Shown here: positions 1-64,000 of the stretch, in pieces
Layout of the letters: every line of letters begins with the position of its first letter
How positions within the stretch are numbered: the stretch's first letter is position 1
Virus record (IMG/VR): IMGVR_UViG_3300033149_003257
Location: 62,001 to 126,000 of that record
Source: a virus
Strand: one strand, 5' to 3'
DNA: 64,000 bases
Notes under the pieces: generated by a model
Seen by the model: the letters and a program-made list of their open reading frames with translations, nothing else
Database searches by the model: none
What the model was told of the DNA's origin: nothing
Made by a program: the position numbers and the translations under genes

Positions 1-2839
1 CCCATGTTTTTCCCAATCTTGCTGGAATATTAATATCATCTTTATTTCTTAAAACATTACTCATTAATACTTCTATATGAACAGAATCCATATCTCCTGA
101 TGGCCATTTATTAGTTATTTTTTTAAATAAATTAGTAGTATCTTTAAACAACTCTCTTCCACCAATTAATCGTTCCATATAATTAGCTTGATCTTTTAAT
201 TCACTAGTTTCTAATGACGTTTCTAAAATAATATCTCCTTGTTTATAATTTAAAACAATTTGTTTATTAATTTCCTCAAAATTTCTTTTTTGTATAATAA
301 CAGAATAATCCAAAACTATATTAAATATTAAATTATCAAACTCTATTGTCGAAATTAAATTAGATACCCATATAGAATTATCTTCAATACGAATATTATT
401 ATTCATATTATAAACATTTAAATCAAGTTTTAAAATACAATCTTTTTTACAAATTAAACCATTTTCTTCTTGTTGTATATACTCATTTAACTTATTTTCA
501 TTTATATCTAATAAAGGATCATTTTCTAAAATATCTTTTAATAAATTTTTATCAGTTATTGAAACTGCTCCGCCAAGGTGAAACGTTCGCATGATTAGCT
601 GGGTTCCTCGTTCCCCAATAGCCATCCCAGCAATTGTTCCAATATATGGAGATTTATGTCTTAACAAAAGTTTCCCATAACAGGTATGACATATTTTATA
701 AGATTTACAAAATATTGGAGATCTTAATTGAATAGTTTCTCCAACTTTATGTTCTTCCGGAATAAACTCTTCTATTCTTCCTTTATTTAAAAAATATCTT
801 CCTTTAAGTCTTTTTATTAAATCTTTATCTAATCTTACATTTAAATATTTTTTTGTTCCACAATCTTTTAAATATGGATCTGCTTCAACATTACTTAACA
901 AATAAACAAGTTTACGAGACAAATAACCTGTAGTAGACGTATTCAATGCACGGTCAATCATTCCTTTTCTACCGCCCTGAGACATCTCAAAAAATTCTTT
1001 ATTTGTTAAACCATCAGAATATGATCCACTAATTGGATCTAAAACTTTACCAGTTGGATCTGCAATAATACCCTTTGCTATTAAAATTTGTGTTGGTTGA
1101 TCCCATCCTTTTGCTGCTCCAGATTCAACTAGATCATATAATCCAGTATTTTTTAAATGTTTTATCAATATTTGTTTAGCTTTATTAATTAATATAGATG
1201 CTTGTTCAACTGTTGCTCCATTTATTTGTTTTTTTATTTCATAAATTTCATCTGGAAGTTCTATATCATCAATTTTTATAGATGGAGCAGAAATAGTAGC
1301 AAATTTAAAACCAATCTTCTCTAATTTAGAAAAGACATCTATAGCAATATTTTCACCATACTTTTCTAGAATTGTATTAATATAACTATTTATAATTTTT
1401 TTCGTTACTGTTTTATCTATAAATTCAAAATCAGGCGGAAAAGCATTATTTAAAATTGCTTTCCCCATGGTAGTATTTTTTCCTCTAAATTTAACTGGAA
1501 TATATGGATTAGTAGCATTTTCTAAATCTTCTTCATTAACTATTATAGGAGACTTATTTATCAATACATTTTTTGTTATAATATATAAACCAACAGCCAT
1601 TTCTTTAGAAAGGTCAAATGAAACATCTGTTGAAGAAGTTCCAGTTGTTCCTTTCATCATTTTCTCTTTAGCTTCTTGTTGAGCTTCATTTGTGAGAGGA
1701 TGATAAATAGCCATAACATCACCATCGAAATCAGCATTATGTTGACCAACTTGTAATGTACATACTTGAATAGTATCGCCTTCAATTAATCTAGGATAAT
1801 ATGCTCTATAAGATTCAGCATGTAAAACTGGATCTCTTTTCGCTAATACTACTCTACCTTCCATTACTGATTCTGTAGCATCAAAAAATATTTTATACAA
1901 CTCATCTGGAATAACATCTTTATTACGAATTGCTTTAATAACTCTCTGAACACTATCAACAGATAAACTAACATTATCAAAATTTTTTATTTCATCTTCC
2001 AAATTACTCTCATTAATTTTACCAGAATATAATAAACGATGAATTAAAAATGGTTCAAATAAAGTAGTAGCCATTCTAAATGGAATACCAATTTCATTAA
2101 CTTTTAAATTTGGTCCAGGAACAATAACTCCTCTTCCACTAAAATCTACTCGTTTTCCCATTAAATCAGATCGTATTAAACCACTTTTCTTTTGTATTCT
2201 ATTTTGAATAAAAGCATCATGATTAATAACTGCTTGTTGAACTCCATATGATAATAAATCAAATAATGGTCCACTTTTACTAACAGTTTTTATTTGAAAA
2301 GATTTTCTTAAAATTGATAAATATATTTCATTTAATTCGTCACTTGTCCAATTCCCAGATTCATCTTGAAAAATTGGTCTAAAATCTGGTGGAATTACAG
2401 GAACTTTACTTACAAATAAAGTTTTATCTTTATATGATCTTTGTAATAATTCTATAAAATTCTCTCTAGTTTTAGTTTCTCCTCTAAATTTTATATTTGG
2501 AAAAATATCAATAAAATTTGATAATCCTGTTACACCATCTGGATCAATTTTTAATGTTCCATCTTTATCTAAACTAAAATTTTCTTCCGTTGATATAAAT
2601 TTCTCTATTCTTCTATCTAATCTATATAAAATTTTATAAGCAGATGGATGAATAACTTCTATATTAATATCAATATATGAATATTTTTTCGTTCTATCAA
2701 TTGATCCAACTACTCCGAATATACTTTCAGAAAATAAACCCTCTGGATTAAAATCTCCACCTCTAGTAAAAAATTCTGTAGAAGTAATTGGAGTTAAATT
2801 AGATACAAATTTATTCACATCAAGAAATTTAATAAACAC
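1..2839 (-). CDS. rpoC: DNA-directed RNA polymerase beta-prime subunit, single-chain phage type (C-terminus beyond window)
   Basis: About 946 uninterrupted codons run off the left edge. The metal-binding loop NADFDGD is at about residues 368-374 (Asp370, 372 and 374 hold the catalytic Mg), preceded by a bacterial-like RSDLMGKRVDFSGR stretch. An SQGGRKGMIDRAL segment matches the bridge-helix region, followed by a CHTCYG zinc site and a trigger-loop segment GERGTQLIMRTFHLGG at about 742-757. The start is GTG with GGAG upstream, and an in-frame TAA lies directly before it, so no longer N-terminus is possible. The N-terminal Cys4 zinc domain of cellular beta-prime is absent: the protein begins at the segment equivalent to NPEGLFSESIFG. 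In phiKZ/AR9-type phages beta-prime is split into separate N and C genes; here both parts are one chain. No beta subunit lies in the window. Role: catalytic subunit of a phage-encoded RNA polymerase. Confidence 0.93.
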   Translation of the reverse strand, partial: MFIKFLDVNKFVSNLTPITSTEFFTRGGDFNPEGLFSESIFGVVGSIDRTKKYSYIDINIEVIHPSAYKILYRLDRRIEKFISTEENFSLDKDGTLKIDPDGVTGLSNFIDIFPNIKFRGETKTRENFIELLQRSYKDKTLFVSKVPVIPPDFRPIFQDESGNWTSDELNEIYLSILRKSFQIKTVSKSGPLFDLLSYGVQQAVINHDAFIQNRIQKKSGLIRSDLMGKRVDFSGRGVIVPGPNLKVNEIGIPFRMATTLFEPFLIHRLLYSGKINESNLEDEIKNFDNVSLSVDSVQRVIKAIRNKDVIPDELYKIFFDATESVMEGRVVLAKRDPVLHAESYRAYYPRLIEGDTIQVCTLQVGQHNADFDGDVMAIYHPLTNEAQQEAKEKMMKGTTGTSSTDVSFDLSKEMAVGLYIITKNVLINKSPIIVNEEDLENATNPYIPVKFRGKNTTMGKAILNNAFPPDFEFIDKTVTKKIINSYINTILEKYGENIAIDVFSKLEKIGFKFATISAPSIKIDDIELPDEIYEIKKQINGATVEQASILINKAKQILIKHLKNTGLYDLVESGAAKGWDQPTQILIAKGIIADPTGKVLDPISGSYSDGLTNKEFFEMSQGGRKGMIDRALNTSTTGYLSRKLVYLLSNVEADPYLKDCGTKKYLNVRLDKDLIKRLKGRYFLNKGRIEEFIPEEHKVGETIQLRSPIFCKSYKICHTCYGKLLLRHKSPYIGTIAGMAIGERGTQLIMRTFHLGGAVSITDKNLLKDILENDPLLDINENKLNEYIQQEENGLICKKDCILKLDLNVYNMNNNIRIEDNSIWVSNLISTIEFDNLIFNIVLDYSVIIQKRNFEEINKQIVLNYKQGDIILETSLETSELKDQANYMERLIGGRELFKDTTNLFKKITNKWPSGDMDSVHIEVLMSNVLRNKDDINIPARLGKTW

Positions 2840-2855
2840 TTATTTTTCTCCAATT

Positions 2856-3299
2856 TTATTTTCGCACATCATCTAAATAATTCTTAAACTTATCAACCAT
2901 CTTACTAATTATAGCTTTTTTAGCTGCAACATTAGCTGGTTTTGGAACTTCTTTCGAATATTTAGAATGTAATCTTTTCAATTTTGCAAGAATTACTTCC
3001 ACTTGTCCAGCATCTATACCTGGCTCTTGAAGTAATCTTTCTGCATATTTCATTGAAAATGAAATTATTTTTGGATCTATCATTCCAAGTCTATTACATA
3101 TAGAGAAAAAATAATTATTAACTTCTGGATTTCCTTTTATAACTAAAAAACATTTTGGAAACTTTCCATATAATCTATCCCTTAAATCTTTTCTCTGTAA
3201 AGCAGCTAATGTATCTTTATATGTATAAGGTGATAATACATCATTTACTTTCCTTAATAATTCTGTTAATTTAGTGAAATCTTTCTTATTATCTGACAT
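2856..3299 (-). CDS. Hypothetical helical protein preceding beta-prime
   Basis: 147 residues, mostly charged helix, with a Lys-rich C-terminus and no motif I recognise. The ATG has a GGAGGT Shine-Dalgarno. It is the first gene after a terminator and a GAACAAA promoter, and it ends 16 bp before the RNA polymerase gene, so the two form one unit. That position makes a transcription-related role possible, but this is inference from context only. Confidence 0.8.
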   Translation of the reverse strand: MSDNKKDFTKLTELLRKVNDVLSPYTYKDTLAALQRKDLRDRLYGKFPKCFLVIKGNPEVNNYFFSICNRLGMIDPKIISFSMKYAERLLQEPGIDAGQVEVILAKLKRLHSKYSKEVPKPANVAAKKAIISKMVDKFKNYLDDVRK

Positions 3300-3330
3300 A
3301 TTTTTATTACCTCCAATGTAACGTCATTTA

Positions 3331-3342
3331 TAATTTGTTCTA
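3331..3342 (-). promoter_or_regulatory. Putative promoter, GAACAAA motif
   Basis: On the minus strand the sequence reads TAGAACAAATTATAAATG. It lies between an intrinsic terminator and the 147-residue gene, with about 34 bp from the motif to the ATG. The same core occurs in at least eight other intergenic positions in the window in gene sense. Inferred promoter of the beta-prime unit. Confidence 0.6.
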
Positions 3343-3350
3343 TAATAAAC

Positions 3351-3392
3351 AAAAAAAATGGGTAAATTTAGAAAATCAAATTTACCCATTTT
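3351..3392 (-). terminator. Intrinsic terminator
   Basis: Perfect 15-bp arms (3355-3369 and 3378-3392) with an 8-nt loop, followed on the minus strand by eight T. It lies 17 bp after the stop of the membrane protein at 3409. It ends the upstream leftward unit just before the promoter at 3331. Confidence 0.85.
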
Positions 3393-3408
3393 AACATTTT
3401 AAATAAAC

Positions 3409-3936
3409 TTATTCCAATTTTTCTTTTGGAAAAATTGGAATAACAAATAATCTACAAGTTCTTCTCGAAACTCTATTTAATCGTTTTAGTTCTTCTATTT
3501 CTAATTTACAACAATATATAGAATTTGTATATGATTCCATTTTTTCAACCATTTTTAAAATCATTTCATTAGTCTTAATATCTGGAAATTTTGCAAAAAG
3601 TAAATTAGATGATTTTATAGAAGAAAATACTAATTCAAGTATTTCCTTTTCATATTGTTTATATTCAGTTAACAAATAGGTTTTCATTTCTTCAAATACA
3701 TTTTCAACTTTAGATTTATAAATTTTTATTTTTTCATTTTCTTGAATTATTTTTTCTTCACGATTTATATAATCATACATAATTATAAATTGAAATACAA
3801 ATCCAACCATAATAGTTATTATAGAAAAAATAATAAAAAATATATCCAATCCTTGAATATCATATCCTTTAGTTTCATAATAAGAAAGAATATAAGATAT
3901 TAAATAAAAAGATACAGTTAAAATAATAAATAGCAT
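3409..3936 (-). CDS. Membrane protein with coiled-coil tail
   Basis: 175 residues. Two hydrophobic segments (about 1-20 and 30-55) are followed by a long charged helical region that probably forms a coiled coil. No family is recognised. The start has AAAGGAT upstream. It is the last gene before an intrinsic terminator and follows the Cys-rich 59-residue gene. A role at the host membrane is possible but not shown. Confidence 0.75.
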   Translation of the reverse strand: MLFIILTVSFYLISYILSYYETKGYDIQGLDIFFIIFSIITIMVGFVFQFIIMYDYINREEKIIQENEKIKIYKSKVENVFEEMKTYLLTEYKQYEKEILELVFSSIKSSNLLFAKFPDIKTNEMILKMVEKMESYTNSIYCCKLEIEELKRLNRVSRRTCRLFVIPIFPKEKLE

Positions 3937-3957
3937 TATTTATCCTTTCAAAATAAA

Positions 3958-4137
3958 TTAATTTTCTTTTAAAGGATTCTGTTTTATAATTTTATAAATA
4001 TTTGTCCAACATGGTCTATTTCTAATATCCAATGACAAACAAGTTTTACATGGTTCTTTATCTGAATTATTATTAAAATATAAACAATGAACACACCATC
4101 TTGTAAAATCAACTGGAAGAAGGTCAAAAGAATACAT
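3958..4137 (-). CDS. Small Cys-rich protein downstream of the radical SAM gene
   Basis: 59 residues, starting MYSFDLLPVDFTRWCVHC. It carries two CxxC pairs plus further Cys, a zinc-ribbon-like pattern. The ATG lies 2 bp past the radical SAM stop with GGAG 8 nt upstream, so it is very likely translated and co-expressed. Function unknown: it could be a small metal-binding partner of the radical SAM enzyme, but no evidence beyond adjacency supports this. Confidence 0.65.
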   Translation of the reverse strand: MYSFDLLPVDFTRWCVHCLYFNNNSDKEPCKTCLSLDIRNRPCWTNIYKIIKQNPLKEN

Positions 4138-4139
4138 AA

Positions 4140-4925
4140 TTATGTCTCCACTAAATGTCCATAATAAGCAGTTTTTATTGAATCATACCATGTATCTTCA
4201 TTAAGTAAAGGTAAATTTCCTTGTGGACATGTATATGCAGTCCCATCAGGAAATACCCACATAGCTTTTAAAGTTATACATTTTTTAGTACATCCATTAC
4301 ATACTCTTCCTCTATTTTCTTGTAAACCAGTAAATCTAGAAGATATAAATTTCGGAAATTTCTCATACATTTTAATTATTAAATCATCAAGAGATTTATC
4401 TTCTGAAAAGAAATCCCTAAATAATTTAATTTGTATTCCTTGACTAACATAAAATTGTACAATTGATAATAATTCATTTTCTGTAATATTTTCTGTAACT
4501 ACTATTTGTACTTTTATATTTAAATCTCTAAATCCAGAAAGATCAATTTTTTCAGTAACTCCAATATGCCAAAAATCTACATAACAACCATTGTCTAAAG
4601 CAGTTCCATTAGTAACAACTTTTACTATTGAATCATATCCTTTTGCAACAGTACATAATAATTTTAAATGTGGATGAAAACCAGGTTCACCGCCAGAAAA
4701 AGTTATAATTGGTGTAAGATTCATCTTTTTCATAAACAAACAATAGCTTTGAATAATCTCAAAAGCATAAAAAGTATTTAAAAATTTAACTGGTTCAGAT
4801 TTACTAGGTTTTTTTTGAAAATCATTTAAACAAAAAGAGCAATTTTTATTACAAGAATTAGTAAGAAGTAATCTTAATCTAAATTCATGTTGATGTATCT
4901 TCTTATCCCATATTTCCAACTTCAA
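4140..4925 (-). CDS. Radical SAM protein
   Basis: About 260 residues. CNKNCSFC near residues 25-32 is the CxxxCxxC motif that binds the SAM-cleaving [4Fe-4S] cluster, and FSGGEPG follows as the second conserved radical SAM motif. A C-terminal Cys group (VCNGCTKKC and a later TCPQG) suggests an extra metal site of SPASM or twitch type. The start is TTG. The first TTG (4925) has AGAGG directly against it, while the second (4919) has it at a normal 6-nt spacing, so 4919 may be the true start. It overlaps the upstream 53-residue gene by 23 bp. Substrate unknown. Confidence 0.85.
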   Translation of the reverse strand: MKLEIWDKKIHQHEFRLRLLLTNSCNKNCSFCLNDFQKKPSKSEPVKFLNTFYAFEIIQSYCLFMKKMNLTPIITFSGGEPGFHPHLKLLCTVAKGYDSIVKVVTNGTALDNGCYVDFWHIGVTEKIDLSGFRDLNIKVQIVVTENITENELLSIVQFYVSQGIQIKLFRDFFSEDKSLDDLIIKMYEKFPKFISSRFTGLQENRGRVCNGCTKKCITLKAMWVFPDGTAYTCPQGNLPLLNEDTWYDSIKTAYYGHLVET

Positions 4926-5064
4926 CCTCTCTGTAAATTTCTGTAATTGGAATTATATCCCAATTTTCATCTTTCTCATTAGTTTTAAATATTTCACAAA
5001 TTTCTTTTTGTTTTTCTTTATTTAAATCTTTAAAGAAAATATCAATTATTCTTAATTCTTTCAT
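4903..5064 (-). CDS. Tiny acidic protein overlapping the radical SAM gene
   Basis: 53 residues beginning MKELRIIDIFFKDLNKEK, acidic and helical, without recognisable motif. Its end overlaps the start of the radical SAM gene, implying translational coupling. The codon usage resembles its neighbours. It fills an otherwise empty 145-bp gap. Function unknown. Confidence 0.6.
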   Translation of the reverse strand: MKELRIIDIFFKDLNKEKQKEICEIFKTNEKDENWDIIPITEIYREVEVGNMG

Positions 5065-5070
5065 TTTATT

Positions 5071-5358
5071 TTATGAATTACTTATTACTCCTTTTTCAAA
5101 ATCAGATTTTTTACAGATTGGTTCATAAATAGAAAAACCAAAGAAATATATAGGAGCAATAACAGTTTCAATTAAAATTATTCCCCATACTACATTTCCA
5201 GTAATTAACTCATATTGAATGTCATCATTTTTTGCTGTATTTGAATTTAGTAAACCATATGTTTCATATTCTTTTCCATCAATAAATTTTGGATCTCCAC
5301 AAGAACAAAAACAAAACATAAAACAAATAATTAATATTATTGAAATAATCTTTTTCAT
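5071..5358 (-). CDS. Small lipoprotein with central membrane segment
   Basis: 95 residues. A Lys-rich start and hydrophobic core end in a Cys cluster (FCFCSCGDP), read as a lipobox signal peptide. A second hydrophobic stretch around VWGIILIETVIAPIYFFGF follows. Phages and bacteria carry similar short lipoproteins of unknown role; effects on host envelope or superinfection are a guess. AAGGAG lies upstream. Confidence 0.7.
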   Translation of the reverse strand: MKKIISIILIICFMFCFCSCGDPKFIDGKEYETYGLLNSNTAKNDDIQYELITGNVVWGIILIETVIAPIYFFGFSIYEPICKKSDFEKGVISNS

Positions 5359-5381
5359 TAATAATACTCCTTTTTAGATTC

Positions 5382-5786
5382 TTAAATTAATTCAAGTTCT
5401 TCAACTTGTTTTTTCAATTTTTCATAAAATTCAAATCCTCTGACATTTCCCTCATCACTTCCCATATAAACATTCCCATTAGAAAAATCAATCTTTGTAG
5501 CATTTTCAATCATTATCCAAGTATCATGTAACAATTTCCTTACTTTAGATAATGGATGTTTTGGACATTCTTTAATATGTTCATATAATACTTTATCTCT
5601 AACATCAGGAGTTCCAGGAGGATATCTATGACCACAATATACACAATTTATATATAATCCAGATTGTAAGTCAGATATCCATTTCTTTAGAGATTCTATT
5701 TCTTTTTTTAATTCCTTATTTTCTTCTTCTAATTCATCACATTTTATTGATTTGTATTCAATTTCATCTTGAAGAGTTTTCCACAT
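5382..5786 (-). CDS. Coiled-coil protein with Cys/His finger
   Basis: About 134 residues from MWKTLQDE. A strong coiled coil (roughly 1-40, repeated E/K/L) precedes a finger with CVYCGHRYP then H and C further on (KEHIKEC pattern), probably one zinc. The ATG at 5786 has AGAGG at 9 nt. An upstream TTG (5816) gives 10 more codons but has no SD and lies inside the previous gene. Function unknown. Confidence 0.75.
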   Translation of the reverse strand: MWKTLQDEIEYKSIKCDELEEENKELKKEIESLKKWISDLQSGLYINCVYCGHRYPPGTPDVRDKVLYEHIKECPKHPLSKVRKLLHDTWIMIENATKIDFSNGNVYMGSDEGNVRGFEFYEKLKKQVEELELI

Positions 5787-5805
5787 TTTTATATACCTCT
5801 TTATA

Positions 5806-7257
5806 TTAAAAATCAATATTCATTAGTCTTCTTAATTCATTAATTTCAGATTCTAATTTCGAACCAAAATATAAAGTATAAAATTCTATTGAATCAACTT
5901 CTATTTTACTTAATGGAATTCCAACCATTCTTTTTCCAGTAACGGTATTAGAAAAATCTATTCTTGAAATTCTACCAACAAAATTACATATAATTTTATA
6001 TGGAAGAATTTTAGTACTAAAACCATAGAAATCTCTAGTTTTTTGTTGTATATTAATATATTCATTTACAGACTTAATTAGATAAGTCGTAGTAATTGAA
6101 GGCTGAGTTATAGGATAATAATCCAATAAAGAAAATAAATTTTTAAATTCATTAGAAAAAACTTTCTTCAAAAGATTATAAACATAAACAGATAATACTG
6201 CAGCCTGTTCTGGAGAAACAGTTTTAAAATGATTATAGGGAATATTAGTTATTCTAGATAATATAGGAAAAGCTAATGTTTCACAAATTGGAGAAATATA
6301 TTCAACATCAGAAACTCTATTTTGAAAATCAGTAATTAATTCATCTGAAGATTCTTCATTTTGTCCAATTTTAGAAATAGCATCTCTTTCAAGCTTATCA
6401 TAAATCTGTTCATATGCAATACCCTTTAATCTTCCAAGAGTATCATTATAAGCATATGTTCTTAAATTATTAACATCTAATCCTTGTATATCCTCAGTTG
6501 AAATCGAATCTTCATATATAACAGAACCCTTATATACGGACCTTAAAAACCATTTAATACTTTCATCTATTACACCAACAAAATATGTAATTGGATTTCT
6601 TCCATCACATAGTATTATAATATTATTCATAATAAAATTAAAAATTTCAATAATATGATCATCAATTGTTTTACATTGAATTGTTTTTATATAAGTCCAC
6701 ATATATTTATCTGTTAAATTATATCGAAAAGTTTTAGTTTTAATAACATTAAATATCTTATAAATTACTTGACTATTTGTTATATCTTTAGCTAATTCAT
6801 TATATATTTTTTTATGTAAATAATGTGGTAATTTTAAATTATCACTATTAGAAATAATAGAGTAAATTTTCAAATAACCAGATAATTTAATAATTTTTTC
6901 TATTTCATCTTCAGAAAATAATATTGATGATTTTTTAGCTTTTGATTCATCTACAAACTTAGACATATCTAAATCTTTTATTTCACTAAAATTATCAATA
7001 AAATATTTCATTTTATCTAAGTTAGAAAAAATAAGATTATAATAATTTTCAAAATCAGATTCTTTACAACTAAGAATCAAATTCATAAACCAATCATCAA
7101 ATTCATCTTTATATTCTTTAGATAATCGTTTTAGAAAATCTGTAATTATAAAAAATTTATTTGTTATTGATGTAGTACTTAACTCTAATTTTATTAAACT
7201 ATTATTATTTCTAACAACTCGCCAAATTTTTGAACTATCTTGTTTGAATGAAATCAA
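5806..7257 (-). CDS. Hypothetical protein, 483 residues
   Basis: Largely alpha-helical, Asn/Ile/Ser-rich, with no signal peptide and no recognised domain. The ATG has GGAGAT upstream. It sits between the broken glycosylase gene and the finger protein. Its size and lack of catalytic motifs fit a virion or inner-body protein as well as a cytoplasmic one; I cannot choose. Confidence 0.75.
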   Translation of the reverse strand: MISFKQDSSKIWRVVRNNNSLIKLELSTTSITNKFFIITDFLKRLSKEYKDEFDDWFMNLILSCKESDFENYYNLIFSNLDKMKYFIDNFSEIKDLDMSKFVDESKAKKSSILFSEDEIEKIIKLSGYLKIYSIISNSDNLKLPHYLHKKIYNELAKDITNSQVIYKIFNVIKTKTFRYNLTDKYMWTYIKTIQCKTIDDHIIEIFNFIMNNIIILCDGRNPITYFVGVIDESIKWFLRSVYKGSVIYEDSISTEDIQGLDVNNLRTYAYNDTLGRLKGIAYEQIYDKLERDAISKIGQNEESSDELITDFQNRVSDVEYISPICETLAFPILSRITNIPYNHFKTVSPEQAAVLSVYVYNLLKKVFSNEFKNLFSLLDYYPITQPSITTTYLIKSVNEYINIQQKTRDFYGFSTKILPYKIICNFVGRISRIDFSNTVTGKRMVGIPLSKIEVDSIEFYTLYFGSKLESEINELRRLMNIDF

Positions 7258-7261
7258 AAAT

Positions 7262-7524
7262 GATATCTCCTCTTTTATAGTTTTTCTCTACATCTACATA
7301 ACCACCAAATGGGTAATTCAAAATCTATAATTAATGGGGAATTATGATTCATACCTCTTCTTATCATTTCTAATGCAAGTTCTTCATGTCTTTCATATAT
7401 TTTTGCTGGTTCAACATAGTTTTTCCTTTTTTAATTATACCAAACAAAACATATGTATTTCAAAATGTCCTCCACATAAATGCTGATCACACATCCTTTT
7501 TGGATCAACTAACCACATTTTCAT
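7262..7524 (-). pseudogene. Broken pyrimidine-dimer DNA glycosylase (Pyr_excise family)
   Basis: From the ATG at 7524 the minus strand reads MKMWLVDPKRMCDQHLCG then HFEIHMF. These are the conserved MWxVDPxxMCxxH and HMF blocks of Pyr_excise glycosylases, which excise UV-induced thymine dimers. The frame then stops. The expected GIIKKGK follows in a second frame and EPAKIYERHEEL, ALEMIRRGMNHNSPL in a third. At least two frameshifts separate the blocks, so no full protein can be made. The order and spacing of blocks are preserved, which suggests recent inactivation. Confidence 0.75.
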
Positions 7525-7540
7525 AAAATTATACCATAAA

Positions 7541-7578
7541 AAATTAAAAAAAATGATCCTATGTATTAGGATCATTTT
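7541..7578 (-). terminator. Intrinsic terminator
   Basis: Perfect 12-bp arms (7550-7561 and 7567-7578), 5-nt loop, followed on the minus strand by a T-rich run. It lies 16 bp after the stop of the gene at 7594 and upstream of the glycosylase remnant. Confidence 0.85.
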
Positions 7579-7593
7579 CATCAGTGGTAAACT

Positions 7594-7809
7594 TTAAATA
7601 AGCGAACATTCTTCTTTCACAGGCTGAACAAGAATTTTTTTCTTCTTAGCCTTTCCCCACATACAAAAGGAAGAGACAACTCTCTCTGGTTTTGGGAGAT
7701 TAAAAAGCTTAATCCAGAAAGACCGGAATTTTGAAACCTTTATATCTTCTCTTTGTTGTTCACAAAGATCACATTTAACACAATCTTTTGTTATTCTCTT
7801 TTTATACAT
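7594..7809 (-). CDS. Small Cys-rich basic protein
   Basis: 71 residues. VKCDLCEQQRED carries a CxxC pair; the rest is Lys/Arg-rich. The ATG has AGGGG 8 nt upstream. It is bracketed by two intrinsic terminators, so it is a single-gene unit and is likely to have its own promoter in the 7875-8097 gap. Function unknown. Confidence 0.65.
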   Translation of the reverse strand: MYKKRITKDCVKCDLCEQQREDIKVSKFRSFWIKLFNLPKPERVVSSFCMWGKAKKKKILVQPVKEECSLI

Positions 7810-7824
7810 AATATATTCCCCTTA

Positions 7825-7874
7825 ATAAAAAATCCTGTCTTCACAGAGCATTTATAATAACCCTGTGAAGACAG
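7825..7874 (-). terminator. Intrinsic terminator
   Basis: Perfect 12-bp arms (7835-7846 and 7863-7874) with a 16-nt loop, followed on the minus strand by GATTTTTTAT. It would end leftward transcription coming from the 171-residue gene at 8098. Confidence 0.8.
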
Positions 7875-8097
7875 TTCCAAAAAAGAAGGATAGTGAATAA
7901 TATTATACTGCAAGTAATTTCCGCTTTCTAAAAAGTTTGTTTTGGTTTTGTCGGTTTTCTTAATTTATTTACTTCATTGGAATCACCCCCCTCAACTGAT
8001 TGAGAAAAGAAAAGAATATAACAAATAAAACTAAACCAACCACTAATTCATTTATTAATATATATAAGAAATATATTTTTAAAAGAATAAGAATAAA
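7875..8097. other. Non-coding gap with G-rich tract
   Basis: No convincing gene. On the minus strand a very strong SD-like GAGGGGGGTGATT is followed by ATG-AAG-TAA, a two-codon frame. A hydrophobic reading (VGLVLFVIFFSFLNQ) leads up to it in another frame, and SVEGGDSNEVNK continues in a third. This looks like a degraded small secreted-protein gene or a leader, but I cannot resolve it. Confidence 0.35.
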
Positions 8098-8613
8098 TTA
8101 AGAATTAATTGCTTTATTTAAATTGGTAGGAAGTTGCTTCCACCATTTAATCCATTCTTCTTGTTTATCACAATTATAATATAATGGGGTAGCACAAACA
8201 AAACGTGGTCTTTCTTCTGTTCCAATATCCCAACCACATTTTGTATATGGATATTTATTAAGGCGAGAACAAACTTTGTTTAAAAAACTTTTATTTTTAT
8301 CAAATTTTGGAGCAAGTCGAAATGCAATATATGAAACCCAATCTTTAGAATGACCTTCACATGATCCCCTCATTTCTAAATTTTTTATATTATTTAACTT
8401 ATTCAACCATTCTTTTTCCAAATGTTCATCAACTGAAATACCATTCCACATCTTACTTTTATGAGGTAATGGACATTGTCCAGATCTCCAACCTCCGGGA
8501 ACTGATTTTCCATAAATAAGTTCATATGCAAAAGTAGGAGATGGTTTTCTCTTTATACCACCCTTTCCCATCTCACGTTGTTCTTGAATATATTCTAAAT
8601 ATTTTCCTATCAT
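8098..8613 (-). CDS. Hypothetical protein with SCEGH motif
   Basis: 171 residues. The block MRGSCEGHSKDWVSYIAFRL recalls a small phage protein family with a conserved Cys-Glu-Gly-His. Further Cys residues occur near PYTKCGWDIG. No catalytic assignment is possible. The ATG has a clear AGGAGG upstream. It lies downstream of the HNH gene at 8631. Confidence 0.7.
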   Translation of the reverse strand: MIGKYLEYIQEQREMGKGGIKRKPSPTFAYELIYGKSVPGGWRSGQCPLPHKSKMWNGISVDEHLEKEWLNKLNNIKNLEMRGSCEGHSKDWVSYIAFRLAPKFDKNKSFLNKVCSRLNKYPYTKCGWDIGTEERPRFVCATPLYYNCDKQEEWIKWWKQLPTNLNKAINS

Positions 8614-8630
8614 TATTTTTTATAAACCTC

Positions 8631-9809
8631 CTAACATATTTTAGTTGCTAAATTTCCAGTAGAACATTCTGTTCCAGATTTATGCCCATATTTATAATGA
8701 CAATCTTTACAAACTGAAATTGCATAATCTGGATCTAAAGCAAAAAATGGTTCTAGTTTTTGTGGTCTTGTGTGATGTACATATTCTGCTTTTTCTCCAC
8801 AATAAATGCACTTGTAATCATCTCGTTTTAATACTTCTTCTCTAAATACTTGATATTCTTCTGAAGTATAATAAAGATCATTCCCTTTATATGTTCCTTG
8901 TTCTATTTCTACTTCTTTAATAATTTGTTTTACTGTTTTTTTATAAAGTGGACAAATTTGTTTACATTCTTGTGAACAATATAAATAACCAGCATCATTT
9001 CCATTATCTCTTTCTAAACAAATAATTCTTTCATATAATTGGATATATGTTGGAGTAAACCAACCATTCATCTCTTTCGAATTAGGACAATTATGATTCT
9101 TACAATGTACTTGTATTTCTTTTTCTCCAGGCTTATCTGGATTATATCTCATCTCTTCTATTTTAGAAAAGAAAGGATATCTCTTCTTTATTTGTTTTAT
9201 AGTAATTTTATTTTTTGTCTTTCCCTTATTATATTTACTTATTTTTTTCCTTGTCTCTTTAGAAACTTTTCTTCCTTTATTAATATTACTTAACTTCTCT
9301 TTAGTTTCTTTTGAAAGTTTTTTTCCTTTATTAATTTCGCTTAATTTTTTCTTATGTCTTTCAGAGAAATTTTTCCCTTTATGAGATTCACTTAGCTTTG
9401 TTCTGGTTTTTTCAGAAATCCTTCTTCCTTTATTAGATTTACTTATTTTTTCTTTATGATCTTTAGAACGTATCTTACCCTCATTAGCTTTTCCTATTTT
9501 TTTCTTATGCTCCTCAGAGAGATTTTTACCTTTTTGAGAATTACTCATCTTCTTTCTAGTTTCTTCAGAACAAATTTTACCCTTTTTTGATCTACTCATT
9601 TTCTCTAAAGTTTCTTCACTTAAATTTTCTCTTTTATGTAATTCACCCATTTTCTTTTTAGTTTTTTCAGTATGTGTTATACCCATACTATTTTTACTAT
9701 TTTTCTTCCTTATATTTGGACATTTATTCTGAGTTTTTTCACAACACCATTTCCCATTTTTAAACTGATATTTCGCTTCTCTTCCACAACCATAGTCACA
9801 AATTATCAT
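8631..9809 (-). CDS. Free-standing HNH endonuclease with nine NUMOD3 repeats
   Basis: 392 residues. The N-terminal finger is [11 protein letters not shown] then CC and C. Nine tandem 17-residue NUMOD3-like repeats follow (type [17 protein letters not shown], about residues 45-200), then a middle Cys domain ([21 protein letters not shown]). The C-terminal HNH nuclease has [15 protein letters not shown] and [15 protein letters not shown]3 repeats bind DNA; the HNH cuts it. Such genes spread by homing into cognate intergenic sites. It overlaps the endolysin start by 4 bp. The longest of five paralogues in this window. Confidence 0.9.
9195..9665. repeat. Nine tandem 51-bp repeats encoding NUMOD3 units
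   Basis: These lie inside the HNH gene. Successive 17-codon units share S-E/K-x-T/H-x-x-K-x-S-x-x-x-K-G at protein level but differ in DNA, so they are old or selected repeats rather than a fresh slippage product. The paralogues carry 5, 3, 2 and 1 units. Confidence 0.85.
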
Positions 9810-10321
9810 TTTATTACAAACCTTCTAACCATAGATATAATTATTTCTTTATCCACAAAATCACCCGGACAAGTTAGTTCTTTATTATCAGACACTTCTC
9901 TATGAAGTTTAATTTTAGCAGGAGATATTTTGAATAATTTTAAAGCAGGATTTAAGATTTTATAAGCAAGGACTTCATATAATCTCTTTTCCGGCACTTT
10001 AAAATCGTAACTGCCCAACAAAGCCACGTGCAATGCTCTATTATTTATATCATCAGAAATATCTGGCCAATCACATAAATAAGAAAATGGTCTACAAATA
10101 ACAGGTATATAATCATCTTTTATCTTATCAATAACATAATGATATTCAACGTCTCCTTGTTTCTTTTCTAAAACTCCTTTAAATATACCATACATTTGAT
10201 ATTTAGGATTATCAATTCTAACTTCTGGAGCATCATATAATTCAGCAGTATGATGTAAAATTATCCATTTTATACTTTGTCTTCTAATCTTCAACATGCT
10301 TGGTTTAAAAGGTATTTTCAT
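9806..10321 (-). CDS. N-acetylmuramoyl-L-alanine amidase (endolysin)
   Basis: 171 residues, a complete Amidase_2/PGRP fold of the T7-lysozyme type. The zinc ligands are visible: His in ILHHTA (23/24), His140 in KLHREV and Cys151 in TCPGD. It cleaves the amide bond between MurNAc and the stem peptide. There is no signal peptide or binding domain, so release needs a holin not seen here, or the enzyme could be virion-bound, since it directly follows baseplate genes in the same unit. Confidence 0.88.
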
Positions 10322-10322
10322 A

Positions 10323-11060
10323 TTAACTCCGTGCTCTTAGACTCAAAACTTTAATTCTATCTATACCATTATTTATAGATTCTGCAGCAGAATTCATTTT
10401 TCCTTGAACAGAAGATACAGAAGCATTCATATTTAAAATATCAGAAGCAGAAATTCCAGCATCTGTATATATAGAATCTGTATCTAGTATTCCAGAATCA
10501 CTAATTTTCATCGCTGACATTGCAGAATTTAATGCTGCAGTTTCTGAAGATACATCGACTCCCAAGTCATCTAAACAAGTCAATAAAGCATCAGCATCTG
10601 AAATTAATTCTGAAATTCCTAAACTATCAAATATTTTTGTAATATTACTCATACTTAATGAAATCGAAAATTCTGGAAGACCAGATGCAATAGTGGAAAT
10701 TGCTGTAGATATACCACTTCTTAAATCATTTAATAAATCTTTTGAAGCATTTCTAATTAAATTAAATGGATCACTCAAAATATCATGATTTTTTAAAAAT
10801 TCACAACCATTAATTAATGTTTGCAAATCATTAAAAGTAGAAACAGTAGTAAAATCTGGAATATCAACATTAGTAGAAATAGTATTAGCAGCATCTTCAA
10901 TATCTTGATATGGAGAAAATACAGCACCACTTAAATCACTTACAACTGAATCAATTCTATTAGATATATCTGTTTGAGCATCTGTAAGAACATTTAAACT
11001 AGCATTAAAATTAGATAACAAAACATCTTCGACTGATGTTTGTAAATTAACTTGTACCAT
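10323..11060 (-). CDS. Probable virion protein next to the baseplate hub
   Basis: About 245 residues from MVQVNLQTSVEDV. Ser/Asp/Ile-rich with long amphipathic helices and repeated short blocks, no catalytic motif. A longer frame reaching into the hub gene has a Leu/Gln-rich, unlikely N-terminus, so I start at the ATG 1 bp after the hub stop (AAGGAG a little upstream). Baseplate or tail-tip role inferred from position between hub and endolysin. Confidence 0.7.
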   Translation of the reverse strand: MVQVNLQTSVEDVLLSNFNASLNVLTDAQTDISNRIDSVVSDLSGAVFSPYQDIEDAANTISTNVDIPDFTTVSTFNDLQTLINGCEFLKNHDILSDPFNLIRNASKDLLNDLRSGISTAISTIASGLPEFSISLSMSNITKIFDSLGISELISDADALLTCLDDLGVDVSSETAALNSAMSAMKISDSGILDTDSIYTDAGISASDILNMNASVSSVQGKMNSAAESINNGIDRIKVLSLRARS

Positions 11061-11061
11061 A

Positions 11062-12210
11062 TTATGTATCCCTTTCTCCTTCTGGGGTTGCATCAATAGC
11101 TGGAGTTGCAGGTTGAGCATCTTTCGAAGCAGTTGCATCACCAGCATCAGAAGCAGAATCACTTCCTTGCATATCAATTCCATTTGAACATTTTACAACT
11201 ATTCTATCATCAGTTTCCAAAATTATTTTATCAACTGTTTTACTATGCATTTCTTCACCAGATTCACTATACATATTTTCTGCAGCTTTAATATTTATAT
11301 CCTTATCAGATTCCATATTCATATCATCACCTGATTTATGATGCATTTTTTCGTCTGCTTCTACATATGTATTTTTATCTGATTTAACATATAAATTTCT
11401 ATCTGTCGATTGAGTCATATCTTTTCCAGATTTAATATTCATCTCATAAACAGACTCTTGATTTAATTTTTGATTAGATAAAATATTCATATCTTCCAAA
11501 GATTCATGATACATAGATTTATGAGATTTCACATGAATATTTTCTAAAGCAGTTAAATAAATTGATTTATGACTCTTTATTTCTATATCATCAGCAAACT
11601 CAGCCTGAAGTTTTCTTTCATCTATATCAATATGAAAAAAATCTCCATGAACAGTACGAATTAAAACTTTTTCTTTACCCTCTCTTTCATCAAAGAGAAT
11701 AGTCGTCATATTATCATCTATTTGATAAACACTTTCAGTATCACCAGTTGGTGGATTTGTCATTTGTCTCTTCTTGCCACCGATTTCAACTCTTTCGTCA
11801 TCCGGATCATCTGATAATACAATAACTCTACCCATATGAGTTTTTAAAACTGTCCATTTATCTTCATAATTAGTTCCAAGTTGATTTTCCGGCAGAACCA
11901 TTGTATTTTCTAAATCAAGTGCACCAAAATAATATGGATTATTTATATCTCCAGCTTCAAAAAAACACCACATCCAAGAACCAATTTTCGGAATATATGA
12001 TGATCCAGAATAATGGTGTTCAGAATCATTTTCCATATTTCGACCACCCATAGGATTATTTCCAGGACGCGCCCACACTCCAGTCTCATCACTTACATCT
12101 GGCATAAGAACAGGAATCCATATTAATACCCTACCAAACTTCTCTGGATCTTTGTTATTTACAACTTTACATCTATAAAACCCAAAAAGTGGTCCGGAAA
12201 GATCATTCAT
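11062..12210 (-). CDS. gp5/VgrG-like baseplate hub spike
   Basis: 382 residues. The N-terminal OB-fold region (about 1-130: GFYRCKVVNNKDPEKFGR, VWARPG, PKIGSWMWCFFEAGD, YYFGALD) is typical of gp5/VgrG. From about residue 195 there are short repeats of the type NIKSGKDM, YVKSDKNTY, MNMESDKDI, which build the trimeric beta-helix spike. T4 gp5 carries a lysozyme domain between OB and helix; here it is missing and the amidase is a separate gene close by. It punctures the outer cell layer at the tail tip. Confidence 0.88.
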   Translation of the reverse strand: MNDLSGPLFGFYRCKVVNNKDPEKFGRVLIWIPVLMPDVSDETGVWARPGNNPMGGRNMENDSEHHYSGSSYIPKIGSWMWCFFEAGDINNPYYFGALDLENTMVLPENQLGTNYEDKWTVLKTHMGRVIVLSDDPDDERVEIGGKKRQMTNPPTGDTESVYQIDDNMTTILFDEREGKEKVLIRTVHGDFFHIDIDERKLQAEFADDIEIKSHKSIYLTALENIHVKSHKSMYHESLEDMNILSNQKLNQESVYEMNIKSGKDMTQSTDRNLYVKSDKNTYVEADEKMHHKSGDDMNMESDKDINIKAAENMYSESGEEMHSKTVDKIILETDDRIVVKCSNGIDMQGSDSASDAGDATASKDAQPATPAIDATPEGERDT

Positions 12211-12221
12211 TTAAAATATCC

Positions 12222-13244
12222 TTACAAACAAATCCTATTTGCTAAATTTCCAGTAGAACATTCTGTTCCAGTTTTATGTCCAAATAAAAAATGACAATTC
12301 TCACACGTAGATATAGCATAATCTGGATCTAAAGCAAAAAATGGTTCTAATTTTTGTGGACGAGTATGATGAACATGTTCTGCTTGTTCTCCACAATAAA
12401 CACATTTATAATCATCTCGTTTTAACACTTCTTGTCTAAATATTTGATATTCTTCTTGATTATAATAAATTTCATCAGATAATATATCATTTTTTATTTT
12501 TAAATTATATAAAGGACAAACATTTTTACATTTTTCTGAACAATAAAAATAACATCCTCCATTACCATAATCTTTTTCTAATTGTCTAATTCTTTCATAT
12601 AATTGTGAACCAGTTGGAGTAAACCAACCTCCCATCTCTTTTGAATTAGTACAATTATGATTTTTACAATGTACTTGAATTTCTTTTTCTCCAGGTTTAT
12701 CTGGATTATATCTCATCTCTTCTATTTTAGAAAAGAAAGGATATCTTTTTTGTATTTGTTTAATATTTAGCTTTCTTGATATGCTTATATTTTTTCCAAT
12801 TCTTCTTATTTTTTCTGATTTATTTATATCTAAACCTTTATTCCATGGAATAATACCTTCTTTATCTTTGGCCATTTTCATAATTATATTATTATTATTT
12901 TTTGTTAATCCTTTATTCCACGCTACACGTCCTTTTAAAGAATTAGATAATTTCATTCTGGTTTCCAAACTTAAATTTTCTTTTTTACTTGACTCACTTA
13001 ATTTTCTCCTAGTTTCTTTACTTAAATTCTCTTTTTTAGATGATTCACTAAGTCTCTTCAACGTTTCTTCTGAAAAACAATTCTTCACTTCCTTATTCCA
13101 GGGTATGTTCCCTTTTACTTTTTCTCTTTGTATTTCAATTTTTCCCGGGCAACTATTAAAATTTTCACTACAACACCATTTTGTCATTCCTTTTCTGGGA
13201 GGATATTTTGCTTCTCTTCCACATCCGTAATCACATAAAATCAT
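12222..13244 (-). CDS. Free-standing HNH endonuclease, three NUMOD3 repeats
   Basis: 340 residues. Same plan as the paralogue at 8631: N-terminal Cys finger ([11 protein letters not shown]), three NUMOD3 units, then a linker with two PWNKGL-type segments, the middle [20 protein letters not shown] domain and HNH (CVYCGEQAE, HHTRPQ, CENCHFLFGH). It lies between the baseplate hub and an unknown virion-type gene, separated by about 12-15 bp on each side. Confidence 0.9.
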   Translation of the reverse strand: MILCDYGCGREAKYPPRKGMTKWCCSENFNSCPGKIEIQREKVKGNIPWNKEVKNCFSEETLKRLSESSKKENLSKETRRKLSESSKKENLSLETRMKLSNSLKGRVAWNKGLTKNNNNIIMKMAKDKEGIIPWNKGLDINKSEKIRRIGKNISISRKLNIKQIQKRYPFFSKIEEMRYNPDKPGEKEIQVHCKNHNCTNSKEMGGWFTPTGSQLYERIRQLEKDYGNGGCYFYCSEKCKNVCPLYNLKIKNDILSDEIYYNQEEYQIFRQEVLKRDDYKCVYCGEQAEHVHHTRPQKLEPFFALDPDYAISTCENCHFLFGHKTGTECSTGNLANRICL

Positions 13245-13259
13245 GTAACATACTCCATA

Positions 13260-14150
13260 TTAAAAAATTCTTTTTGTTAATAATAAAATTTTATTAAACT
13301 CTACTTCATTATATCGAAATAAAAAAGATGGAACAAATCGAACACCTGGAATATTTGAAGCAAGTATTGTTGAGATAAATCTTGAAATATCTTCAAGTGC
13401 TGGTAACATATTTATTGATAAAAGTTTTAAAACTCTAGAAGCAAATTTATGTTGAGTTAACCCTTTCATTACTCCAAAATCTGATAAGGATTTAATAAAA
13501 TCATTTATATCTGAAAAATCATATTTACTTAATTGTTCAGAAATATCAGTATAATTAAAAGATGATATACTAGATGCTTTTCTATATAAATCTTTATTAT
13601 TAGAAAGACCAAAAAATGAACAAAAAATATAACAAGATAATAAAAATTTTAACTTATTAATTTCTCCAGAATATATACCCAACAATCCATATTCCTTACC
13701 AAATAATCTTATAAAAACACTCAGTAAAAAATTAATAATAGAAGAAGAAAAATCTAATGAAATTTTCAATTTTCCTCTAATCATTTCTGAAAAACAATAT
13801 GAATAAGTTAATAAAGAATAAAAATTTCGTGAATCTAATGAAGCAATTTCATTCACTCCAAATGGTTTTAAATTTATAACTATATCTTTTGTAGACATAT
13901 TAAAAGTAGATGGTAATATATATTTATCAAAATTTACAACTTTTAAATTTTCTCTTTCTTTAACATTACTAATATATTTAAAAATAGTATCTTTTGTAAA
14001 ATGATTAATTTTATTTTTATTTAAATTCAAAAAAATAAATACATGTCTTGGATCGTTATCTTCACTAACATAAGCATTAATAATTGATTCAGAAAAATCT
14101 ATTATATTATCAACATTTTTTAAAATAGAAAACTTCTTTTTTATAATCAT
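13260..14150 (-). CDS. Hypothetical protein in the baseplate cluster
   Basis: 296 residues, helical, with repeated hydrophobic patches (FLLSVFIRLFG, LLSCYIFCSFFGL) that look like buried core rather than clear transmembrane spans. The C-terminus is basic. No family recognised. Position among tail genes suggests a virion component. Confidence 0.7.
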   Translation of the reverse strand: MIIKKKFSILKNVDNIIDFSESIINAYVSEDNDPRHVFIFLNLNKNKINHFTKDTIFKYISNVKERENLKVVNFDKYILPSTFNMSTKDIVINLKPFGVNEIASLDSRNFYSLLTYSYCFSEMIRGKLKISLDFSSSIINFLLSVFIRLFGKEYGLLGIYSGEINKLKFLLSCYIFCSFFGLSNNKDLYRKASSISSFNYTDISEQLSKYDFSDINDFIKSLSDFGVMKGLTQHKFASRVLKLLSINMLPALEDISRFISTILASNIPGVRFVPSFLFRYNEVEFNKILLLTKRIF

Positions 14151-14165
14151 TTTATTATCTTCTCA

Positions 14166-14555
14166 TTACCATGCTATAGAAGTAAGATCTACAACATCCT
14201 TTTCAGGAAAATTATCTTGACAAATAGTCACAATTGCTTGATATGAAGGAATAACAACAGTATCTAAATCAAAATCTTCCATACAAGCAACATTATTTAC
14301 AAACATTAAAAGTTGTGATAAAACAACCGTGCCATATTTATCATATGAAAGATTATATGGTTTAAATCTATATTGTGGTTGAAATTTTTCTAGTGTTGAA
14401 TTTCTTAATAGAAAAAATAAATTTTTTTCTATTGTCCATAATGTAGGAGATACAAAAGAATAATAATCATTATCTGTCTTATATCTATCAGCCATTCTAT
14501 CCATATTTATTGGTAGACTTTTTTGCTGAAGAGACTCATCTTTTATTGTAATCAT
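14166..14555 (-). CDS. Probable baseplate/wedge-associated protein
   Basis: 129 residues. LSYDKYGTVVLSQLLMFVNN followed by DFDLDTVVIPS resembles LysM-like wedge proteins (YG, LLxxNN, VIPS pattern) such as those in gp53-type baseplate proteins. The match is by eye only. It lies between two HNH insertions in the baseplate region. ATG with AAGGAGAT upstream. Confidence 0.5.
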   Translation of the reverse strand: MITIKDESLQQKSLPINMDRMADRYKTDNDYYSFVSPTLWTIEKNLFFLLRNSTLEKFQPQYRFKPYNLSYDKYGTVVLSQLLMFVNNVACMEDFDLDTVVIPSYQAIVTICQDNFPEKDVVDLTSIAW

Positions 14556-14568
14556 TTAAATATCTCCT

Positions 14569-15528
14569 TCAACAAATCCTATTTGCTAAATTTCCAGTAG
14601 AACATTCTGTTCCAGTTTTATGACCATATTTATAATGACATTCTTTACAAACAGATATAGCATAATCAGGATCTAGTGAAAAAAATGGTTCTAATTTTTG
14701 TGGACGAGTATGATGAACATGTTCTGCTTTTTCTCCACAATAAATACATTTGTAATCATCTCGTTTTAGAACAATTTCTCTAAATGTTTGATATTCTTCT
14801 GAAGAATATAACTCTTCTATTTCATAAGTTCCTTGTTGAATTTCTACTTCTTTTATAAGTTGATTTACAGTTTTACCATAAAGAGGACAAATATTTTTAC
14901 ATTCTTTTGAACAATAGAAATAAGAAGAACAATTTCCCCAATCATTTTCTAATTGTCTAATTCTTTCATATAATTGGATATATGTTGGAGTAAACCAACC
15001 ACCTTGTTCTTTTGAATTAGGACAATTATGGTTTTTACAATGTACTTGTATTTCTTTTTCTCCAAGTTTATCTGGATTATATCTCATCTCTTCAATTCTA
15101 GAAAAAAACGGATATCTTTTCTTTATTTGTTTAATAGTTAATCTTAAACCCTTATGTCCTTTATGAGACTCACTTAATTTTCTCCTAGTTTCTTTACTTA
15201 AATTCTCTTTTTTAGAAGATTCCCTCATCTTTTCTATAGTTTTTTCACTACATTTATAACCTATATGAGACTCACTTAACTTTCTTCTAGTTTCTTTACT
15301 CTTTACACATCCTCTTAAAGCATTACTAATCTTTATTCTAGTTTCTTCAGAACAACTATGCCCTTTATGAGACTCACTCATCTTTTTTCTAACTATTTCA
15401 GAATGGTTTTTACCTTTAAATTTCTTTCTTACTTCCGAACATTTATTTACATTTTTTTCACAACACCATTTCCCATTTTTAAATTGATATTTTGCTTCTT
15501 TTCCACAACCATAATCACATAATTTCAT
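14569..15528 (-). CDS. Free-standing HNH endonuclease, five NUMOD3 repeats
   Basis: 319 residues from MKLCDYGCGKEAKY. Five NUMOD3 units (for example SKETRRKLSESHIGYK), the shared middle Cys domain, then HNH with [25 protein letters not shown]. An in-frame TTG 15 bp upstream lies inside the preceding gene and is less likely. The start is 2 bp past that gene's stop (TGA at 15530-15532), the tight insertion seen for all copies. Confidence 0.9.
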   Translation of the reverse strand: MKLCDYGCGKEAKYQFKNGKWCCEKNVNKCSEVRKKFKGKNHSEIVRKKMSESHKGHSCSEETRIKISNALRGCVKSKETRRKLSESHIGYKCSEKTIEKMRESSKKENLSKETRRKLSESHKGHKGLRLTIKQIKKRYPFFSRIEEMRYNPDKLGEKEIQVHCKNHNCPNSKEQGGWFTPTYIQLYERIRQLENDWGNCSSYFYCSKECKNICPLYGKTVNQLIKEVEIQQGTYEIEELYSSEEYQTFREIVLKRDDYKCIYCGEKAEHVHHTRPQKLEPFFSLDPDYAISVCKECHYKYGHKTGTECSTGNLANRIC

Positions 15529-15529
15529 T

Positions 15530-16141
15530 TCAAATTCCAGCAATACTTAATCCTGGATAATTATCTACAGACCACTCACAATTTGTTTCTTGAATTGATA
15601 ATCTAGAATTTAAAACTTCTAAATCATCATTATCTAAATATTTCGAATAATTATTTAAATAAAATTGATAATCACCTTTCACAAGACTAATAGGAATATT
15701 TAAATATCCATTATGAAATTTTTCATGCATTGTTTTTATTAAAGTAACATAACCAATTTTATTCATAAAATGTAATTTAATTGCATCTAAAGAAATATCA
15801 AAAGAAGAAAATTCTTCATTGTTTTCAATCTTTTTATTTATAATAGATTTTACTAAAACAAACAAACTCGGAACATGATGATGTAATTGAATATCAACTT
15901 CACTAATTTTTTCATGTGTAATCATACAAGTATTAATTCCAAGAATATCAATTATATAATCTCTCCATAATTTATATTCTATACTATTTCTTATCATATT
16001 CTCACATTTTTTTATAAACTTATTATAGTCACTTTCACTTTGAAAATTTTTAATTCTCAACGATAATCGAAATGGATACTGGTCACTATATAACTCCAAT
16101 CCCTCAACATTTGATTTAATTGTTATATCTTCTGTTTCCAT
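15530..16141 (-). CDS. Putative HNH-like protein, unrelated to the NUMOD3 family
   Basis: 203 residues. A Cys-x-Ile-Thr-His segment (INTCMITHEKI) is followed by IQLHHHVPSL and later MHEKFHNG, an arrangement like a Cys/His metal site of beta-beta-alpha nucleases. No NUMOD repeats. The second Cys pair is not obvious, so the nuclease call is tentative; a structural zinc protein is the alternative. Confidence 0.45.
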   Translation of the reverse strand: METEDITIKSNVEGLELYSDQYPFRLSLRIKNFQSESDYNKFIKKCENMIRNSIEYKLWRDYIIDILGINTCMITHEKISEVDIQLHHHVPSLFVLVKSIINKKIENNEEFSSFDISLDAIKLHFMNKIGYVTLIKTMHEKFHNGYLNIPISLVKGDYQFYLNNYSKYLDNDDLEVLNSRLSIQETNCEWSVDNYPGLSIAGI

Positions 16142-16165
16142 TATTTCATTATCCCGAATTATTTT

Positions 16166-16810
16166 TTATTGACCAATATATTTATACATATATGCACAAA
16201 TAAGAGAAAAACAAATAAATACAAACCCCCACATAATAAATCCTTTATACGTTAATAAAAAAAGAAAAACTGAAAAAAGAAATTTTAAAATAAAATAACC
16301 CAAACCAATACCAGTACCTACAGCAACCCCACCAACAGCCAAATCAGTTTTTACTTGATCTGGAATTTTTACTCTTTGAGAATCATCTCTTATATTTTTT
16401 ATAGCTTTCTTCAAATTATCTTTAGTATTAGATATAACATCTTTTTCTTGATAAGAAGAGATAAAAGCAATAGCCGCTGCAAAAGGATTTGCTATTTCAT
16501 CAGGTAGTTTAGGTAAAGAATTCTTAATAACTTTACTTGACAAATCATATGATTTTTCAAAATCTGGAGATACTTTTTTACCAAAATCTTTTAAAGAAGA
16601 TAATTTAATAGTGGGTATTTTCTTTACATCTTCAAACATTTTTTTCAATTTTCCCTCTTTAAAATCAGAATGTAAATTATTTATTAACTTCTTCGGATTC
16701 ATAGATTTTAATTTATCAATTATTTTATTAATTTTTTCACCCTCTTCTAACATCATAACCTGCTCAAGAATAAACAAATCATTTAAATAATTATCTATAT
16801 AATTTTCCAT
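16166..16810 (-). CDS. Membrane protein with two C-terminal spans
   Basis: 214 residues. The N-terminal 150 residues are Lys-rich helix. A Gly-rich segment (VGGVAVGTGIGLGYFI) leads into two hydrophobic spans near residues 160-185 and 188-210. No recognised family. Candidate envelope-active or tape-measure-associated protein; position among virion genes is the only clue. Confidence 0.65.
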   Translation of the reverse strand: MENYIDNYLNDLFILEQVMMLEEGEKINKIIDKLKSMNPKKLINNLHSDFKEGKLKKMFEDVKKIPTIKLSSLKDFGKKVSPDFEKSYDLSSKVIKNSLPKLPDEIANPFAAAIAFISSYQEKDVISNTKDNLKKAIKNIRDDSQRVKIPDQVKTDLAVGGVAVGTGIGLGYFILKFLFSVFLFLLTYKGFIMWGFVFICFSLICAYMYKYIGQ

Positions 16811-16815
16811 TATTA

Positions 16816-17973
16816 CTATCCTCTCTTTGAAAACTTATCTAATAAAACTTTTGATAATCGTTCAGATAACATATTACTCATATTAGTTCTTCTACTAAAA
16901 ATAGAACTAGATGCTTTTCTAACATCTTCTAAACTTTCAAATGCTTTTGCATGTCCTAATGAAGAATAAATATATGAATAAGGAACAACAGAACAAACTC
17001 CTTTAAATTCCTTCATACAATAAATAGCTCTTTTATTAACATCATCAGTTATAATAAATGAATTCCAACCTAATTTAAATAATTTTCTAACTCCTCCAGC
17101 ACTCCTAAAAAAATCATCATTTAGATCCAAATAATTAATACAAACAAATGTATCAGAAATAGATGTTCTAGCCATTATAATATCTTTTCTAGGATCTCCA
17201 GATACATTTCTTTCTCCTTTACCAACAAATGGAATTCTACTTTTAATATCATACCAATTTTTCCACATCTTTCTAATTATTTTTCTACCAGTTGCAATTA
17301 ATATAGTTTGTATTTTTCCAATTTGTCGGTCATATAACATTAAAGATGCTAAATTCTCATCAGATTTTACTGGAAAAGGAACAACTTTAACCCCAATAAA
17401 ACTAGGTGTTTTTACTCCACTTTTTTCAATATCAACTTGAATCCAAGTTGGTTCAATTGTTAAAGATTTTCCAAAAAATTCTGTGTGACGAATAGAAACA
17501 GAAGAGGACTTTAAATCTCTTTCTTGTTTTTCTTTCTCTCTTTGATATTTATCTAAATCTCTCTTATATTTATCTAATTCCCTTTCTTCTTTTTCTTTTT
17601 TTTCTCTTTCATCATTAATTTTCTGTTTATTTCTTTCTTCATCTTCTTCTTCTAATTTCTTCATTCTTTTTTCTCGTTCAGCAATCTGTCCCTTAAGATT
17701 TTGTATTTTTAAATTTAACTCCTCTTCTCTTTTAGATTCCAAATCATCTTTCTTACCTTTATTACCAGAATCTGCATCTCTAGTTGGACCAGCTTCTTTT
17801 AAATATAACTTAGATCCTCTAGAATATAATTTAGAAGACGTTTGTTTTCTAACGCCTGCTATCATATCATCAAGTTCATATACTAACATAAATATTTCTA
17901 AAGTTTTCGCAATTCCAGGTAAAACAGATGGAGAAACAGTACTTGAAGTAAGCATTGGCTTAAAATAAATCAT
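16816..17973 (-). CDS. Coiled-coil protein with globular C-terminal domain
   Basis: 385 residues. Residues about 75-155 are a nearly pure K/E/R coiled coil (REKRMKKLEEEDEERNKQ and similar). The C-terminal 220 residues are globular with hydrophobic beta-like segments (FVCINYLDL, SFIITDDVNKRAIYC). No catalytic motif. Probably a virion or assembly protein. Confidence 0.65.
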   Translation of the reverse strand: MIYFKPMLTSSTVSPSVLPGIAKTLEIFMLVYELDDMIAGVRKQTSSKLYSRGSKLYLKEAGPTRDADSGNKGKKDDLESKREEELNLKIQNLKGQIAEREKRMKKLEEEDEERNKQKINDEREKKEKEERELDKYKRDLDKYQREKEKQERDLKSSSVSIRHTEFFGKSLTIEPTWIQVDIEKSGVKTPSFIGVKVVPFPVKSDENLASLMLYDRQIGKIQTILIATGRKIIRKMWKNWYDIKSRIPFVGKGERNVSGDPRKDIIMARTSISDTFVCINYLDLNDDFFRSAGGVRKLFKLGWNSFIITDDVNKRAIYCMKEFKGVCSVVPYSYIYSSLGHAKAFESLEDVRKASSSIFSRRTNMSNMLSERLSKVLLDKFSKRG

Positions 17974-17989
17974 CTAACATTATCCTCCA

Positions 17990-18904
17990 TTATAACAAAA
18001 ACACATCGTCTTGTTTCTCTTCTTTTTTCTTATCTATAATTTTTGATTTAATTTTTGATCCATCTTTATCACAAAACTTTTTATATAAACAATATTTACA
18101 TTGTTTTGTAGTAAACCCAATAGGTTCAGGAACTTCTTTTGTTCTTATACTATTTTGAAGGAGAGTTGATCTTTCTAGAAAGGATTTAGCTAATTCACTA
18201 TTAAATTTAATATCAAATGCAACCACTTTTCTTAGATTTCGAAACACATATATAATAGTAACATTTTCAATATTATAATTATATTCATTATTCAAAATAT
18301 AAACATATATAATAGCTTGAAAATAATGTTCTTTATCATAATTATTTTTAAATCTATTATCATCAACACTTTTTATCTCATAAAGAAACTTATCCTTAAT
18401 TGCATCAACTCGTCCTTTAACTTTATATATTTCACTAACAACTGTTTTTTCAATCTCAGAAAAATTATAAATATCTTGAATTATATTATGTATTTCATTA
18501 CCAACTTTTTGCATCATATATAAATATGAAAATTGATATTGTTTCTTTATATCTACTGGATATTTTAATCTTTTATAATAACTTTCTCTTATACATGAAC
18601 ATAATTCAGTAACAGAGATATATGGTCTTTCATAGCTCTGTATTCTCTTATGATCATCTATTAATCTAGCTCTCATAAGAGATTCAAACAAATTTACATT
18701 AAAACCAACAGAAGAATTATTTCTATAATTATTAATGTCAGCATGAATATCAAAAAATTCTTCTGGAATACTATTTTTTTCTTGCTTAATCTCAACAACT
18801 TTTTCTTTTTTCTTTAAATTTTTCGAAATATCTATAACTGTATTACTATTAGGTTTCTGACTTTCTAAATATGAAAGAAGTTCTTTATATTCATTACTTT
18901 GCAC
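17990..18904 (-). CDS. Cas4/RecB-like PD-(D/E)XK nuclease
   Basis: 304 residues. RecB motif: His139, Asp167 (GRVDAI), Glu176 and Lys178 (YEIKS), and Gln in YFQAIIYVYIL. Two Cys near 102-104 (LCSCIRESYYKR) pair with a C-terminal CKYCLYKKFC, the four-Cys layout of the Cas4/AddB [4Fe-4S] cluster. Likely acts on single-stranded or end DNA in phage recombination next to RecA. There is no CRISPR array in the window, so it is not evidence for an adaptation module. Confidence 0.82.
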   Translation of the reverse strand: MQSNEYKELLSYLESQKPNSNTVIDISKNLKKKEKVVEIKQEKNSIPEEFFDIHADINNYRNNSSVGFNVNLFESLMRARLIDDHKRIQSYERPYISVTELCSCIRESYYKRLKYPVDIKKQYQFSYLYMMQKVGNEIHNIIQDIYNFSEIEKTVVSEIYKVKGRVDAIKDKFLYEIKSVDDNRFKNNYDKEHYFQAIIYVYILNNEYNYNIENVTIIYVFRNLRKVVAFDIKFNSELAKSFLERSTLLQNSIRTKEVPEPIGFTTKQCKYCLYKKFCDKDGSKIKSKIIDKKKEEKQDDVFLL

Positions 18905-19460
18905 TATAATTCTCTAAAATAGAAATAGCACTTTCTACAAGATTATCTCTTAAAATTTTATATGCATCTTCGATAATCTTACCAGTCCAATCATTCAATT
19001 TATCATAATTTTTAGATTCAGAAATAGTTCTTGCAATTAGTAAATTATCTACTGCTAAAGAAAATGCTTTTTCTCGAATTTTAGTTTCAATCAAATTTGT
19101 AACATCAACAGAATCTTTTTTCTTATTTTCTAAAATTTCTTTTAAACTATTTTTAATATCTTTTCTGGCTTTTTCATTAGAAACTAATTTCTGACAATTT
19201 TCTCTGGCAATTTTTGCACTATTTTTAGCCATAGAATGAAGAGATTTTGTATCAATTTTTTCCTGAATAGCTTTTGGAGAAAAATCAATAAGTTTAAACA
19301 TCTCCATAACTACGGACAATATTGCACCTTTAATAGATAAATAATCTTCAGCCATAATTGGACAACATCCATTTAACTTCTTCACATTCTTTCCAAACAA
19401 AACATAATCAAGACTATAAAAATTTTCAAGAATCCTGATTTTTGACTCTTTAGTTAACAT
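18894..19460 (-). CDS. Helical hypothetical protein
   Basis: 188 residues, Lys/Glu-rich and almost entirely helical, with no motif. It overlaps the Cas4-like gene by 11 bp, so the two are translationally coupled and may cooperate. ATG with GGAGGT upstream. Confidence 0.7.
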   Translation of the reverse strand: MLTKESKIRILENFYSLDYVLFGKNVKKLNGCCPIMAEDYLSIKGAILSVVMEMFKLIDFSPKAIQEKIDTKSLHSMAKNSAKIARENCQKLVSNEKARKDIKNSLKEILENKKKDSVDVTNLIETKIREKAFSLAVDNLLIARTISESKNYDKLNDWTGKIIEDAYKILRDNLVESAISILENYSAK

Positions 19461-19484
19461 AATATTACACCTCCAAAAAAATTA

Positions 19485-19775
19485 TTATTTATAAGAAAAG
19501 CTTGAATTTTCATCTTCAATAACTTCTAATAATACCCGTCTAGAATCAGAAGGGAACTTAGTATTTTTAACAGCTAAACATAAAACTTTAAGTGCATCAA
19601 TAGTTCTGCCTTTCTTTCCAATAACTTTACCAAAATCTGAAGTATTTACTTCAAGTTGAATTATAATTGCTTTTGTAGAAATAGAAATCTTAACTTTTAC
19701 ATTTTCAGAAAAATCAACAATCTTCTCTACATTATACAGAACAAAATCTTCTAGTAACTGGGACATAGATTTCAT
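19485..19775 (-). CDS. KH-domain RNA-binding protein (KhpA/YlqC-like)
   Basis: 96 residues, one KH domain: GKVIGKKGRTIDAL with the GxxG loop GKKG at 53-56, ending in VLLEVIED. Length and layout match bacterial KhpA, which binds RNA with KhpB and affects translation and cell division genes. AAGGAG upstream. It has a GAACAAA promoter motif 60 bp before the start. In a phage it could steer host or phage mRNA or sRNA use; this is inference. Confidence 0.82.
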   Translation of the reverse strand: MKSMSQLLEDFVLYNVEKIVDFSENVKVKISISTKAIIIQLEVNTSDFGKVIGKKGRTIDALKVLCLAVKNTKFPSDSRRVLLEVIEDENSSFSYK

Positions 19776-19832
19776 AAAAATTTCTCCTTTTCATTAATAT
19801 TTACTTAATTATATATATACCTCTTAATTTTT

Positions 19833-19843
19833 AATTTGTTCTA
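19833..19843 (-). promoter_or_regulatory. Putative promoter, GAACAAA motif
   Basis: Minus strand TATAGAACAAATTAAAAATT, in the gap between the RecA gene and the KH gene. Same core and sense as the other copies; 59 bp to the KH start. Confidence 0.55.
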
Positions 19844-19871
19844 TATAATAGTTGTTATTAGAAAGAAATCT

Positions 19872-21161
19872 TTATATAATTTCAGGATCGTATTTCTCTT
19901 TAATATCTCTTTGAATAGCATCTTTTGTAAGTTCATCAAAAGCATCTTTAAAAGTTTCATCAGTTCTATATAAAGAATGTGCATCTTTAGTTCGAAAACT
20001 TTTATTTGGTAAATTTATTAAATGACACCATGCAGCTGAATTTATTCTTTTAGTTTCTTTCAAAAATTCATAATTTGTCCAAAAATTAGAAAAACCTCTA
20101 ACGAAATCTCCAATAATTTTTACTTCAATATTTGGAGTAAATAGTTTATTTTTAACCATATTAACTCCAACAAGTATACCATCAAAACCATATGTCTCAG
20201 ATTTCAATATTCCTCTGATTTTCATTTCAGCTAAATGAAATGAATTATATCGAAGAATATTTCCACCACCCATTGTTTTACCACTTGATAAAAACCTAAG
20301 ATCTTTAACCCCAGAAAATGGTCCTATATTAACATCATCTCTTAATTGTTGAACAGCAATTAAACTGATATTATAATGTCCAAGTTTTGTAATATATTTA
20401 GGTAATAACAAAGAAAGTAATTTTGCTTTGTATCCAATTACAGAATTCGGATCATCTGCTTCTCTTTCTTTTTGTGATAAAGTATTTGCAATTGAATCCC
20501 ATATAACAACAGATGGAACGTCAACCATTTTCTTTTGTTCTTTAAATAAACATAACCCCTCTAAAAATTGGAAAACTTTCTCTACAGTAATATCAGTATA
20601 TGGTTTAATTTTTGGATATCTAACTCCAAGATTTGAAAGTCTAATTGTGGTTGTAGCTTCTTCAGAATCTAAAAATGCAGAAATTGATTTTCCTTTATAT
20701 TTTAATTGACTCTGTCCTAAAGTTTGAATTGCTAACATAGACTTTCCACTTCCAGCTTGACCAACAACTATATTAAATGCTCCAACCGCAAAACCACCAC
20801 CTAATATAGCATCTAATACATCAATTCCTGTAGGAACAGTCTGTTTTACTCCAAGATCTTGAACTAAAGTAGTTTTCTTTTCTATAAATGAATTAAATTC
20901 AGCATATAAATCATTACTTTCTTTATTTACTTCATCTTTAATTTTATTATCTTCAACATTCAGATTTTGTTTTTCTTCTTCATTATTTATCTCAACTTTT
21001 TCAATCTCTTCTTCATTATCATCTTTTAATTTTATAGAATCCATTACTTCATCAACATCTAGATTTGGAAACTCCTTATCATTATTTTCTACAACATTTT
21101 TATCTTCTTCAATTATTGAATCACTAGTTTCATTTTGTTCTTCTTGAATGATATCTTCCAT
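19872..21161 (-). CDS. uvsX: RecA/UvsX-type recombinase
   Basis: 429 residues. Walker A GQAGSGKS at 134-141 after PTGIDVLDAILGGGF. Walker B-like VVIWDSIAN, then LIAVQQLRDD and a GGGNILRY stretch, as in UvsX/RadA-type recombinases. An acidic, low-complexity extension of about 90 residues precedes the core, unlike T4 UvsX, and may contact single-stranded-DNA-binding or loading proteins. It drives strand exchange in recombination-dependent replication. It lies in one leftward run with the 141-residue coiled-coil gene. Confidence 0.9.
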   Translation of the reverse strand: MEDIIQEEQNETSDSIIEEDKNVVENNDKEFPNLDVDEVMDSIKLKDDNEEEIEKVEINNEEEKQNLNVEDNKIKDEVNKESNDLYAEFNSFIEKKTTLVQDLGVKQTVPTGIDVLDAILGGGFAVGAFNIVVGQAGSGKSMLAIQTLGQSQLKYKGKSISAFLDSEEATTTIRLSNLGVRYPKIKPYTDITVEKVFQFLEGLCLFKEQKKMVDVPSVVIWDSIANTLSQKEREADDPNSVIGYKAKLLSLLLPKYITKLGHYNISLIAVQQLRDDVNIGPFSGVKDLRFLSSGKTMGGGNILRYNSFHLAEMKIRGILKSETYGFDGILVGVNMVKNKLFTPNIEVKIIGDFVRGFSNFWTNYEFLKETKRINSAAWCHLINLPNKSFRTKDAHSLYRTDETFKDAFDELTKDAIQRDIKEKYDPEII

Positions 21162-21181
21162 AATTACTCCATAATAATAAT

Positions 21182-21607
21182 TTATGATAAAACAGAAACT
21201 TTATCTAATACTTTTTCTTTACTGTCTTCTAATTTATCTCTAGAAAACTTTTGAAAACTCTCAACTTTCTTAGCTATCTTTTTAATATCTAAAAAATCAG
21301 CAATATCATCATCTTTACCGGTTTTATCTAATTTTCTTCTCAACTCAATTTCATCTTTTACACTTTTAATAATTTCTTTCCTCATATCTAATAAACTATT
21401 AAAAAATAATGTTAAAGTTTTCATTCTCTCTTCAAAATAAAATTTAAATCTTTTATCTATACTTTCTGGAATAAGAGTATTTATATTCTCTTTCAAACTT
21501 TCCATTTCAACAATCATATTTTTTATTGCTTGTCTATGAGAATTATATTCATTTAATAAACCATCAATCAATAATTCATCTTTATTTTCAACATTATTAT
21601 TTTCCAT
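21182..21607 (-). CDS. Coiled-coil hypothetical protein
   Basis: 141 residues, continuous charged helix with heptad-like hydrophobics. Directly upstream of the recombinase in the same unit, so a recombination accessory (mediator) role is conceivable but unproven. Confidence 0.65.
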   Translation of the reverse strand: MENNNVENKDELLIDGLLNEYNSHRQAIKNMIVEMESLKENINTLIPESIDKRFKFYFEERMKTLTLFFNSLLDMRKEIIKSVKDEIELRRKLDKTGKDDDIADFLDIKKIAKKVESFQKFSRDKLEDSKEKVLDKVSVLS

Positions 21608-21611
21608 ATTC

Positions 21612-21818
21612 TTACTCCATAATAACTTTCATTTTTCCAGTAACATCAAGTGAATTTCTTAAATATCCAGTATTTATAAAACTACCATCTTCTTTTATAA
21701 AATTACATTTAAATTCAGTATTTCTATTTGGATTAGTTCCTTGACAAAAATCTATACCATCTCTTACATAAGGACAATTAGCAGAATATTTACAAACTTG
21801 ACCAGGTTTTAATAACAT
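21612..21818 (-). CDS. Small Cys-rich protein
   Basis: 68 residues with four Cys in the N-terminal half (VCKYSANCPYV, FCQGT, KCNF), likely one zinc site. Overlaps the preceding 73-residue Cys-rich gene by 10 bp. Function unknown. Confidence 0.6.
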   Translation of the reverse strand: MLLKPGQVCKYSANCPYVRDGIDFCQGTNPNRNTEFKCNFIKEDGSFINTGYLRNSLDVTGKMKVIME

Positions 21819-22030
21819 TTTTGACTCCTCATTTTATCTACTCTTGATATTTTTTTAATATTTTTAAATTTTATTTTAATAATTTCATGACCATTATCTT
21901 TAACATTATTTATTTCAAAAGCATATTTCAAAGCACATTTTTTAGAACAAATCATATTTATCATACAATTTTTACATGGATCAAATAATGGTTTTTTTAC
22001 TAAACCATATATTGCTTTCAAACATTCCAT
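21809..22030 (-). CDS. Small Cys-rich protein
   Basis: 73 residues. CKNCMINMICSKKC gives four closely spaced Cys, a metal-site pattern; the C-terminal half is basic. First gene after the GAACAAA motif at 22047, and probably the first of a unit reading into the recombinase. Confidence 0.6.
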   Translation of the reverse strand: MECLKAIYGLVKKPLFDPCKNCMINMICSKKCALKYAFEINNVKDNGHEIIKIKFKNIKKISRVDKMRSQKCY

Positions 22031-22046
22031 ATCAAACCTTTTTAAT

Positions 22047-22057
22047 AATTTGTTCCA
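22047..22057 (-). promoter_or_regulatory. Putative promoter, GAACAAA motif
   Basis: Minus strand TTTGGAACAAATTATTAAAA, 18 bp before the start of the 73-residue gene and downstream of the inserted HNH gene. The short distance to the ATG leaves room only for a short leader. Confidence 0.5.
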
Positions 22058-22128
22058 AATTATATTTTACATTTCCCACCTTTCTTTAAAAACATTGAAT
22101 AAAATATATTTATATATCTATTTTTATA

Positions 22129-23007
22129 TTAACAAATTCTATTAGCTAAATTTCCAGTGTTACATTCATCTTTATGTCCGTACTTGTAATGACATTCTTT
22201 ACAAACAGAAATTCCAAAGTCTGGATCTAATGAGAAAAATGGTTCTAATTTTTGTGGACGAGTATGATGAACATGTTCTGCTTTTTCTCCACAATAAACA
22301 CACTTATAATCATCTCGTTTTAGAACAATTTCTCTAAATGTTTGATATTCTTCTTGATTATATTGAAAACCACTCCCTTTATAAGTTCCCTGTTTTATTT
22401 CTACTTCTTTTATTAATTGTGATACTTTTTTACCATAAAGAGGACAAATATTTTTACATTCTTTTGAACAATAGAAATTCGATTCACCAAATCCTTTTGG
22501 TTTTTCAATAGCTCTTATTCTAGCACTTATTTGATCATTAGTTGGAGTAAACCAACCACCTTGTTCTTTCGAATTAAGACAATTATGATTTTTACAATGT
22601 ACTTGTATTTCTTTTTCTCCAGGTTTATCTGGATTATATCTCATTTCTTCTATTTTAGAAAAAAATGGATATTTTTCTCGAATCATTTCAATTGTAAATT
22701 TATTTGGTCCCTGTCTTCCTTTACAACTCTTAACTAATTTTTTGGAATACTTTTGAATTCTTATATCGTTTTCTTTATTTAAACCCTTATTCCATGGTTT
22801 CTTACCAAACATTGGATTTGATATTCCAATATTCTTATTTCTTAATCTTTTAATTGTTTCTTTCGAATGTTTTCTATTTACAGAAGATATTCTAAATTTT
22901 TCTCGATTAACTGGACAACTTTGCCAATTCTTTTCACAACAATATTTTTTAATATGTTTAAGAAAATATTTTCCTTCTCTTCCACAACCATAATAACATA
23001 ATTGCAT
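22129..23007 (-). CDS. Free-standing HNH endonuclease, single NUMOD3 unit
   Basis: 292 residues. N-terminal Cys finger (CYYGCGREGKY), one NUMOD3-like unit (HSKETIKRLRNKNIG), a PWNKGLNKEN linker, the middle Cys domain and the HNH (CVYCGEKAE, HHTRPQ, CKECHYKYGH). Inserted 2 bp after the ribonucleotide reductase stop, a common homing target neighbourhood. Confidence 0.9.
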   Translation of the reverse strand: MQLCYYGCGREGKYFLKHIKKYCCEKNWQSCPVNREKFRISSVNRKHSKETIKRLRNKNIGISNPMFGKKPWNKGLNKENDIRIQKYSKKLVKSCKGRQGPNKFTIEMIREKYPFFSKIEEMRYNPDKPGEKEIQVHCKNHNCLNSKEQGGWFTPTNDQISARIRAIEKPKGFGESNFYCSKECKNICPLYGKKVSQLIKEVEIKQGTYKGSGFQYNQEEYQTFREIVLKRDDYKCVYCGEKAEHVHHTRPQKLEPFFSLDPDFGISVCKECHYKYGHKDECNTGNLANRIC

Positions 23008-23009
23008 AT

Positions 23010-24746
23010 TTATATCTCACAAGAACCATTAGCACATTTATAATCATCTTCTTGTCTTTTGCCAAAAACTTCAGAACTATTTGTAGTAAGCTCAAAAGAA
23101 ACTTCTTCTGAAGTAAGTCTATTTAATATCTGATTATCTCTACTTCCATCTACATAAACAGTAACACCTTTTAAATCTTTTATATATTCTAATAAAAGAT
23201 TATCTAACTCTTGTACAGTTGTATCTTTAGGAAGGTTAATCGTCTTCGATACAGCGCCATCAACATATTTTTGAACTATAGATTGAACTTCAAAATGATC
23301 TTGCGGTTTAATATCAAAAGAATCTACAAACCATTCTGGAATTTCTTGTCCATTTTCAATACATTCTCTATATAAATCATGAATATAAACTCTAGAACTA
23401 ACTTCATCATCTCTTCTATATGCTTTAGAAAATAAAGGCTCAATTCCACTTGTAACATCTGCTAATAAAGAGATAGTTCCAGTTGGAGCAATAGCCATAC
23501 CTGTAACACATCTAACTCCTTTTTTCTTAATATCCATTCTTAATGGAGCTGGAAGTTTTCTTATAAAAGAAGCTTTTAAATATTGAATTGAATCAAATTT
23601 AGGAAAAGCACCTTTTTCTACAGATAATTCAACTAGAGATTCATAAACATTATCTCTAATAAATTTCATTAATTTCTCAATTTCAATAATTGATCTTTCA
23701 GACCCATATTGAACTTGTTTTGCAAATAAATATTCAGCTAAACCCATAACACCAATTCCAATTCTTCTTGAAGTATGAGCTTTTATATCAATTTCTTTTA
23801 AAACATATTTATTTACATCTATAACATTATCTAGAAATCTTACTGCAAGTTTAATTGTTTGACTTAATTTTCTCCAGTTAGTATTTACATTACCCGTAAT
23901 AAAATTGGGTAAAACAAGAGACCCCAAATCACATACATCATGTGGTGAAAGTATCGCTTCTCCACATGGATTGGTAGAAACAACTGGATCATAATAATAA
24001 GAATTATTTTTTAATAAATTTGTAAAATTTAACAAACCAGGTTCAGCACATAATACCATATTTTTAAGAATTTTATTCCATATATCTCTTGCTTTTACTT
24101 TTTCATAACTTCTTTGTTTAAATTTAAATTCCCAATCAGAATCCATTTCAACACATTCTAAAAATTTATTAGTTATACCAGCTGAAATATTATAGCAATT
24201 CAATTTTCCATGAACTAATTTTGAATCTATAAAATTAAGAATTTCTGGATGAGTTATATCAACACAAGCTAAAGCTGCAGCTCTCCTACTTCCACCACTT
24301 TCAATTGTTTCTGCCACAAAATTAGATGCTTCTAAAAAACTAACGAGTCCAGAAGATGTTCCTCCTTTTCCAAGTATCTCATCACCTTTTGGTCTAAGAG
24401 ATGAAAAATTTACTCCAACTCCTCCTCCTTCAGACCATAAAATCAAAGCGTCTTTTATAAATTGTCCTATCTCTTCAATTGAATCTCCAATAGGTAAAAC
24501 ATAACAATTAAATAAAGAACCTCTTGGTCTTCCAGAATTTCTAATAATTCTGCCACCCGGAAGAAAATCCATATTGTAAATCATCTCATGAAATTTCTTT
24601 GTATACTCTGATCTTTTACCAGATTCTGCTTGAGCAACAATATCTGAAACTCTATATGTAGCAGATTCCCAATTTTCACCATCCAAAAAATATCTTTTTC
24701 TTGCTACTTCAAAAGCATTACCTGATAACATAACTTTTTTTGTCAT
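23010..24746 (-). CDS. nrdJ: Ribonucleotide reductase, adenosylcobalamin-dependent (class II) type
   Basis: 578 residues. PGGRIIRNSG and LFNCYVLPI hold the first redox Cys. EGGGVGVNFSSLRPKG and GGSRRAAALACVDITHPEI follow. NPCGE near residue 265 is the active-site Cys/Glu pair, and APTGTISLLA is conserved. The C-terminal CANGSC gives the swivelling Cys pair. The RRxAAxAxxDxxHP segment is closer to NrdJ than to NrdA, and no NrdB radical subunit lies nearby, so class II is preferred. It makes dNTP precursors for phage DNA. Confidence 0.85.
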   Translation of the reverse strand: MTKKVMLSGNAFEVARKRYFLDGENWESATYRVSDIVAQAESGKRSEYTKKFHEMIYNMDFLPGGRIIRNSGRPRGSLFNCYVLPIGDSIEEIGQFIKDALILWSEGGGVGVNFSSLRPKGDEILGKGGTSSGLVSFLEASNFVAETIESGGSRRAAALACVDITHPEILNFIDSKLVHGKLNCYNISAGITNKFLECVEMDSDWEFKFKQRSYEKVKARDIWNKILKNMVLCAEPGLLNFTNLLKNNSYYYDPVVSTNPCGEAILSPHDVCDLGSLVLPNFITGNVNTNWRKLSQTIKLAVRFLDNVIDVNKYVLKEIDIKAHTSRRIGIGVMGLAEYLFAKQVQYGSERSIIEIEKLMKFIRDNVYESLVELSVEKGAFPKFDSIQYLKASFIRKLPAPLRMDIKKKGVRCVTGMAIAPTGTISLLADVTSGIEPLFSKAYRRDDEVSSRVYIHDLYRECIENGQEIPEWFVDSFDIKPQDHFEVQSIVQKYVDGAVSKTINLPKDTTVQELDNLLLEYIKDLKGVTVYVDGSRDNQILNRLTSEEVSFELTTNSSEVFGKRQEDDYKCANGSCEI

Positions 24747-24762
24747 TTATATTTACTCCTTA

Positions 24763-25617
24763 TTAATAATCTGTAGTAATTGTTAAATGAAATGGATTAG
24801 AACATTCTTTTCTTCTAGACCATAACCACATATCAATATTTGCAATTGACATTTTTGTATTTTCTTGTATTTTTTTACAAACTAATATAGTTGCTGATCT
24901 AATTTCAGCTTCCATTAATGAACCTTTTTCTATTAGCTCAAAATTTCTTATTTTATTTTCTAACCCATAGGAATATGAAATACACCCATAATTTTTAAGA
25001 ACACGAGGAAGTTGATAATCTGCAGGAACAAATACATTATTTAAATAATTATGAAAACAACCAAATTTTCTATTCATTGTGAGAAAAAACAGAGAAGCTC
25101 GTTTTAAGAATATGTCTGAAGCATATCCCGGGAAAAATCTAATTAGTTCTTGTAATGGAGGTTCATATCCATTTTGTAGATGACGTAAAAATATACTAGA
25201 AAAGTCAAACCATAATTCATTAACTTCTTTTAAATGTTTTATTCTATCTTCTAAAAGTGGAAATCTATAAATAATTAATTGATCAATAAAATGATCTAAA
25301 AATTCTAAATCACCACCTAATTTAAGATTTTCATAAAATGTTTTATCCAATAATTCATACATTTTCATTGCTGAAGAATTTCCAGGTCTAAAATATGGAG
25401 AAGCATACCAATAACAATAGTTTATAGAATTAGCAACAAGTTCAAAAGTTATCTCATCAATAGTAGGTTCTAAAACTTTAAAAGAATTATTATTCTCAAT
25501 ATTCTGTAATATAATATTAGATAATATTTCAACATTTTCATAATGAATATTAACATATTTTGGATTTTTCATAAAATAATTTACTGCATCAAAAACACCT
25601 TTCCATATATCATCCAT
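24763..25617 (-). CDS. Queuosine salvage protein (Qng1/DUF2419-like)
   Basis: 284 residues, near full length for the family. Recognised blocks: NSINYCYWYAS, FFPGYASDIFLKRASLFF, VPADYQLPRVLKNYGCISYS, SLMEAEIRSATILVC, NIDMWLWSRRKE and the C-terminal PFHLTITTDY, matching the DYxxPQxL, GSxxExEIRA, IDxxLW and PFHRTRxxxY pattern of Qng1. Known members hydrolyse queuosine 5'-phosphate to release queuine. It lies just upstream of the ribonucleotide reductase with 16 bp spacing, so it is likely co-expressed. Possible roles: feeding host tRNA-Q modification, or a deazapurine DNA-modification pathway; no other such gene is in the window. Confidence 0.75.
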   Translation of the reverse strand: MDDIWKGVFDAVNYFMKNPKYVNIHYENVEILSNIILQNIENNNSFKVLEPTIDEITFELVANSINYCYWYASPYFRPGNSSAMKMYELLDKTFYENLKLGGDLEFLDHFIDQLIIYRFPLLEDRIKHLKEVNELWFDFSSIFLRHLQNGYEPPLQELIRFFPGYASDIFLKRASLFFLTMNRKFGCFHNYLNNVFVPADYQLPRVLKNYGCISYSYGLENKIRNFELIEKGSLMEAEIRSATILVCKKIQENTKMSIANIDMWLWSRRKECSNPFHLTITTDY

Positions 25618-25647
25618 TTAATTCTCCCTTCAATTTCAAAAAAAAAA

Positions 25648-25989
25648 TTATATTAATTCTTCTAATTCTTTTTCTGCTTCATCTTCAGCATTTTCATGTT
25701 GGGAATCCAACATTTCTAATAATTCTTCAAATTCTCCAAAATGAACTTTTTCTTCATAAGCAACATCTAATAATACTTCTTTTACTCGATCATTTGTTGC
25801 TATTTGAGCCATTCTCTCATATAAATTTACTGCATCAGTTTCTGCAATAATTGCTAATCTTAATAACTGAATATCTTTATAATCACCTGAAGTTTTTTCT
25901 ATATCATTTAACTTCATAAATAGTTCTGTTAAAATTTTTCCTTTATTTTCTTTTGTTTCTTGTAATTTATTTAAATAATATTTCAGCAT
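25648..25989 (-). CDS. Ferritin-like/rubrerythrin-type small protein
   Basis: 113 residues. AIIAETDAVNLYERMA then AYEEKVHFGEFEELLEML: two helices with Glu and ExxH typical of a di-iron four-helix site (E in IAETDA, EEKVH). The protein is too short for a full rubrerythrin and lacks the rubredoxin part; it resembles encapsulated-ferritin-type dimers. It could bind iron or detoxify peroxide. It lies between the LigD-type esterase and the queuosine gene. Confidence 0.7.
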   Translation of the reverse strand: MLKYYLNKLQETKENKGKILTELFMKLNDIEKTSGDYKDIQLLRLAIIAETDAVNLYERMAQIATNDRVKEVLLDVAYEEKVHFGEFEELLEMLDSQHENAEDEAEKELEELI

Positions 25990-25991
25990 CT

Positions 25992-26405
25992 TTATTTTTC
26001 CTCTTTAGATTTAAATAACATATAATGTTGTTCTTTATAATCAGCAGTTTTTCTTCTAGTTACTGCTACATTAATAAAATGATATCTTCCTTTAATTTTC
26101 TTTCCAAAAAAATCTATAACAATATGTGCATTTGTATATTGTTCAATTTCACAAGAACCAATGTCAAATTTTTTAAGAGTTCCAGCACCATAACCAGATT
26201 CAATTTTTCCAACAAATAATGCTTCTTTTTCACTATGATCATGAGTTCTAATTGCTAAAACTCTTTCACCACTTTTTAATGGAACCCCTTTTCTAATTGC
26301 AAATGAAGCCCAATTATTTGAATTTGGAATCCGAAACCTTAGATCTTGATGCTTCTTAGCTTTTTTTGCATCATGATCAATAACTATAAATTTAGAAGTT
26401 GTCAT
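25992..26405 (-). CDS. Stand-alone LigD-type 3'-phosphoesterase domain
   Basis: 137 residues. FIVIDHDAKKAKKHQDLRF, WASFAIRKGVPL, RVLAIRTHDHSE and GYGAGTL follow the PE domain pattern (HDxR.., HxDFRL, WAxPKG, xxDH, GxYGAG). In bacterial LigD this domain trims 3' phosphates/ribonucleotides during end joining. The ligase and polymerase domains are absent. The first HYDFRL His is present as HQDLRF. Possibly a DNA 3'-end repair enzyme of the phage. Confidence 0.7.
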   Translation of the reverse strand: MTTSKFIVIDHDAKKAKKHQDLRFRIPNSNNWASFAIRKGVPLKSGERVLAIRTHDHSEKEALFVGKIESGYGAGTLKKFDIGSCEIEQYTNAHIVIDFFGKKIKGRYHFINVAVTRRKTADYKEQHYMLFKSKEEK

Positions 26406-26414
26406 AAAATCCTC

Positions 26415-26663
26415 TTATTTTATTTTAAATACTTCTACTGTAAAATGAATTTCTGGAATTGAATCACCTTGTTTATAAGAAACTTCTTCTTTTAAAATTG
26501 GAACAAAATCTCCAGATTTTAAATTTTTTTCTGAAGTTACAAAATCATCTATAGGAACTTTAAACAATTCATATTTACCCATTCCCCTATCTTTACTATT
26601 TGAGTTTGGAAGTTCTAAATAATCTTTCAAATATATTTCAGGAATATCATTATTATTACTCAT
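26415..26663 (-). CDS. Small hypothetical protein
   Basis: 82 residues with alternating hydrophobic C-terminal strands (DSIPEIHFTVEVF). ATG with an AGGAG and AGAGGA just upstream. The same frame stays open for about 40 codons upstream and reads like coding sequence (see next entry), so this may be the 3' part of a longer broken gene. Confidence 0.6.
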   Translation of the reverse strand: MSNNNDIPEIYLKDYLELPNSNSKDRGMGKYELFKVPIDDFVTSEKNLKSGDFVPILKEEVSYKQGDSIPEIHFTVEVFKIK

Positions 26664-26875
26664 TCCTCTCTCCTCTGTATATTTTAATAAATTAGAACCA
26701 TATAAAGGATTTAACCAAAATTCTCCAACATAAAGAAATAATTCTACTTCCTTTCCAACAATATCTTTTTCTCTTCATACATAATTAATATTTTTTTTGA
26801 TTATGTATATCATTCTTAAAACAAAAATCTTTAAATTGTTTATAATTTCCAGAAATAACCGCTATCTAATAATTA
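26664..26875 (-). other. Gap holding a possible frameshifted 5' gene part
   Basis: In the frame of the 82-residue gene the minus strand reads GKEVELFLYVGEFWLNPLYG and on into the ATG without stop. An in-phase ATG (MYEEKK) exists only one frame away, about 120 bp upstream, across a run of five A. A lost A would explain this. Further upstream (26790-26875) I see nothing beyond A/T-rich sequence. Confidence 0.35.
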
Positions 26876-27340
26876 TTATTCCTCAAGTGCCAATCTAGCC
26901 AAAGAATAAGCATCTGCCAAATTGTCATCATCAAATTCAACTCCCCACTTTTTAAAAACTTTAAGAAGCATTAAATTTTTTTTCGCATTTCCTTTTCCAG
27001 TAACAAATTTCTTTAAAGATCCCGGAGGAATAACTTTATAATTCATTTTATTTTGATAAAAATATATTCTTATATAATAATTAAGAGCTCCCATTTCTAA
27101 AATAGATTGACCTTTTGATTGATAACTAGGACCCTCAATATATATAGATAATAAATTATCATTATTTTTTAGAACGTTATCAATACTTCTAATAATTTCA
27201 TTAAGTATAAATAAAATTCTAAATTCTATTTCATCTCCTGTTTTACTCTTTATTAATTGTTTTTCTATAATCTCAGCACTTTCATTTAAAATAATTAAAC
27301 CAGTTCCATCAAATGATAAATCTAATCCACAATATAACAT
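26876..27340 (-). CDS. ruvC: RuvC-type Holliday junction resolvase
   Basis: 154 residues, the usual RuvC length. Acidic residues fall as expected: Asp7 (CGLDLSFDGTG), Glu69 (YIEGPSY), Asp138/139 and Asp143 (DDDNLADA). It resolves four-way junctions formed by RecA-dependent recombination before packaging. The tail LADAYSLARLAL is family-typical. Confidence 0.88.
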   Translation of the reverse strand: MLYCGLDLSFDGTGLIILNESAEIIEKQLIKSKTGDEIEFRILFILNEIIRSIDNVLKNNDNLLSIYIEGPSYQSKGQSILEMGALNYYIRIYFYQNKMNYKVIPPGSLKKFVTGKGNAKKNLMLLKVFKKWGVEFDDDNLADAYSLARLALEE

Positions 27341-27360
27341 AATAAATCCTTTATTTTAAC

Positions 27361-28080
27361 TTATCCAAAATCTACTACAATATTCATTAAAGGTCCCATA
27401 GAAAGTTTTTCTATTAATTCTCTTTTCTTCTCTTTTCCCTCATCCAAAACATCACCTTCTAAAGGAATTTCACCAAATGGAGTTCTTAAATTTCCTCCAC
27501 CATATTTTTTTCTTATGCGACCTAATATGATCATGATATCAGCCAAACAAAAATCACAAAATAGAATTTGAAATTCATTTGGAATTCCTCTAAAATCTGA
27601 TGGTTGCATTCTCTCATATACAACTGTTAATTGTGTTTCATTATTTGGTGTTGGAGAAATTCTTACTATATTTGGATGTTTAAATTCAAAACCATAATCC
27701 CAAGAAGAAAAATGTTTAATCATCATTGAAACTTCGACATCTAAAGCCCATTCTCTGAGTTCAGATAATGTAAATGGACCAATGGGAGGATGTCCAAACA
27801 TAATTAAATTAGACTGAGGAAAAATAATATCAACTACATTTAAAATTTCAAGACCTTCAGGTTCATTAAGATAATATTCATTGCTTCTTCCAGGAACTTG
27901 ATTACTTTCTAAAGTAGTATTTAATGACATATTTTTTGGTTGAGGAACATAATAAGAAAACTCTCTTAAAGTATATTGTTTTATATGATTAATAATTACA
28001 TCATCATCCATTTCAACACCAACATATGGAAACCCTAAATTAGATTTTATATAATTTAAAACTCTACTTTCATTTAACAT
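27361..28080 (-). CDS. Probable virion (neck/tail) protein
   Basis: 239 residues. The N-terminus YIKSNLGFPYVGVEMDDDVI and YTLREFSYYVPQP resemble small virion proteins of large myophages; conserved Trp/Pro-rich core (PPIGPFTL, SSWDYGFEFKHP). No catalytic motif. It interrupts a replication gene run, so the structural call is an inference. Confidence 0.5.
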   Translation of the reverse strand: MLNESRVLNYIKSNLGFPYVGVEMDDDVIINHIKQYTLREFSYYVPQPKNMSLNTTLESNQVPGRSNEYYLNEPEGLEILNVVDIIFPQSNLIMFGHPPIGPFTLSELREWALDVEVSMMIKHFSSWDYGFEFKHPNIVRISPTPNNETQLTVVYERMQPSDFRGIPNEFQILFCDFCLADIMIILGRIRKKYGGGNLRTPFGEIPLEGDVLDEGKEKKRELIEKLSMGPLMNIVVDFG

Positions 28081-28097
28081 AAAATAAACTCCTAATT

Positions 28098-29228
28098 TTA
28101 ATTAGAAAAATATAGAACATCAATATCTTCACCAATTATAATTCCAGATCTTTGTAATGCAAGTTTCATTGACTCTTTGTTAGCAATAGAATTATCAGAT
28201 AGTATATTTTGAATATGTTTCTTTTTATCTAAAATTTCCGTACTACTAGGATCATCTAATTCTCTAGATAATAATTCAAAGGAAACTAATTTCAGATTAT
28301 TAGAAATAGTACTATTTTTGATCTCTTCATTAATAACAATACTCAAATATTTGTTCAATTCATTACTAGAATCAATATTAAATATAATTTCATTGTTTCT
28401 AACTTTATCATATATAGTATTCATATTTCCAGATAATTTTAATAAATCATCAAATATACTTATAAATCTCTTAGAACCAATCCCTTTTACTCCATAAACA
28501 TCATCTCCAGAATCTCCAATAATACTCATAGCTAAAGGTAAAAACTCATCTGGAATATGAGTATCAACATGTAAAAAAGAAGACATTACTTTTCCACATT
28601 TTACCAACTTTTTATGTTTTGGAACTTTAGAAAAAACAGAACAATTTTGTTTTACACATTGAAATAAATCATGATCATTTGAATAAACTAAATGATAAAT
28701 ATCATCTCCATCTTCAACTAAATTTCTAGTCATCAAATAATATGGTACAAAATCAGCTTCTAAATTTGGAAGTCTAATAAATTTTATATTCGGAATTTTA
28801 TTAAATACTTTTTCAGACAACAAAAAATTAGAATGTAAAACTTGAAAAAATAAATCTCTTTTATCTCTATCTAAACCATATAAATCATCAATTTTTCTAG
28901 ATATTTTATATTTTTTACTAATATTCTTATGATAATAAGATATTCCACTTTCTAAAAAAATATACACATTTATATTAATATTTCTCTTAACTGCATATAT
29001 TTTATGAAAAGATAAAAAAGATAATATTGAAGAGAAAACAGATGTATCAAACCTTTTAGTTCCTAAAGAACTTTCTACTATATTTAAAATTGCATGTTCC
29101 ATATATATAGTTTGTAAATTATTTTTCAAATCAATATATATATTTAATGTTTTACAATCATTTCCAGAAATAACTTCATCAAGAATGCTATAACTTGGAT
29201 AATAAGATAAAAGGCTAGCAGGATGCAT
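28098..29228 (-). CDS. 5'-3' exonuclease / flap endonuclease (PIN-H3TH)
   Basis: 376 residues. The N-terminal PIN core has acidic residues in IYIDLKN, NLEADFVPYYL and VYSNDHDLFQ. The helix-3-turn-helix DNA-binding motif is GDSGDDVYGVKGIGSKR. Matches the T4 RNase H/FEN group that removes RNA primers and 5' flaps. Encoded just downstream of the sliding clamp, its usual partner. Confidence 0.85.
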   Translation of the reverse strand: MHPASLLSYYPSYSILDEVISGNDCKTLNIYIDLKNNLQTIYMEHAILNIVESSLGTKRFDTSVFSSILSFLSFHKIYAVKRNININVYIFLESGISYYHKNISKKYKISRKIDDLYGLDRDKRDLFFQVLHSNFLLSEKVFNKIPNIKFIRLPNLEADFVPYYLMTRNLVEDGDDIYHLVYSNDHDLFQCVKQNCSVFSKVPKHKKLVKCGKVMSSFLHVDTHIPDEFLPLAMSIIGDSGDDVYGVKGIGSKRFISIFDDLLKLSGNMNTIYDKVRNNEIIFNIDSSNELNKYLSIVINEEIKNSTISNNLKLVSFELLSRELDDPSSTEILDKKKHIQNILSDNSIANKESMKLALQRSGIIIGEDIDVLYFSN

Positions 29229-29231
29229 ATA

Positions 29232-30017
29232 TCACTCCAATGTATCTATAGAAGATCTTATAAATACATTAACTCCAACATTATTAATACAAGTATTAAA
29301 TCTACTAATGCAAATATTTTCTCTTTCTCTAAACATATTAAATTTAATATCACCATCATGATCTATAATAAATGGTATAACAACTAAATTAGAATATGAA
29401 TTTTCAATAGAAACATCAGTTTCTACATGAATATTACCAATCAATTTAGCAAATTGGTCCTTCGATTGAGTTTCAGTAACAAGATCTGCAAACTCCCCAT
29501 TAAATAAAAGTTGCAAAGAATTCATATTGAAAGATTTAGAAATAATACTTATTCTATTTGAAAAAGATTCTTTTATATCAAGTTCTAAAATTGGTGATTG
29601 TCCATCTAGAACAAAAATACTATCTAGTTCCTCTTGACTCATAAATTTATTATCCATAAATTCAAGATTTGGATTAGCAAACTTTAATATAGTTTGACTA
29701 TCTGAAAAAGAAAAAGAAGAACTATTTACTTTTATTTCAACAATTTCATTCAAAAAACATTTTAATAAATCTATTTTTTGTCTTATATTAGTTAATGGTA
29801 TATTTAAATTAAAAGCTCCAGGCGAATCAGAAATAATATTAGAAATATCAATTTCAAAAATACAACTATGGTCATCACTTCTTTGTCTAATTACACCATC
29901 CCGAATATCTACATCACTACATAAATCTCTCAACAAAGATATAGTTCTAATAAAATCTTCATATTGTTGAGCATCTAAATTTATAATTCTTTCTTCTTGA
30001 ACTTGAGTATCAGACAT
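29232..30017 (-). CDS. PCNA/gp45-like sliding clamp
   Basis: 261 residues, the length of PCNA. The segment DVDIRDGVIRQRSDDHSCIFEIDI matches the conserved first-strand block of PCNA-type clamps, with a repeated alpha/beta pattern in the second half. Context supports it: flap nuclease downstream, clamp loader and primase upstream. Sequence identity to known clamps is weak by eye. Confidence 0.7.
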   Translation of the reverse strand: MSDTQVQEERIINLDAQQYEDFIRTISLLRDLCSDVDIRDGVIRQRSDDHSCIFEIDISNIISDSPGAFNLNIPLTNIRQKIDLLKCFLNEIVEIKVNSSSFSFSDSQTILKFANPNLEFMDNKFMSQEELDSIFVLDGQSPILELDIKESFSNRISIISKSFNMNSLQLLFNGEFADLVTETQSKDQFAKLIGNIHVETDVSIENSYSNLVVIPFIIDHDGDIKFNMFRERENICISRFNTCINNVGVNVFIRSSIDTLE

Positions 30018-30174
30018 TTAACAACTCCTTTCCTATTAAACCTCTTTGATATAATTTTCTAACTTTTTTCTTTATTTGTTTTAAATTCATGTCTTCAGTA
30101 TTATTATAATATGATCTTAAAAGTAAAAGAATTTTTGGGTTTTTAAAAATAGCTTTATTTATTCTTTTACACAT
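30010..30174 (-). CDS. Tiny basic protein overlapping the clamp gene
   Basis: 54 residues starting MCKRINKAIFKNPKILLLL, Lys-rich and helical. Its ATG is 1 bp past the stop of the upstream gene and its stop lies 8 bp inside the clamp gene, so translation is coupled on both sides. A small DNA- or protein-binding partner of the replisome is possible. Confidence 0.6.
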   Translation of the reverse strand: MCKRINKAIFKNPKILLLLRSYYNNTEDMNLKQIKKKVRKLYQRGLIGKELLNV

Positions 30175-30175
30175 C

Positions 30176-30340
30176 CTACCATTCATAAGCAGTATCCTCC
30201 ATTAATTCATAAATATCATTAACTTTATTTTCAATATCATGAGAATTTAGTATTATCTCTTTAATTTTATTTTTTATTTCAACATTGAAATCTAAACCCT
30301 TCTCATATATCTCATCAATAAAATCAAAATATTTTGACAT
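30176..30340 (-). CDS. Small acidic helical protein
   Basis: 54 residues from MSKYFDFIDEIYEK, with AGGAAT 6 nt upstream. A longer frame starting at 30370 lies within the preceding gene and lacks an SD. Acidic, helical, no motif. Confidence 0.6.
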   Translation of the reverse strand: MSKYFDFIDEIYEKGLDFNVEIKNKIKEIILNSHDIENKVNDIYELMEDTAYEW

Positions 30341-30344
30341 AATA

Positions 30345-30725
30345 TTATTCCTTGTTAATTTTCTTAACAATAGTTATATATACAAATTTATCTTCAGTTA
30401 CTTCAATAGAATGAACATAATCAAGAGTAACAAAATATTCTTCAGTTTTAGTTAAAATTTCCATTACTCTTTCAGCAAGTTTTTTCAACCTACTTTCTTC
30501 AGTATTGATTGGAATACAAAAAATCATTAATATACTATCAAAACCATTAAAATCATATTGAAACATACAAACATTATTTCCAAGAACCATGTGCATTTGA
30601 TCAGAACTAGCAGCTTTACAAACTAAACTATAATAATTAATTTTATCTAATCTACCATCATATTTAATACCAGATTCAACAGTAGAATCAAAAATATCTC
30701 TTATCTTTTCTTTAAAAAGGTCCAT
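30345..30725 (-). CDS. Hypothetical protein
   Basis: 126 residues of mixed alpha/beta character (SILMIFCIPI, KFVYITIVKKI), no recognised motif. First gene after the GAACAAA motif at 30764 and head of the unit that runs into the clamp gene. Confidence 0.65.
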   Translation of the reverse strand: MDLFKEKIRDIFDSTVESGIKYDGRLDKINYYSLVCKAASSDQMHMVLGNNVCMFQYDFNGFDSILMIFCIPINTEESRLKKLAERVMEILTKTEEYFVTLDYVHSIEVTEDKFVYITIVKKINKE

Positions 30726-30763
30726 TCTATTTATTTTCCTTAACTAAATTAATATAAATTTTA

Positions 30764-30774
30764 TTTTTGTTCAT
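30764..30774 (-). promoter_or_regulatory. Putative promoter, GAACAAA motif
   Basis: Minus strand TTATGAACAAAAATAAAATT, between the primase stop and the 126-residue gene, 40 bp from its start. Confidence 0.55.
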
Positions 30775-30796
30775 AATTTATACAATATATTCTAAA

Positions 30797-31771
30797 CTAA
30801 AGAATTATCTTTGTAGGTTCAACAGATTTACTTCCGAAATCTTTTCCATTTTTATTATAGTATACAGTTAACGTATCAATTTTAGAAAACTTTTTAATTT
30901 TTTTATAATAATCAAGAGAAATACCATTATCAGATAAAATAATAACATCTGGAAAAAATATAGATTCATAAAACTTTATACTATTAATTAATGAAGCATA
31001 TTTAGAAGATAAAGCTGATGCATATATAGAAACTTCATCTTTTAAATTTATATAATCAAATAAACTTTCATTAAAAATATCAAAAATACCTTCTGCTAAA
31101 ATAATTTTTTTACTAAATTTATTATTACCAGGTATCCTATAATAATCAAGAAATAAAGGATTATATAAATTTAATTTAAAATATGAAAAATTAGAATTGT
31201 CATTAATATTTCTAAAAACTACTTTTGATTGATTATTAGTTAAAAATCCAACAAAATTAGAATGTAAAAAATCTCTAATTCTAAAAAGAGTTTGATTAAT
31301 TGGAATATCATTAATATTTAGAAATTCATCTATATCAAAAATCAAACCTTTAATTTCTGATATACTTATATTGAAGAATTTTAACCTTTTTTTAATATAT
31401 AAATATTTATTTGAAAATTTATTAATATCAATAGAAGGTATTTTATAATCTCTTTTTATTTCTATTTTATCATTTAAATTAATATTATTCTGAATATTTC
31501 TTACTTTATCTTGATCTACATATTTATTAGAAATATCATATCCAGAAATTTTTGAAATTAATTTATGTATTAATCCACTTTCTCCACAATCACCAAAAAA
31601 ACAATGAAATATTGGAGCTTCTAAAGATATATATAAATGATAATGTTTCTTATCTTTTTGATATTCACACCATGGACACCTACATACTATATTTTTACTC
31701 TTTACTTTTACAGGATCGCCCAAATTTTTTATTAGATAATCAATAAATTCATCTTTATATATACCAATCAT
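30797..31771 (-). CDS. DnaG-type DNA primase
   Basis: 324 residues. N-terminal zinc site CRCPWCEYQKDKKHYHLY then HCFFGDCGESG, and a TOPRIM catalytic core with KIILAEGIFDIF (Glu) and DVIILSDNG (Asp). Short, like T4 gp61, without a helicase-binding C-domain. Synthesises RNA primers for lagging-strand synthesis. Confidence 0.88.
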   Translation of the reverse strand: MIGIYKDEFIDYLIKNLGDPVKVKSKNIVCRCPWCEYQKDKKHYHLYISLEAPIFHCFFGDCGESGLIHKLISKISGYDISNKYVDQDKVRNIQNNINLNDKIEIKRDYKIPSIDINKFSNKYLYIKKRLKFFNISISEIKGLIFDIDEFLNINDIPINQTLFRIRDFLHSNFVGFLTNNQSKVVFRNINDNSNFSYFKLNLYNPLFLDYYRIPGNNKFSKKIILAEGIFDIFNESLFDYINLKDEVSIYASALSSKYASLINSIKFYESIFFPDVIILSDNGISLDYYKKIKKFSKIDTLTVYYNKNGKDFGSKSVEPTKIIL

Positions 31772-31773
31772 TT

Positions 31774-32082
31774 TTAACCTCTAAGATTTTGTAGCCAATC
31801 TAAAAAACCATGATTATTACATTTTGAACATCCACTTCCATTACAATTATCACATATAAATATAAGATTTTCAAAAGAATTACAATCAAATCCAGTTCCA
31901 TGACAATATTCACATTCACCACCACTCCAAGAAAATCCAAAAGTCATTTTATAAACACCTGATAAACCAGTTCCATTACAATGTTTACATTTAGATAGTG
32001 GAATAGAAGAATTTTCAGAAAGTCTATTTAAAAAAACAAAAAGAGAATTTTTATCTATATGTTCTAAATTAATGTTTTCCAT
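31774..32082 (-). CDS. DnaJ-type zinc-finger protein
   Basis: 102 residues. Four CxxCxGxG-like knuckles (CKHCNGTG, CEYCHGTG, CDNCNGSG, CSKCNNHG), the cysteine-rich fold of DnaJ without J-domain. It overlaps the clamp-loader stop by 14 bp. It could be a chaperone-like or nucleic-acid-binding accessory; there is a second, shorter relative at 57175. Confidence 0.8.
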   Translation of the reverse strand: MENINLEHIDKNSLFVFLNRLSENSSIPLSKCKHCNGTGLSGVYKMTFGFSWSGGECEYCHGTGFDCNSFENLIFICDNCNGSGCSKCNNHGFLDWLQNLRG

Positions 32083-33061
32083 TTAAAATAGTATTCCTAT
32101 ATTCATTAAGAACTTTAATAATTTCAAATATCATAGACATAAAATTCATTGATGGAACCAAACAATTAGAATGTGAATTAGTATATTTATTTATTATAAT
32201 TTTTGCATGTGATGGAATATTAGAAGTAAAAAATAAAGAAGAATATATTCCTCTATAATCTAAGTCAAAATCATTTAACAAATTAAGAATGTTATTAATT
32301 ATTTGACTTATTTTATGTTTCTCACCTTTTTCTAATAAACTAATAATTTCAACTATATTTGATATTAAAACCTTTTCATTTGTTGTTATTAATTCTCTAT
32401 TTACAAATAACTTTCCAGATAATGAAGATTTTTGTAATAAATTAACAATTCTTCTAATATCTGGATATAAATTATCAACAATAAATTTTATATCATAATC
32501 TTCATAAGGAATTGATTCACTTTTTAATATTTCTTTACAATAGTTTACAACAAATTCAATTGGTAATTGTTTAAAAGAATATAACATAAATCTTGATTGA
32601 ATTGGTTCTGGTATTTTAGAAATATAATTACAAGTAAATATAAATCTACCACTTTCTTCTTGATATTTATTAATTAAATATCTTAATGAATTAAAACTTG
32701 CATCTGTTAAATAATCAGCTTCATCTATAAAAACAATTCTATAATTATCTTGTCCAGCAGGTGGAATTTTTAGAAATGGTTCTATTACATCATCCACAAA
32801 ATTAATTCCTCTAGATTTTTTAGCAGAACCATTAATCTCTAGTAAATTATCTCTTGGATTATTTAAAACACCATTTTTAGATGATAATATTCTAGAGAGA
32901 ACTGTTTTACCACCACCAGGAGGACCATAAAATAATAAATTACCAATTTCTTTTTTATAAATACATTTTTCAAAATCTTTTCTATAAACATCTGGTAAAA
33001 CTAAATCTTCTATTTTTTTTGGTCTATATTTTTCAACCCATATATTATTCAAAAATTCCAT
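32069..33061 (-). CDS. Clamp loader AAA+ ATPase (RFC small subunit/gp44-like)
   Basis: 330 residues. WVEKYRPKKIEDLVLP opening, Walker A FYGPPGGGKT near 44-53, Walker B VFIDEADYLT, sensor 1 IFTCNY and the SRC-type arginine region IPEPIQSRFM. Loads the PCNA-like clamp. I see no gp62-like partner next to it. Confidence 0.92.
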   Translation of the reverse strand: MEFLNNIWVEKYRPKKIEDLVLPDVYRKDFEKCIYKKEIGNLLFYGPPGGGKTVLSRILSSKNGVLNNPRDNLLEINGSAKKSRGINFVDDVIEPFLKIPPAGQDNYRIVFIDEADYLTDASFNSLRYLINKYQEESGRFIFTCNYISKIPEPIQSRFMLYSFKQLPIEFVVNYCKEILKSESIPYEDYDIKFIVDNLYPDIRRIVNLLQKSSLSGKLFVNRELITTNEKVLISNIVEIISLLEKGEKHKISQIINNILNLLNDFDLDYRGIYSSLFFTSNIPSHAKIIINKYTNSHSNCLVPSMNFMSMIFEIIKVLNEYRNTILNGKH

Positions 33062-33068
33062 AAAACTC

Positions 33069-33458
33069 CTAACAGTTATAAGTTGGACTAGTATGTAAAA
33101 TTGCTAGTTGAGTTTGTTCCTTTACAAAATTAGAAATTATTCTTTTTTCTATATTTTTTTCAAAATTATTTAATGCATCTTTTCCAAATATTATTTTATT
33201 GTTCTCATCAAAATCATGAACTTCTACAACAATAACGTCCTTTAACCACTCAAATTTATTTAATATTAACATATATAAAGCAGCCTGGTCTGGTAATACT
33301 GATACTTTAAATGAAACTTTTATTGAATCACCTTTTTTATCAAAATATAACATCATATCATTATTTGAAAAAACATAACCTTTTTTTATATCAGTAACAT
33401 TTATAATATTAATATTATATTTAGAAAGTTCTTTTTTAATATCCTCCACTTTTTTCAA
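33069..33458 (-). CDS. Hypothetical protein with TTG start
   Basis: About 129 residues from LKKVEDIKKELSKYN. GGAGG lies 8 nt before the TTG at 33458. An ATG five codons upstream (33473) has no SD, and the SD itself begins two bases after that A. Alpha/beta protein without motif. Own promoter and upstream terminator, so it heads the clamp-loader unit. Confidence 0.65.
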   Translation of the reverse strand: MKKVEDIKKELSKYNINIINVTDIKKGYVFSNNDMMLYFDKKGDSIKVSFKVSVLPDQAALYMLILNKFEWLKDVIVVEVHDFDENNKIIFGKDALNNFEKNIEKRIISNFVKEQTQLAILHTSPTYNC

Positions 33459-33481
33459 TATAATATCCTCCATATTTTTGT

Positions 33482-33492
33482 ATTTTGTTCTA
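33482..33492 (-). promoter_or_regulatory. Putative promoter, GAACAAA motif
   Basis: Minus strand TTTAGAACAAAATACAAAAA, 37 bp downstream of an intrinsic terminator and about 25 bp before the TTG start. Confidence 0.55.
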
Positions 33493-33528
33493 AATGAAAA
33501 AAATAAATTCTTTATAACAAAACAACAA

Positions 33529-33564
33529 AAAAAAGACAATATAATATTTTATATTATCTTTTTT
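33529..33564. terminator. Intrinsic terminator, possibly bidirectional
   Basis: 16-bp arms with one C/A mismatch (33529-33544, 33549-33564) and runs of T on both strands. It lies after the stop of the leftward gene at 33580 and separates it from the promoter at 33482. Confidence 0.7.
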
Positions 33565-33579
33565 AAATACAAAATTAAA

Positions 33580-33810
33580 CTACTTTTTTTTCTTTCTTTG
33601 TTTCTGAGGTCTAGTTTTTTTATTATTACTATCAATATAATTTTTCTTTTCATTAGTATCAAATAATGGACATTTACCAATTCTCCATCTACTTTGAGGA
33701 GAAATATAAGAACAACAAAAATTCTTTTCGTCTTCATTTAAAATTCTTAAACAACCATTACATTCAGGAATAATTTCTTCACGAAGATTTTTTAAAGATA
33801 AAATTTTCAC
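33580..33810 (-). CDS. Small Cys-rich protein with basic tail
   Basis: 76 residues. CNGCLRIL, then CC and a C further on, a possible zinc site; the last 15 residues are almost all Lys/Arg/Gln. AGGGAGG upstream. An alternative overlapping frame (33549-33737) is a shadow. Confidence 0.65.
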   Translation of the reverse strand: MKILSLKNLREEIIPECNGCLRILNEDEKNFCCSYISPQSRWRIGKCPLFDTNEKKNYIDSNNKKTRPQKQRKKKK

Positions 33811-33833
33811 AATTAAACCTCCCTTTAATAATT

Positions 33834-34163
33834 TTATTCAAATAATTCTCCTGTAACACTTACAACATTTGGCCATAAAACATCTTTATATGGGCCTGCA
33901 TTAATATCTGTTTTACTATATTCTATTTGTCTTTCAATTTCATCTATTGCATCTAATTTAAGATAATAACTTTTTGATATTAAAAGAATATGACCATATC
34001 GATCAAAAACTTCAAAACGAAAACCATGAAAATTTCCTACTTGAATTTTTTTTGTTAAATTAATATCTATTTTTTTCTGGAATTCGTTCTGGTCCTTTTC
34101 ATCTACAGTCACTACAAATTTACTGTAATTTTCGATCTTTACACCATCTATCTGAAAGAACAC
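33834..34163 (-). CDS. Hypothetical protein, GTG start
   Basis: 109 residues, beta-rich (GFRFEVFDRYGHILLISKS). The GTG lies inside a tiny frame (34120-34194, 24 residues, with a CPEC pair) that overlaps the next upstream gene; either that tiny frame is a coupled leader peptide or it is chance. Function unknown. Confidence 0.55.
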   Translation of the reverse strand: MFFQIDGVKIENYSKFVVTVDEKDQNEFQKKIDINLTKKIQVGNFHGFRFEVFDRYGHILLISKSYYLKLDAIDEIERQIEYSKTDINAGPYKDVLWPNVVSVTGELFE

Positions 34164-34190
34164 CTTCGCATTCTGGACAATATGGTAACT

Positions 34191-34604
34191 TCATTTTTCT
34201 ACTCTTTTCTTTTTTAATGGAACTATAAACATTTCTTTTGTAACTATTATATTACATTTATTTTGAATACCTTCAGCCACAATATTTCTAAAATAAACTT
34301 TTCTGATAATCTGATTATAAGATCTTAACATATTATAATCAGCATCTTCATAGGTAATATAAATATGAAAACCAGTTTCATATGATTTATTAGAACATAC
34401 ACAACTTAAAAAATTATATGAATAAGAAGGACATCTATAATCTTTTTCATTCAACCAAACTCCAATAGGTAAATTTTTAGCATCAAAATATAATCCTCTT
34501 AATTTACCATATAAATCTTTTTTAAAAATTTTGTAACCAACATTATGTCTATTTTCCTTCTGAATGTTTATTTCTTCTATATCTCTACAATAATCTAAAC
34601 ACAT
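34191..34604 (-). CDS. Hypothetical protein
   Basis: 137 residues from MCLDYCRDIEE, with AAAGGAT 11 nt upstream; the ATG at 34613 is too close to the SD. Cys-containing, with a GFHIYITYEDADY segment. No family recognised. Confidence 0.65.
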   Translation of the reverse strand: MCLDYCRDIEEINIQKENRHNVGYKIFKKDLYGKLRGLYFDAKNLPIGVWLNEKDYRCPSYSYNFLSCVCSNKSYETGFHIYITYEDADYNMLRSYNQIIRKVYFRNIVAEGIQNKCNIIVTKEMFIVPLKKKRVEK

Positions 34605-34619
34605 AATAATCATATCCTT

Positions 34620-35843
34620 TCAAAAATCAGATATTATAAATAATTTATCTCTTGATCTTGTTACAGCAGTATATAACCATTTAGCATAAAAAATATCATC
34701 CCAATAATATGATTTCTCTTCAAATAAAATAACTCGATTCCATTCAGATCCTTGGGACTTATGTACAGAAATACAATATCCAAAATCAAAGAAGTCAATA
34801 GAATCAAATAGAGAATCTAATATTTTTTTATTTTTTTTATTACTTTTACTTGAATTAAATTTATTTATTTCCTCATTATAATTTATTTTATTAAGACAAC
34901 AATTAGAAATCAATCCTTCATATAAATCAGGAAGTTTATCAAATTCAATTGTTGATCTATACACATCTTTAGAATATGGTAATAACCATAATAAAGTTCC
35001 AATTTGTCCATTCATAACTTTATTATCATAATTATTCTTTAAACAAACTAATCTTTCTCCAGGATATGGTTCAATATTATTAAAATTTAATCTCTCTCGA
35101 ATCATATTATTAATAATAACTCTAGTTCTATTCATACCACAAAGAGAAATTGTTTCAGAGTCAAAATCAATTGAATTCCAATAATTTTTACAATGTTGGG
35201 AATTCCAGGATACTTTAAAAACTTTATTAGAAAACTTTTTGTTATTTGGTATGTAACCATTTTTTCTAATAAAATATGATAATTTAATTATAGATGATTC
35301 AAATGCTTGTCTATGTATAGTTTTTAATGAAATATGTGGTTTAGACATTATATTAAAATTATCATTACTAACAGGAGGTAATTGAAAATGATCACCAAAA
35401 AATACTATAGGAACCCCATAATATTTTAAATCTTGCCAAATTTCTCTAGATATCATAGAAGATTCATCAACAAAAATCAATTCATAATTAAATTCATCAT
35501 ATGATTTTTTCCTCCATCTAACTAAAACTTGTTTTCCATCCTCATCTTTTTCAAACACTGGTGTATATATCAATTTATGAATAGTCCCTATATAATCATA
35601 TTCTGAAAAAATACCTATCATCTTTTCAGATAAAACTGATGCAGCTTTTCCGGTATAAGAACATAAAGCTACTCTATTAATATCTTTTAAAGAATCTCGA
35701 ATTTTTGATATTAAAGTTGTTTTACCAGTTCCTGCATATCCACCAACAACTAAATAATTTAAAGTTTTTAAATCTAAACTTTTCCTTATCCAATTAATCA
35801 CATAATCATAAACAGATTTCTGTTCTTCATTTAATTCTACCAT
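34620..35843 (-). CDS. Dda/RecD-type superfamily 1 helicase
   Basis: 407 residues from MVELNEEQKSVYDYV. Walker A GGYAGTGKTTL, motif II FVDESSM, GDHFQLPPV (motif III), YPGERLVCLKN, and motifs V/VI SVHKSQGSEW and YTAVTRSRDKL. GGAG at 6 nt supports 35843; a longer frame (to 35948) lies within the 3D-domain gene. 5'-3' DNA helicase, as T4 Dda, for replication start and fork restart. Confidence 0.9.
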   Translation of the reverse strand: MVELNEEQKSVYDYVINWIRKSLDLKTLNYLVVGGYAGTGKTTLISKIRDSLKDINRVALCSYTGKAASVLSEKMIGIFSEYDYIGTIHKLIYTPVFEKDEDGKQVLVRWRKKSYDEFNYELIFVDESSMISREIWQDLKYYGVPIVFFGDHFQLPPVSNDNFNIMSKPHISLKTIHRQAFESSIIKLSYFIRKNGYIPNNKKFSNKVFKVSWNSQHCKNYWNSIDFDSETISLCGMNRTRVIINNMIRERLNFNNIEPYPGERLVCLKNNYDNKVMNGQIGTLLWLLPYSKDVYRSTIEFDKLPDLYEGLISNCCLNKINYNEEINKFNSSKSNKKNKKILDSLFDSIDFFDFGYCISVHKSQGSEWNRVILFEEKSYYWDDIFYAKWLYTAVTRSRDKLFIISDF

Positions 35844-36348
35844 TATTTCTCCAATATATTCTACATTTTCTTTTTGAAAATTTTTGAGCTTCTTTAATTT
35901 TTTCCTTACCACCAAAATATATATCAATTCTTTTCGTATATCTTTCATTCATTTTATCTAAAACAACTTTTGTACCTATATTTTCAATATAAACTTTAGT
36001 ATTCCTATTTAAACCTATTTTTAATAAATCTCTTGAAACTGCAATAATATTTGGTCGAATTTTATCATTCCAAGCACAAATATTTGGAGTATCATCAGTT
36101 TGAGATTCTACTGAATTATATGCTGTAACATCAACAATTACAGAATTTAATAAAGATTTATCATATAAAACTAATTCCCGAATATTAAGAATATTTGGAA
36201 GATTTAATTCTTCTTGATATAACATCATATCAATTTGCAATGCTTTCATTTCAATTTGTAATATTTTTGGAATATTTCCATCAGAAGATATATTTGGTAT
36301 GAATAACAAAATAACAAATAATGATAATAATAAAATAACTTTTTTCAT
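35827..36348 (-). CDS. Secreted 3D-domain protein (putative lytic transglycosylase-like)
   Basis: 173 residues with an N-terminal signal peptide (MKKVILLLSLFVILLF). C-terminal 3D domain: VDVTAYNSVESQTDDTP, PNIIAVSRDLL, KVVLDKMNERYTKRIDIYF contain the three conserved Asp of this double-psi beta-barrel family (related to MltA). Export to the cell wall is expected. First gene of the leftward half, with its own GAACAAA motif. Confidence 0.75.
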   Translation of the reverse strand: MKKVILLLSLFVILLFIPNISSDGNIPKILQIEMKALQIDMMLYQEELNLPNILNIRELVLYDKSLLNSVIVDVTAYNSVESQTDDTPNICAWNDKIRPNIIAVSRDLLKIGLNRNTKVYIENIGTKVVLDKMNERYTKRIDIYFGGKEKIKEAQKFSKRKCRIYWRNNGRIK

Positions 36349-36367
36349 TATTAAATCTCCATTTTAT

Positions 36368-36378
36368 TTTTTGTTCAG
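36368..36378 (-). promoter_or_regulatory. Putative promoter, GAACAAA motif (leftward)
   Basis: Minus strand TACTGAACAAAAAATAAAAT, 21 bp before the 3D-domain gene. With the copy at 36449 it forms a divergent pair at the switch between leftward and rightward transcription. Confidence 0.55.
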
Positions 36379-36448
36379 TATTAATGAAACAAATACTATT
36401 TATCAAATATTTATATATATAACAAAAAAGATTATAACCAAATAAAAA

Positions 36449-36459
36449 AAGAACAAAAT
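36449..36459 (+). promoter_or_regulatory. Putative promoter, GAACAAA motif (rightward)
   Basis: AAAAGAACAAAATTATGAAT, 33 bp before the zinc-ribbon gene at 36491. Divergent partner of the copy at 36368. Confidence 0.55.
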
Positions 36460-36490
36460 TATGAATTAGATTAGAAAAGGAGAATATTTG

Positions 36491-36889
36491 ATGGCAATAG
36501 ATCAAGATAGATTAGACAAAATTTTAAAAGAATCAGGAGAATCATTATCAACTACAAATTTAACAAATACCGAAAAAGATAAATTAACACAAATAAATAA
36601 TCAACAATTAATCTCATCAAATAAACCAGATTATTCTTTATCAGCATCTCAACCTCAATGTCCACAATGTGGTTTATTTCATCCTCCATTACCTCAAGGA
36701 GAAAAATGTCCAAATGCTCCAATAAAAAATCAAGAAGGTAAAGATGTTGATATTAATAAATATTTAACAATATTAAAAGATGTAATAATAAGTCAATCTC
36801 AAAAGAAAAATATTCAAGATATAGATGATTTATTTAAAAAAATAATAATTTTAGTAACAAAATTTTTGGAAAGTATTAAGGTAAAATAA
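36491..36889 (+). CDS. Small zinc-ribbon protein
   Basis: 132 residues. CPQCGLFHPPLPQGEKCP is a three-Cys/His treble-clef-like knuckle, flanked by polar linkers and a C-terminal helix. AAGGAG lies 8 nt before the ATG. First gene of the rightward half, directly before the Rep-like gene (stop and start adjoin), so possibly a replication or regulatory partner. Confidence 0.7.
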   Translation: MAIDQDRLDKILKESGESLSTTNLTNTEKDKLTQINNQQLISSNKPDYSLSASQPQCPQCGLFHPPLPQGEKCPNAPIKNQEGKDVDINKYLTILKDVIISQSQKKNIQDIDDLFKKIIILVTKFLESIKVK

Positions 36890-37828
36890 GTGAAAATAGC
36901 AAGTGAAAGAAGCATGAACTGGATTATATCTCCTCTAAAAAAATATGGAAATATTATACAATTACCTTTTGAATTTAAAAAATACCATCCATTTAAATCT
37001 ATTAAACCATATTTAATTATGTATGGATTTTGGGATATTGATTGTTTTAATATGATGGATGTAATATCAAATGAATTCTTAAATCAATATTTCTCTAAAA
37101 AAAATGGAGGTTATATACCAAAAAATCCATACGAAGCATTACATATAAATGAACAATTAAATTTAAATAAAGATGATTTATTTAATATAAATAATGATAT
37201 ATTAAATAAAAAAAAGAAAATTACAAGAATAAAAATATCTGATTTTGAAATAAAAAAATATTCTTTTTTTAATCATTTATCTTCTAATAAAATATTTGAT
37301 ATCATGAATAAAATAATGAATTGTAAATTTCAACTTGTTTATGGAGTTCGAAATTTTTTATTTTTACAAAATAAAAAAATTAAAACAAATTATATAAATT
37401 TTAATAATCTGCCAGAAAGTAGATATAAAAACCCTGACCAATTTTGTTTGATAAAAATAAATAAAGAACATCAAAAAGCAAATAAACAAATATATGAAAG
37501 AGAATATTTAATTGAATTTAAAACTCCATTATCTTTTTTATTTATTAGGAATCTTATTTTAATAAATATTGATTGGATTCCTGAAGAAGTTTATTTAATA
37601 AAATATAAACCTGCTCAATATCTATATAGATTTTTCTTCACTCATAATAATAAGAAAAAAATTAAATTAAACTTGAATGATATAAAATTTCGACTAAATT
37701 TGAAAAATAGTAATATTAATCAAATTAGAAATTTAGTTTTAAAATCTATTGAAGAATTAAAAAATATAGGTATAGTAAAAAAATTTGATTTCATAAATGA
37801 TAAAAATATACATGTTGAAAATGTATGA
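36890..37828 (+). CDS. Plasmid Rep-like winged-helix replication initiator (putative)
   Basis: 312 residues with a GTG start directly after the previous stop. The C-terminal third (FKTPLSFLFIRNLILI, KPAQYLYRFFFTHNN, then LNLNDIKFRLN and LVLKSIEELKNIGIVKK) follows the pattern of initiator winged helices: a recognition-helix domain ending with an EELKxxGIV turn. Family identity is by eye. Strong support comes from the 21-bp iterons that begin at its 3' end, the binding-site arrangement of iteron plasmids. Confidence 0.55.
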   Translation: MKIASERSMNWIISPLKKYGNIIQLPFEFKKYHPFKSIKPYLIMYGFWDIDCFNMMDVISNEFLNQYFSKKNGGYIPKNPYEALHINEQLNLNKDDLFNINNDILNKKKKITRIKISDFEIKKYSFFNHLSSNKIFDIMNKIMNCKFQLVYGVRNFLFLQNKKIKTNYINFNNLPESRYKNPDQFCLIKINKEHQKANKQIYEREYLIEFKTPLSFLFIRNLILINIDWIPEEVYLIKYKPAQYLYRFFFTHNNKKKIKLNLNDIKFRLNLKNSNINQIRNLVLKSIEELKNIGIVKKFDFINDKNIHVENV

Positions 37829-37911
37829 AATTGTCAACAAAATGTATAGAATGCATATAAAAATGTATAAAACGCATATAAAAATGTATAAAACGCATAT
37901 AAAAATGTATT
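37821..37911. repeat. 21-bp iterons (candidate replication origin)
   Basis: ATGTAT recurs with an exact 21-bp period at 37821, 37842, 37863, 37884 and 37905. The three central units are nearly identical (ATGTATARAAYGCATATAAAA); the first is degenerate and overlaps the stop of the Rep-like gene, and the last is partial. Two helical turns per unit puts binding sites on one DNA face, as for iteron Rep proteins. Confidence 0.8.
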
Positions 37912-38143
37912 TTAAATAGAATCAAAAAAATACTGAATTTATAAATAATTATAAATACTTATATACATTTGTTTTATTAGTAGTAAAAGGTAAGATTAAA
38001 GATTAAAGATTAATATATTTTGTATTCTAAAACATATTCTATTACAAATAAAAAAAGAATTAAATTAGTATTTAGATTTCTTATAAATTTAAAATCTAGT
38101 GATAATAATGTTTATTTTTTAAATTAGTTTTATAATTCAAATA
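37912..38143. other. A/T-rich non-coding region with short direct repeats
   Basis: No gene. GATTAAA is repeated in tandem about three times at 37994-38014. The rest is more than 80% A+T by eye and could serve as a DNA-unwinding element next to the iterons. Confidence 0.5.
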
Positions 38144-38206
38144 CAACACTTCCTATATTTGTTAAACCCTCATTTGGGACTCGGGTTTAACAATTCAGAA
38201 GTGTTG
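38144..38206. other. Two-tier perfect hairpin (cruciform)
   Basis: Outer arms CAACACTTC (38144-38152) and GAAGTGTTG (38198-38206). Inner perfect 11-bp arms TTGTTAAACCC (38159-38169) and GGGTTTAACAA (38183-38193) around a 13-nt loop. By far the most GC-rich, structured piece of the region. No T-run follows on either strand close by, so a simple terminator is unlikely. Candidate structured RNA or origin element. Confidence 0.7.
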
Positions 38207-38207
38207 C

Positions 38208-38255
38208 TTTTGTTCTAATTCACTATAAGATTTAATAATAATTATTAGAACAAAA
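38208..38255. promoter_or_regulatory. Perfect 12-bp inverted repeat of the GAACAAA promoter motif
   Basis: TTTTGTTCTAAT (38208-38219) and ATTAGAACAAAA (38244-38255) face away from each other. The right copy is in sense with, and 50 bp before, the gene at 38305; the left copy points into the hairpin and iterons. Either a divergent promoter pair or an operator. Confidence 0.6.
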
Positions 38256-38304
38256 TATTATAGAATATAGAGTAAAAATAGAAAGGAGATGAAATCAAGA
38301 AATT

Positions 38305-40272
38305 ATGAACACTTATTCAAAAGAAGAACAAAAATGGTTTAATCAAGTATTACTAACTCACTATGATAATCAATTTCAAAGTAAAGGATATTTAAGAATT
38401 TCCTTTTCTAGTAATACTTCAAATTATCAGGATTTTAATCCAATAGTATTTCAAATAAATATATCAAATGAAAATCATAGTTTAACTCAAATTTTAAATA
38501 TTCAGAATGCTACTGATTTTTTATTGTCTTGTAAAGATATATTATCTTCAAATGATGTATCAGATTTTAGGTTAATAAAAAAATATTCAAAAAGTCAAAA
38601 TTTAATATTAGATTTTTTAGTAAATAAAGATATTGAGAAGAAATTAGTAAAAATTCAAATCCTTAGAAATGAATCTGACTTTACTGATGTAATAATTGAT
38701 TTTCATATATTTCAGGTAATAATTATGAGACTAAAATATTTTGTTAATAATTATGATAATTTAGTTTCTAATTATATTAGTTATTTTTTATTAAAAGAAA
38801 TTTTAATATCTAATAATAATGTTTTAAAAGAAATAAAAGGTTTACCATCAAAAATAGTTAATAATAATATAGAGTTAGAAAATAATAGTGAAAAAATTGA
38901 TGAAATAGTAGAAGAAACAACTTTACAAGAAATGTCTTCAACATTAGAAGATTTTGATAAATTTATTGGTGGTAATGAAGTAGATAATATAAAAATTCCA
39001 GATATAGAAATTGTTGAAAATAAACAAGAGAATAAACAAGAATTTAGTTCTAAATTTATAAAGATGTTAAATAATAATTTAATAAATTTAGAATCATTAT
39101 TAGAATCATCTTCTATATCAGATAATCCTATAGAAACATTTCTCAATAATATTAAAAATTATTCAAATGATGAAAATTTTAAATTTTTACCAGATATATC
39201 TGATAGTGATTATAAATCTCTTATTTACATGTCAAAATGTTTACATAAAAATATGTATTTAAATTATATTGAAAATAATACAATACCATCTTCAATACCT
39301 GTTTTGAAGTATAATTATGAAAAGAATATAAATAACGAGAATTTTGAACTTGCTTTAGATTTATTAACAATACAAGGTTATATTAGAATATTAAGAAGTA
39401 AATTAGAAAGTAAAATATCTGATTCTTCAGAAAATAAATCTTTAATGTTATTACATTTTAGATGTTTTACTGATCCTCTTATATTTACTTTTATTGAAAA
39501 ACAAGATTCTTTAAAAATATCTAGTCAAATAATATCTAGATATAAATATTTAGAGAGTATTGGATTTTTTGATGAATATAATGCACTTTTACAAATGAAT
39601 AATTTATCAATAATAAATGAAGTAGAAATGAATTTGTTTATTGATGAAGTTTTTGATAAAGTAGTTGGAAAAACCAGTTTTATAAATGAATTGCATAATA
39701 AATATTTTAAGAGAGGAAATTTAGATTTAAATCCCGAAAATAATTTTTCTGTAGAACAAATTACAAAAGAGATAATTCCATTAGAAATTGCTAAAAAAAG
39801 TGGAATAAATATAAATAAAGATAAAGAACTTGATAAAATATCTGGTTATAGTTTTTCAAAAGAATCTTTAGATTACTTTAGAAAGAAACAAAAAGTAAAA
39901 AATAAAAGTATAAAATATGTTTCAAATCTTGATCGATATTATTCTACCCAATTATATTCTGATGAAGTTCCTGAAATATATAAAGAAAAGTTACATAATG
40001 TTATTAGAGATATTGGTAATAATAATTTTGAATTTGAAATGTTAGATTTTCCATTTTCTGAATTTGGTGAAAATATTATAAAAGCTTTATATTTATGGAA
40101 ACCAAAAAATAATGAAAAATTACTTAGTTATAAAGAGTTTATGTTACTAATAGAAAATGAAATTATGACAAAAGATTTAATATTATCAAGTATATCGAAT
40201 AAACAAACAAATGAATCTAAAAAAAATGAAAACAATAATGAAGATTGGTCAGATTTAGTTGATATTATATAA
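38305..40272 (+). CDS. Large Asn/Ser/Lys-rich hypothetical protein, likely virion-associated
   Basis: 655 residues, extremely rich in Asn, Ile, Ser and Lys, mostly helical. An acidic low-complexity linker lies around residues 190-250. No catalytic motif and no signal peptide. It heads a rightward unit (AAAGGAG upstream) with two further large genes, which suggests virion proteins, but this is inference. Confidence 0.7.
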   Translation: MNTYSKEEQKWFNQVLLTHYDNQFQSKGYLRISFSSNTSNYQDFNPIVFQINISNENHSLTQILNIQNATDFLLSCKDILSSNDVSDFRLIKKYSKSQNLILDFLVNKDIEKKLVKIQILRNESDFTDVIIDFHIFQVIIMRLKYFVNNYDNLVSNYISYFLLKEILISNNNVLKEIKGLPSKIVNNNIELENNSEKIDEIVEETTLQEMSSTLEDFDKFIGGNEVDNIKIPDIEIVENKQENKQEFSSKFIKMLNNNLINLESLLESSSISDNPIETFLNNIKNYSNDENFKFLPDISDSDYKSLIYMSKCLHKNMYLNYIENNTIPSSIPVLKYNYEKNINNENFELALDLLTIQGYIRILRSKLESKISDSSENKSLMLLHFRCFTDPLIFTFIEKQDSLKISSQIISRYKYLESIGFFDEYNALLQMNNLSIINEVEMNLFIDEVFDKVVGKTSFINELHNKYFKRGNLDLNPENNFSVEQITKEIIPLEIAKKSGININKDKELDKISGYSFSKESLDYFRKKQKVKNKSIKYVSNLDRYYSTQLYSDEVPEIYKEKLHNVIRDIGNNNFEFEMLDFPFSEFGENIIKALYLWKPKNNEKLLSYKEFMLLIENEIMTKDLILSSISNKQTNESKKNENNNEDWSDLVDII

Positions 40273-40284
40273 GGAATTTTTATA

Positions 40285-40905
40285 ATGAGTTTAACATTAG
40301 GAAAGTCTTTTGATCGAAACTATAATTTAAGAATTCCATTTTTAGATGGTTATTATGATATTGGTTTATTTTTTAATAAGAAGTCTACATTTTTATTATT
40401 TAAAGTTGACCATGATTTTCCGTCTATTAGACAAGTTAAAGTAAATATGTTTAAAAATTTACAAGCTTCTAAATTTTGTGAAACTTTTATAAATTTACAT
40501 AATTATAAAAAATTTACTTTAGATATAGTGAATCAATTTGATTCTATTAAATCAGAATATTTTCATGAATTAAATTCTATAATTAATGAAACTATTTCTT
40601 TATCAAAAGTAAAAGTAGATGATAAAGTTTTTTTTGATAATTTAACTATTTATGGGTTTACTTTAGTATCATATCTTAATGAATTTTTATTTATAATTAC
40701 AGAAAGACAAAATGTAATAAAAAAACTAGGTAAAAAAATTGTTAGAACTAGTGGACTTCAAATTGCAACTTCTAATGCTTTAAAGTTATTAGATGAATAT
40801 CATGAAGATTTTAAAACATGTGGGAAAGAAGGGATTAAAAATAATTATATAAATAGTAATTCTGTAATAAAATTATCAGATATTGATAAGGAGTTAAAAA
40901 GTTAA
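40285..40905 (+). CDS. Hypothetical protein
   Basis: 206 residues. N-terminal beta-rich part (LRIPFLDGYYDIGLFF), C-terminal helices. Stop overlaps the next start, so coupled to the 409-residue gene. No family recognised. Confidence 0.7.
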   Translation: MSLTLGKSFDRNYNLRIPFLDGYYDIGLFFNKKSTFLLFKVDHDFPSIRQVKVNMFKNLQASKFCETFINLHNYKKFTLDIVNQFDSIKSEYFHELNSIINETISLSKVKVDDKVFFDNLTIYGFTLVSYLNEFLFIITERQNVIKKLGKKIVRTSGLQIATSNALKLLDEYHEDFKTCGKEGIKNNYINSNSVIKLSDIDKELKS

Positions 40906-42134
40906 TGGTTGATGACTCTGATATGATAACGACTCGTTATCATTATTTTTATATACATAATGTTTTTGCCAATTTTTATAAAGATGTTCTTGATTATTTT
41001 ACAACATACTTATATCCGAGATTTGAATGGAAGGTTATAGGAACATATGACAAGGCAGTTGAGTATATATCAAAAACAGATCAATATGATCGAGAAACAG
41101 ATAAACCTAATTTACCAGCACTTATATTAAATCCGAGTGGAGAATTTAATATTGCTCAAGATGCTGGGGGACGTCAACTTTGGAGATTTCCAAATTTAGC
41201 TCCAGGATTTATCAAAAGATTATTTGATCCAATATATCAAGATCAAAATATTATTGTACATGTTGGATTTTCAAGATTTAGAGGAGAAATAGAATTAATA
41301 ATGCTCTTAAATTCTTTTTATGAATTTTGTGATTTAAGAGTATTTTTATTACAAATATTTGGTGGAGTTGATAGAGTAATAGAACCAACTTATTTTTCTA
41401 GTTTTATTATTTTACCAGAAGAGTTAATAAATTTTAGATATCATAATGAATATACTCATGTAACATATACTTTAGATTGGGATACTGCTGGAGCATCAGA
41501 AAGACTTGTAAAAACTACAAATCAAACAGAATTGGTAGTTCCTGCTACTATAAGACCACAATTAAAATTAACAAATATATCTGATGGATCTTCTAGATAT
41601 GGTGGAACTGATAAAGTAGCAGATTGGAGATTGACAGCAACAGTTGAATTTGAGATAGAGATGCCAAGCTTTTTAATTTTGGAATCAGATTATTTATTAG
41701 AAAAAATTAATTTTGAAATTAGATATGGATCATGTTATTCAAGTTATAATAGACATAAAGCTCCTGTAAATAGACAATTATTTACAAAACAATGGAGTTG
41801 GGGATTAGATGAGACTTCAAATTCTGAATTATTATTAGATTCAACATCTGTCATTGATTTTACTGGAGAATATGTTTTTAAAACTAGATATTATCATGTT
41901 ATAACTGAATCTGAAGCAGCTTCTACAACAAATGTTCGAATAAGTCTTCCAGAACAAATAACTGATAAGAAATCCTTAATAGTAGAATCAAGATGGGGTG
42001 AAATGCAATATGGAGATCATTATAGAATTACTAAAAATGGTAACGCAATTTATATACAAGTTGATAATGTAGATTTAGAGAAAGATATGGTAATTCAATT
42101 ATATGTTTATGAGCAAGTATCAACATTATTATAA
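40905..42134 (+). CDS. Probable virion structural protein
   Basis: 409 residues, beta-rich, Tyr/Phe/Trp-rich, with long stretches typical of tail or head decoration proteins (YHNEYTHVTYTLDWDTAG, EMPSFLILESDYLLEK). No enzyme motif. Codon use and GC are slightly higher than in the preceding gene, common for abundant virion proteins. Confidence 0.65.
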   Translation: MVDDSDMITTRYHYFYIHNVFANFYKDVLDYFTTYLYPRFEWKVIGTYDKAVEYISKTDQYDRETDKPNLPALILNPSGEFNIAQDAGGRQLWRFPNLAPGFIKRLFDPIYQDQNIIVHVGFSRFRGEIELIMLLNSFYEFCDLRVFLLQIFGGVDRVIEPTYFSSFIILPEELINFRYHNEYTHVTYTLDWDTAGASERLVKTTNQTELVVPATIRPQLKLTNISDGSSRYGGTDKVADWRLTATVEFEIEMPSFLILESDYLLEKINFEIRYGSCYSSYNRHKAPVNRQLFTKQWSWGLDETSNSELLLDSTSVIDFTGEYVFKTRYYHVITESEAASTTNVRISLPEQITDKKSLIVESRWGEMQYGDHYRITKNGNAIYIQVDNVDLEKDMVIQLYVYEQVSTLL

Positions 42135-42144
42135 GGAATTATAT

Positions 42145-42714
42145 ATGGAAAAATTAACAAGTTATTTAGAAACACTTATTGGTTCTGAAGATAGGGTTAA
42201 AAAATTTATACCTGTTACTGCTGCTGTTATAATAAAAAAAGGTGATAATAATGAAAATTTAGTTTTGCTTATACAAAGATCAAAAAATGATCACTGGCCA
42301 AACTTTTGGGAATTTCCTCGGGGTAAATGTGATAATGCAGGAAAAGGTGGTCAAGAAAATTTGTTTCATTGTTTAAAGAGAGAAGTAAAAGAAGAAGTTG
42401 GTCTTGATATTATTCCTGAAAAACTTATAGATACTTTTGATTATTTAGCAGATAAAGGAACTAGAAAATCAACTTGTTATAATTATTTATGTAAAATGAA
42501 AGATGAAAATCAAAAAGTTAAACTTAGTAAAGAACATCAAAATTTTAAATGGATTTCAAATGTTGGTGAATGTGAACTGATGCTTCTTCCAGATCAGAAA
42601 AAAACAATTGTTAAAGTTTTAAATACTAATAAAAAAATAATTGATTATCCAGATAATGAATTTACTAAAAATAATAATATAGAAGAATATCTAAGGTTAA
42701 TAAATAAATGTTAA
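42145..42714 (+). CDS. Nudix hydrolase
   Basis: 189 residues from MEKLTSYLETLIG (AAGGA upstream; a longer frame lies in the previous gene). The Nudix helix is present: Glu71, then REVKEEVGL at 79-87, giving Ex7REUxEExGU. The usual Gly five residues before Glu71 is displaced by a small insertion. Hydrolyses nucleoside diphosphate-linked compounds; substrate may be modified nucleotides, NDP-sugars or capped RNA. Confidence 0.85.
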   Translation: MEKLTSYLETLIGSEDRVKKFIPVTAAVIIKKGDNNENLVLLIQRSKNDHWPNFWEFPRGKCDNAGKGGQENLFHCLKREVKEEVGLDIIPEKLIDTFDYLADKGTRKSTCYNYLCKMKDENQKVKLSKEHQNFKWISNVGECELMLLPDQKKTIVKVLNTNKKIIDYPDNEFTKNNNIEEYLRLINKC

Positions 42715-43211
42715 AATTAGAAATTTCAGATAAAGGTTTATATATAGAACTTGTTGGGTTTACACCTTTTAGAACACCAGCTGAAATTTATATACCTGAT
42801 ACATATTTAAATAAAGCAATAAGTCAATTGAAAAAAAATGGAGTTCAAAACTATAAAATAATTTCTGGAGATGAAAAATCTAAAAATAAAGTTTTTATAA
42901 AAAGTCCAAAAGTTACTAAAGTTATTAATAGAATAGATAAACAAGAAATTGATTTATCACCATTTTTGAATAAGTTTGATATTTTAATAGATAAAATAAA
43001 TATACTATTAAATAACAAAGAATTTGTAAATGAAAATGATATTATATTTCAAAAGAAAAAGAAGAAAGAAGAGGAAAAAGATATCGATACATTTATTCCA
43101 CAAATAGGTTTAGAGGATTTGTCTTCTAATATAAAAGATTCTACTTTTGAAGAATCAAATTCAGATAAAGAAGATTTAGATGATAGTGCAGATTTATTGT
43201 CAAAAATTTAG
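42708..43211 (+). CDS. Hypothetical protein with acidic tail
   Basis: 167 residues. N-terminal small alpha/beta domain, then a KKKKKEEEKD patch and an acidic Ser/Asp-rich C-terminus, probably disordered. Overlaps the Nudix stop by 7 bp. No family recognised. Confidence 0.6.
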   Translation: MLKLEISDKGLYIELVGFTPFRTPAEIYIPDTYLNKAISQLKKNGVQNYKIISGDEKSKNKVFIKSPKVTKVINRIDKQEIDLSPFLNKFDILIDKINILLNNKEFVNENDIIFQKKKKKEEEKDIDTFIPQIGLEDLSSNIKDSTFEESNSDKEDLDDSADLLSKI

Positions 43212-43235
43212 TAATAATATATTTAATAATATTAA

Positions 43236-43300
43236 TAACTTAGAAAATTCGTTATAAAAACTAAGAAACAGCTTTTTTAGTAATTTTTATATTTCTAACT
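43236..43300 (+). terminator. Possible terminator hairpin
   Basis: Imperfect long inverted repeat (TTAGAAA ... TATAAAAA-CTAA paired with TTAG-TAATTTTTATA ... TTTCTAA) in the 158-bp gap before the actin-like gene. A/T-only stem, so weak. No GAACAAA motif is present in this gap. Confidence 0.35.
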
Positions 43301-43369
43301 TATTAATTTTATTAATCTTTTTTTATACATTTTTCTTTTGAAAAGTATTTTTTTATAAGGAGAAATAAA

Positions 43370-44431
43370 ATGTCAGAAAATAATGAAAATACCGAAAATA
43401 TACAAAAGAATATAGATAATAATATTCTTTGTATTGGTATTGATATTGGTACTATGAATATTTGTGTTGCAAGAAGTGATTCTGATAAAATTAGAATTAC
43501 AAGAAATGTTTTTCTTCCATTAAAAAGTGAAGAAATTTCTATTTCAGAACTTACAGAAATATCTTATGTAGAAAATGATAATGGAGATCTTTTTATAATT
43601 GGAAATGATGCATTTAAATTTTCTAATATATTTGGTCAAGAAGTTTCAAGACCAATGAAATCTGGATTAATTAGTTCAACTGAAATTGATGCTGTAGATA
43701 TATTAACTCTAATTTTAAAGAGTTTAATTGGTAATGTAAAAGATCAAGATACTTATTGTAGTTATAGTATTCCAGCAGAAGCTATTGATTCAAATCGTTC
43801 AGTAATATATCATGAAAAAGTATTTGGAAGAATTTTATCTGCTTTGGGAGTTAATTATTCTTCTGTAAATGAAGCAATGGCAATTATTTATTCTGAATGT
43901 GCAAAAGAAAGATTTAGTGGTGTTAGTATTAGTTTTGGAGCTGGTATGGCAAATTGTGCTGTATCATTTAAGGGAATTGAAGCATTAAAATTTTCCACAG
44001 CTAGAAGTGGAGATTGGGTAGATAAAAATGTTGCAGAATCATTAAATATTGTAACAAATCGTGTTACAAGTATAAAAGAAAAACATTTAGATTTAGAAAC
44101 AGGATTTATAAATATTTCAAATAAAAAAATAAGAAGAGTAGTAGAAGCATTAGAATATTATTATAATGCTTTACTTGAATATACTGTTAAAAAGATAATT
44201 TATGAATTTGAAGATAAAGTTAACTTGGAAATTGATGAAAATATTCCTTTAGTTTTATCTGGAGGAACTGCATTACCTAATGGTTTTTTAAATTTATTTA
44301 AAAAAGTTTTATCTAATTATGAGTTACCTTTTGGTATATCAGAAATAAGATTAGCTAAAAATCCGCTTACATCTGTAGTTAATGGATTATTAGTAAAAAC
44401 ATTATCTGATGTGAAGAAGATAAATAAATAA
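43370..44431 (+). CDS. Actin-like ATPase (ParM/MreB/Hsp70 superfamily)
   Basis: 353 residues. Phosphate-1 loop GIDIGTMNICVA near 22-34, connect-1 region VNEAMAIIYSE, phosphate-2 loop ISFGAGMANCAVSF, adenosine motif VLSGGTALPNGF. Length and lack of a substrate-binding domain point to a filament-forming actin homologue rather than DnaK. Possible roles: DNA segregation or positioning inside the cell. Followed 13 bp later by an 80-residue charged protein that could be its adaptor. AAGGAG upstream. Confidence 0.8.
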   Translation: MSENNENTENIQKNIDNNILCIGIDIGTMNICVARSDSDKIRITRNVFLPLKSEEISISELTEISYVENDNGDLFIIGNDAFKFSNIFGQEVSRPMKSGLISSTEIDAVDILTLILKSLIGNVKDQDTYCSYSIPAEAIDSNRSVIYHEKVFGRILSALGVNYSSVNEAMAIIYSECAKERFSGVSISFGAGMANCAVSFKGIEALKFSTARSGDWVDKNVAESLNIVTNRVTSIKEKHLDLETGFINISNKKIRRVVEALEYYYNALLEYTVKKIIYEFEDKVNLEIDENIPLVLSGGTALPNGFLNLFKKVLSNYELPFGISEIRLAKNPLTSVVNGLLVKTLSDVKKINK

Positions 44432-44444
44432 GGAGGAAAATAAA

Positions 44445-44687
44445 ATGTCTAAAAAAGAGGTAGTTATTGACATAAAAAAAGTTTTGAAAAATGTTGATAA
44501 AATTATAGATGAATGTGTAAAAGTAAATAAAGAAGAGATTGAAATTCAAGAAAATGAATATCAAGAATTATTTAAAAAGAAATTAAAAGATTTTGGAGTT
44601 TCTTCACCTAATGAATTATCTGATCAGAAAAAGAAAGAATTTTTTGATCAAGTAGATAAAGAATGGAAGTCTAAAAAGGAAAAATAG
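44445..44687 (+). CDS. Small charged helical partner of the actin-like protein
   Basis: 80 residues. The C-terminal FKKKLKDFGVSSPNELSDQK then FFDQVDKEWK resembles a short motif found at ends of several phage proteins. AGGAGG 7 nt before the ATG. By position it could play the part of ParR, though no DNA-binding fold is evident. Confidence 0.65.
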   Translation: MSKKEVVIDIKKVLKNVDKIIDECVKVNKEEIEIQENEYQELFKKKLKDFGVSSPNELSDQKKKEFFDQVDKEWKSKKEK

Positions 44688-44689
44688 AA

Positions 44690-45259
44690 ATGACTATAAG
44701 TAATAAATTTATAATTTTTCTTATTACTTTATTTATAACATTTTTTCTGCATATATTTATAAATATATCTATTATTAATGCTTATGATAAAAGTGATATA
44801 GAAAAAATATTTTCTTTTCAAAAAACATGTAAACAAACAAATTTGGAAATACAAAAAACTTTATTTGGGAATTTAGAAATTAGAGTTTTACAAAATGAAG
44901 AAAATACTGCACAACATAATAATTTTAAATGGTCATATAATTTTCATACTTTAACTACAAAATATATAAAAAATTATTTAAAATATATTATTTTTACAGT
45001 AAAAGAAACTCAGATTTTTTCATCTTACTCTTATAAAGGGTTTGTTTTATGGTGTTTTGAAGATGATGAATTAGATGGAAAATTTAATAGATATACCCGA
45101 GATTATTTTATTTGTAAAAGAAATGGAAATTTTATTATGCCACAATATCCGAAAGGTTTTGTAAATCAAAAATGGTTTAGACCAGATAGAAAAGAAGTTC
45201 AAGAAAGATTTGATCAAGAAGTTAATTTTTGGTTTAAATTTTTTGAAAAAAATAAATAA
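44690..45259 (+). CDS. Membrane-anchored or secreted hypothetical protein
   Basis: 189 residues with one strong N-terminal hydrophobic segment (about 6-30, FIIFLITLFITFFLHIF), so either a signal anchor or signal peptide. The rest is aromatic-rich (Trp, Tyr, Phe) and soluble. No family recognised. Confidence 0.65.
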   Translation: MTISNKFIIFLITLFITFFLHIFINISIINAYDKSDIEKIFSFQKTCKQTNLEIQKTLFGNLEIRVLQNEENTAQHNNFKWSYNFHTLTTKYIKNYLKYIIFTVKETQIFSSYSYKGFVLWCFEDDELDGKFNRYTRDYFICKRNGNFIMPQYPKGFVNQKWFRPDRKEVQERFDQEVNFWFKFFEKNK

Positions 45260-45293
45260 ATATTATCTAGAAGAAGAAAAGGAGAATATTTAA

Positions 45294-46571
45294 ATGGATA
45301 TAAAGCAAGAACTTAGTGAATTACAGGAAATGATGAAAATAAAAGGTGTTAATTTTAAACCTATATCAGATTCTGATTTCAGAAAGTTTAAAATAAATCC
45401 ATCTGAAATTAAAAAAGTATCTACAATAGAAGAATTAAGAAATGGAACTCCAAATATGATTGTTACTGAATCTGTGGCTAATACAACATTTATTCAAAAT
45501 AATTTTAAGAAACAGAATTTAATAAAGAAGAAAAAATATGTTATGTCTTTGGGTGTTTATAGTCAACTACATTATGAAATAAATAGAGATGTAAGAATTT
45601 TAAAACCTACAAAACCGTTATTTAAGAATATATATAAACCATATTTGGGACAAAATCTAAATGGGAAAACGTTATTAGTATGGAGAACTGGAGGAATTGG
45701 AGATCTTTTATTTATTAATCCAAACTTAAGATTTTTAAAAGAGAAATATCCAGATTGTACAATAAAATTTGCTTGTGGACCACAATATCAATCAATGGTT
45801 GAAACTTGGGATTTTGTTGATAAAGTCTTAGATTTACCATTTAATATTCAACAAGTTATAATGGCTGATTATCATGCTATGTTTGAAGGAGTTATAGAAA
45901 GATGTGAAGCAGCTGAAAAAGAAAATGCTTATCGTTTATTTACAAAATGGCTTAATATTAATTTACCTGATGAATTATTAATACCAAAACAAGAACCAAG
46001 AGAAGATAAAGTAAAAGAATGTTATGAAATATTAGATAGAGAATGGGGTTTAAAAGGAAATGATTTTATATTATTACAACTTAGAGCAAGTTCTCCAATA
46101 AGAACTCCAAGACCTGAATTTTCTCAAAATTTAATAAATTTATTAACAGATAGAGGACATAATGTTGTTATTACTGATGGTCCACATAAATATCAAGCTA
46201 TTGAAGATTTAGTTATGAATTTTGTAAAAGATAAAAATAAAGTATTTAATTTTGCAAATTTTTCAAAAACTTTAGATTATACAATTGCTTTAACTTCATT
46301 AGCAAAAGTTGTTGTATCTACAGATTCTGCTCTTATACATGTTGCTCAATCTTTAGGAATTCCAGCATTTGGAATTTATGGTCCTTTTCTTGGAAGAATT
46401 CGTCTTGAAACGTATAAAAATGTTGATTGGATAGATGCACCAAAAAATTGCTGCCCATGTTTTCTTCATGGACATATGCCTTGCAAACATTCAAAAGATA
46501 ATTATCCAACCTGTTTTGATACAATAGATTTAAGAGATGTAGTTAATCGAGTGGAGAAATTAATGATATGA
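45294..46571 (+). CDS. GT9-family glycosyltransferase (heptosyltransferase-like)
   Basis: 425 residues. The GT-B core begins near residue 120: TLLVWRTGGIGDLLFINPNLRFLK (GDLL nucleotide-sugar motif) and ends with VVSTDSALIHVAQSLGIPAFGIYGP, the GT9 donor-binding signature. A CCPCFLHG ... CKH segment follows as in lipopolysaccharide heptosyltransferases. The extra N-terminus is unusual. Likely adds a sugar to a phage or host surface glycan. Confidence 0.85.
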   Translation: MDIKQELSELQEMMKIKGVNFKPISDSDFRKFKINPSEIKKVSTIEELRNGTPNMIVTESVANTTFIQNNFKKQNLIKKKKYVMSLGVYSQLHYEINRDVRILKPTKPLFKNIYKPYLGQNLNGKTLLVWRTGGIGDLLFINPNLRFLKEKYPDCTIKFACGPQYQSMVETWDFVDKVLDLPFNIQQVIMADYHAMFEGVIERCEAAEKENAYRLFTKWLNINLPDELLIPKQEPREDKVKECYEILDREWGLKGNDFILLQLRASSPIRTPRPEFSQNLINLLTDRGHNVVITDGPHKYQAIEDLVMNFVKDKNKVFNFANFSKTLDYTIALTSLAKVVVSTDSALIHVAQSLGIPAFGIYGPFLGRIRLETYKNVDWIDAPKNCCPCFLHGHMPCKHSKDNYPTCFDTIDLRDVVNRVEKLMI

Positions 46572-47375
46572 TTTTATGTGATTATGGTTGTGGAAGAGAA
46601 GCAAAATATCAATTTAAAAATGGGAAATGGTGTTGTGAAAATCATTATAGTAAATGTCTAAAAGTAAGAGAAAAAAGTAGTAAATCACATAAAGGACAAA
46701 TACCTTGGATAAAAGGTCGAAATCATTCAGAATTAAGTAAAAAGAAAATAAGTGATAATAATAAAGGAAAAAAAACATTCAGAAAAAACTAAAAGAAAAA
46801 TATCTAAATCTAATAAAGGATTAACTAAACTTAATATTGAACAAATAAAGAAAAGATATCCTTTCTTTTCTAAAATAGAAGAAATGAGATATAATCCAAA
46901 TAAACCTGGAGAAAAAGAAATACAAGTACACTGTAAAAACCATAATTGTCCTAATTCGAAAGAGATGAATGGTTGGTTTACTCCAACATATAATCAAATA
47001 CATGAAAGAATAATGGAGATTGAAAAAGACTGGGGAAATGATGGTAAATATATGTATTGTTCAGATGATTGTAAAAAAGAATGTCCTCTATATCATATGA
47101 AAACATGTTTATTAAAAAAAGATCAAGAAAATCTTTTTCCATATACTATAGAAGAATATCAAATATTTAGAGAAGAAGTTCTAAAACGAGATGATTATAA
47201 ATGTGTTTATTGTGGAGAAAAAGCAGAACATGTTCATCATATTCGTCCGCAAAAACTAGAACCATTTTTTGCTTTGGATCCAGATTTTGGAATTTCTGTT
47301 TGTAAAAAATGTCATTACAAGTACGGACATAAAGATGAATGTAACACTGGAAACTTAGCTAATAGAATTTGTTAG
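46568..47375 (+). pseudogene. HNH endonuclease gene split by a frameshift
   Basis: The first frame (46568-46792) encodes the N-terminal Cys finger and first repeat; the second (to 47375) encodes [15 protein letters not shown], the middle Cys domain and a complete HNH (CVYCGEKAE, HHIRPQ, CKKCHYKYGH). The frames cross at GGAAAAAAAACAT near 46765: an eighth A disrupts the alignment with the paralogues, and seven A would give one 269-residue protein. It may be inactivated, mis-sequenced, or decoded by slippage. A GTG at 46752 could restart the nuclease half. Confidence 0.8.
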
Positions 47376-47383
47376 GAGAGAAG

Positions 47384-48205
47384 ATGATTAAAATTATGAT
47401 GACTGTAAGAAATAGATTGAGTATTACAAAGAAAGCAATTTCGGCACTTTTTCTTCATACAAAAACTCCGTACCAATTATATATTTATGATAACCTTACT
47501 GATTTTAGATTAGATGATCATTTCAATTACTTTTATAAATTATATAACCGAGGAGAAATAACTCAGGTTACATTTAATACTGCTGATTCAACATTTAAAG
47601 CATTTTCTAAAGCATCTGCTTGTAATGCTTTTGGTGCACAACATGAACAAGATCCAGAAAAAGATAATTATGATTTTCTATTATTTTTAGATAATGATAT
47701 TATTGTTACTCCTGAATGGGATTTAAGAATATTAAAAGCTTGGAGACAAGTTAAAAAATTTGGATTAAAAAATATAAAAGCAATATCTCAAAGACCTGGC
47801 GGCATTAAAGAAGTTATTGAATATGATAAACCAATTGCTGGTACAAAAGCTATTATTGGAAAATTAGGAGGTAGTGGTTTTTGGAGTGTTAAACCTGATT
47901 TTTTTAGAGATGTTGGATTTTTAGATTTAAAAAAATTAATTGGTAGAAATAAGATGCATGATCAATTATATTGGAGAATGATGGATATTTCTACTCAAGG
48001 TAAAAAATATATTATGGGTTTGGGTTGTAAATTAGCAATTCATTGTGGACATGTTTCTGGATCTATTTGTAATATTTTAGATAAACGTCCTGATGCTTTA
48101 TATAAAATTAAATTTGAAGAAGCGGAAATAAATATAGATAAAATGTCATTTGAAGAATTTTATAATTCTATAGTAAATAATAAATTTTTAATAAAAGATT
48201 GGTAA
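47384..48205 (+). CDS. GT2-family (GT-A) glycosyltransferase
   Basis: 273 residues from MIKIMMTVRNRL (GGAGAG upstream). N-terminal nucleotide-binding strand, then FLLFLDNDIIVTPEWD with the DxD-type metal motif (DND), and a C-terminal acceptor region. Transfers a sugar from an NDP-donor. Follows the GT9 and HNH genes in the same unit and is the last gene before a terminator. Confidence 0.78.
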   Translation: MIKIMMTVRNRLSITKKAISALFLHTKTPYQLYIYDNLTDFRLDDHFNYFYKLYNRGEITQVTFNTADSTFKAFSKASACNAFGAQHEQDPEKDNYDFLLFLDNDIIVTPEWDLRILKAWRQVKKFGLKNIKAISQRPGGIKEVIEYDKPIAGTKAIIGKLGGSGFWSVKPDFFRDVGFLDLKKLIGRNKMHDQLYWRMMDISTQGKKYIMGLGCKLAIHCGHVSGSICNILDKRPDALYKIKFEEAEINIDKMSFEEFYNSIVNNKFLIKDW

Positions 48206-48213
48206 AATTTTTA

Positions 48214-48255
48214 CAAAAAAAATAAATCTGAGGTTTTGTTTCTCCCCCTCTGATT
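48214..48255 (-). terminator. Intrinsic terminator (leftward)
   Basis: Arms 48225-48233 and 48247-48255, 9 bp with one mismatch, followed on the minus strand by TATTTTTTTT. Ends the leftward island 50.99-48.33 kb. Confidence 0.7.
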
Positions 48256-48305
48256 AGTAGTAGGATACCATTACTTACGTAGCTTGGCACGGCTGACACT
48301 TTATT

Positions 48306-48333
48306 TTCTTCCCGACAGCAAGGAAGAATCTTT
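48306..48333 (+). terminator. Intrinsic terminator (rightward)
   Basis: TTCTTCC (48306-48312) and GGAAGAA (48322-48328) with a 9-nt loop followed by TCTTTC on the plus strand. Would stop the GT9-GT2 unit before the convergent gene. The T-run is weak. Confidence 0.45.
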
Positions 48334-48767
48334 CATATGGTTTCTAATTCTGGACCCATATCAAGACTATTTTCACCATCAGTTAACCAATTTCTTCCAC
48401 AGCAGTTAAATGTTATATCTCTTTTACATTTATATTTTTTATCTGAATCACTTATATATTGTGGAACCTTCAATTTTTTTGGTTCTATTTCTTTTCCGCA
48501 TTTTCTACAATATACTCCAAACCATTTTATAATAGGTTGTTCTTTAAATGAAATATATTGTCTTACATCTATGGGAACAATCTCTGAAAATGTTTCTTTT
48601 GCTTCTTCCAAAGATGAAAATTTTGATTTATTTAAGATAAATGAAGATATGATATTTGATTGTGCTTCTATTATAAATTTTTTCTCTACTTTATTTTCAA
48701 TAATTTTCCCAAGAAATATTTCTCCAAGATAAACTTTTATTAATGTGATGTTTTCTTTTTCCAACAT
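48333..48767 (-). CDS. Hypothetical protein with Cys-rich metal site
   Basis: 144 residues. YCRKCGKE and later CKRD ... FNCCGRNW give five Cys in zinc-ribbon spacing. Last gene of the leftward island. Function unknown. Confidence 0.65.
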   Translation of the reverse strand: MLEKENITLIKVYLGEIFLGKIIENKVEKKFIIEAQSNIISSFILNKSKFSSLEEAKETFSEIVPIDVRQYISFKEQPIIKWFGVYCRKCGKEIEPKKLKVPQYISDSDKKYKCKRDITFNCCGRNWLTDGENSLDMGPELETI

Positions 48768-48777
48768 TAAATCTTCC

Positions 48778-49173
48778 TTATTTTTTCAAATCATCAATAT
48801 GAATTTCTTTTCCATCTGGAAATTTACAATGCAATGTTTTTAAATTGATTTCGCAACCATATTCTCTTTCAAACTTTTGTATATACCATGGTTTATATAT
48901 TTGAGCAATTTTTTTAATATGGTTCTTCATTCCATCTGGTAAGTCAATGTTGTTGAATGTTGACAATCCATTTGTTCCATCTTCTCTTATTGTGTGTTGA
49001 CATTCATCACATAATGGTTCTCTACAAATAGATTGTCCAAATTCACCACATTCATGAGTAGCTGGTTTACCACATGAAACACATTTTAAATCTTTATGTA
49101 TATCACAATATCTTCCTCCATTTGTTGGAGAATTGCATATTCCTTTCCAAGCTATTAAAAATTTACAATACAT
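48778..49173 (-). CDS. B-box-like zinc-finger protein
   Basis: 131 residues. CNSPTNGGRYCDIHK, then CVSCGKPATHECGEFGQSIC and CDECQHTIRE: a B-box/treble-clef-like series with Cys and His pairs. C-terminal half helical. Similar small finger proteins are frequent in large phages; role unknown. Confidence 0.7.
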   Translation of the reverse strand: MYCKFLIAWKGICNSPTNGGRYCDIHKDLKCVSCGKPATHECGEFGQSICREPLCDECQHTIREDGTNGLSTFNNIDLPDGMKNHIKKIAQIYKPWYIQKFEREYGCEINLKTLHCKFPDGKEIHIDDLKK

Positions 49174-49175
49174 TT

Positions 49176-49490
49176 TTAATTCCTTTCTGTAATTTCTGGG
49201 GTTGTTCTTCCTATTAACCAGAATTTATTATCATGAAAATAAATAGCTAAATATGGAAATTGTTTTTGAAGTGGATTAATTTCAATAACAATAGCTGTTT
49301 TATTGATCCATAAAATATGATCTTTATCTAAATAATTAGTAGGAGAATGATAAGTAAATGTAATTTGGAATACCCATAATTCTGCAACTTCTTGTGATAA
49401 TTCACAAATTTGTTGCCAATTTTTTTCTAAATTTGTTGAATAACCTTTTTTACATGGATATGAAATATTTTGACCAATAGCTAAATTCAT
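49176..49490 (-). CDS. Hypothetical protein
   Basis: 104 residues, aromatic-rich beta protein (VFQITFTYHSPTNY, FPYLAIYFHDNKFWLIG). AAAGGAG upstream. The 67-bp gap above it holds no recognisable site. Confidence 0.6.
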   Translation of the reverse strand: MNLAIGQNISYPCKKGYSTNLEKNWQQICELSQEVAELWVFQITFTYHSPTNYLDKDHILWINKTAIVIEINPLQKQFPYLAIYFHDNKFWLIGRTTPEITERN

Positions 49491-49557
49491 TATATTTCTC
49501 CTTTCTTGAATTCTGTAGAAAATAACTTTTTTATTTCCTACATAATTTATTATAAGG

Positions 49558-50510
49558 TTATTTTTTAATTATATCTTTTCTTTGGTTGAGAGCATCTTTT
49601 AATATTAAAGTATCTTGTAGTCCGCCAGGTTTAATTGCATCAAAAGGAATTACAACAACTGTGTTGTTTGGTCCTTCTGCTAGTTTTACAAGAGTTTCTA
49701 ATTGTTTCACAGCAAGAATTTCAGGTGTTAGACTTTTTGCTCTAATATTATTTGCTGCAGCATCCATTTTAGCTCTTACAAGTTCTGCTTTACCTTGTTC
49801 AGCTGCGAGTTCAGCATTCCTTTTTGCTTTTGCTACATTTGCTTTAGCGATTGCAGCATTTTCAAGATCTTGAAGTTCAGCTTGTTTAATTGATTCCCTT
49901 TTATTTTTGATTTCAATGGGATAGTCAAGATTTGTAATTAAAATATCTGATGTTTTGACTGGATATTTTAATTCTTGCATTCTTTTAAGAAATCTGTTTT
50001 TGATTTCCTGTCGAATATCTTGTCTCTTTTCCCTGATGTTATCAGTAATATAAGGAGACACGACATCTCTTGTAATATTTGAGAGAATATCTTGCATTGT
50101 TGTTGAGAAGAATCTATCAAGTGATAAAATAAATCCTTCTGTATCTTCAACTTTTGATTTAATAGCAGGAACTTTCTTTTTAATTGTATCAATTGTATTT
50201 GGTGAAACTTTGAAAGATCCAATCCATTTTACGCTTACGTCCATATTAATTTCATCAGCACATAATATTTTTAAATCTTTTTTATATGACTTGATTTTTT
50301 CATCAACAAAATATGCTCTGGTTCTACCCCTGCACGAAAGGCTTCAGATTCTTTTACCTGTGTACTTCCATCTGGTTCTACAAGAAGTAATGTCATATCA
50401 GGAGGAGCTGTATCACCACAACAACAATCACCACAACCGGTAATGAATATTGACAACATAAAAATAATACATGCAAATATTATTGAAACTGATTTGAAAT
50501 TATGAAACAT
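49558..50510 (-). pseudogene. SPFH/band-7 lipoprotein gene split in two frames
   Basis: The 5' frame (50271-50510) encodes a lipoprotein signal (FMLSIFITGCGDCCCG) and the start of the band-7 domain. The 3' frame (49558-50244) holds the rest, including the Ala/Glu/Lys helix AELAAEQGKAELVRAKMDAA. Reading the 3' frame upstream of its ATG gives YFVDEKIKSYKKDLKILCAD, which fits the family and overlaps the 5' frame, so one protein of about 310 residues is broken by a one-base change. A classic A-AAA-AAG slippery heptamer lies in the overlap in the correct phase for -1 frameshifting. Confidence 0.7.
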
Positions 50511-50536
50511 TTTTTTCTCCTTATTGTTTTTTTGTT

Positions 50537-50992
50537 TTAGTTTGATTTTTTATTGTTCTTAAATATTTTGTCTATTTCGTCCATTGCTCTATAATTATCT
50601 TTTTCTGCTTCCTCTTTTTTTAGATTACTTTTTTCTTTTATCACCTCCCTATTTAATTTCTTAATTTCTTCTTTTGAAAGAGTTATAATAGATGAGTCTG
50701 GTTCAGCAGTAGTTATTGTTTCTCTTCCTTTTGTTTCAAGAGGATTAGACAAAAAGGTTATACATACTAATGTTAATATTATAGATGTAAGTAATATAAC
50801 TATTTGAATAATACGTGTTATATTTTTTACATTATTTATACTTTTATTTATAATTGTTTCATTTTTAAACTTTACTTTTTTAATACATTTACAAAAGAAA
50901 CGAAAAGTAATTTCAAGAGATATAACAATTATAAATGTTAATAAAATAATTGGTATAATATGCTGTTGTAAATTATCTATAAAACCTTCCAT
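50537..50992 (-). CDS. Membrane protein with two spans
   Basis: 151 residues. Hydrophobic segments at about 10-32 and 60-85, then a charged Lys/Glu helical tail. AGGAG upstream. Starts the leftward island together with the SPFH lipoprotein gene; a membrane complex of the two is possible. Confidence 0.65.
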   Translation of the reverse strand: MEGFIDNLQQHIIPIILLTFIIVISLEITFRFFCKCIKKVKFKNETIINKSINNVKNITRIIQIVILLTSIILTLVCITFLSNPLETKGRETITTAEPDSSIITLSKEEIKKLNREVIKEKSNLKKEEAEKDNYRAMDEIDKIFKNNKKSN

Positions 50993-51065
50993 AATATAAT
51001 AAACTCCTTTCTTTTTTTAATAATAAAAACAATCTCACTTTCTATTATTAATTTATATATATAAT

Positions 51066-51076
51066 TAGAACAAATT
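51066..51076 (+). promoter_or_regulatory. Putative promoter, GAACAAA motif
   Basis: ATTAGAACAAATTATAAATG, 39 bp before the TTG start at 51114. Almost identical over 18 bp to the copy before the beta-prime unit at 3331, although in the opposite orientation and 48 kb away. Confidence 0.6.
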
Positions 51077-51113
51077 ATAAATGAATTTTCTTTCGTTGAA
51101 AAGGAGTTAAGAA

Positions 51114-52031
51114 TTGGAGAAAGCTATATTACTTGGTCCTTTTATTGGAGAGTTTTATTGGGAGTTTGCAAGGTTTGGACCGCTGCTTCCATATTTAAAA
51201 GAAAAAGAATTTAAAAATAAAGATATTACTTATATAGTATTTACAAGACAAGAAAGATATGATATTTATGGAAATTATACAGATATATTTGTTCCATTAA
51301 AAATAGATGGTGATTATGATAAATATCAGCCAGATTGTTATAGACTAATTGGACTTCCAAATTCTGATTATGAAAATTTAGCATATAAACTAAATAGTAA
51401 ATATTCAAAACGATTTAAAATTATTAAACATATTTACCCTACCTTAAAAAGAAGATTCTTCGCTCAAAAAAATCAATATCCAATTGATAAAATGTTATTT
51501 AAATATTCTCCAAGACAAAATAATTCTTTAGTAGTTGAAAATTATCTTCCTAAAAATAATAAACCCTTGGTAGTATTAGCCCCAAGATTTAGAAAAGGAT
51601 TTAGAAGAAATTGGAATCATTGGGGTGAATTTTATGATAAATTATATAATAATCAAAATTTAATGAATAATTTTAATTTTATTATTTGTGGAAAAAAAGA
51701 AGAATATATTCCAGATGTAAAACATAGATTTTTAGATATGAATGATGTTGAATTAATAGAAGGAGTATCAACTGTTGGTATATTAATTGAAATAATGAAG
51801 AGATCATTTTTTACATGTGGAAGTCAAAGTGCTATTCCAAATATATCTTTACTTTTTGGTATAGAAGCTTTAGAGTGGGGTCATCAAAGAAAACAACATG
51901 TAGTATGGTATAATATTAGAAATACCCCAGTAACATATATTGATGATCCACATTATAATATTGATTCTAAGATCATTTTTAAAAAGTTTGAACAAATATT
52001 AAATAAGAAATTAAGAAAAAGGAGAGTTTAA
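51114..52031 (+). CDS. GT-B-like glycosyltransferase, first paralogue
   Basis: 305 residues, TTG start with AAGGAG. Opening LLGPFIGEFYWEFARFGPLL is shared with the gene at 52645. The C-terminal half (VVLAPRFRKGFRRNWNHWGE, FIICGKKEEY, FFTCGSQSAIPNISLLFG) resembles the donor domain of GT9-type GT-B enzymes. No experimental relative known to me. Heads the right-hand glycan locus. Confidence 0.6.
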   Translation: MEKAILLGPFIGEFYWEFARFGPLLPYLKEKEFKNKDITYIVFTRQERYDIYGNYTDIFVPLKIDGDYDKYQPDCYRLIGLPNSDYENLAYKLNSKYSKRFKIIKHIYPTLKRRFFAQKNQYPIDKMLFKYSPRQNNSLVVENYLPKNNKPLVVLAPRFRKGFRRNWNHWGEFYDKLYNNQNLMNNFNFIICGKKEEYIPDVKHRFLDMNDVELIEGVSTVGILIEIMKRSFFTCGSQSAIPNISLLFGIEALEWGHQRKQHVVWYNIRNTPVTYIDDPHYNIDSKIIFKKFEQILNKKLRKRRV

Positions 52032-52283
52032 ATGCAGAGACTGACTGAAATAGGTAATAATGCGTGGTTACAAGCAAATCAAGTAAGAGTTAATAAAGTT
52101 TTACAACTTTGTGATGAAAGCTCTTTTCGAGGAGATTTTTCTTCATTACCATTACAAACTATAATTCAATTATTAACAGGATCATGTAATGAGATTGGTA
52201 AATTACAAAAAGAAGTAGATAGATGTAATAATCTAATGAATCAAAAAGAAAAATATGTAGATACAATTACAGAAAAAAAGTGA
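52032..52283 (+). CDS. Small helical protein
   Basis: 83 residues, helical with a Cys-containing C-terminal coiled coil. AAGGAG upstream. Unrelated in type to the flanking glycosyltransferases. Confidence 0.6.
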   Translation: MQRLTEIGNNAWLQANQVRVNKVLQLCDESSFRGDFSSLPLQTIIQLLTGSCNEIGKLQKEVDRCNNLMNQKEKYVDTITEKK

Positions 52284-52426
52284 TGAATATAATAATTACA
52301 AAAAAATTAGAAATTAGTAATAATAATAAATTTAAAAAGAAATATAAGAAAGCAAAATTAAATAAGAGAAATAGAATGAAAAATAAAAACGATAAAATTC
52401 AAAAAGTGGATAAACGAGGTTCCTGA
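52283..52426 (+). CDS. Tiny very basic protein
   Basis: 47 residues beginning MNIIITKKLEISNNNKFKKK, nearly half Lys/Arg/Asn. ATG overlaps the previous stop (TGATG). It may be the 5' part of the broken gene that follows rather than an independent gene. Confidence 0.4.
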   Translation: MNIIITKKLEISNNNKFKKKYKKAKLNKRNRMKNKNDKIQKVDKRGS

Positions 52427-52648
52427 TGATTATGAAATTGTTATATCGAAATATATAATTTATATTCAAAGATGAATATTTTTTAGTTGTTGATGATTCT
52501 ATAATTAGTCTTATATTAAAATAATAAAGAAACCAAAGAAATTAGGTTTGTTATACAATCAAGTCATAAAAGAGTTTTATCAATAGTTAAAAAAGAAAAT
52601 GATATGAAAAAGAGTGGGATGGTATTGGAGAAGGAAAATAAAAATTGA
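52395..52648 (+). pseudogene. Broken small gene in three frames
   Basis: Successive frames read KKWINEVPDDYEIVISKYIIY, then KDEYFLVVDDSIISLILK, then NKETKEIRFVIQSSHKRVL. Together they form one plausible protein of 80-90 residues of a small phage family (PDDYE...SKY...VVDD...FVIQSS) with two frameshifts. The last frame ends in TTGA, overlapping the TTG of the next gene as in an intact operon. Confidence 0.6.
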
Positions 52649-53463
52649 GAACTCAATGTATGTTATTTGGTCCATTTATTGGTTCATTATTCTGGGAGTT
52701 TTACAGATTTGCTCCGTATTCAATATATTTAAAAAAGAAAAATCCAAAGTGGAATTTAATTGTCTATACAAGACCTCAAAGATTTGATTTATATGGTGAA
52801 TATGCAGATATATTTGTTCCCTTAAGAACTAGAGAAAGAATGAGAAATTTAAAGCAAAATTGTTTTTCTTTAGATAATTTTCTTTTAGAAGAATATCAAG
52901 AGTTAATATCAGTTTTCAAAGAAAAATATTCTTCTAGATATCATGTTAAAGCCCATTTTTTTCCTCGAATTGATAATTATAGACATTTAGTTAAGTGGCA
53001 ATTTCCAAGAAATAAAATGGATTATGATTTTAAAGAAAGAGAAGCTAATCTATTATTTTTAGAAGACAAGTTTGATTTAAATAAAAATATTGTATTTTTT
53101 GATTCAACTTATGTTTTTTCTAAAAATATAAAATTAAATTATATTAATGATATTATTTCTGATAAAAATATAGAATTAATATTATATGATAAATTTTCAA
53201 AATCTTTAAAAAACAATTTAAATAATTATTCTTTTGATAATCTTAATTACAGTATTTTAGGTTGTATTATTTCAATTATAAAAAAGTCTTTTATAGTAAT
53301 AAGCGATTTAAAGTCTGATATAGCTAGATTGTCTTTATTATTAAAAACACCAGTTCTTGTTTTTAAGAAATCGATTTCAGATGATGAATTAAAATTAATA
53401 AATCCATTTAATACGGAAGTTGTTTTATTAAAAAATCTAGAGGAATTAGATAATTTATTATGA
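52645..53463 (+). CDS. GT-B-like glycosyltransferase, second paralogue
   Basis: 272 residues, TTG start. Opening MLFGPFIGSLFWEFYRFAPY and RPQRFDLYGEYADIFVPL match the gene at 51114, but the C-terminal donor domain has diverged: the GSQSAIPN segment is replaced by SDLKSDIARLSLLLKTP. It may have lost or changed activity. An internal ATG at 52660 is an alternative start. Confidence 0.55.
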   Translation: MRTQCMLFGPFIGSLFWEFYRFAPYSIYLKKKNPKWNLIVYTRPQRFDLYGEYADIFVPLRTRERMRNLKQNCFSLDNFLLEEYQELISVFKEKYSSRYHVKAHFFPRIDNYRHLVKWQFPRNKMDYDFKEREANLLFLEDKFDLNKNIVFFDSTYVFSKNIKLNYINDIISDKNIELILYDKFSKSLKNNLNNYSFDNLNYSILGCIISIIKKSFIVISDLKSDIARLSLLLKTPVLVFKKSISDDELKLINPFNTEVVLLKNLEELDNLL

Positions 53464-54452
53464 AAATAATAATGAATTTATTTAACGTGGGACTTGGTAA
53501 TAATGGCGGAAGTATGACATTAGTTAGATCTGCAAATACATTAGTAAATTTAGGACATGAAGTCATTATAGTTGATGGAGGAAAAAATAAACATACATGG
53601 ACTAAATTAAAAGCTAAACATTTGATTATTAGAGATACAAATCAAATACCAGAAGCTGATGTAATAGTCGCTACGGGAATGAAAAGTATTTCTTCAACTA
53701 ATAAAAGTAAAATTAAAAATAAATTTATATGGTTAAGAGGTTGGGAAACTTGGGTTTTTTCAGAAGAAAAAATTATAAATATGTTGAAAAATTCTTCTTG
53801 TATAAAAATTGTAAATAGTATATGTTTACAAAATAAACTAAATAGTTTTAATATAAATTCTGAAATTATTAGACCGGGTTATGATTTTAATGAAATATAT
53901 CCTTTAGAAATTAAAAAGGGAAAAAATATTATTTTAGGTGGTTTATATTCTGTTCCAAAACATTTTACTACAAAGAGAACTAAATGGATTTTAGAAGCAG
54001 TTTCATCTTTAAAAAGTGATCGAATTTTAAATGTAAAATTATGGATGTTTGGTTCACCTTCTGATCCGAAAAATAATATTATTGATAAGTATTTTTGCCA
54101 ACCAGATATTCAAACAAAAAATAAATTTTATAATAAAATAGACATATGGTTAAGCCCAAATACTTTAGAAGGATTACATATAGTTCCAGCTGAAGCTATG
54201 CTGACTGGTTGTCCAGTTATTGGAACGAATTCTGAAATGTCTGGTTTACAAGATTATCTTATTCATAATTCTACTGGTTTAGTATCTGAAAATGATTTTG
54301 ATAGATTTTTAGCAAATATAATATATTTAATTCAAAATAAACAAAAAAGATTAGAAATGGGAAGAAACGCTAGAAATAAAATTTTAGGAATTGGAGATAG
54401 AAAAACAAATATGAAGAAAATGATTTCTTTTATTGAAAGGAATTGTAAATGA
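53460..54452 (+). CDS. GT4-family glycosyltransferase
   Basis: 330 residues, GT-B fold. NNGGSMTLVRSANTLVNLGHEV at the N-terminus; donor-site block LSPNTLEGLHIVPAEAMLTG with the E-x7-E pattern. Start overlaps the previous stop by 4 bp (ATGA). Retaining sugar transfer to a surface glycan is expected. Confidence 0.82.
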   Translation: MKIIMNLFNVGLGNNGGSMTLVRSANTLVNLGHEVIIVDGGKNKHTWTKLKAKHLIIRDTNQIPEADVIVATGMKSISSTNKSKIKNKFIWLRGWETWVFSEEKIINMLKNSSCIKIVNSICLQNKLNSFNINSEIIRPGYDFNEIYPLEIKKGKNIILGGLYSVPKHFTTKRTKWILEAVSSLKSDRILNVKLWMFGSPSDPKNNIIDKYFCQPDIQTKNKFYNKIDIWLSPNTLEGLHIVPAEAMLTGCPVIGTNSEMSGLQDYLIHNSTGLVSENDFDRFLANIIYLIQNKQKRLEMGRNARNKILGIGDRKTNMKKMISFIERNCK

Positions 54453-54624
54453 AAATATTAGTATGTTTAATGATTCTTTTTGTACTTTTACCATTTTTTA
54501 ATAAATATTTACCAAAATGGTTTTGTTATAAAATGGTTGGCATTTACAACCAAATGAAATAAAATTTGATGGTTGTTATGATATTTGTTTTAGATGTAAT
54601 AAGAAAGTTTTACAAGATAGTTAA
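54449..54624 (+). pseudogene. Frameshifted small membrane-anchored zinc-ribbon gene
   Basis: The first frame (54449-54562) gives a hydrophobic leader (ILVCLMILFVLLPFF) and FCYKMV. The other frame continues WHLQPNEIKFDGCYDICFRC and KKVLQDS, the WHxxP...FDGC...CxRCxKxVxxDS pattern of a small phage zinc-ribbon family. One base separates the halves. Confidence 0.55.
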
Positions 54625-54647
54625 GGAAATTGGTTTGAGGGAAGTAA

Positions 54648-55493
54648 TTGATAATGAATGAAAATGAAAAAATTAAAGTATATTCTGTATCTGTAATAAT
54701 GGAACATCTAGATAAGTGTATACAAAATAAAGATCCATTTTCTTTAATTAGATTTGGAGATGGAGGACTTAAATTTATTCATTCATTAGTGTTTAATGAT
54801 GATAGACAATTAGAAATAATTTTGAGAAAAGAAGGAATTCCTAGAAGTAATATGATAGAGATCTTTGAAAAATGGGGATATTATGTTAGAAAAGCAGATT
54901 ATATAGATACTCCACAAGTTTATTTTTCTAAGACATTTTGGCCTCGTTATAGAAAAAATTTTAAACCTATGAATCCTTCAACTATTTCAAAATTAAAAAA
55001 TTGGAAAGATTTATATAATAGAGCTGAATTTGATAATGATAATTATTGTAATCCAGAGATTAATTATTTATCTATAATTAAAAGAGAAAATAAAGTTAAT
55101 CTTTTTGATGTAATGAAAAGCAGAAAAATATGTTGTATTACTGCAGTTCCAGAATGTATGGATAGTTTTATAAATTTAGAAGTTGATATTGTTCAAATAG
55201 TAAAACAATATCAAAATCATTATTTAAATTCATATCATGATGTAGTTAGAATAATAAAAAAAGCTGCAACCAACTATGATTTATGGTTAGTTGCAGCTGG
55301 AGAAATTGGAAGAATATATAGTGGATTAATTAAAGAATATGGTGGTAGATCTTTTGATATTGGATTTGTTGCGGAATATTGGAAAGATTATGATATACCT
55401 ATTAGATTAAGTTATTTTTTAAAACCAGATTATAAAAATAAAACACAACTTATATTTACAAAATTAGGAGAACCTTATGAGGAGTTAATATAG
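54648..55493 (+). CDS. GT-D fold glycosyltransferase (DUF1792), copy 1
   Basis: 281 residues. PFSLIRFGDGG near 30-40 is the GT-D donor/metal motif; the C-terminal WLVAAGEIGRIYSGLIKEYGGRSFDIG is the second conserved block. TTG start with GAGGG at 7 nt, alternatively ATG at 54654. Known relatives glucosylate bacterial adhesins. One of three copies here. Confidence 0.8.
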   Translation: MIMNENEKIKVYSVSVIMEHLDKCIQNKDPFSLIRFGDGGLKFIHSLVFNDDRQLEIILRKEGIPRSNMIEIFEKWGYYVRKADYIDTPQVYFSKTFWPRYRKNFKPMNPSTISKLKNWKDLYNRAEFDNDNYCNPEINYLSIIKRENKVNLFDVMKSRKICCITAVPECMDSFINLEVDIVQIVKQYQNHYLNSYHDVVRIIKKAATNYDLWLVAAGEIGRIYSGLIKEYGGRSFDIGFVAEYWKDYDIPIRLSYFLKPDYKNKTQLIFTKLGEPYEELI

Positions 55494-55495
55494 AA

Positions 55496-56395
55496 ATGAA
55501 TCTTATAATTCCAGTTGAGTCGATTTTTCAAAATAAAGGTGGAGTGATATTATATAATCCATATAAAAATAAAATTATTGATTATTATATTCATGATAGA
55601 AAATGGAGGAGAGTTGGTTGGAGAGGTGGAATTTTATATAATGATTATTTAATAGCTACTGATTGGAATGAATTACATTATTTCAATATAAAAAAATGGA
55701 AGTATGAATATACATTTAGAAAAAAGAGTTTTAATGATCTTCATTATGTACAAGTTAACAAAAATAAATTATTTGTTGTTAATACAGGTATTGATGCAAT
55801 AGAAATATTTAATAATCCAATGGAACCAAAATTTGAAAGAATTGAATTTGTATTTAAATTAAATAAAATGTTTAAAGATAGATATATTGATTTAAATAGA
55901 AAATATAATAAAATGTATAAAATAAAACCACATTCATGTCACCCTAATTGTATATCTTTTAATGAACATGGAACTTATATTACATGTTTTCAAAGACAAC
56001 AAAAAATAAATACAGGTCAATTAATTGATATGAAAAGTGGTAAAAAATTGTTTCATAGAAATATGGATTGTCATGATGGATTATTTTATAAAAATGATTT
56101 TTATTTAACAAAAACTAGACAATCAAAAATTTTGAAATTTAAAAATCTGAGACCTGTGAAAAATAATATACCAGACGAAATTATTGATATTGGTCATAAA
56201 GGTTGGTGGCGAGGTATGGTTATTCATAATGATATAATATTTATTTTTTGTAGCAGAGGTTATTCTAATAAAAAATCTAAAGCAATTATGGCTATGATAG
56301 ATTTACAAACACAACATACTACTTTTAAGAAACTTCCAGTGTGTGGTGATATACATTGGGATACAATTTATCAACCAAATGTTTTTGAGGGATAA
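55496..56395 (+). CDS. Beta-propeller-like protein
   Basis: 299 residues with repeated beta units: GRGGILYNDYLIATD, HYVQVNKNKLFVVNT, KPHSCHPNCISFNEHGTYIT, HDGLFYKNDFYLTKT, WWRGMVIHNDIIFIF. The pattern is four to six short blades with His/Asp turns. Lies between two GT-D genes in the same unit. It could be a glycan-binding or carbohydrate-modifying protein; no catalytic motif is certain. Confidence 0.6.
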   Translation: MNLIIPVESIFQNKGGVILYNPYKNKIIDYYIHDRKWRRVGWRGGILYNDYLIATDWNELHYFNIKKWKYEYTFRKKSFNDLHYVQVNKNKLFVVNTGIDAIEIFNNPMEPKFERIEFVFKLNKMFKDRYIDLNRKYNKMYKIKPHSCHPNCISFNEHGTYITCFQRQQKINTGQLIDMKSGKKLFHRNMDCHDGLFYKNDFYLTKTRQSKILKFKNLRPVKNNIPDEIIDIGHKGWWRGMVIHNDIIFIFCSRGYSNKKSKAIMAMIDLQTQHTTFKKLPVCGDIHWDTIYQPNVFEG

Positions 56396-57184
56396 ATGTT
56401 ATATAATCTTAATCATATTTTAAAAGATATTGAATATCATTTAAATAATAAAAAACCATTCTCTTTAGTTCGATTAGGAGATGGAGATATTAAATTATTA
56501 CATTCAGCATGTCAAGGAATTGTTCATAATGATAAATTTAGAAGACAAGGAATCCCAGGAAGTGATTTAAATATAGTTATTCAAATATATAGAAAAAGTT
56601 GTAATAATGCTAATTATATTTCTTCTTTTGATGTATATTTTGATGGTAATTTTTGGTCAAGAAAAAGTTCTTCTGGAACTAGAAAAAAGTTAGAAAGCTG
56701 GAAAAAAATTTATAAAAAAATTGGAATTCAAAATCAAAGTTATTGCAATCCAGAAATTGGTTTTCTTTTGTTTTTAAGATCTAAATATAATTTATTTAAC
56801 TTAATTAAAGATAAAAAAATATGTCTTATTACTTGTTTTAAGTCTATTGAGTTAAAATTACGAAAACTTAATTATGATGTGAATACTATATTAATTCCAA
56901 AAATATATTCAAATCATTATTCTAAATACAAACCAAATAAATTATTGATAAAAAGTTCTATTGAGAAAAATGATATATTTTTAATTGGAGCTGGAGGACT
57001 CGGAAAAGGTTATTCAAAAGTTATTAAAAGAAATGGTGGGATAGCAATTGATATTGGTCAAGTTTTTAATTCATGGGCTGGAAGTGTAATACCTCCTAGA
57101 ATTTCAAAGTATATGAAATTAAATGAAAAAGATTTGACATTTAGATTTACAAAAATTGGAGAAAAATTTAGAGAATGGATATAA
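56396..57184 (+). CDS. GT-D fold glycosyltransferase, copy 2
   Basis: 262 residues. PFSLVRLGDGDIKLLHS and FLIGAGGLGKGYSKVIKRNGG are the two GT-D blocks; YCNPEIGF in the middle is shared with copy 1. Clear paralogue of 54648 and 61724. The start follows the propeller stop directly. Confidence 0.8.
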   Translation: MLYNLNHILKDIEYHLNNKKPFSLVRLGDGDIKLLHSACQGIVHNDKFRRQGIPGSDLNIVIQIYRKSCNNANYISSFDVYFDGNFWSRKSSSGTRKKLESWKKIYKKIGIQNQSYCNPEIGFLLFLRSKYNLFNLIKDKKICLITCFKSIELKLRKLNYDVNTILIPKIYSNHYSKYKPNKLLIKSSIEKNDIFLIGAGGLGKGYSKVIKRNGGIAIDIGQVFNSWAGSVIPPRISKYMKLNEKDLTFRFTKIGEKFREWI

Positions 57185-57411
57185 AGAATATTCCAGAAGG
57201 TTATTATGTTTGTCCACAATGTAATGGAACTGGTTCTGATTATACTGAAATTAGAGAAAATAAAAAATATTCTAGAATTTGTGATAAATGTAATGGTGGT
57301 GGAATAATAGATTGGATTACAATGATATTACCTTGTAAACATAATATGTCAACTATACGAGAGTATAAACTTACTTTTATACATAACAAAAAAAGAAGGA
57401 GAAAAAAATGA
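57175..57411 (+). CDS. DnaJ-type zinc-knuckle protein
   Basis: 78 residues. CPQCNGTG and CDKCNGGG are two DnaJ-like knuckles; basic C-terminus (KKRRRKK). Overlaps both neighbours by a few bases. Related in motif to the 102-residue protein at 31774. Confidence 0.65.
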   Translation: MDIKNIPEGYYVCPQCNGTGSDYTEIRENKKYSRICDKCNGGGIIDWITMILPCKHNMSTIREYKLTFIHNKKRRRKK

Positions 57412-58541
57412 AAACAATATTAGTAACAGGCGCTGATGGTTATTGCGGTTGGCCAACGATTTTAAGATTATTATCAGAAATTCCTATGTGTAAAGTTATA
57501 GGAGTTGATAACCAGTCAAGAAGAGAATGGGTTAAAGAAATTGGTTCTGATAGTGTAATACCAATTTATAATTTATATGAAAGGTCTAAATTAGTTGATA
57601 AAGATAAACTTGAAGTTTTTAAAAATTGTGATTTAACTGATTATAATATTGTAAATGATTTATTTACAAAATATAAACCAGATATTGTTCTGCATCTTGC
57701 TTCACAACCTTCTGCCCCATATTCTCATATTGATATTGAACATTGTAACTTTACACAACATAATAATCTTCAAATGTTAAGAAATATATTATGGTCTTTA
57801 AATAACAATAAAATGGATCGTACTCATTTGGTTGTTACAACAACAACTGGAATATATGGCGCGCCTTCATTTAGAATTCCAGAAGGAAATTTAGACATTG
57901 TTGATAAATTATTACCATATCCATCAATGGGTGGAAGCTGGTACCATATGAGTAGAGCACATGATGCAGCAAATTTATGGTTAGCAAATAAACAATTTAA
58001 TTTTCCTATAACTGAAATGAGAACTTCTATTGTTGTGGGAAGTTCAACTCGTGAAACGAGAGTAGATCCAATTTTAGCAACAAGAACTGATGTAGATTTT
58101 TATTTTGGAGTTGTTACAAATAGATTTGTTGCTATGGCTTTGAAGAATGAACCGCTTACAATATATGGAAAAGGTTTACAAGGGAAACCTATGATTTCTT
58201 TGGAAGATATGGTTAAATCTATGGTTGATATTTGTAAAGTTGATCCAACTAGTAGAGAAAATAAATATGAAATATATAACCAAATGGAAAAAGTAGTTCC
58301 TATAGTTGATATTGCACAAACTATTAAAGCTACAATGAATATAATGTTTGGATTGAATGTCGAAATAAAACATATTCCAAATCCTAGAATTGAAGATGAA
58401 TCTCATCATATGGAAATGGATAATTTTAAATTTAAGAAATTAATAGGTGGTAAATTTATTTGTCCTATAGAACAAGCAGTTTCTCAAATGTGTTCAGATT
58501 TGTACAAATATAAAGATAGAATAGGAAAGTTTAGTAATTAA
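57408..58541 (+). CDS. UDP-sulfoquinovose-synthase-like NAD-dependent SDR
   Basis: 377 residues, extended SDR. GADGYCGWP at 8-16 is the SQD1-type NAD loop, and LHLASQPSAPYSH and TTTTGIYGAP follow. The active-site YxxxK reads YHMSR (Tyr179, Arg183), so the usual Lys is Arg. SQD1 converts UDP-glucose and sulfite to UDP-sulfoquinovose; the substitution means another sugar-nucleotide reaction or lost catalysis is possible. Makes an activated sugar for the neighbouring transferases. Confidence 0.78.
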   Translation: MKTILVTGADGYCGWPTILRLLSEIPMCKVIGVDNQSRREWVKEIGSDSVIPIYNLYERSKLVDKDKLEVFKNCDLTDYNIVNDLFTKYKPDIVLHLASQPSAPYSHIDIEHCNFTQHNNLQMLRNILWSLNNNKMDRTHLVVTTTTGIYGAPSFRIPEGNLDIVDKLLPYPSMGGSWYHMSRAHDAANLWLANKQFNFPITEMRTSIVVGSSTRETRVDPILATRTDVDFYFGVVTNRFVAMALKNEPLTIYGKGLQGKPMISLEDMVKSMVDICKVDPTSRENKYEIYNQMEKVVPIVDIAQTIKATMNIMFGLNVEIKHIPNPRIEDESHHMEMDNFKFKKLIGGKFICPIEQAVSQMCSDLYKYKDRIGKFSN

Positions 58542-58558
58542 AAAGGAGATATAGAATT

Positions 58559-59557
58559 ATGTTAAATATTACAGTTCTCGGAGGATTAGGTTATATTGGA
58601 AGTCATTTAAGTAGAATGCTAGTTGATTCTGGACATAATGTAACAATTTTAGATATTGCTTGGTTTGGATTTGATCATATAAATGATGTTTTAGAGAAAG
58701 AGAATTGTGAATGGATTAATGGAGATATCAGACATTCAGAAGATCTAAGTTGTGCTATAAAGAATAGTGATGTTGTTGTTCATCTCGCAGGAATAGTTGG
58801 AGACCCTGCTTGTTCACTTGATAATGATGAAACATGGTTACAAAATATTGAATCTTCTAATTTAATAGTAGATGTTTGTAATCATTATGATATTCAAAAA
58901 TTTATATTTGCATCTAGTTGTAGTGTATATGGTGCAGCACCATCTGATATTCTTCTTAATGAAGGATCTTATTTAAATCCTGTTTCCTTATATGCAGAAA
59001 GTAAAATAAAATCTGAAAAAATCTTTCTTAGTGAATTTAATAATATATGCACAATTTTACGATTATCTACTGTTTTTGGATATTCTGAAAGAATGAGATT
59101 TGACCTTGTTGCTAACCTTTTTACAATAAAAGCAATTAAAGAGAAAAAGATTCAGGTGTTTGGTGGATCTCAATATAGACCTTTTATTCATTGTAAAGAT
59201 GTTGCAAGAGCAATTAAAAAAGTTATTGATTTTCCAGATAAAATTAAAATTGATAAAGAAGTATTTAATATTTCAGTTGAAAATATCTCAATACGAGAAC
59301 TTGGTATACTAGTTTCTGAATTAACTGATTCTGATATAGAACTTGTTGAGACAAAAGAAGATGATAGAAATTATAAAGTATCTGCAGATAAAATAAAATG
59401 GTTACTGGGTTATAAACCATATTTTGGTTTAGCTTCTGGTATTTTACATATGATAGAATCTATAAAAGGGAAAAGATTTGATGATTGGGTAACAAATAAA
59501 CAAAAATATGAGAATGTAAATAATCTTCAAGAAAGGAGAAAAACAAACATAAAATGA
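58559..59557 (+). CDS. NAD-dependent sugar-nucleotide epimerase/dehydratase
   Basis: 332 residues, extended SDR. GGLGYIGS at 8-15, VVVHLAGIVGDPA, ASSCSVYG, and YAESK (Tyr145, Lys149) are all intact. Acts on an NDP-sugar. AAAGGAG upstream; 17 bp after the SQD1-like gene. Confidence 0.88.
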   Translation: MLNITVLGGLGYIGSHLSRMLVDSGHNVTILDIAWFGFDHINDVLEKENCEWINGDIRHSEDLSCAIKNSDVVVHLAGIVGDPACSLDNDETWLQNIESSNLIVDVCNHYDIQKFIFASSCSVYGAAPSDILLNEGSYLNPVSLYAESKIKSEKIFLSEFNNICTILRLSTVFGYSERMRFDLVANLFTIKAIKEKKIQVFGGSQYRPFIHCKDVARAIKKVIDFPDKIKIDKEVFNISVENISIRELGILVSELTDSDIELVETKEDDRNYKVSADKIKWLLGYKPYFGLASGILHMIESIKGKRFDDWVTNKQKYENVNNLQERRKTNIK

Positions 59558-59571
59558 AAAAGGAGTTTTTT

Positions 59572-60063
59572 ATGAAGTATATAGTTTATTTAGTAGGTCA
59601 GATTACAGCAAATCCAGAAACATATGCTTGGAGAGAAAGAGTATCATTATATTTTAATACTAACAGAAATAAAGTTGATTCTGATATTGAAGTTATTAAT
59701 CCATGTAATAGTTTGTTTAATAAGAATTTAATTGATAATTGTAGAAATAATTCTGTTGAGTATTCAAAATGGGTATTAAAACGAGATCCGAGTTTATTAG
59801 TTCCAAAAGATAGAAGATTTGTTAAAAGAGCAAATGTATTATTTGTTAATATGAATATGTATTCTCCTGAGAAACCAATGTTAGGATCTTTTTTTGAATT
59901 AGCTTGGGCTTATGATTCTCCAGAAAAGATGGTGATTGGAATATTTAATGGAGATCATGAAAAAGATTTTCAGTGTAGACATCCATTTGTTAGTCAAATT
60001 ATACATTCTTGGGTTAAAGATGAAATTGAAGCCTGTAAATTATTAGAATATTATATTGATTAA
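59572..60063 (+). CDS. Nucleoside 2-deoxyribosyltransferase-like protein
   Basis: 163 residues from MKYIVYLVGQITANPE (AAGGAG at 6 nt). YLVGQI N-terminal strand, NVLFVNMNM, and GSFFELAWAYDSP with the catalytic-type Glu fit the NDT/DUF4406-like fold. May hydrolyse or exchange nucleotide N-glycosidic bonds. Confidence 0.55.
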   Translation: MKYIVYLVGQITANPETYAWRERVSLYFNTNRNKVDSDIEVINPCNSLFNKNLIDNCRNNSVEYSKWVLKRDPSLLVPKDRRFVKRANVLFVNMNMYSPEKPMLGSFFELAWAYDSPEKMVIGIFNGDHEKDFQCRHPFVSQIIHSWVKDEIEACKLLEYYID

Positions 60064-60088
60064 AGTGAATTAAAGTGAGGTGAAAAAT

Positions 60089-60262
60089 TTGAAAGAAATA
60101 AAATTTTTATTAAAACATTTATATACAACAGCATTAGTTTCTTCATGATGGTTATATGTATATATTCCTAATAATTATTCTTTATCTTTATCAACAATTT
60201 TTAGTGTAATTACTATTATTTTAGCATGTTGGTATTTAGTTTATCATTGGGATGATTGTTAG
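60089..60262 (+). pseudogene. Small two-span membrane protein with internal TGA
   Basis: A TTG start with GAGG upstream opens a 57-codon frame, interrupted once by TGA after LYTTALVSS and then open to TAG (WLYVYIPNNYSL, FSVITIILACWYLVYHW). The TGA is followed by TGG, so a TGG to TGA change fits. TGA is a normal stop elsewhere in the window. Confidence 0.5.
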
Positions 60263-60276
60263 AAAGGATTTTTGAT

Positions 60277-60519
60277 ATGATGAGAAAAAATGGGTTATTA
60301 GATTTTGTTATGGGAGTATTATATGCTACTATATTATGGGCACATTTTACTTTTAAATTGGAGTGGTTGCTTCCTTTTATTTTAATTAGTACTATTGCTA
60401 CAGTAATTATGTTTGTAGTAAGATCATTTTTACAAAAGGAAAAAAGAAATCATAATAAAACAAATAAAAAAAGTTCTTTAGAAGAAGTAACTAATGTAAA
60501 AATAGGACCTTTAGGATAG
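60277..60519 (+). CDS. Small membrane protein
   Basis: 80 residues from MMRKNGLLDF (AAGGA upstream); two hydrophobic spans at about 9-25 and 30-50, then a Lys/Asn-rich tail. A longer frame lies within the broken gene before it. Confidence 0.6.
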   Translation: MMRKNGLLDFVMGVLYATILWAHFTFKLEWLLPFILISTIATVIMFVVRSFLQKEKRNHNKTNKKSSLEEVTNVKIGPLG

Positions 60520-60533
60520 AAGGGAGTTTTCTA

Positions 60534-61691
60534 ATGATAAAAGTTGCTGAACCTATTATTGATGATAAAGAAATAGATGTTGCAATTTCAGTATTAAAAT
60601 CTGGAAATTATACATCTGGTAAATATGTTCAAAAATTTGAAGAAATGTTTGCAGAATATATTGGAGTTAAATATGCTGTAGCTGTGAATAGCGGAACTGC
60701 TGCTCTACACCTTTCTTTATTATCATTGGGATTAACTAAAGATAGATATTCAAATGGAGAAGTTATTGTTCCACCAATGACATTTTTTGCAACTATATCT
60801 TCTGTTTTAAATGTTGGGTTAATTCCTAATTTTGTAGATACAAATTATATTTGTAATATTGATCATACATTAATAGAGTCAAATATTAATGAAAATACAT
60901 TAGCTATTATACCAGTACATTTTTATGGACATCCATGTAATATGAATGAAATAATGAAAATAGCTAATAAATATAATCTTTTTGTAATTGAAGATTGCGC
61001 TCAAGCACATGGAGCTTCTATAAATAATAAAAAAGTTGGTTCTTATGGTATAACTGGATGTTTTTCATTTTTTGCTACTAAAAATATGACTACTATAGAA
61101 GGCGGAATGATTACTACTGATGAAAAGTTTATATATGAAAAAGCTAAAAAATTAAGAAGTCATGGAATGATTGATAGAGATACACATTCTTTACTTGGTT
61201 ATAATTATAGAATGAATGAATTATCTGGAGCTATTGGAATTGAACAATTAAAAAAGTTAGATATGTTAAATAAAAAAAGAATTGAAAATTCTGAATATTT
61301 ATCTAAAAATATAAAACAAACTAATTTTATACAACCATTGTATAATGAAAATTTTTTGACTGTCTCTAATTGTAAAAATAATACATATAAAAATGTCTAT
61401 TTTTGGTTTCCAATAACAACAATGAAATTTTGTTCTGTTGATTTAAAAAATCATTTAAAGAAGAATGATATTGGTTTTAGAAGTAGATATAATGAACCAT
61501 TATATAAACAACCATTATTTAGAGAATATACATATAAACCAAATAGATGTAGATGTGAAAATGCCGAATTATTTTCTGGAGTAGTTTTTGGATTACCTAA
61601 TCATCCAGGTTTATCAAGAGAGGAATTAGATAAAGTTATTGATGTAGTTAATACTTTTGAATTTAAAGTATATGATGAATTTGATTTCTAA
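60534..61691 (+). CDS. DegT/DnrJ/EryC1 PLP-dependent sugar aminotransferase
   Basis: 385 residues. NSGTAALHL binds PLP phosphate; EDCAQAHG has the Asp for the pyridine N; FFATKNMTTIEGG carries the PLP Lys183. Makes an amino sugar from a keto-NDP-sugar, as supplied by the SDR enzymes upstream. AAGGGAG before the ATG. Confidence 0.9.
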   Translation: MIKVAEPIIDDKEIDVAISVLKSGNYTSGKYVQKFEEMFAEYIGVKYAVAVNSGTAALHLSLLSLGLTKDRYSNGEVIVPPMTFFATISSVLNVGLIPNFVDTNYICNIDHTLIESNINENTLAIIPVHFYGHPCNMNEIMKIANKYNLFVIEDCAQAHGASINNKKVGSYGITGCFSFFATKNMTTIEGGMITTDEKFIYEKAKKLRSHGMIDRDTHSLLGYNYRMNELSGAIGIEQLKKLDMLNKKRIENSEYLSKNIKQTNFIQPLYNENFLTVSNCKNNTYKNVYFWFPITTMKFCSVDLKNHLKKNDIGFRSRYNEPLYKQPLFREYTYKPNRCRCENAELFSGVVFGLPNHPGLSREELDKVIDVVNTFEFKVYDEFDF

Positions 61692-61723
61692 TTCTTTGTA
61701 ATTAAAAATAAGGATATTTAATT

Positions 61724-62578
61724 TTGAAAAAATTAGACAGACAATTATATTATATTCATAGTACAGAAGAAATATTAAAAGATTTAAATAATTGTATTAG
61801 AAAGAAAAAACCATTTTCTGTAATGAGATTTGGTGACGCTTGTTTGGGAATTATGTGTTCTTTTTTAGCTCCAAATTTTATAAAACATGGAAAATGGAAA
61901 GGTGGACAAAAGTGTGGTTTAGCTAATTCAATATTTAGACAATTAGGAGTTCCAGTAAAGAGAAGAAAACTAATATGTAATAAACTTGTAAAATATGCAA
62001 ATGAAGCTAATTATATAGATTCTTTTGATTGTTATTTTACTGAAATGAAATCGAAAAAAGGAATTGGTAATTTAGCATTTAGTTGGAAAGAAATTCATGA
62101 ATTAATTGGTATTACAAACGAATCTTATTGTAGTACTTTTTTACATTATTTTTCAATAGTGGATGGAGAATATAATTTATTTAATGTAATGAAAAATAGA
62201 AGTGTATTTTGTATAAGTAATCAAGTTCAAGTAACTAATTTATTAAAAGATAAGAGTGGAGCTAAAATAATAGATTCATATAAAATACCAAGAAGAGGTG
62301 GTAAATTTCATTACCAAAATCATTATAGAAATGTTATAAATATGATTAAAAAGAATTCTACTAAATATGATCTATTCTTAATTGGAGCTGGATTATTAGG
62401 TAAAATATATTGTGGAGTTATTAAAGAGAATGGTGGAAGAGCATATGATGTTGGACGATTATTTGATTTTTGGGCTGGAATAAGAAAAATTGATTCTAGA
62501 CCAAAAAGATTTATTCAAATGGATCATTCTAAATTTTTATGTAATAGATTAAAGAACTTTGGTGGTAAAGTTTGGTGA
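61724..62578 (+). CDS. GT-D fold glycosyltransferase, copy 3
   Basis: 284 residues with TTG start. PFSVMRFGDACLGIM and LFLIGAGLLGKIYCGVIKENGG are the GT-D blocks. The FGDGG/D of copies 1 and 2 reads FGDAC here, a change next to the metal-binding Asp. Ends by overlapping the next gene. Confidence 0.78.
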   Translation: MKKLDRQLYYIHSTEEILKDLNNCIRKKKPFSVMRFGDACLGIMCSFLAPNFIKHGKWKGGQKCGLANSIFRQLGVPVKRRKLICNKLVKYANEANYIDSFDCYFTEMKSKKGIGNLAFSWKEIHELIGITNESYCSTFLHYFSIVDGEYNLFNVMKNRSVFCISNQVQVTNLLKDKSGAKIIDSYKIPRRGGKFHYQNHYRNVINMIKKNSTKYDLFLIGAGLLGKIYCGVIKENGGRAYDVGRLFDFWAGIRKIDSRPKRFIQMDHSKFLCNRLKNFGGKVW

Positions 62579-62589
62579 AAGGGAAAATA

Positions 62590-63675
62590 ATGATGAATTG
62601 TGTATCTAAATATATAACTATAAAAGATGAAATGAAATTAGAAGCATATTATATTAAATCTCCATTACTTTCTGATTATAATTTGTCTTTTGGATCAATT
62701 GATTGTTATGATTCAATTTTTGTAATTATATCTGATAATAATAAAATGGGAATTGGAGAGGTTACTAATTTATTTAAGTATTCTAGATATACTATTGATG
62801 AGGTATGGAATTATACAATCCAATGGTTGTCTGATTTTTCTTTAAATAAATTAAATTCAATTGTAAGAAAAAATTTTAAGAGTGTTGCTATTAATCTTGC
62901 AATTGAAACATATAATGATGATTTTTTAAATAAAATTTCTAATTTAAAATTAGAAGTTCCAGTTAGCTATACTTTAACTGATGTAAATGATATTGATATA
63001 TTAGATATAATTAGTAAATTTGGTGATGTATTTAAATTTAAAATTGGAAAAGATATTTATCAAGATATTTATAACATTGGTTATATACAATCTAAATTAA
63101 GAGGAACTAACTTTAAACTTAGACTAGATGCTAATCAAGGTTACAGTCTTCTTGATGCTAAAAAATTTCTAAAATGTGTTCTAGATAAAAATATTGAACA
63201 TTTTGAACAGTTACTTCCAAGAGATCAATCTTATATGAATCGTGAATTAATGAAAGAATTTCCGCATAAATTTATATTAGATGAAAGTATTTTTAGTAAT
63301 AGTGATATAGCAGTTATGTCTGAATCTAAAACAGCACATGGAGTAAAGTTAAAATTATTTAAACATAATAGTATACAAGAAACAATTGATCTTATATATA
63401 ATATTCCAGATGAATTTGATATCATTTTTGGAAATGGAGTACAATCTTATATAGCAACAATATATGAAATGTATATATTTAATGAAGCAAAAAAAATAAA
63501 ACAAAATTTAAATCCTATTTCTGAAATTAATGGTATATTAAAATTGTCAGAACAACTTGGTGGAGTGTCCTATTCAGGAAATAAATTAATTGTGAATGTA
63601 AGAGAATTAATTAATAATTTCTTTAAATTTTTAGAGGAACATTGTAATGTCAACAATAATAGGATTAGCTTGTAG
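62590..63675 (+). CDS. Enolase-superfamily enzyme (muconate-lactonizing/dipeptide-epimerase-like)
   Basis: 361 residues from ATG (AAGGG at 6 nt; in-frame TTG and GTG upstream lie in the previous gene). Barrel motifs KFKIGKD, LRLDANQGYS, HFEQLLPR, ILDESI and GVKLKLFK supply the acid/base Lys and the metal-binding Asp/Glu of the MLE subgroup. Substrate unknown: an acid sugar or dipeptide; location suggests glycan precursor or peptidoglycan peptide chemistry. Confidence 0.78.
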   Translation: MMNCVSKYITIKDEMKLEAYYIKSPLLSDYNLSFGSIDCYDSIFVIISDNNKMGIGEVTNLFKYSRYTIDEVWNYTIQWLSDFSLNKLNSIVRKNFKSVAINLAIETYNDDFLNKISNLKLEVPVSYTLTDVNDIDILDIISKFGDVFKFKIGKDIYQDIYNIGYIQSKLRGTNFKLRLDANQGYSLLDAKKFLKCVLDKNIEHFEQLLPRDQSYMNRELMKEFPHKFILDESIFSNSDIAVMSESKTAHGVKLKLFKHNSIQETIDLIYNIPDEFDIIFGNGVQSYIATIYEMYIFNEAKKIKQNLNPISEINGILKLSEQLGGVSYSGNKLIVNVRELINNFFKFLEEHCNVNNNRISL

Positions 63676-64000
63676 TTTAAGAAGTAAGATTGATGAAAAG
63701 TGGGTAGAAAAGGTATGTAAGGAAGAAATAAAAACTGATCAAGATTTACATAATCTTATTGAAATACTTGGAAGAGATAAAGTTATTAGTAATTCAGATG
63801 CTTGTTTAATTGCTGCTATGTATGGAGTAGTTAAAGAAGAATGTGATATAAAAGTTATTAGAATGTCAGATTTTCATCCTTCAATATTAGATTCACTTAT
63901 ATTTAGAGGAGTTATTGTGTCTACTCCAGTTTATTTTGGAGATAATTCCTCATATTCGAAAAAATTCTTTTATAAGATGAGAGATTTAAAATTATTAAAT
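63647..64000 (+). CDS. Flavodoxin-like NAD(P)H:FMN oxidoreductase (3' end beyond window)
   Basis: 118 codons in the window from ATG with AGAGGA upstream. MSTIIGLACSLRSK gives the phosphate loop, and FRGVIVSTPVYFGDNSSYSKK is the flavin-binding strand-loop of this family. Overlaps the enolase-type gene by 29 bp, so co-expressed. Confidence 0.7.
   Translation, partial: MSTIIGLACSLRSKIDEKWVEKVCKEEIKTDQDLHNLIEILGRDKVISNSDACLIAAMYGVVKEECDIKVIRMSDFHPSILDSLIFRGVIVSTPVYFGDNSSYSKKFFYKMRDLKLLN

Follow-up and report, generated by a model that had tools for sequence, protein, structure and literature searches.

The multi-subunit RNAP-encoding Caudovirales (mReC) are metagenomic phages defined by an unsplit β' subunit; the published set comprises 97 contigs (Weinheimer & Aylward 2020, PMC7481178). 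A term search of the main text of that report brought up neither two RNAPs per genome nor gene splitting nor virion types, and jumbo-phage RNAPs were omitted from the mReC tree (PMC7598289). Jumbo phages of the phiKZ and AR9 type have a virion and a non-virion RNAP; according to a 2026 review, it is unknown whether duplication or two separate acquisitions gave rise to them (PMC13282480). No virion RNAP had been purified as of a 2020 review (PMC7598289). AR9 early promoters read AAATATATATTAT-(6N)-G and late promoters AACA-(6N)-TA/G (PMC5312081), and residues 184-264 of AR9 gp226 form a σ2-like domain (PMC9209446).

The present analysis establishes solidly a phage lineage with two whole RNAPs, one of them a relative of the virion RNAP, and with a gp226-type protein adjoining. 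Relative to the open-licence literature, what is new is this virion-RNAP relative beside a second whole RNAP. The window analysed is a stretch of 64,000 nucleotides, positions 62001-126000 of an IMG/VR virus record (G000; 151,964 bp, 25% GC, termed genome in the coordinates below). The β'/β pair that begins in the window is called copy B, and a second pair, left of the window, copy A.

The copy B β' gene (window 1..2839, minus strand; genome 61843-64839) is unsplit, with 998 codons and then a stop. Codons 1-946 lie in the window; the open frame exits the left edge and ends at genome 61843. The gene for copy B β (genome 57740-61831, minus strand; 1363 aa, unsplit) lies 11 bp downstream, outside the window. 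The left flank, where a sequence-only reading of the window had proposed to look for the C-terminus and rpoB, thus holds both. That reading was also right that a single frame carries both motif regions: NADFDGD starts at residue 368, CHTCYG starts at residue 717, and the trigger loop is intact. The distance between the two motifs, which it gave as 370 residues, measures 349. Pfam matches to Rpb1_2 (2e-30), Rpb1_5 (5e-23), Rpb1_3, and Rpb1_1 are in collinear order. The N-terminal Cys4 zinc ribbon is indeed absent, and a short linker, GLFSESIFGVVGSIDRTKKYSYIDINIEVIHP, occupies its place; a second zinc site (C660, C711, C717, C720) is retained. Lack of the ribbon is not a peculiarity of this protein; jumbo-phage virion RNAPs have the same lack. 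This architecture is far beyond chance, because three relatives with 52-58% identity keep it. An AlphaFold model of the protein had a pLDDT of 66 and was left unused. The frame in the window encodes β' of an RNAP of bacterial type made up of two polypeptides.

Copy A comprises an unsplit β' that keeps the zinc ribbon (genome 29793-32498; 901 aa) and an unsplit β (genome 26752-29781; 1009 aa), so that all four core subunits are whole within one 152-kb record. The sequence-only reading spoke of a T4-type replisome, and some T4-type genes are present: a terminase of the PF03237 family (genome 13918-15540), a UvsX-like gene, and a gp44-like clamp loader. The major capsid protein PF07068 had no match in the record, which may be incomplete. 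A search of genome contigs returned three matches, all in metagenome-assembled genomes (MAGs), with no host among them.

IMG/VR contains relatives of both copies. A single-protein scan for copy A gave no match; an alignment query did find relatives, and the alignment scan matched 394, the best 80 being retained. By reciprocal comparison, 29 of these best 80 of 394 are type-B loci and 50 are type-A loci, with L088 as an outlier. Both types occur together on at least 15 contigs, counted by contig name among the same best 80. The type-B operon has the order [483 aa]-[147 aa]-β'-β-[201 aa], and its small genes recur among the best 80 of 394 relatives: 483 aa in 24 of 29 type-B loci, 147 aa (upstream of β') in 26, and 201 aa in 25. 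In the window, the 147-aa gene (2856..3299, minus strand) is the first of the B operon. A baseplate hub or tail-lysozyme-like gene (window 11062..12210, minus strand; phrog_430, 1.7e-9) is a neighbour, and the B operon therefore adjoins structural genes. The type-A operon reads ThiF-β'-β-folE2, with ThiF in up to 48 and folE2 in up to 43 of the 50 type-A loci (best 80 of 394).

Several side observations concern these loci. The folE2 gene (genome 25858-26733, left of the window) stands beside the A-type β, as in 43 of 50 type-A loci (best 80 of 394); together with QueD-, QueE-, and QueC-like frames recognised by eye elsewhere in the record, it suggests 7-deazaguanine DNA modification. A repeated gene family with similar protein starts has five listed copies (window 8631-9809, 12222-13244, 14569-15543, and 22129-23007; genome 13046-13918), which may be free-standing homing endonucleases. 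In locus L037 (7282-11917), a type-B β' is broken at NADFDGD by an apparent split intein; the C-terminal part starts ...YDLTVEDNYTFASSDGVFV, and a free-standing HNH-like endonuclease ORF sits between the two halves. Locus L094 (570-6986), from a MAG titled UBP16, has a 2138-aa frame matching β plus β', either a fused rpoBC or a phage gene, and related genomes have frames of about 2000-2370 aa containing β'. The Bacteroidetes MAG WAS_Bin_9 (L093 and G001) holds several phage-type RNAP fragments on separate contigs, probably phage contigs binned along.

Bacterial β' chains in the PDB match copy B β' with E about 1e-60 to 1e-67. As clear homologues, they could speak for recent acquisition of a bacterial rpoC, or for bacterial contamination of the contig. 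In the trees, cellular RNAPs were represented by ten bacterial sequences alone; entries labelled phage that proved to be bacterial contaminants (Acinetobacter MD-2021a and others) served as bacterial rows. In the β' trees, bacteria and some isolate-phage enzymes form one side (support 100), and copy B falls within a clade of metagenomic phage enzymes (support 100). A bacterial source is refuted for the sampled bacteria by this position outside all of them. Copy B does not branch inside a bacterial genus, and it has no bacterial operon neighbours; the genes around it belong to phage tail, terminase, and recombination functions. An α subunit gene was sought in the record and not found. The chance of a bacterial origin is accordingly negligible, and the sequence-only reading of a phage-encoded enzyme outside bacteria stands. 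Its further expectation, branching with phage enzymes, is borne out at once for the metagenomic clade; for the virion RNAPs it is borne out only once β is added.

Which jumbo-phage enzymes do the two copies resemble? Profiles of A and B were run against phiKZ, AR9, MarsHill, LPJP1, and JD-Fnp1. The AR9 pieces and some MarsHill pieces were identified by record labels, and the remaining jumbo pieces were assigned through similarity to labelled ones and the published phiKZ gene list (PMC8287921). Five virion β' N-terminal (or unsplit) pieces score 96-198 bits with B, 24-60 with A, and below 42 with bacteria; four virion β N pieces score 82-207 with B and 21-104 with A. Most non-virion pieces score higher with A than with B, often by little; for AR9, the A and B bits are 88.6 versus 16.1 (β N) and 107 versus 86 (β' N). 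Virion β' C pieces do not discriminate between the profiles. Moreover, the linker that replaces the ribbon, IFGxxGSxxR...YI.L....HP with small variations, is common to B and all five virion-type RNAPs examined. The Cys4 ribbon is retained in copy A, the phiKZ nvRNAP, and the JD-Fnp1 nvRNAP. Replacement of ribbon by linker is an independent, discrete character for kinship between B and virion RNAPs.

The trees bear on an alternative: that A and B arose by internal duplication inside the mReC lineage, independently of the jumbo pair, so that a two-polymerase programme arose twice. The β'-only tree leaves the deep order unresolved and joins virion and non-virion RNAPs weakly (74/33), with long branches meeting; with one jumbo group included, β'-only trees join A and B weakly (76/82 and 80/75). 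Both results lean toward internal duplication. Against it, B groups with virion RNAPs in the β tree (99) and in the concatenated β+β' tree (99/98), the latter with just two to three jumbo sequences per group. That concatenated tree also joins A to the non-virion RNAPs (72/85, without star), and a tree constrained to join virion with non-virion RNAPs loses 18.5 log units (p-AU 0.064). The B profiles favour virion pieces for both subunits, B and the virion RNAPs share the ribbon-replacing linker, and a gp226/gp68-type subunit is present in both kinds of phage. Separate duplication is therefore unlikely. Sequence comparison gives strong evidence that copy B, although uncut, shares ancestry with the virion RNAP of jumbo phages like phiKZ and AR9; copy A, with weaker support, is probably the counterpart of their non-virion RNAP.

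Some type-B β' are cut just past the trigger loop, at about residues 776-784, near the ends of the virion-type β' pieces of AR9, MarsHill, phiKZ, and JD-Fnp1. Split and unsplit states thus interchange in the group, as they would if the lineage descended from phages with split RNAP genes that were later re-fused. However, the cut genes are dispersed on the tree between unsplit ones and need at least three changes, which fits repeated fission; the unsplit genes are collinear with the bacterial order; and, since A and B each have a whole β', exact fusion would have had to happen several times. Re-fusion is quite improbable.

The 483-aa gene (window 5806-7257, minus strand) points to a second link with the jumbo phages. 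PHROG gave no match to its product, Pfam gave no more than a sub-threshold match, and a PDB sequence search with its profile returned nothing meaningful. Across seven whole phage genomes, the profile had one match at E<=1, to the specificity subunit of the AR9 non-virion RNAP (E 0.011), which is gp225 in RefSeq numbering, gp226 in the papers, and identical to PDB 7s01_A. An AlphaFold model (pLDDT 80), searched with Foldseek against the PDB, matched AR9 gp226 (7um0_A/7s01_A; E 6.5e-6, prob 1.00) and the phiKZ nvRNAP (7ogp_B; E 0.15, prob 0.99), with all others at E>1. Global TM-scores are low (0.40-0.44): the domains match, not the whole arrangement. An hhalign comparison with AR9 gp226 and six phage relatives gave E=3e-6 (an earlier run with the global option, E=0.003), and its score was 55.6, whereas none of 60 column shuffles exceeded 27.2; reversed controls were also run. 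The alignment pairs residues 163-244 with gp226 residues 184-265, which span the σ2-like domain. The protein is thus predicted to be a distant, σ-like promoter-specificity subunit of the gp226/gp68 type. No second σ-like gene was found among the ORFs of the record.

With which polymerase would this subunit work? The 483-aa gene adjoins B, not A: 24 of 29 type-B loci have it ahead of the B operon, and it was not found in the type-A loci (best 80 of 394). The protein might on this ground be the specificity subunit of B itself, making B a stand-alone holoenzyme module, a possible though rather doubtful arrangement. The sole recognised homologues of the protein are parts of non-virion RNAPs, its gene lies on the opposite strand in L034, and the motif upstream of it differs from that of the B operon.

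That motif resembles an AR9 early promoter: TTATATATATTAATAAAT (window 8050..8067, minus strand). In this genome it precedes the 483-aa gene by 810 nt, and small ORFs intervene. The AR9 record likewise has an annotated early promoter preceding gp226. The B operon is preceded, at a distance of about 36 nt, by TATAGAACAAATTATAAAT (window 3325..3345, minus strand), a late-promoter-like motif that includes the AACA of AR9 late promoters; here AACA is followed by 6N and then AAAT, whereas AR9 has 6N and then TA/G. The word AGAACAAA is found ahead of the B operon and the terminase gene, among others. It occurs in 9 of 61 upstream regions of its own genome (0.6 expected) and, along with ribosome-binding sites, is one of the words most enriched in the upstream regions of the record. 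Among relatives, 15 of 20 loci have YTATATAT ahead of the σ-like gene (0.7 in shuffles, at most 3) and 11 of 20 have GAACAAA ahead of the B operon (1.5 in shuffles, at most 5). Both counts greatly exceed the shuffles but are descriptive and no independent confirmation, both patterns having been picked after viewing the same loci. AACA is four letters only, and TATATAT is common at 25% GC. Type-A loci have few of either motif, and none was seen directly before the A operon.

These elements suggest a circuit like that of AR9. Copy B would be a late product that is packaged in virions and delivered by injection. It would then read TATATAT-type early promoters, including the one before the σ-like gene. 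The σ-like subunit, made early, would pair with copy A, and together they would read GAACAAA-type late promoters, including those of the terminase gene and the B operon. Reading of the B operon by A would close the circle, as in AR9. Packaging, timing, the matching of polymerases to motifs, and the pairing of the σ-like subunit with A are all inferred by analogy. The explanation as a whole (B as unsplit kin of the virion RNAP, A as non-virion counterpart, a gp226/gp68-type subunit, and an AR9-like circuit) is likely to be right.

The lineage is also relevant to the question of whether the two jumbo RNAPs existed before their genes were split. A and B match different jumbo enzymes; therefore, the two RNAPs were probably separate before the giant-phage genes were split. 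A more far-reaching proposal, which we regard as evenly balanced, is that jumbo phages and this lineage inherited the same ancient pair of RNAPs: splitting would have come later than the duplication or double acquisition, later than the σ-like subunit, and later than the early/late circuit, with the unsplit state kept here. Type A and B branches are shorter than those of the jumbo enzymes, and whole-gene relatives of both RNAPs in one genome offer a tree for testing duplication versus two acquisitions. The genes further suggest that splitting is unnecessary for a virion-type RNAP, and the two-chain enzymes are simpler subjects for structural work.

How does this phage compare with described ones? 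An unsplit phage β', which the sequence-only reading considered unusual, has precedents in the published mReC lineage (PMC7481178) and in cultured phages RHph_Y65, Carin-5, GN1, and Va2. Likeness to mReC, judged here by features rather than by clustering with the 97 published contigs, covers several traits: these are uncultured tailed phages, many in IMG/VR; β and β' are each at least 800 aa with NADxDGD; the RNAP branches deeply, outside bacteria; and the terminase is PF03237. The PF07068 capsid protein reported for mReC (PMC7481178) may be a difference: it was not found in this possibly incomplete record. The isolates Rhizobium RHph_Y65, Yersinia GN1, Cobetia Carin-5, Vibrio Va2, and 1.031.O also have an unsplit β' of more than 1000 aa. 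They differ in branching with bacteria (100) and in the single RNAP found in each; RHph_Y65, GN1, and Va2, those examined, keep the zinc ribbon, unlike copy B.

Fusobacterium phage JD-Fnp1 (ON464759) has a virion-type β' joined across the active site (930 aa) and a second, non-virion-type set. In contrast to the present lineage, it has a non-virion-type β' in two pieces (485 + 643 aa), and the virion-type β' stops after the trigger loop. (The latter, L091:10001-12793, is annotated as an α subunit, and perhaps represents an intermediate state of splitting.) Finally, the jumbo phages phiKZ and AR9 (PMC7598289, PMC9209446, PMC8287921) resemble this lineage in their two β/β' sets, α not found, a gp226/gp68-type subunit, a virion β' that lacks the zinc ribbon, and similar early and late motifs. 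They differ in subunit number: the jumbo virion RNAP has at least five polypeptides and the non-virion RNAP at least four, whereas each copy here consists of two.
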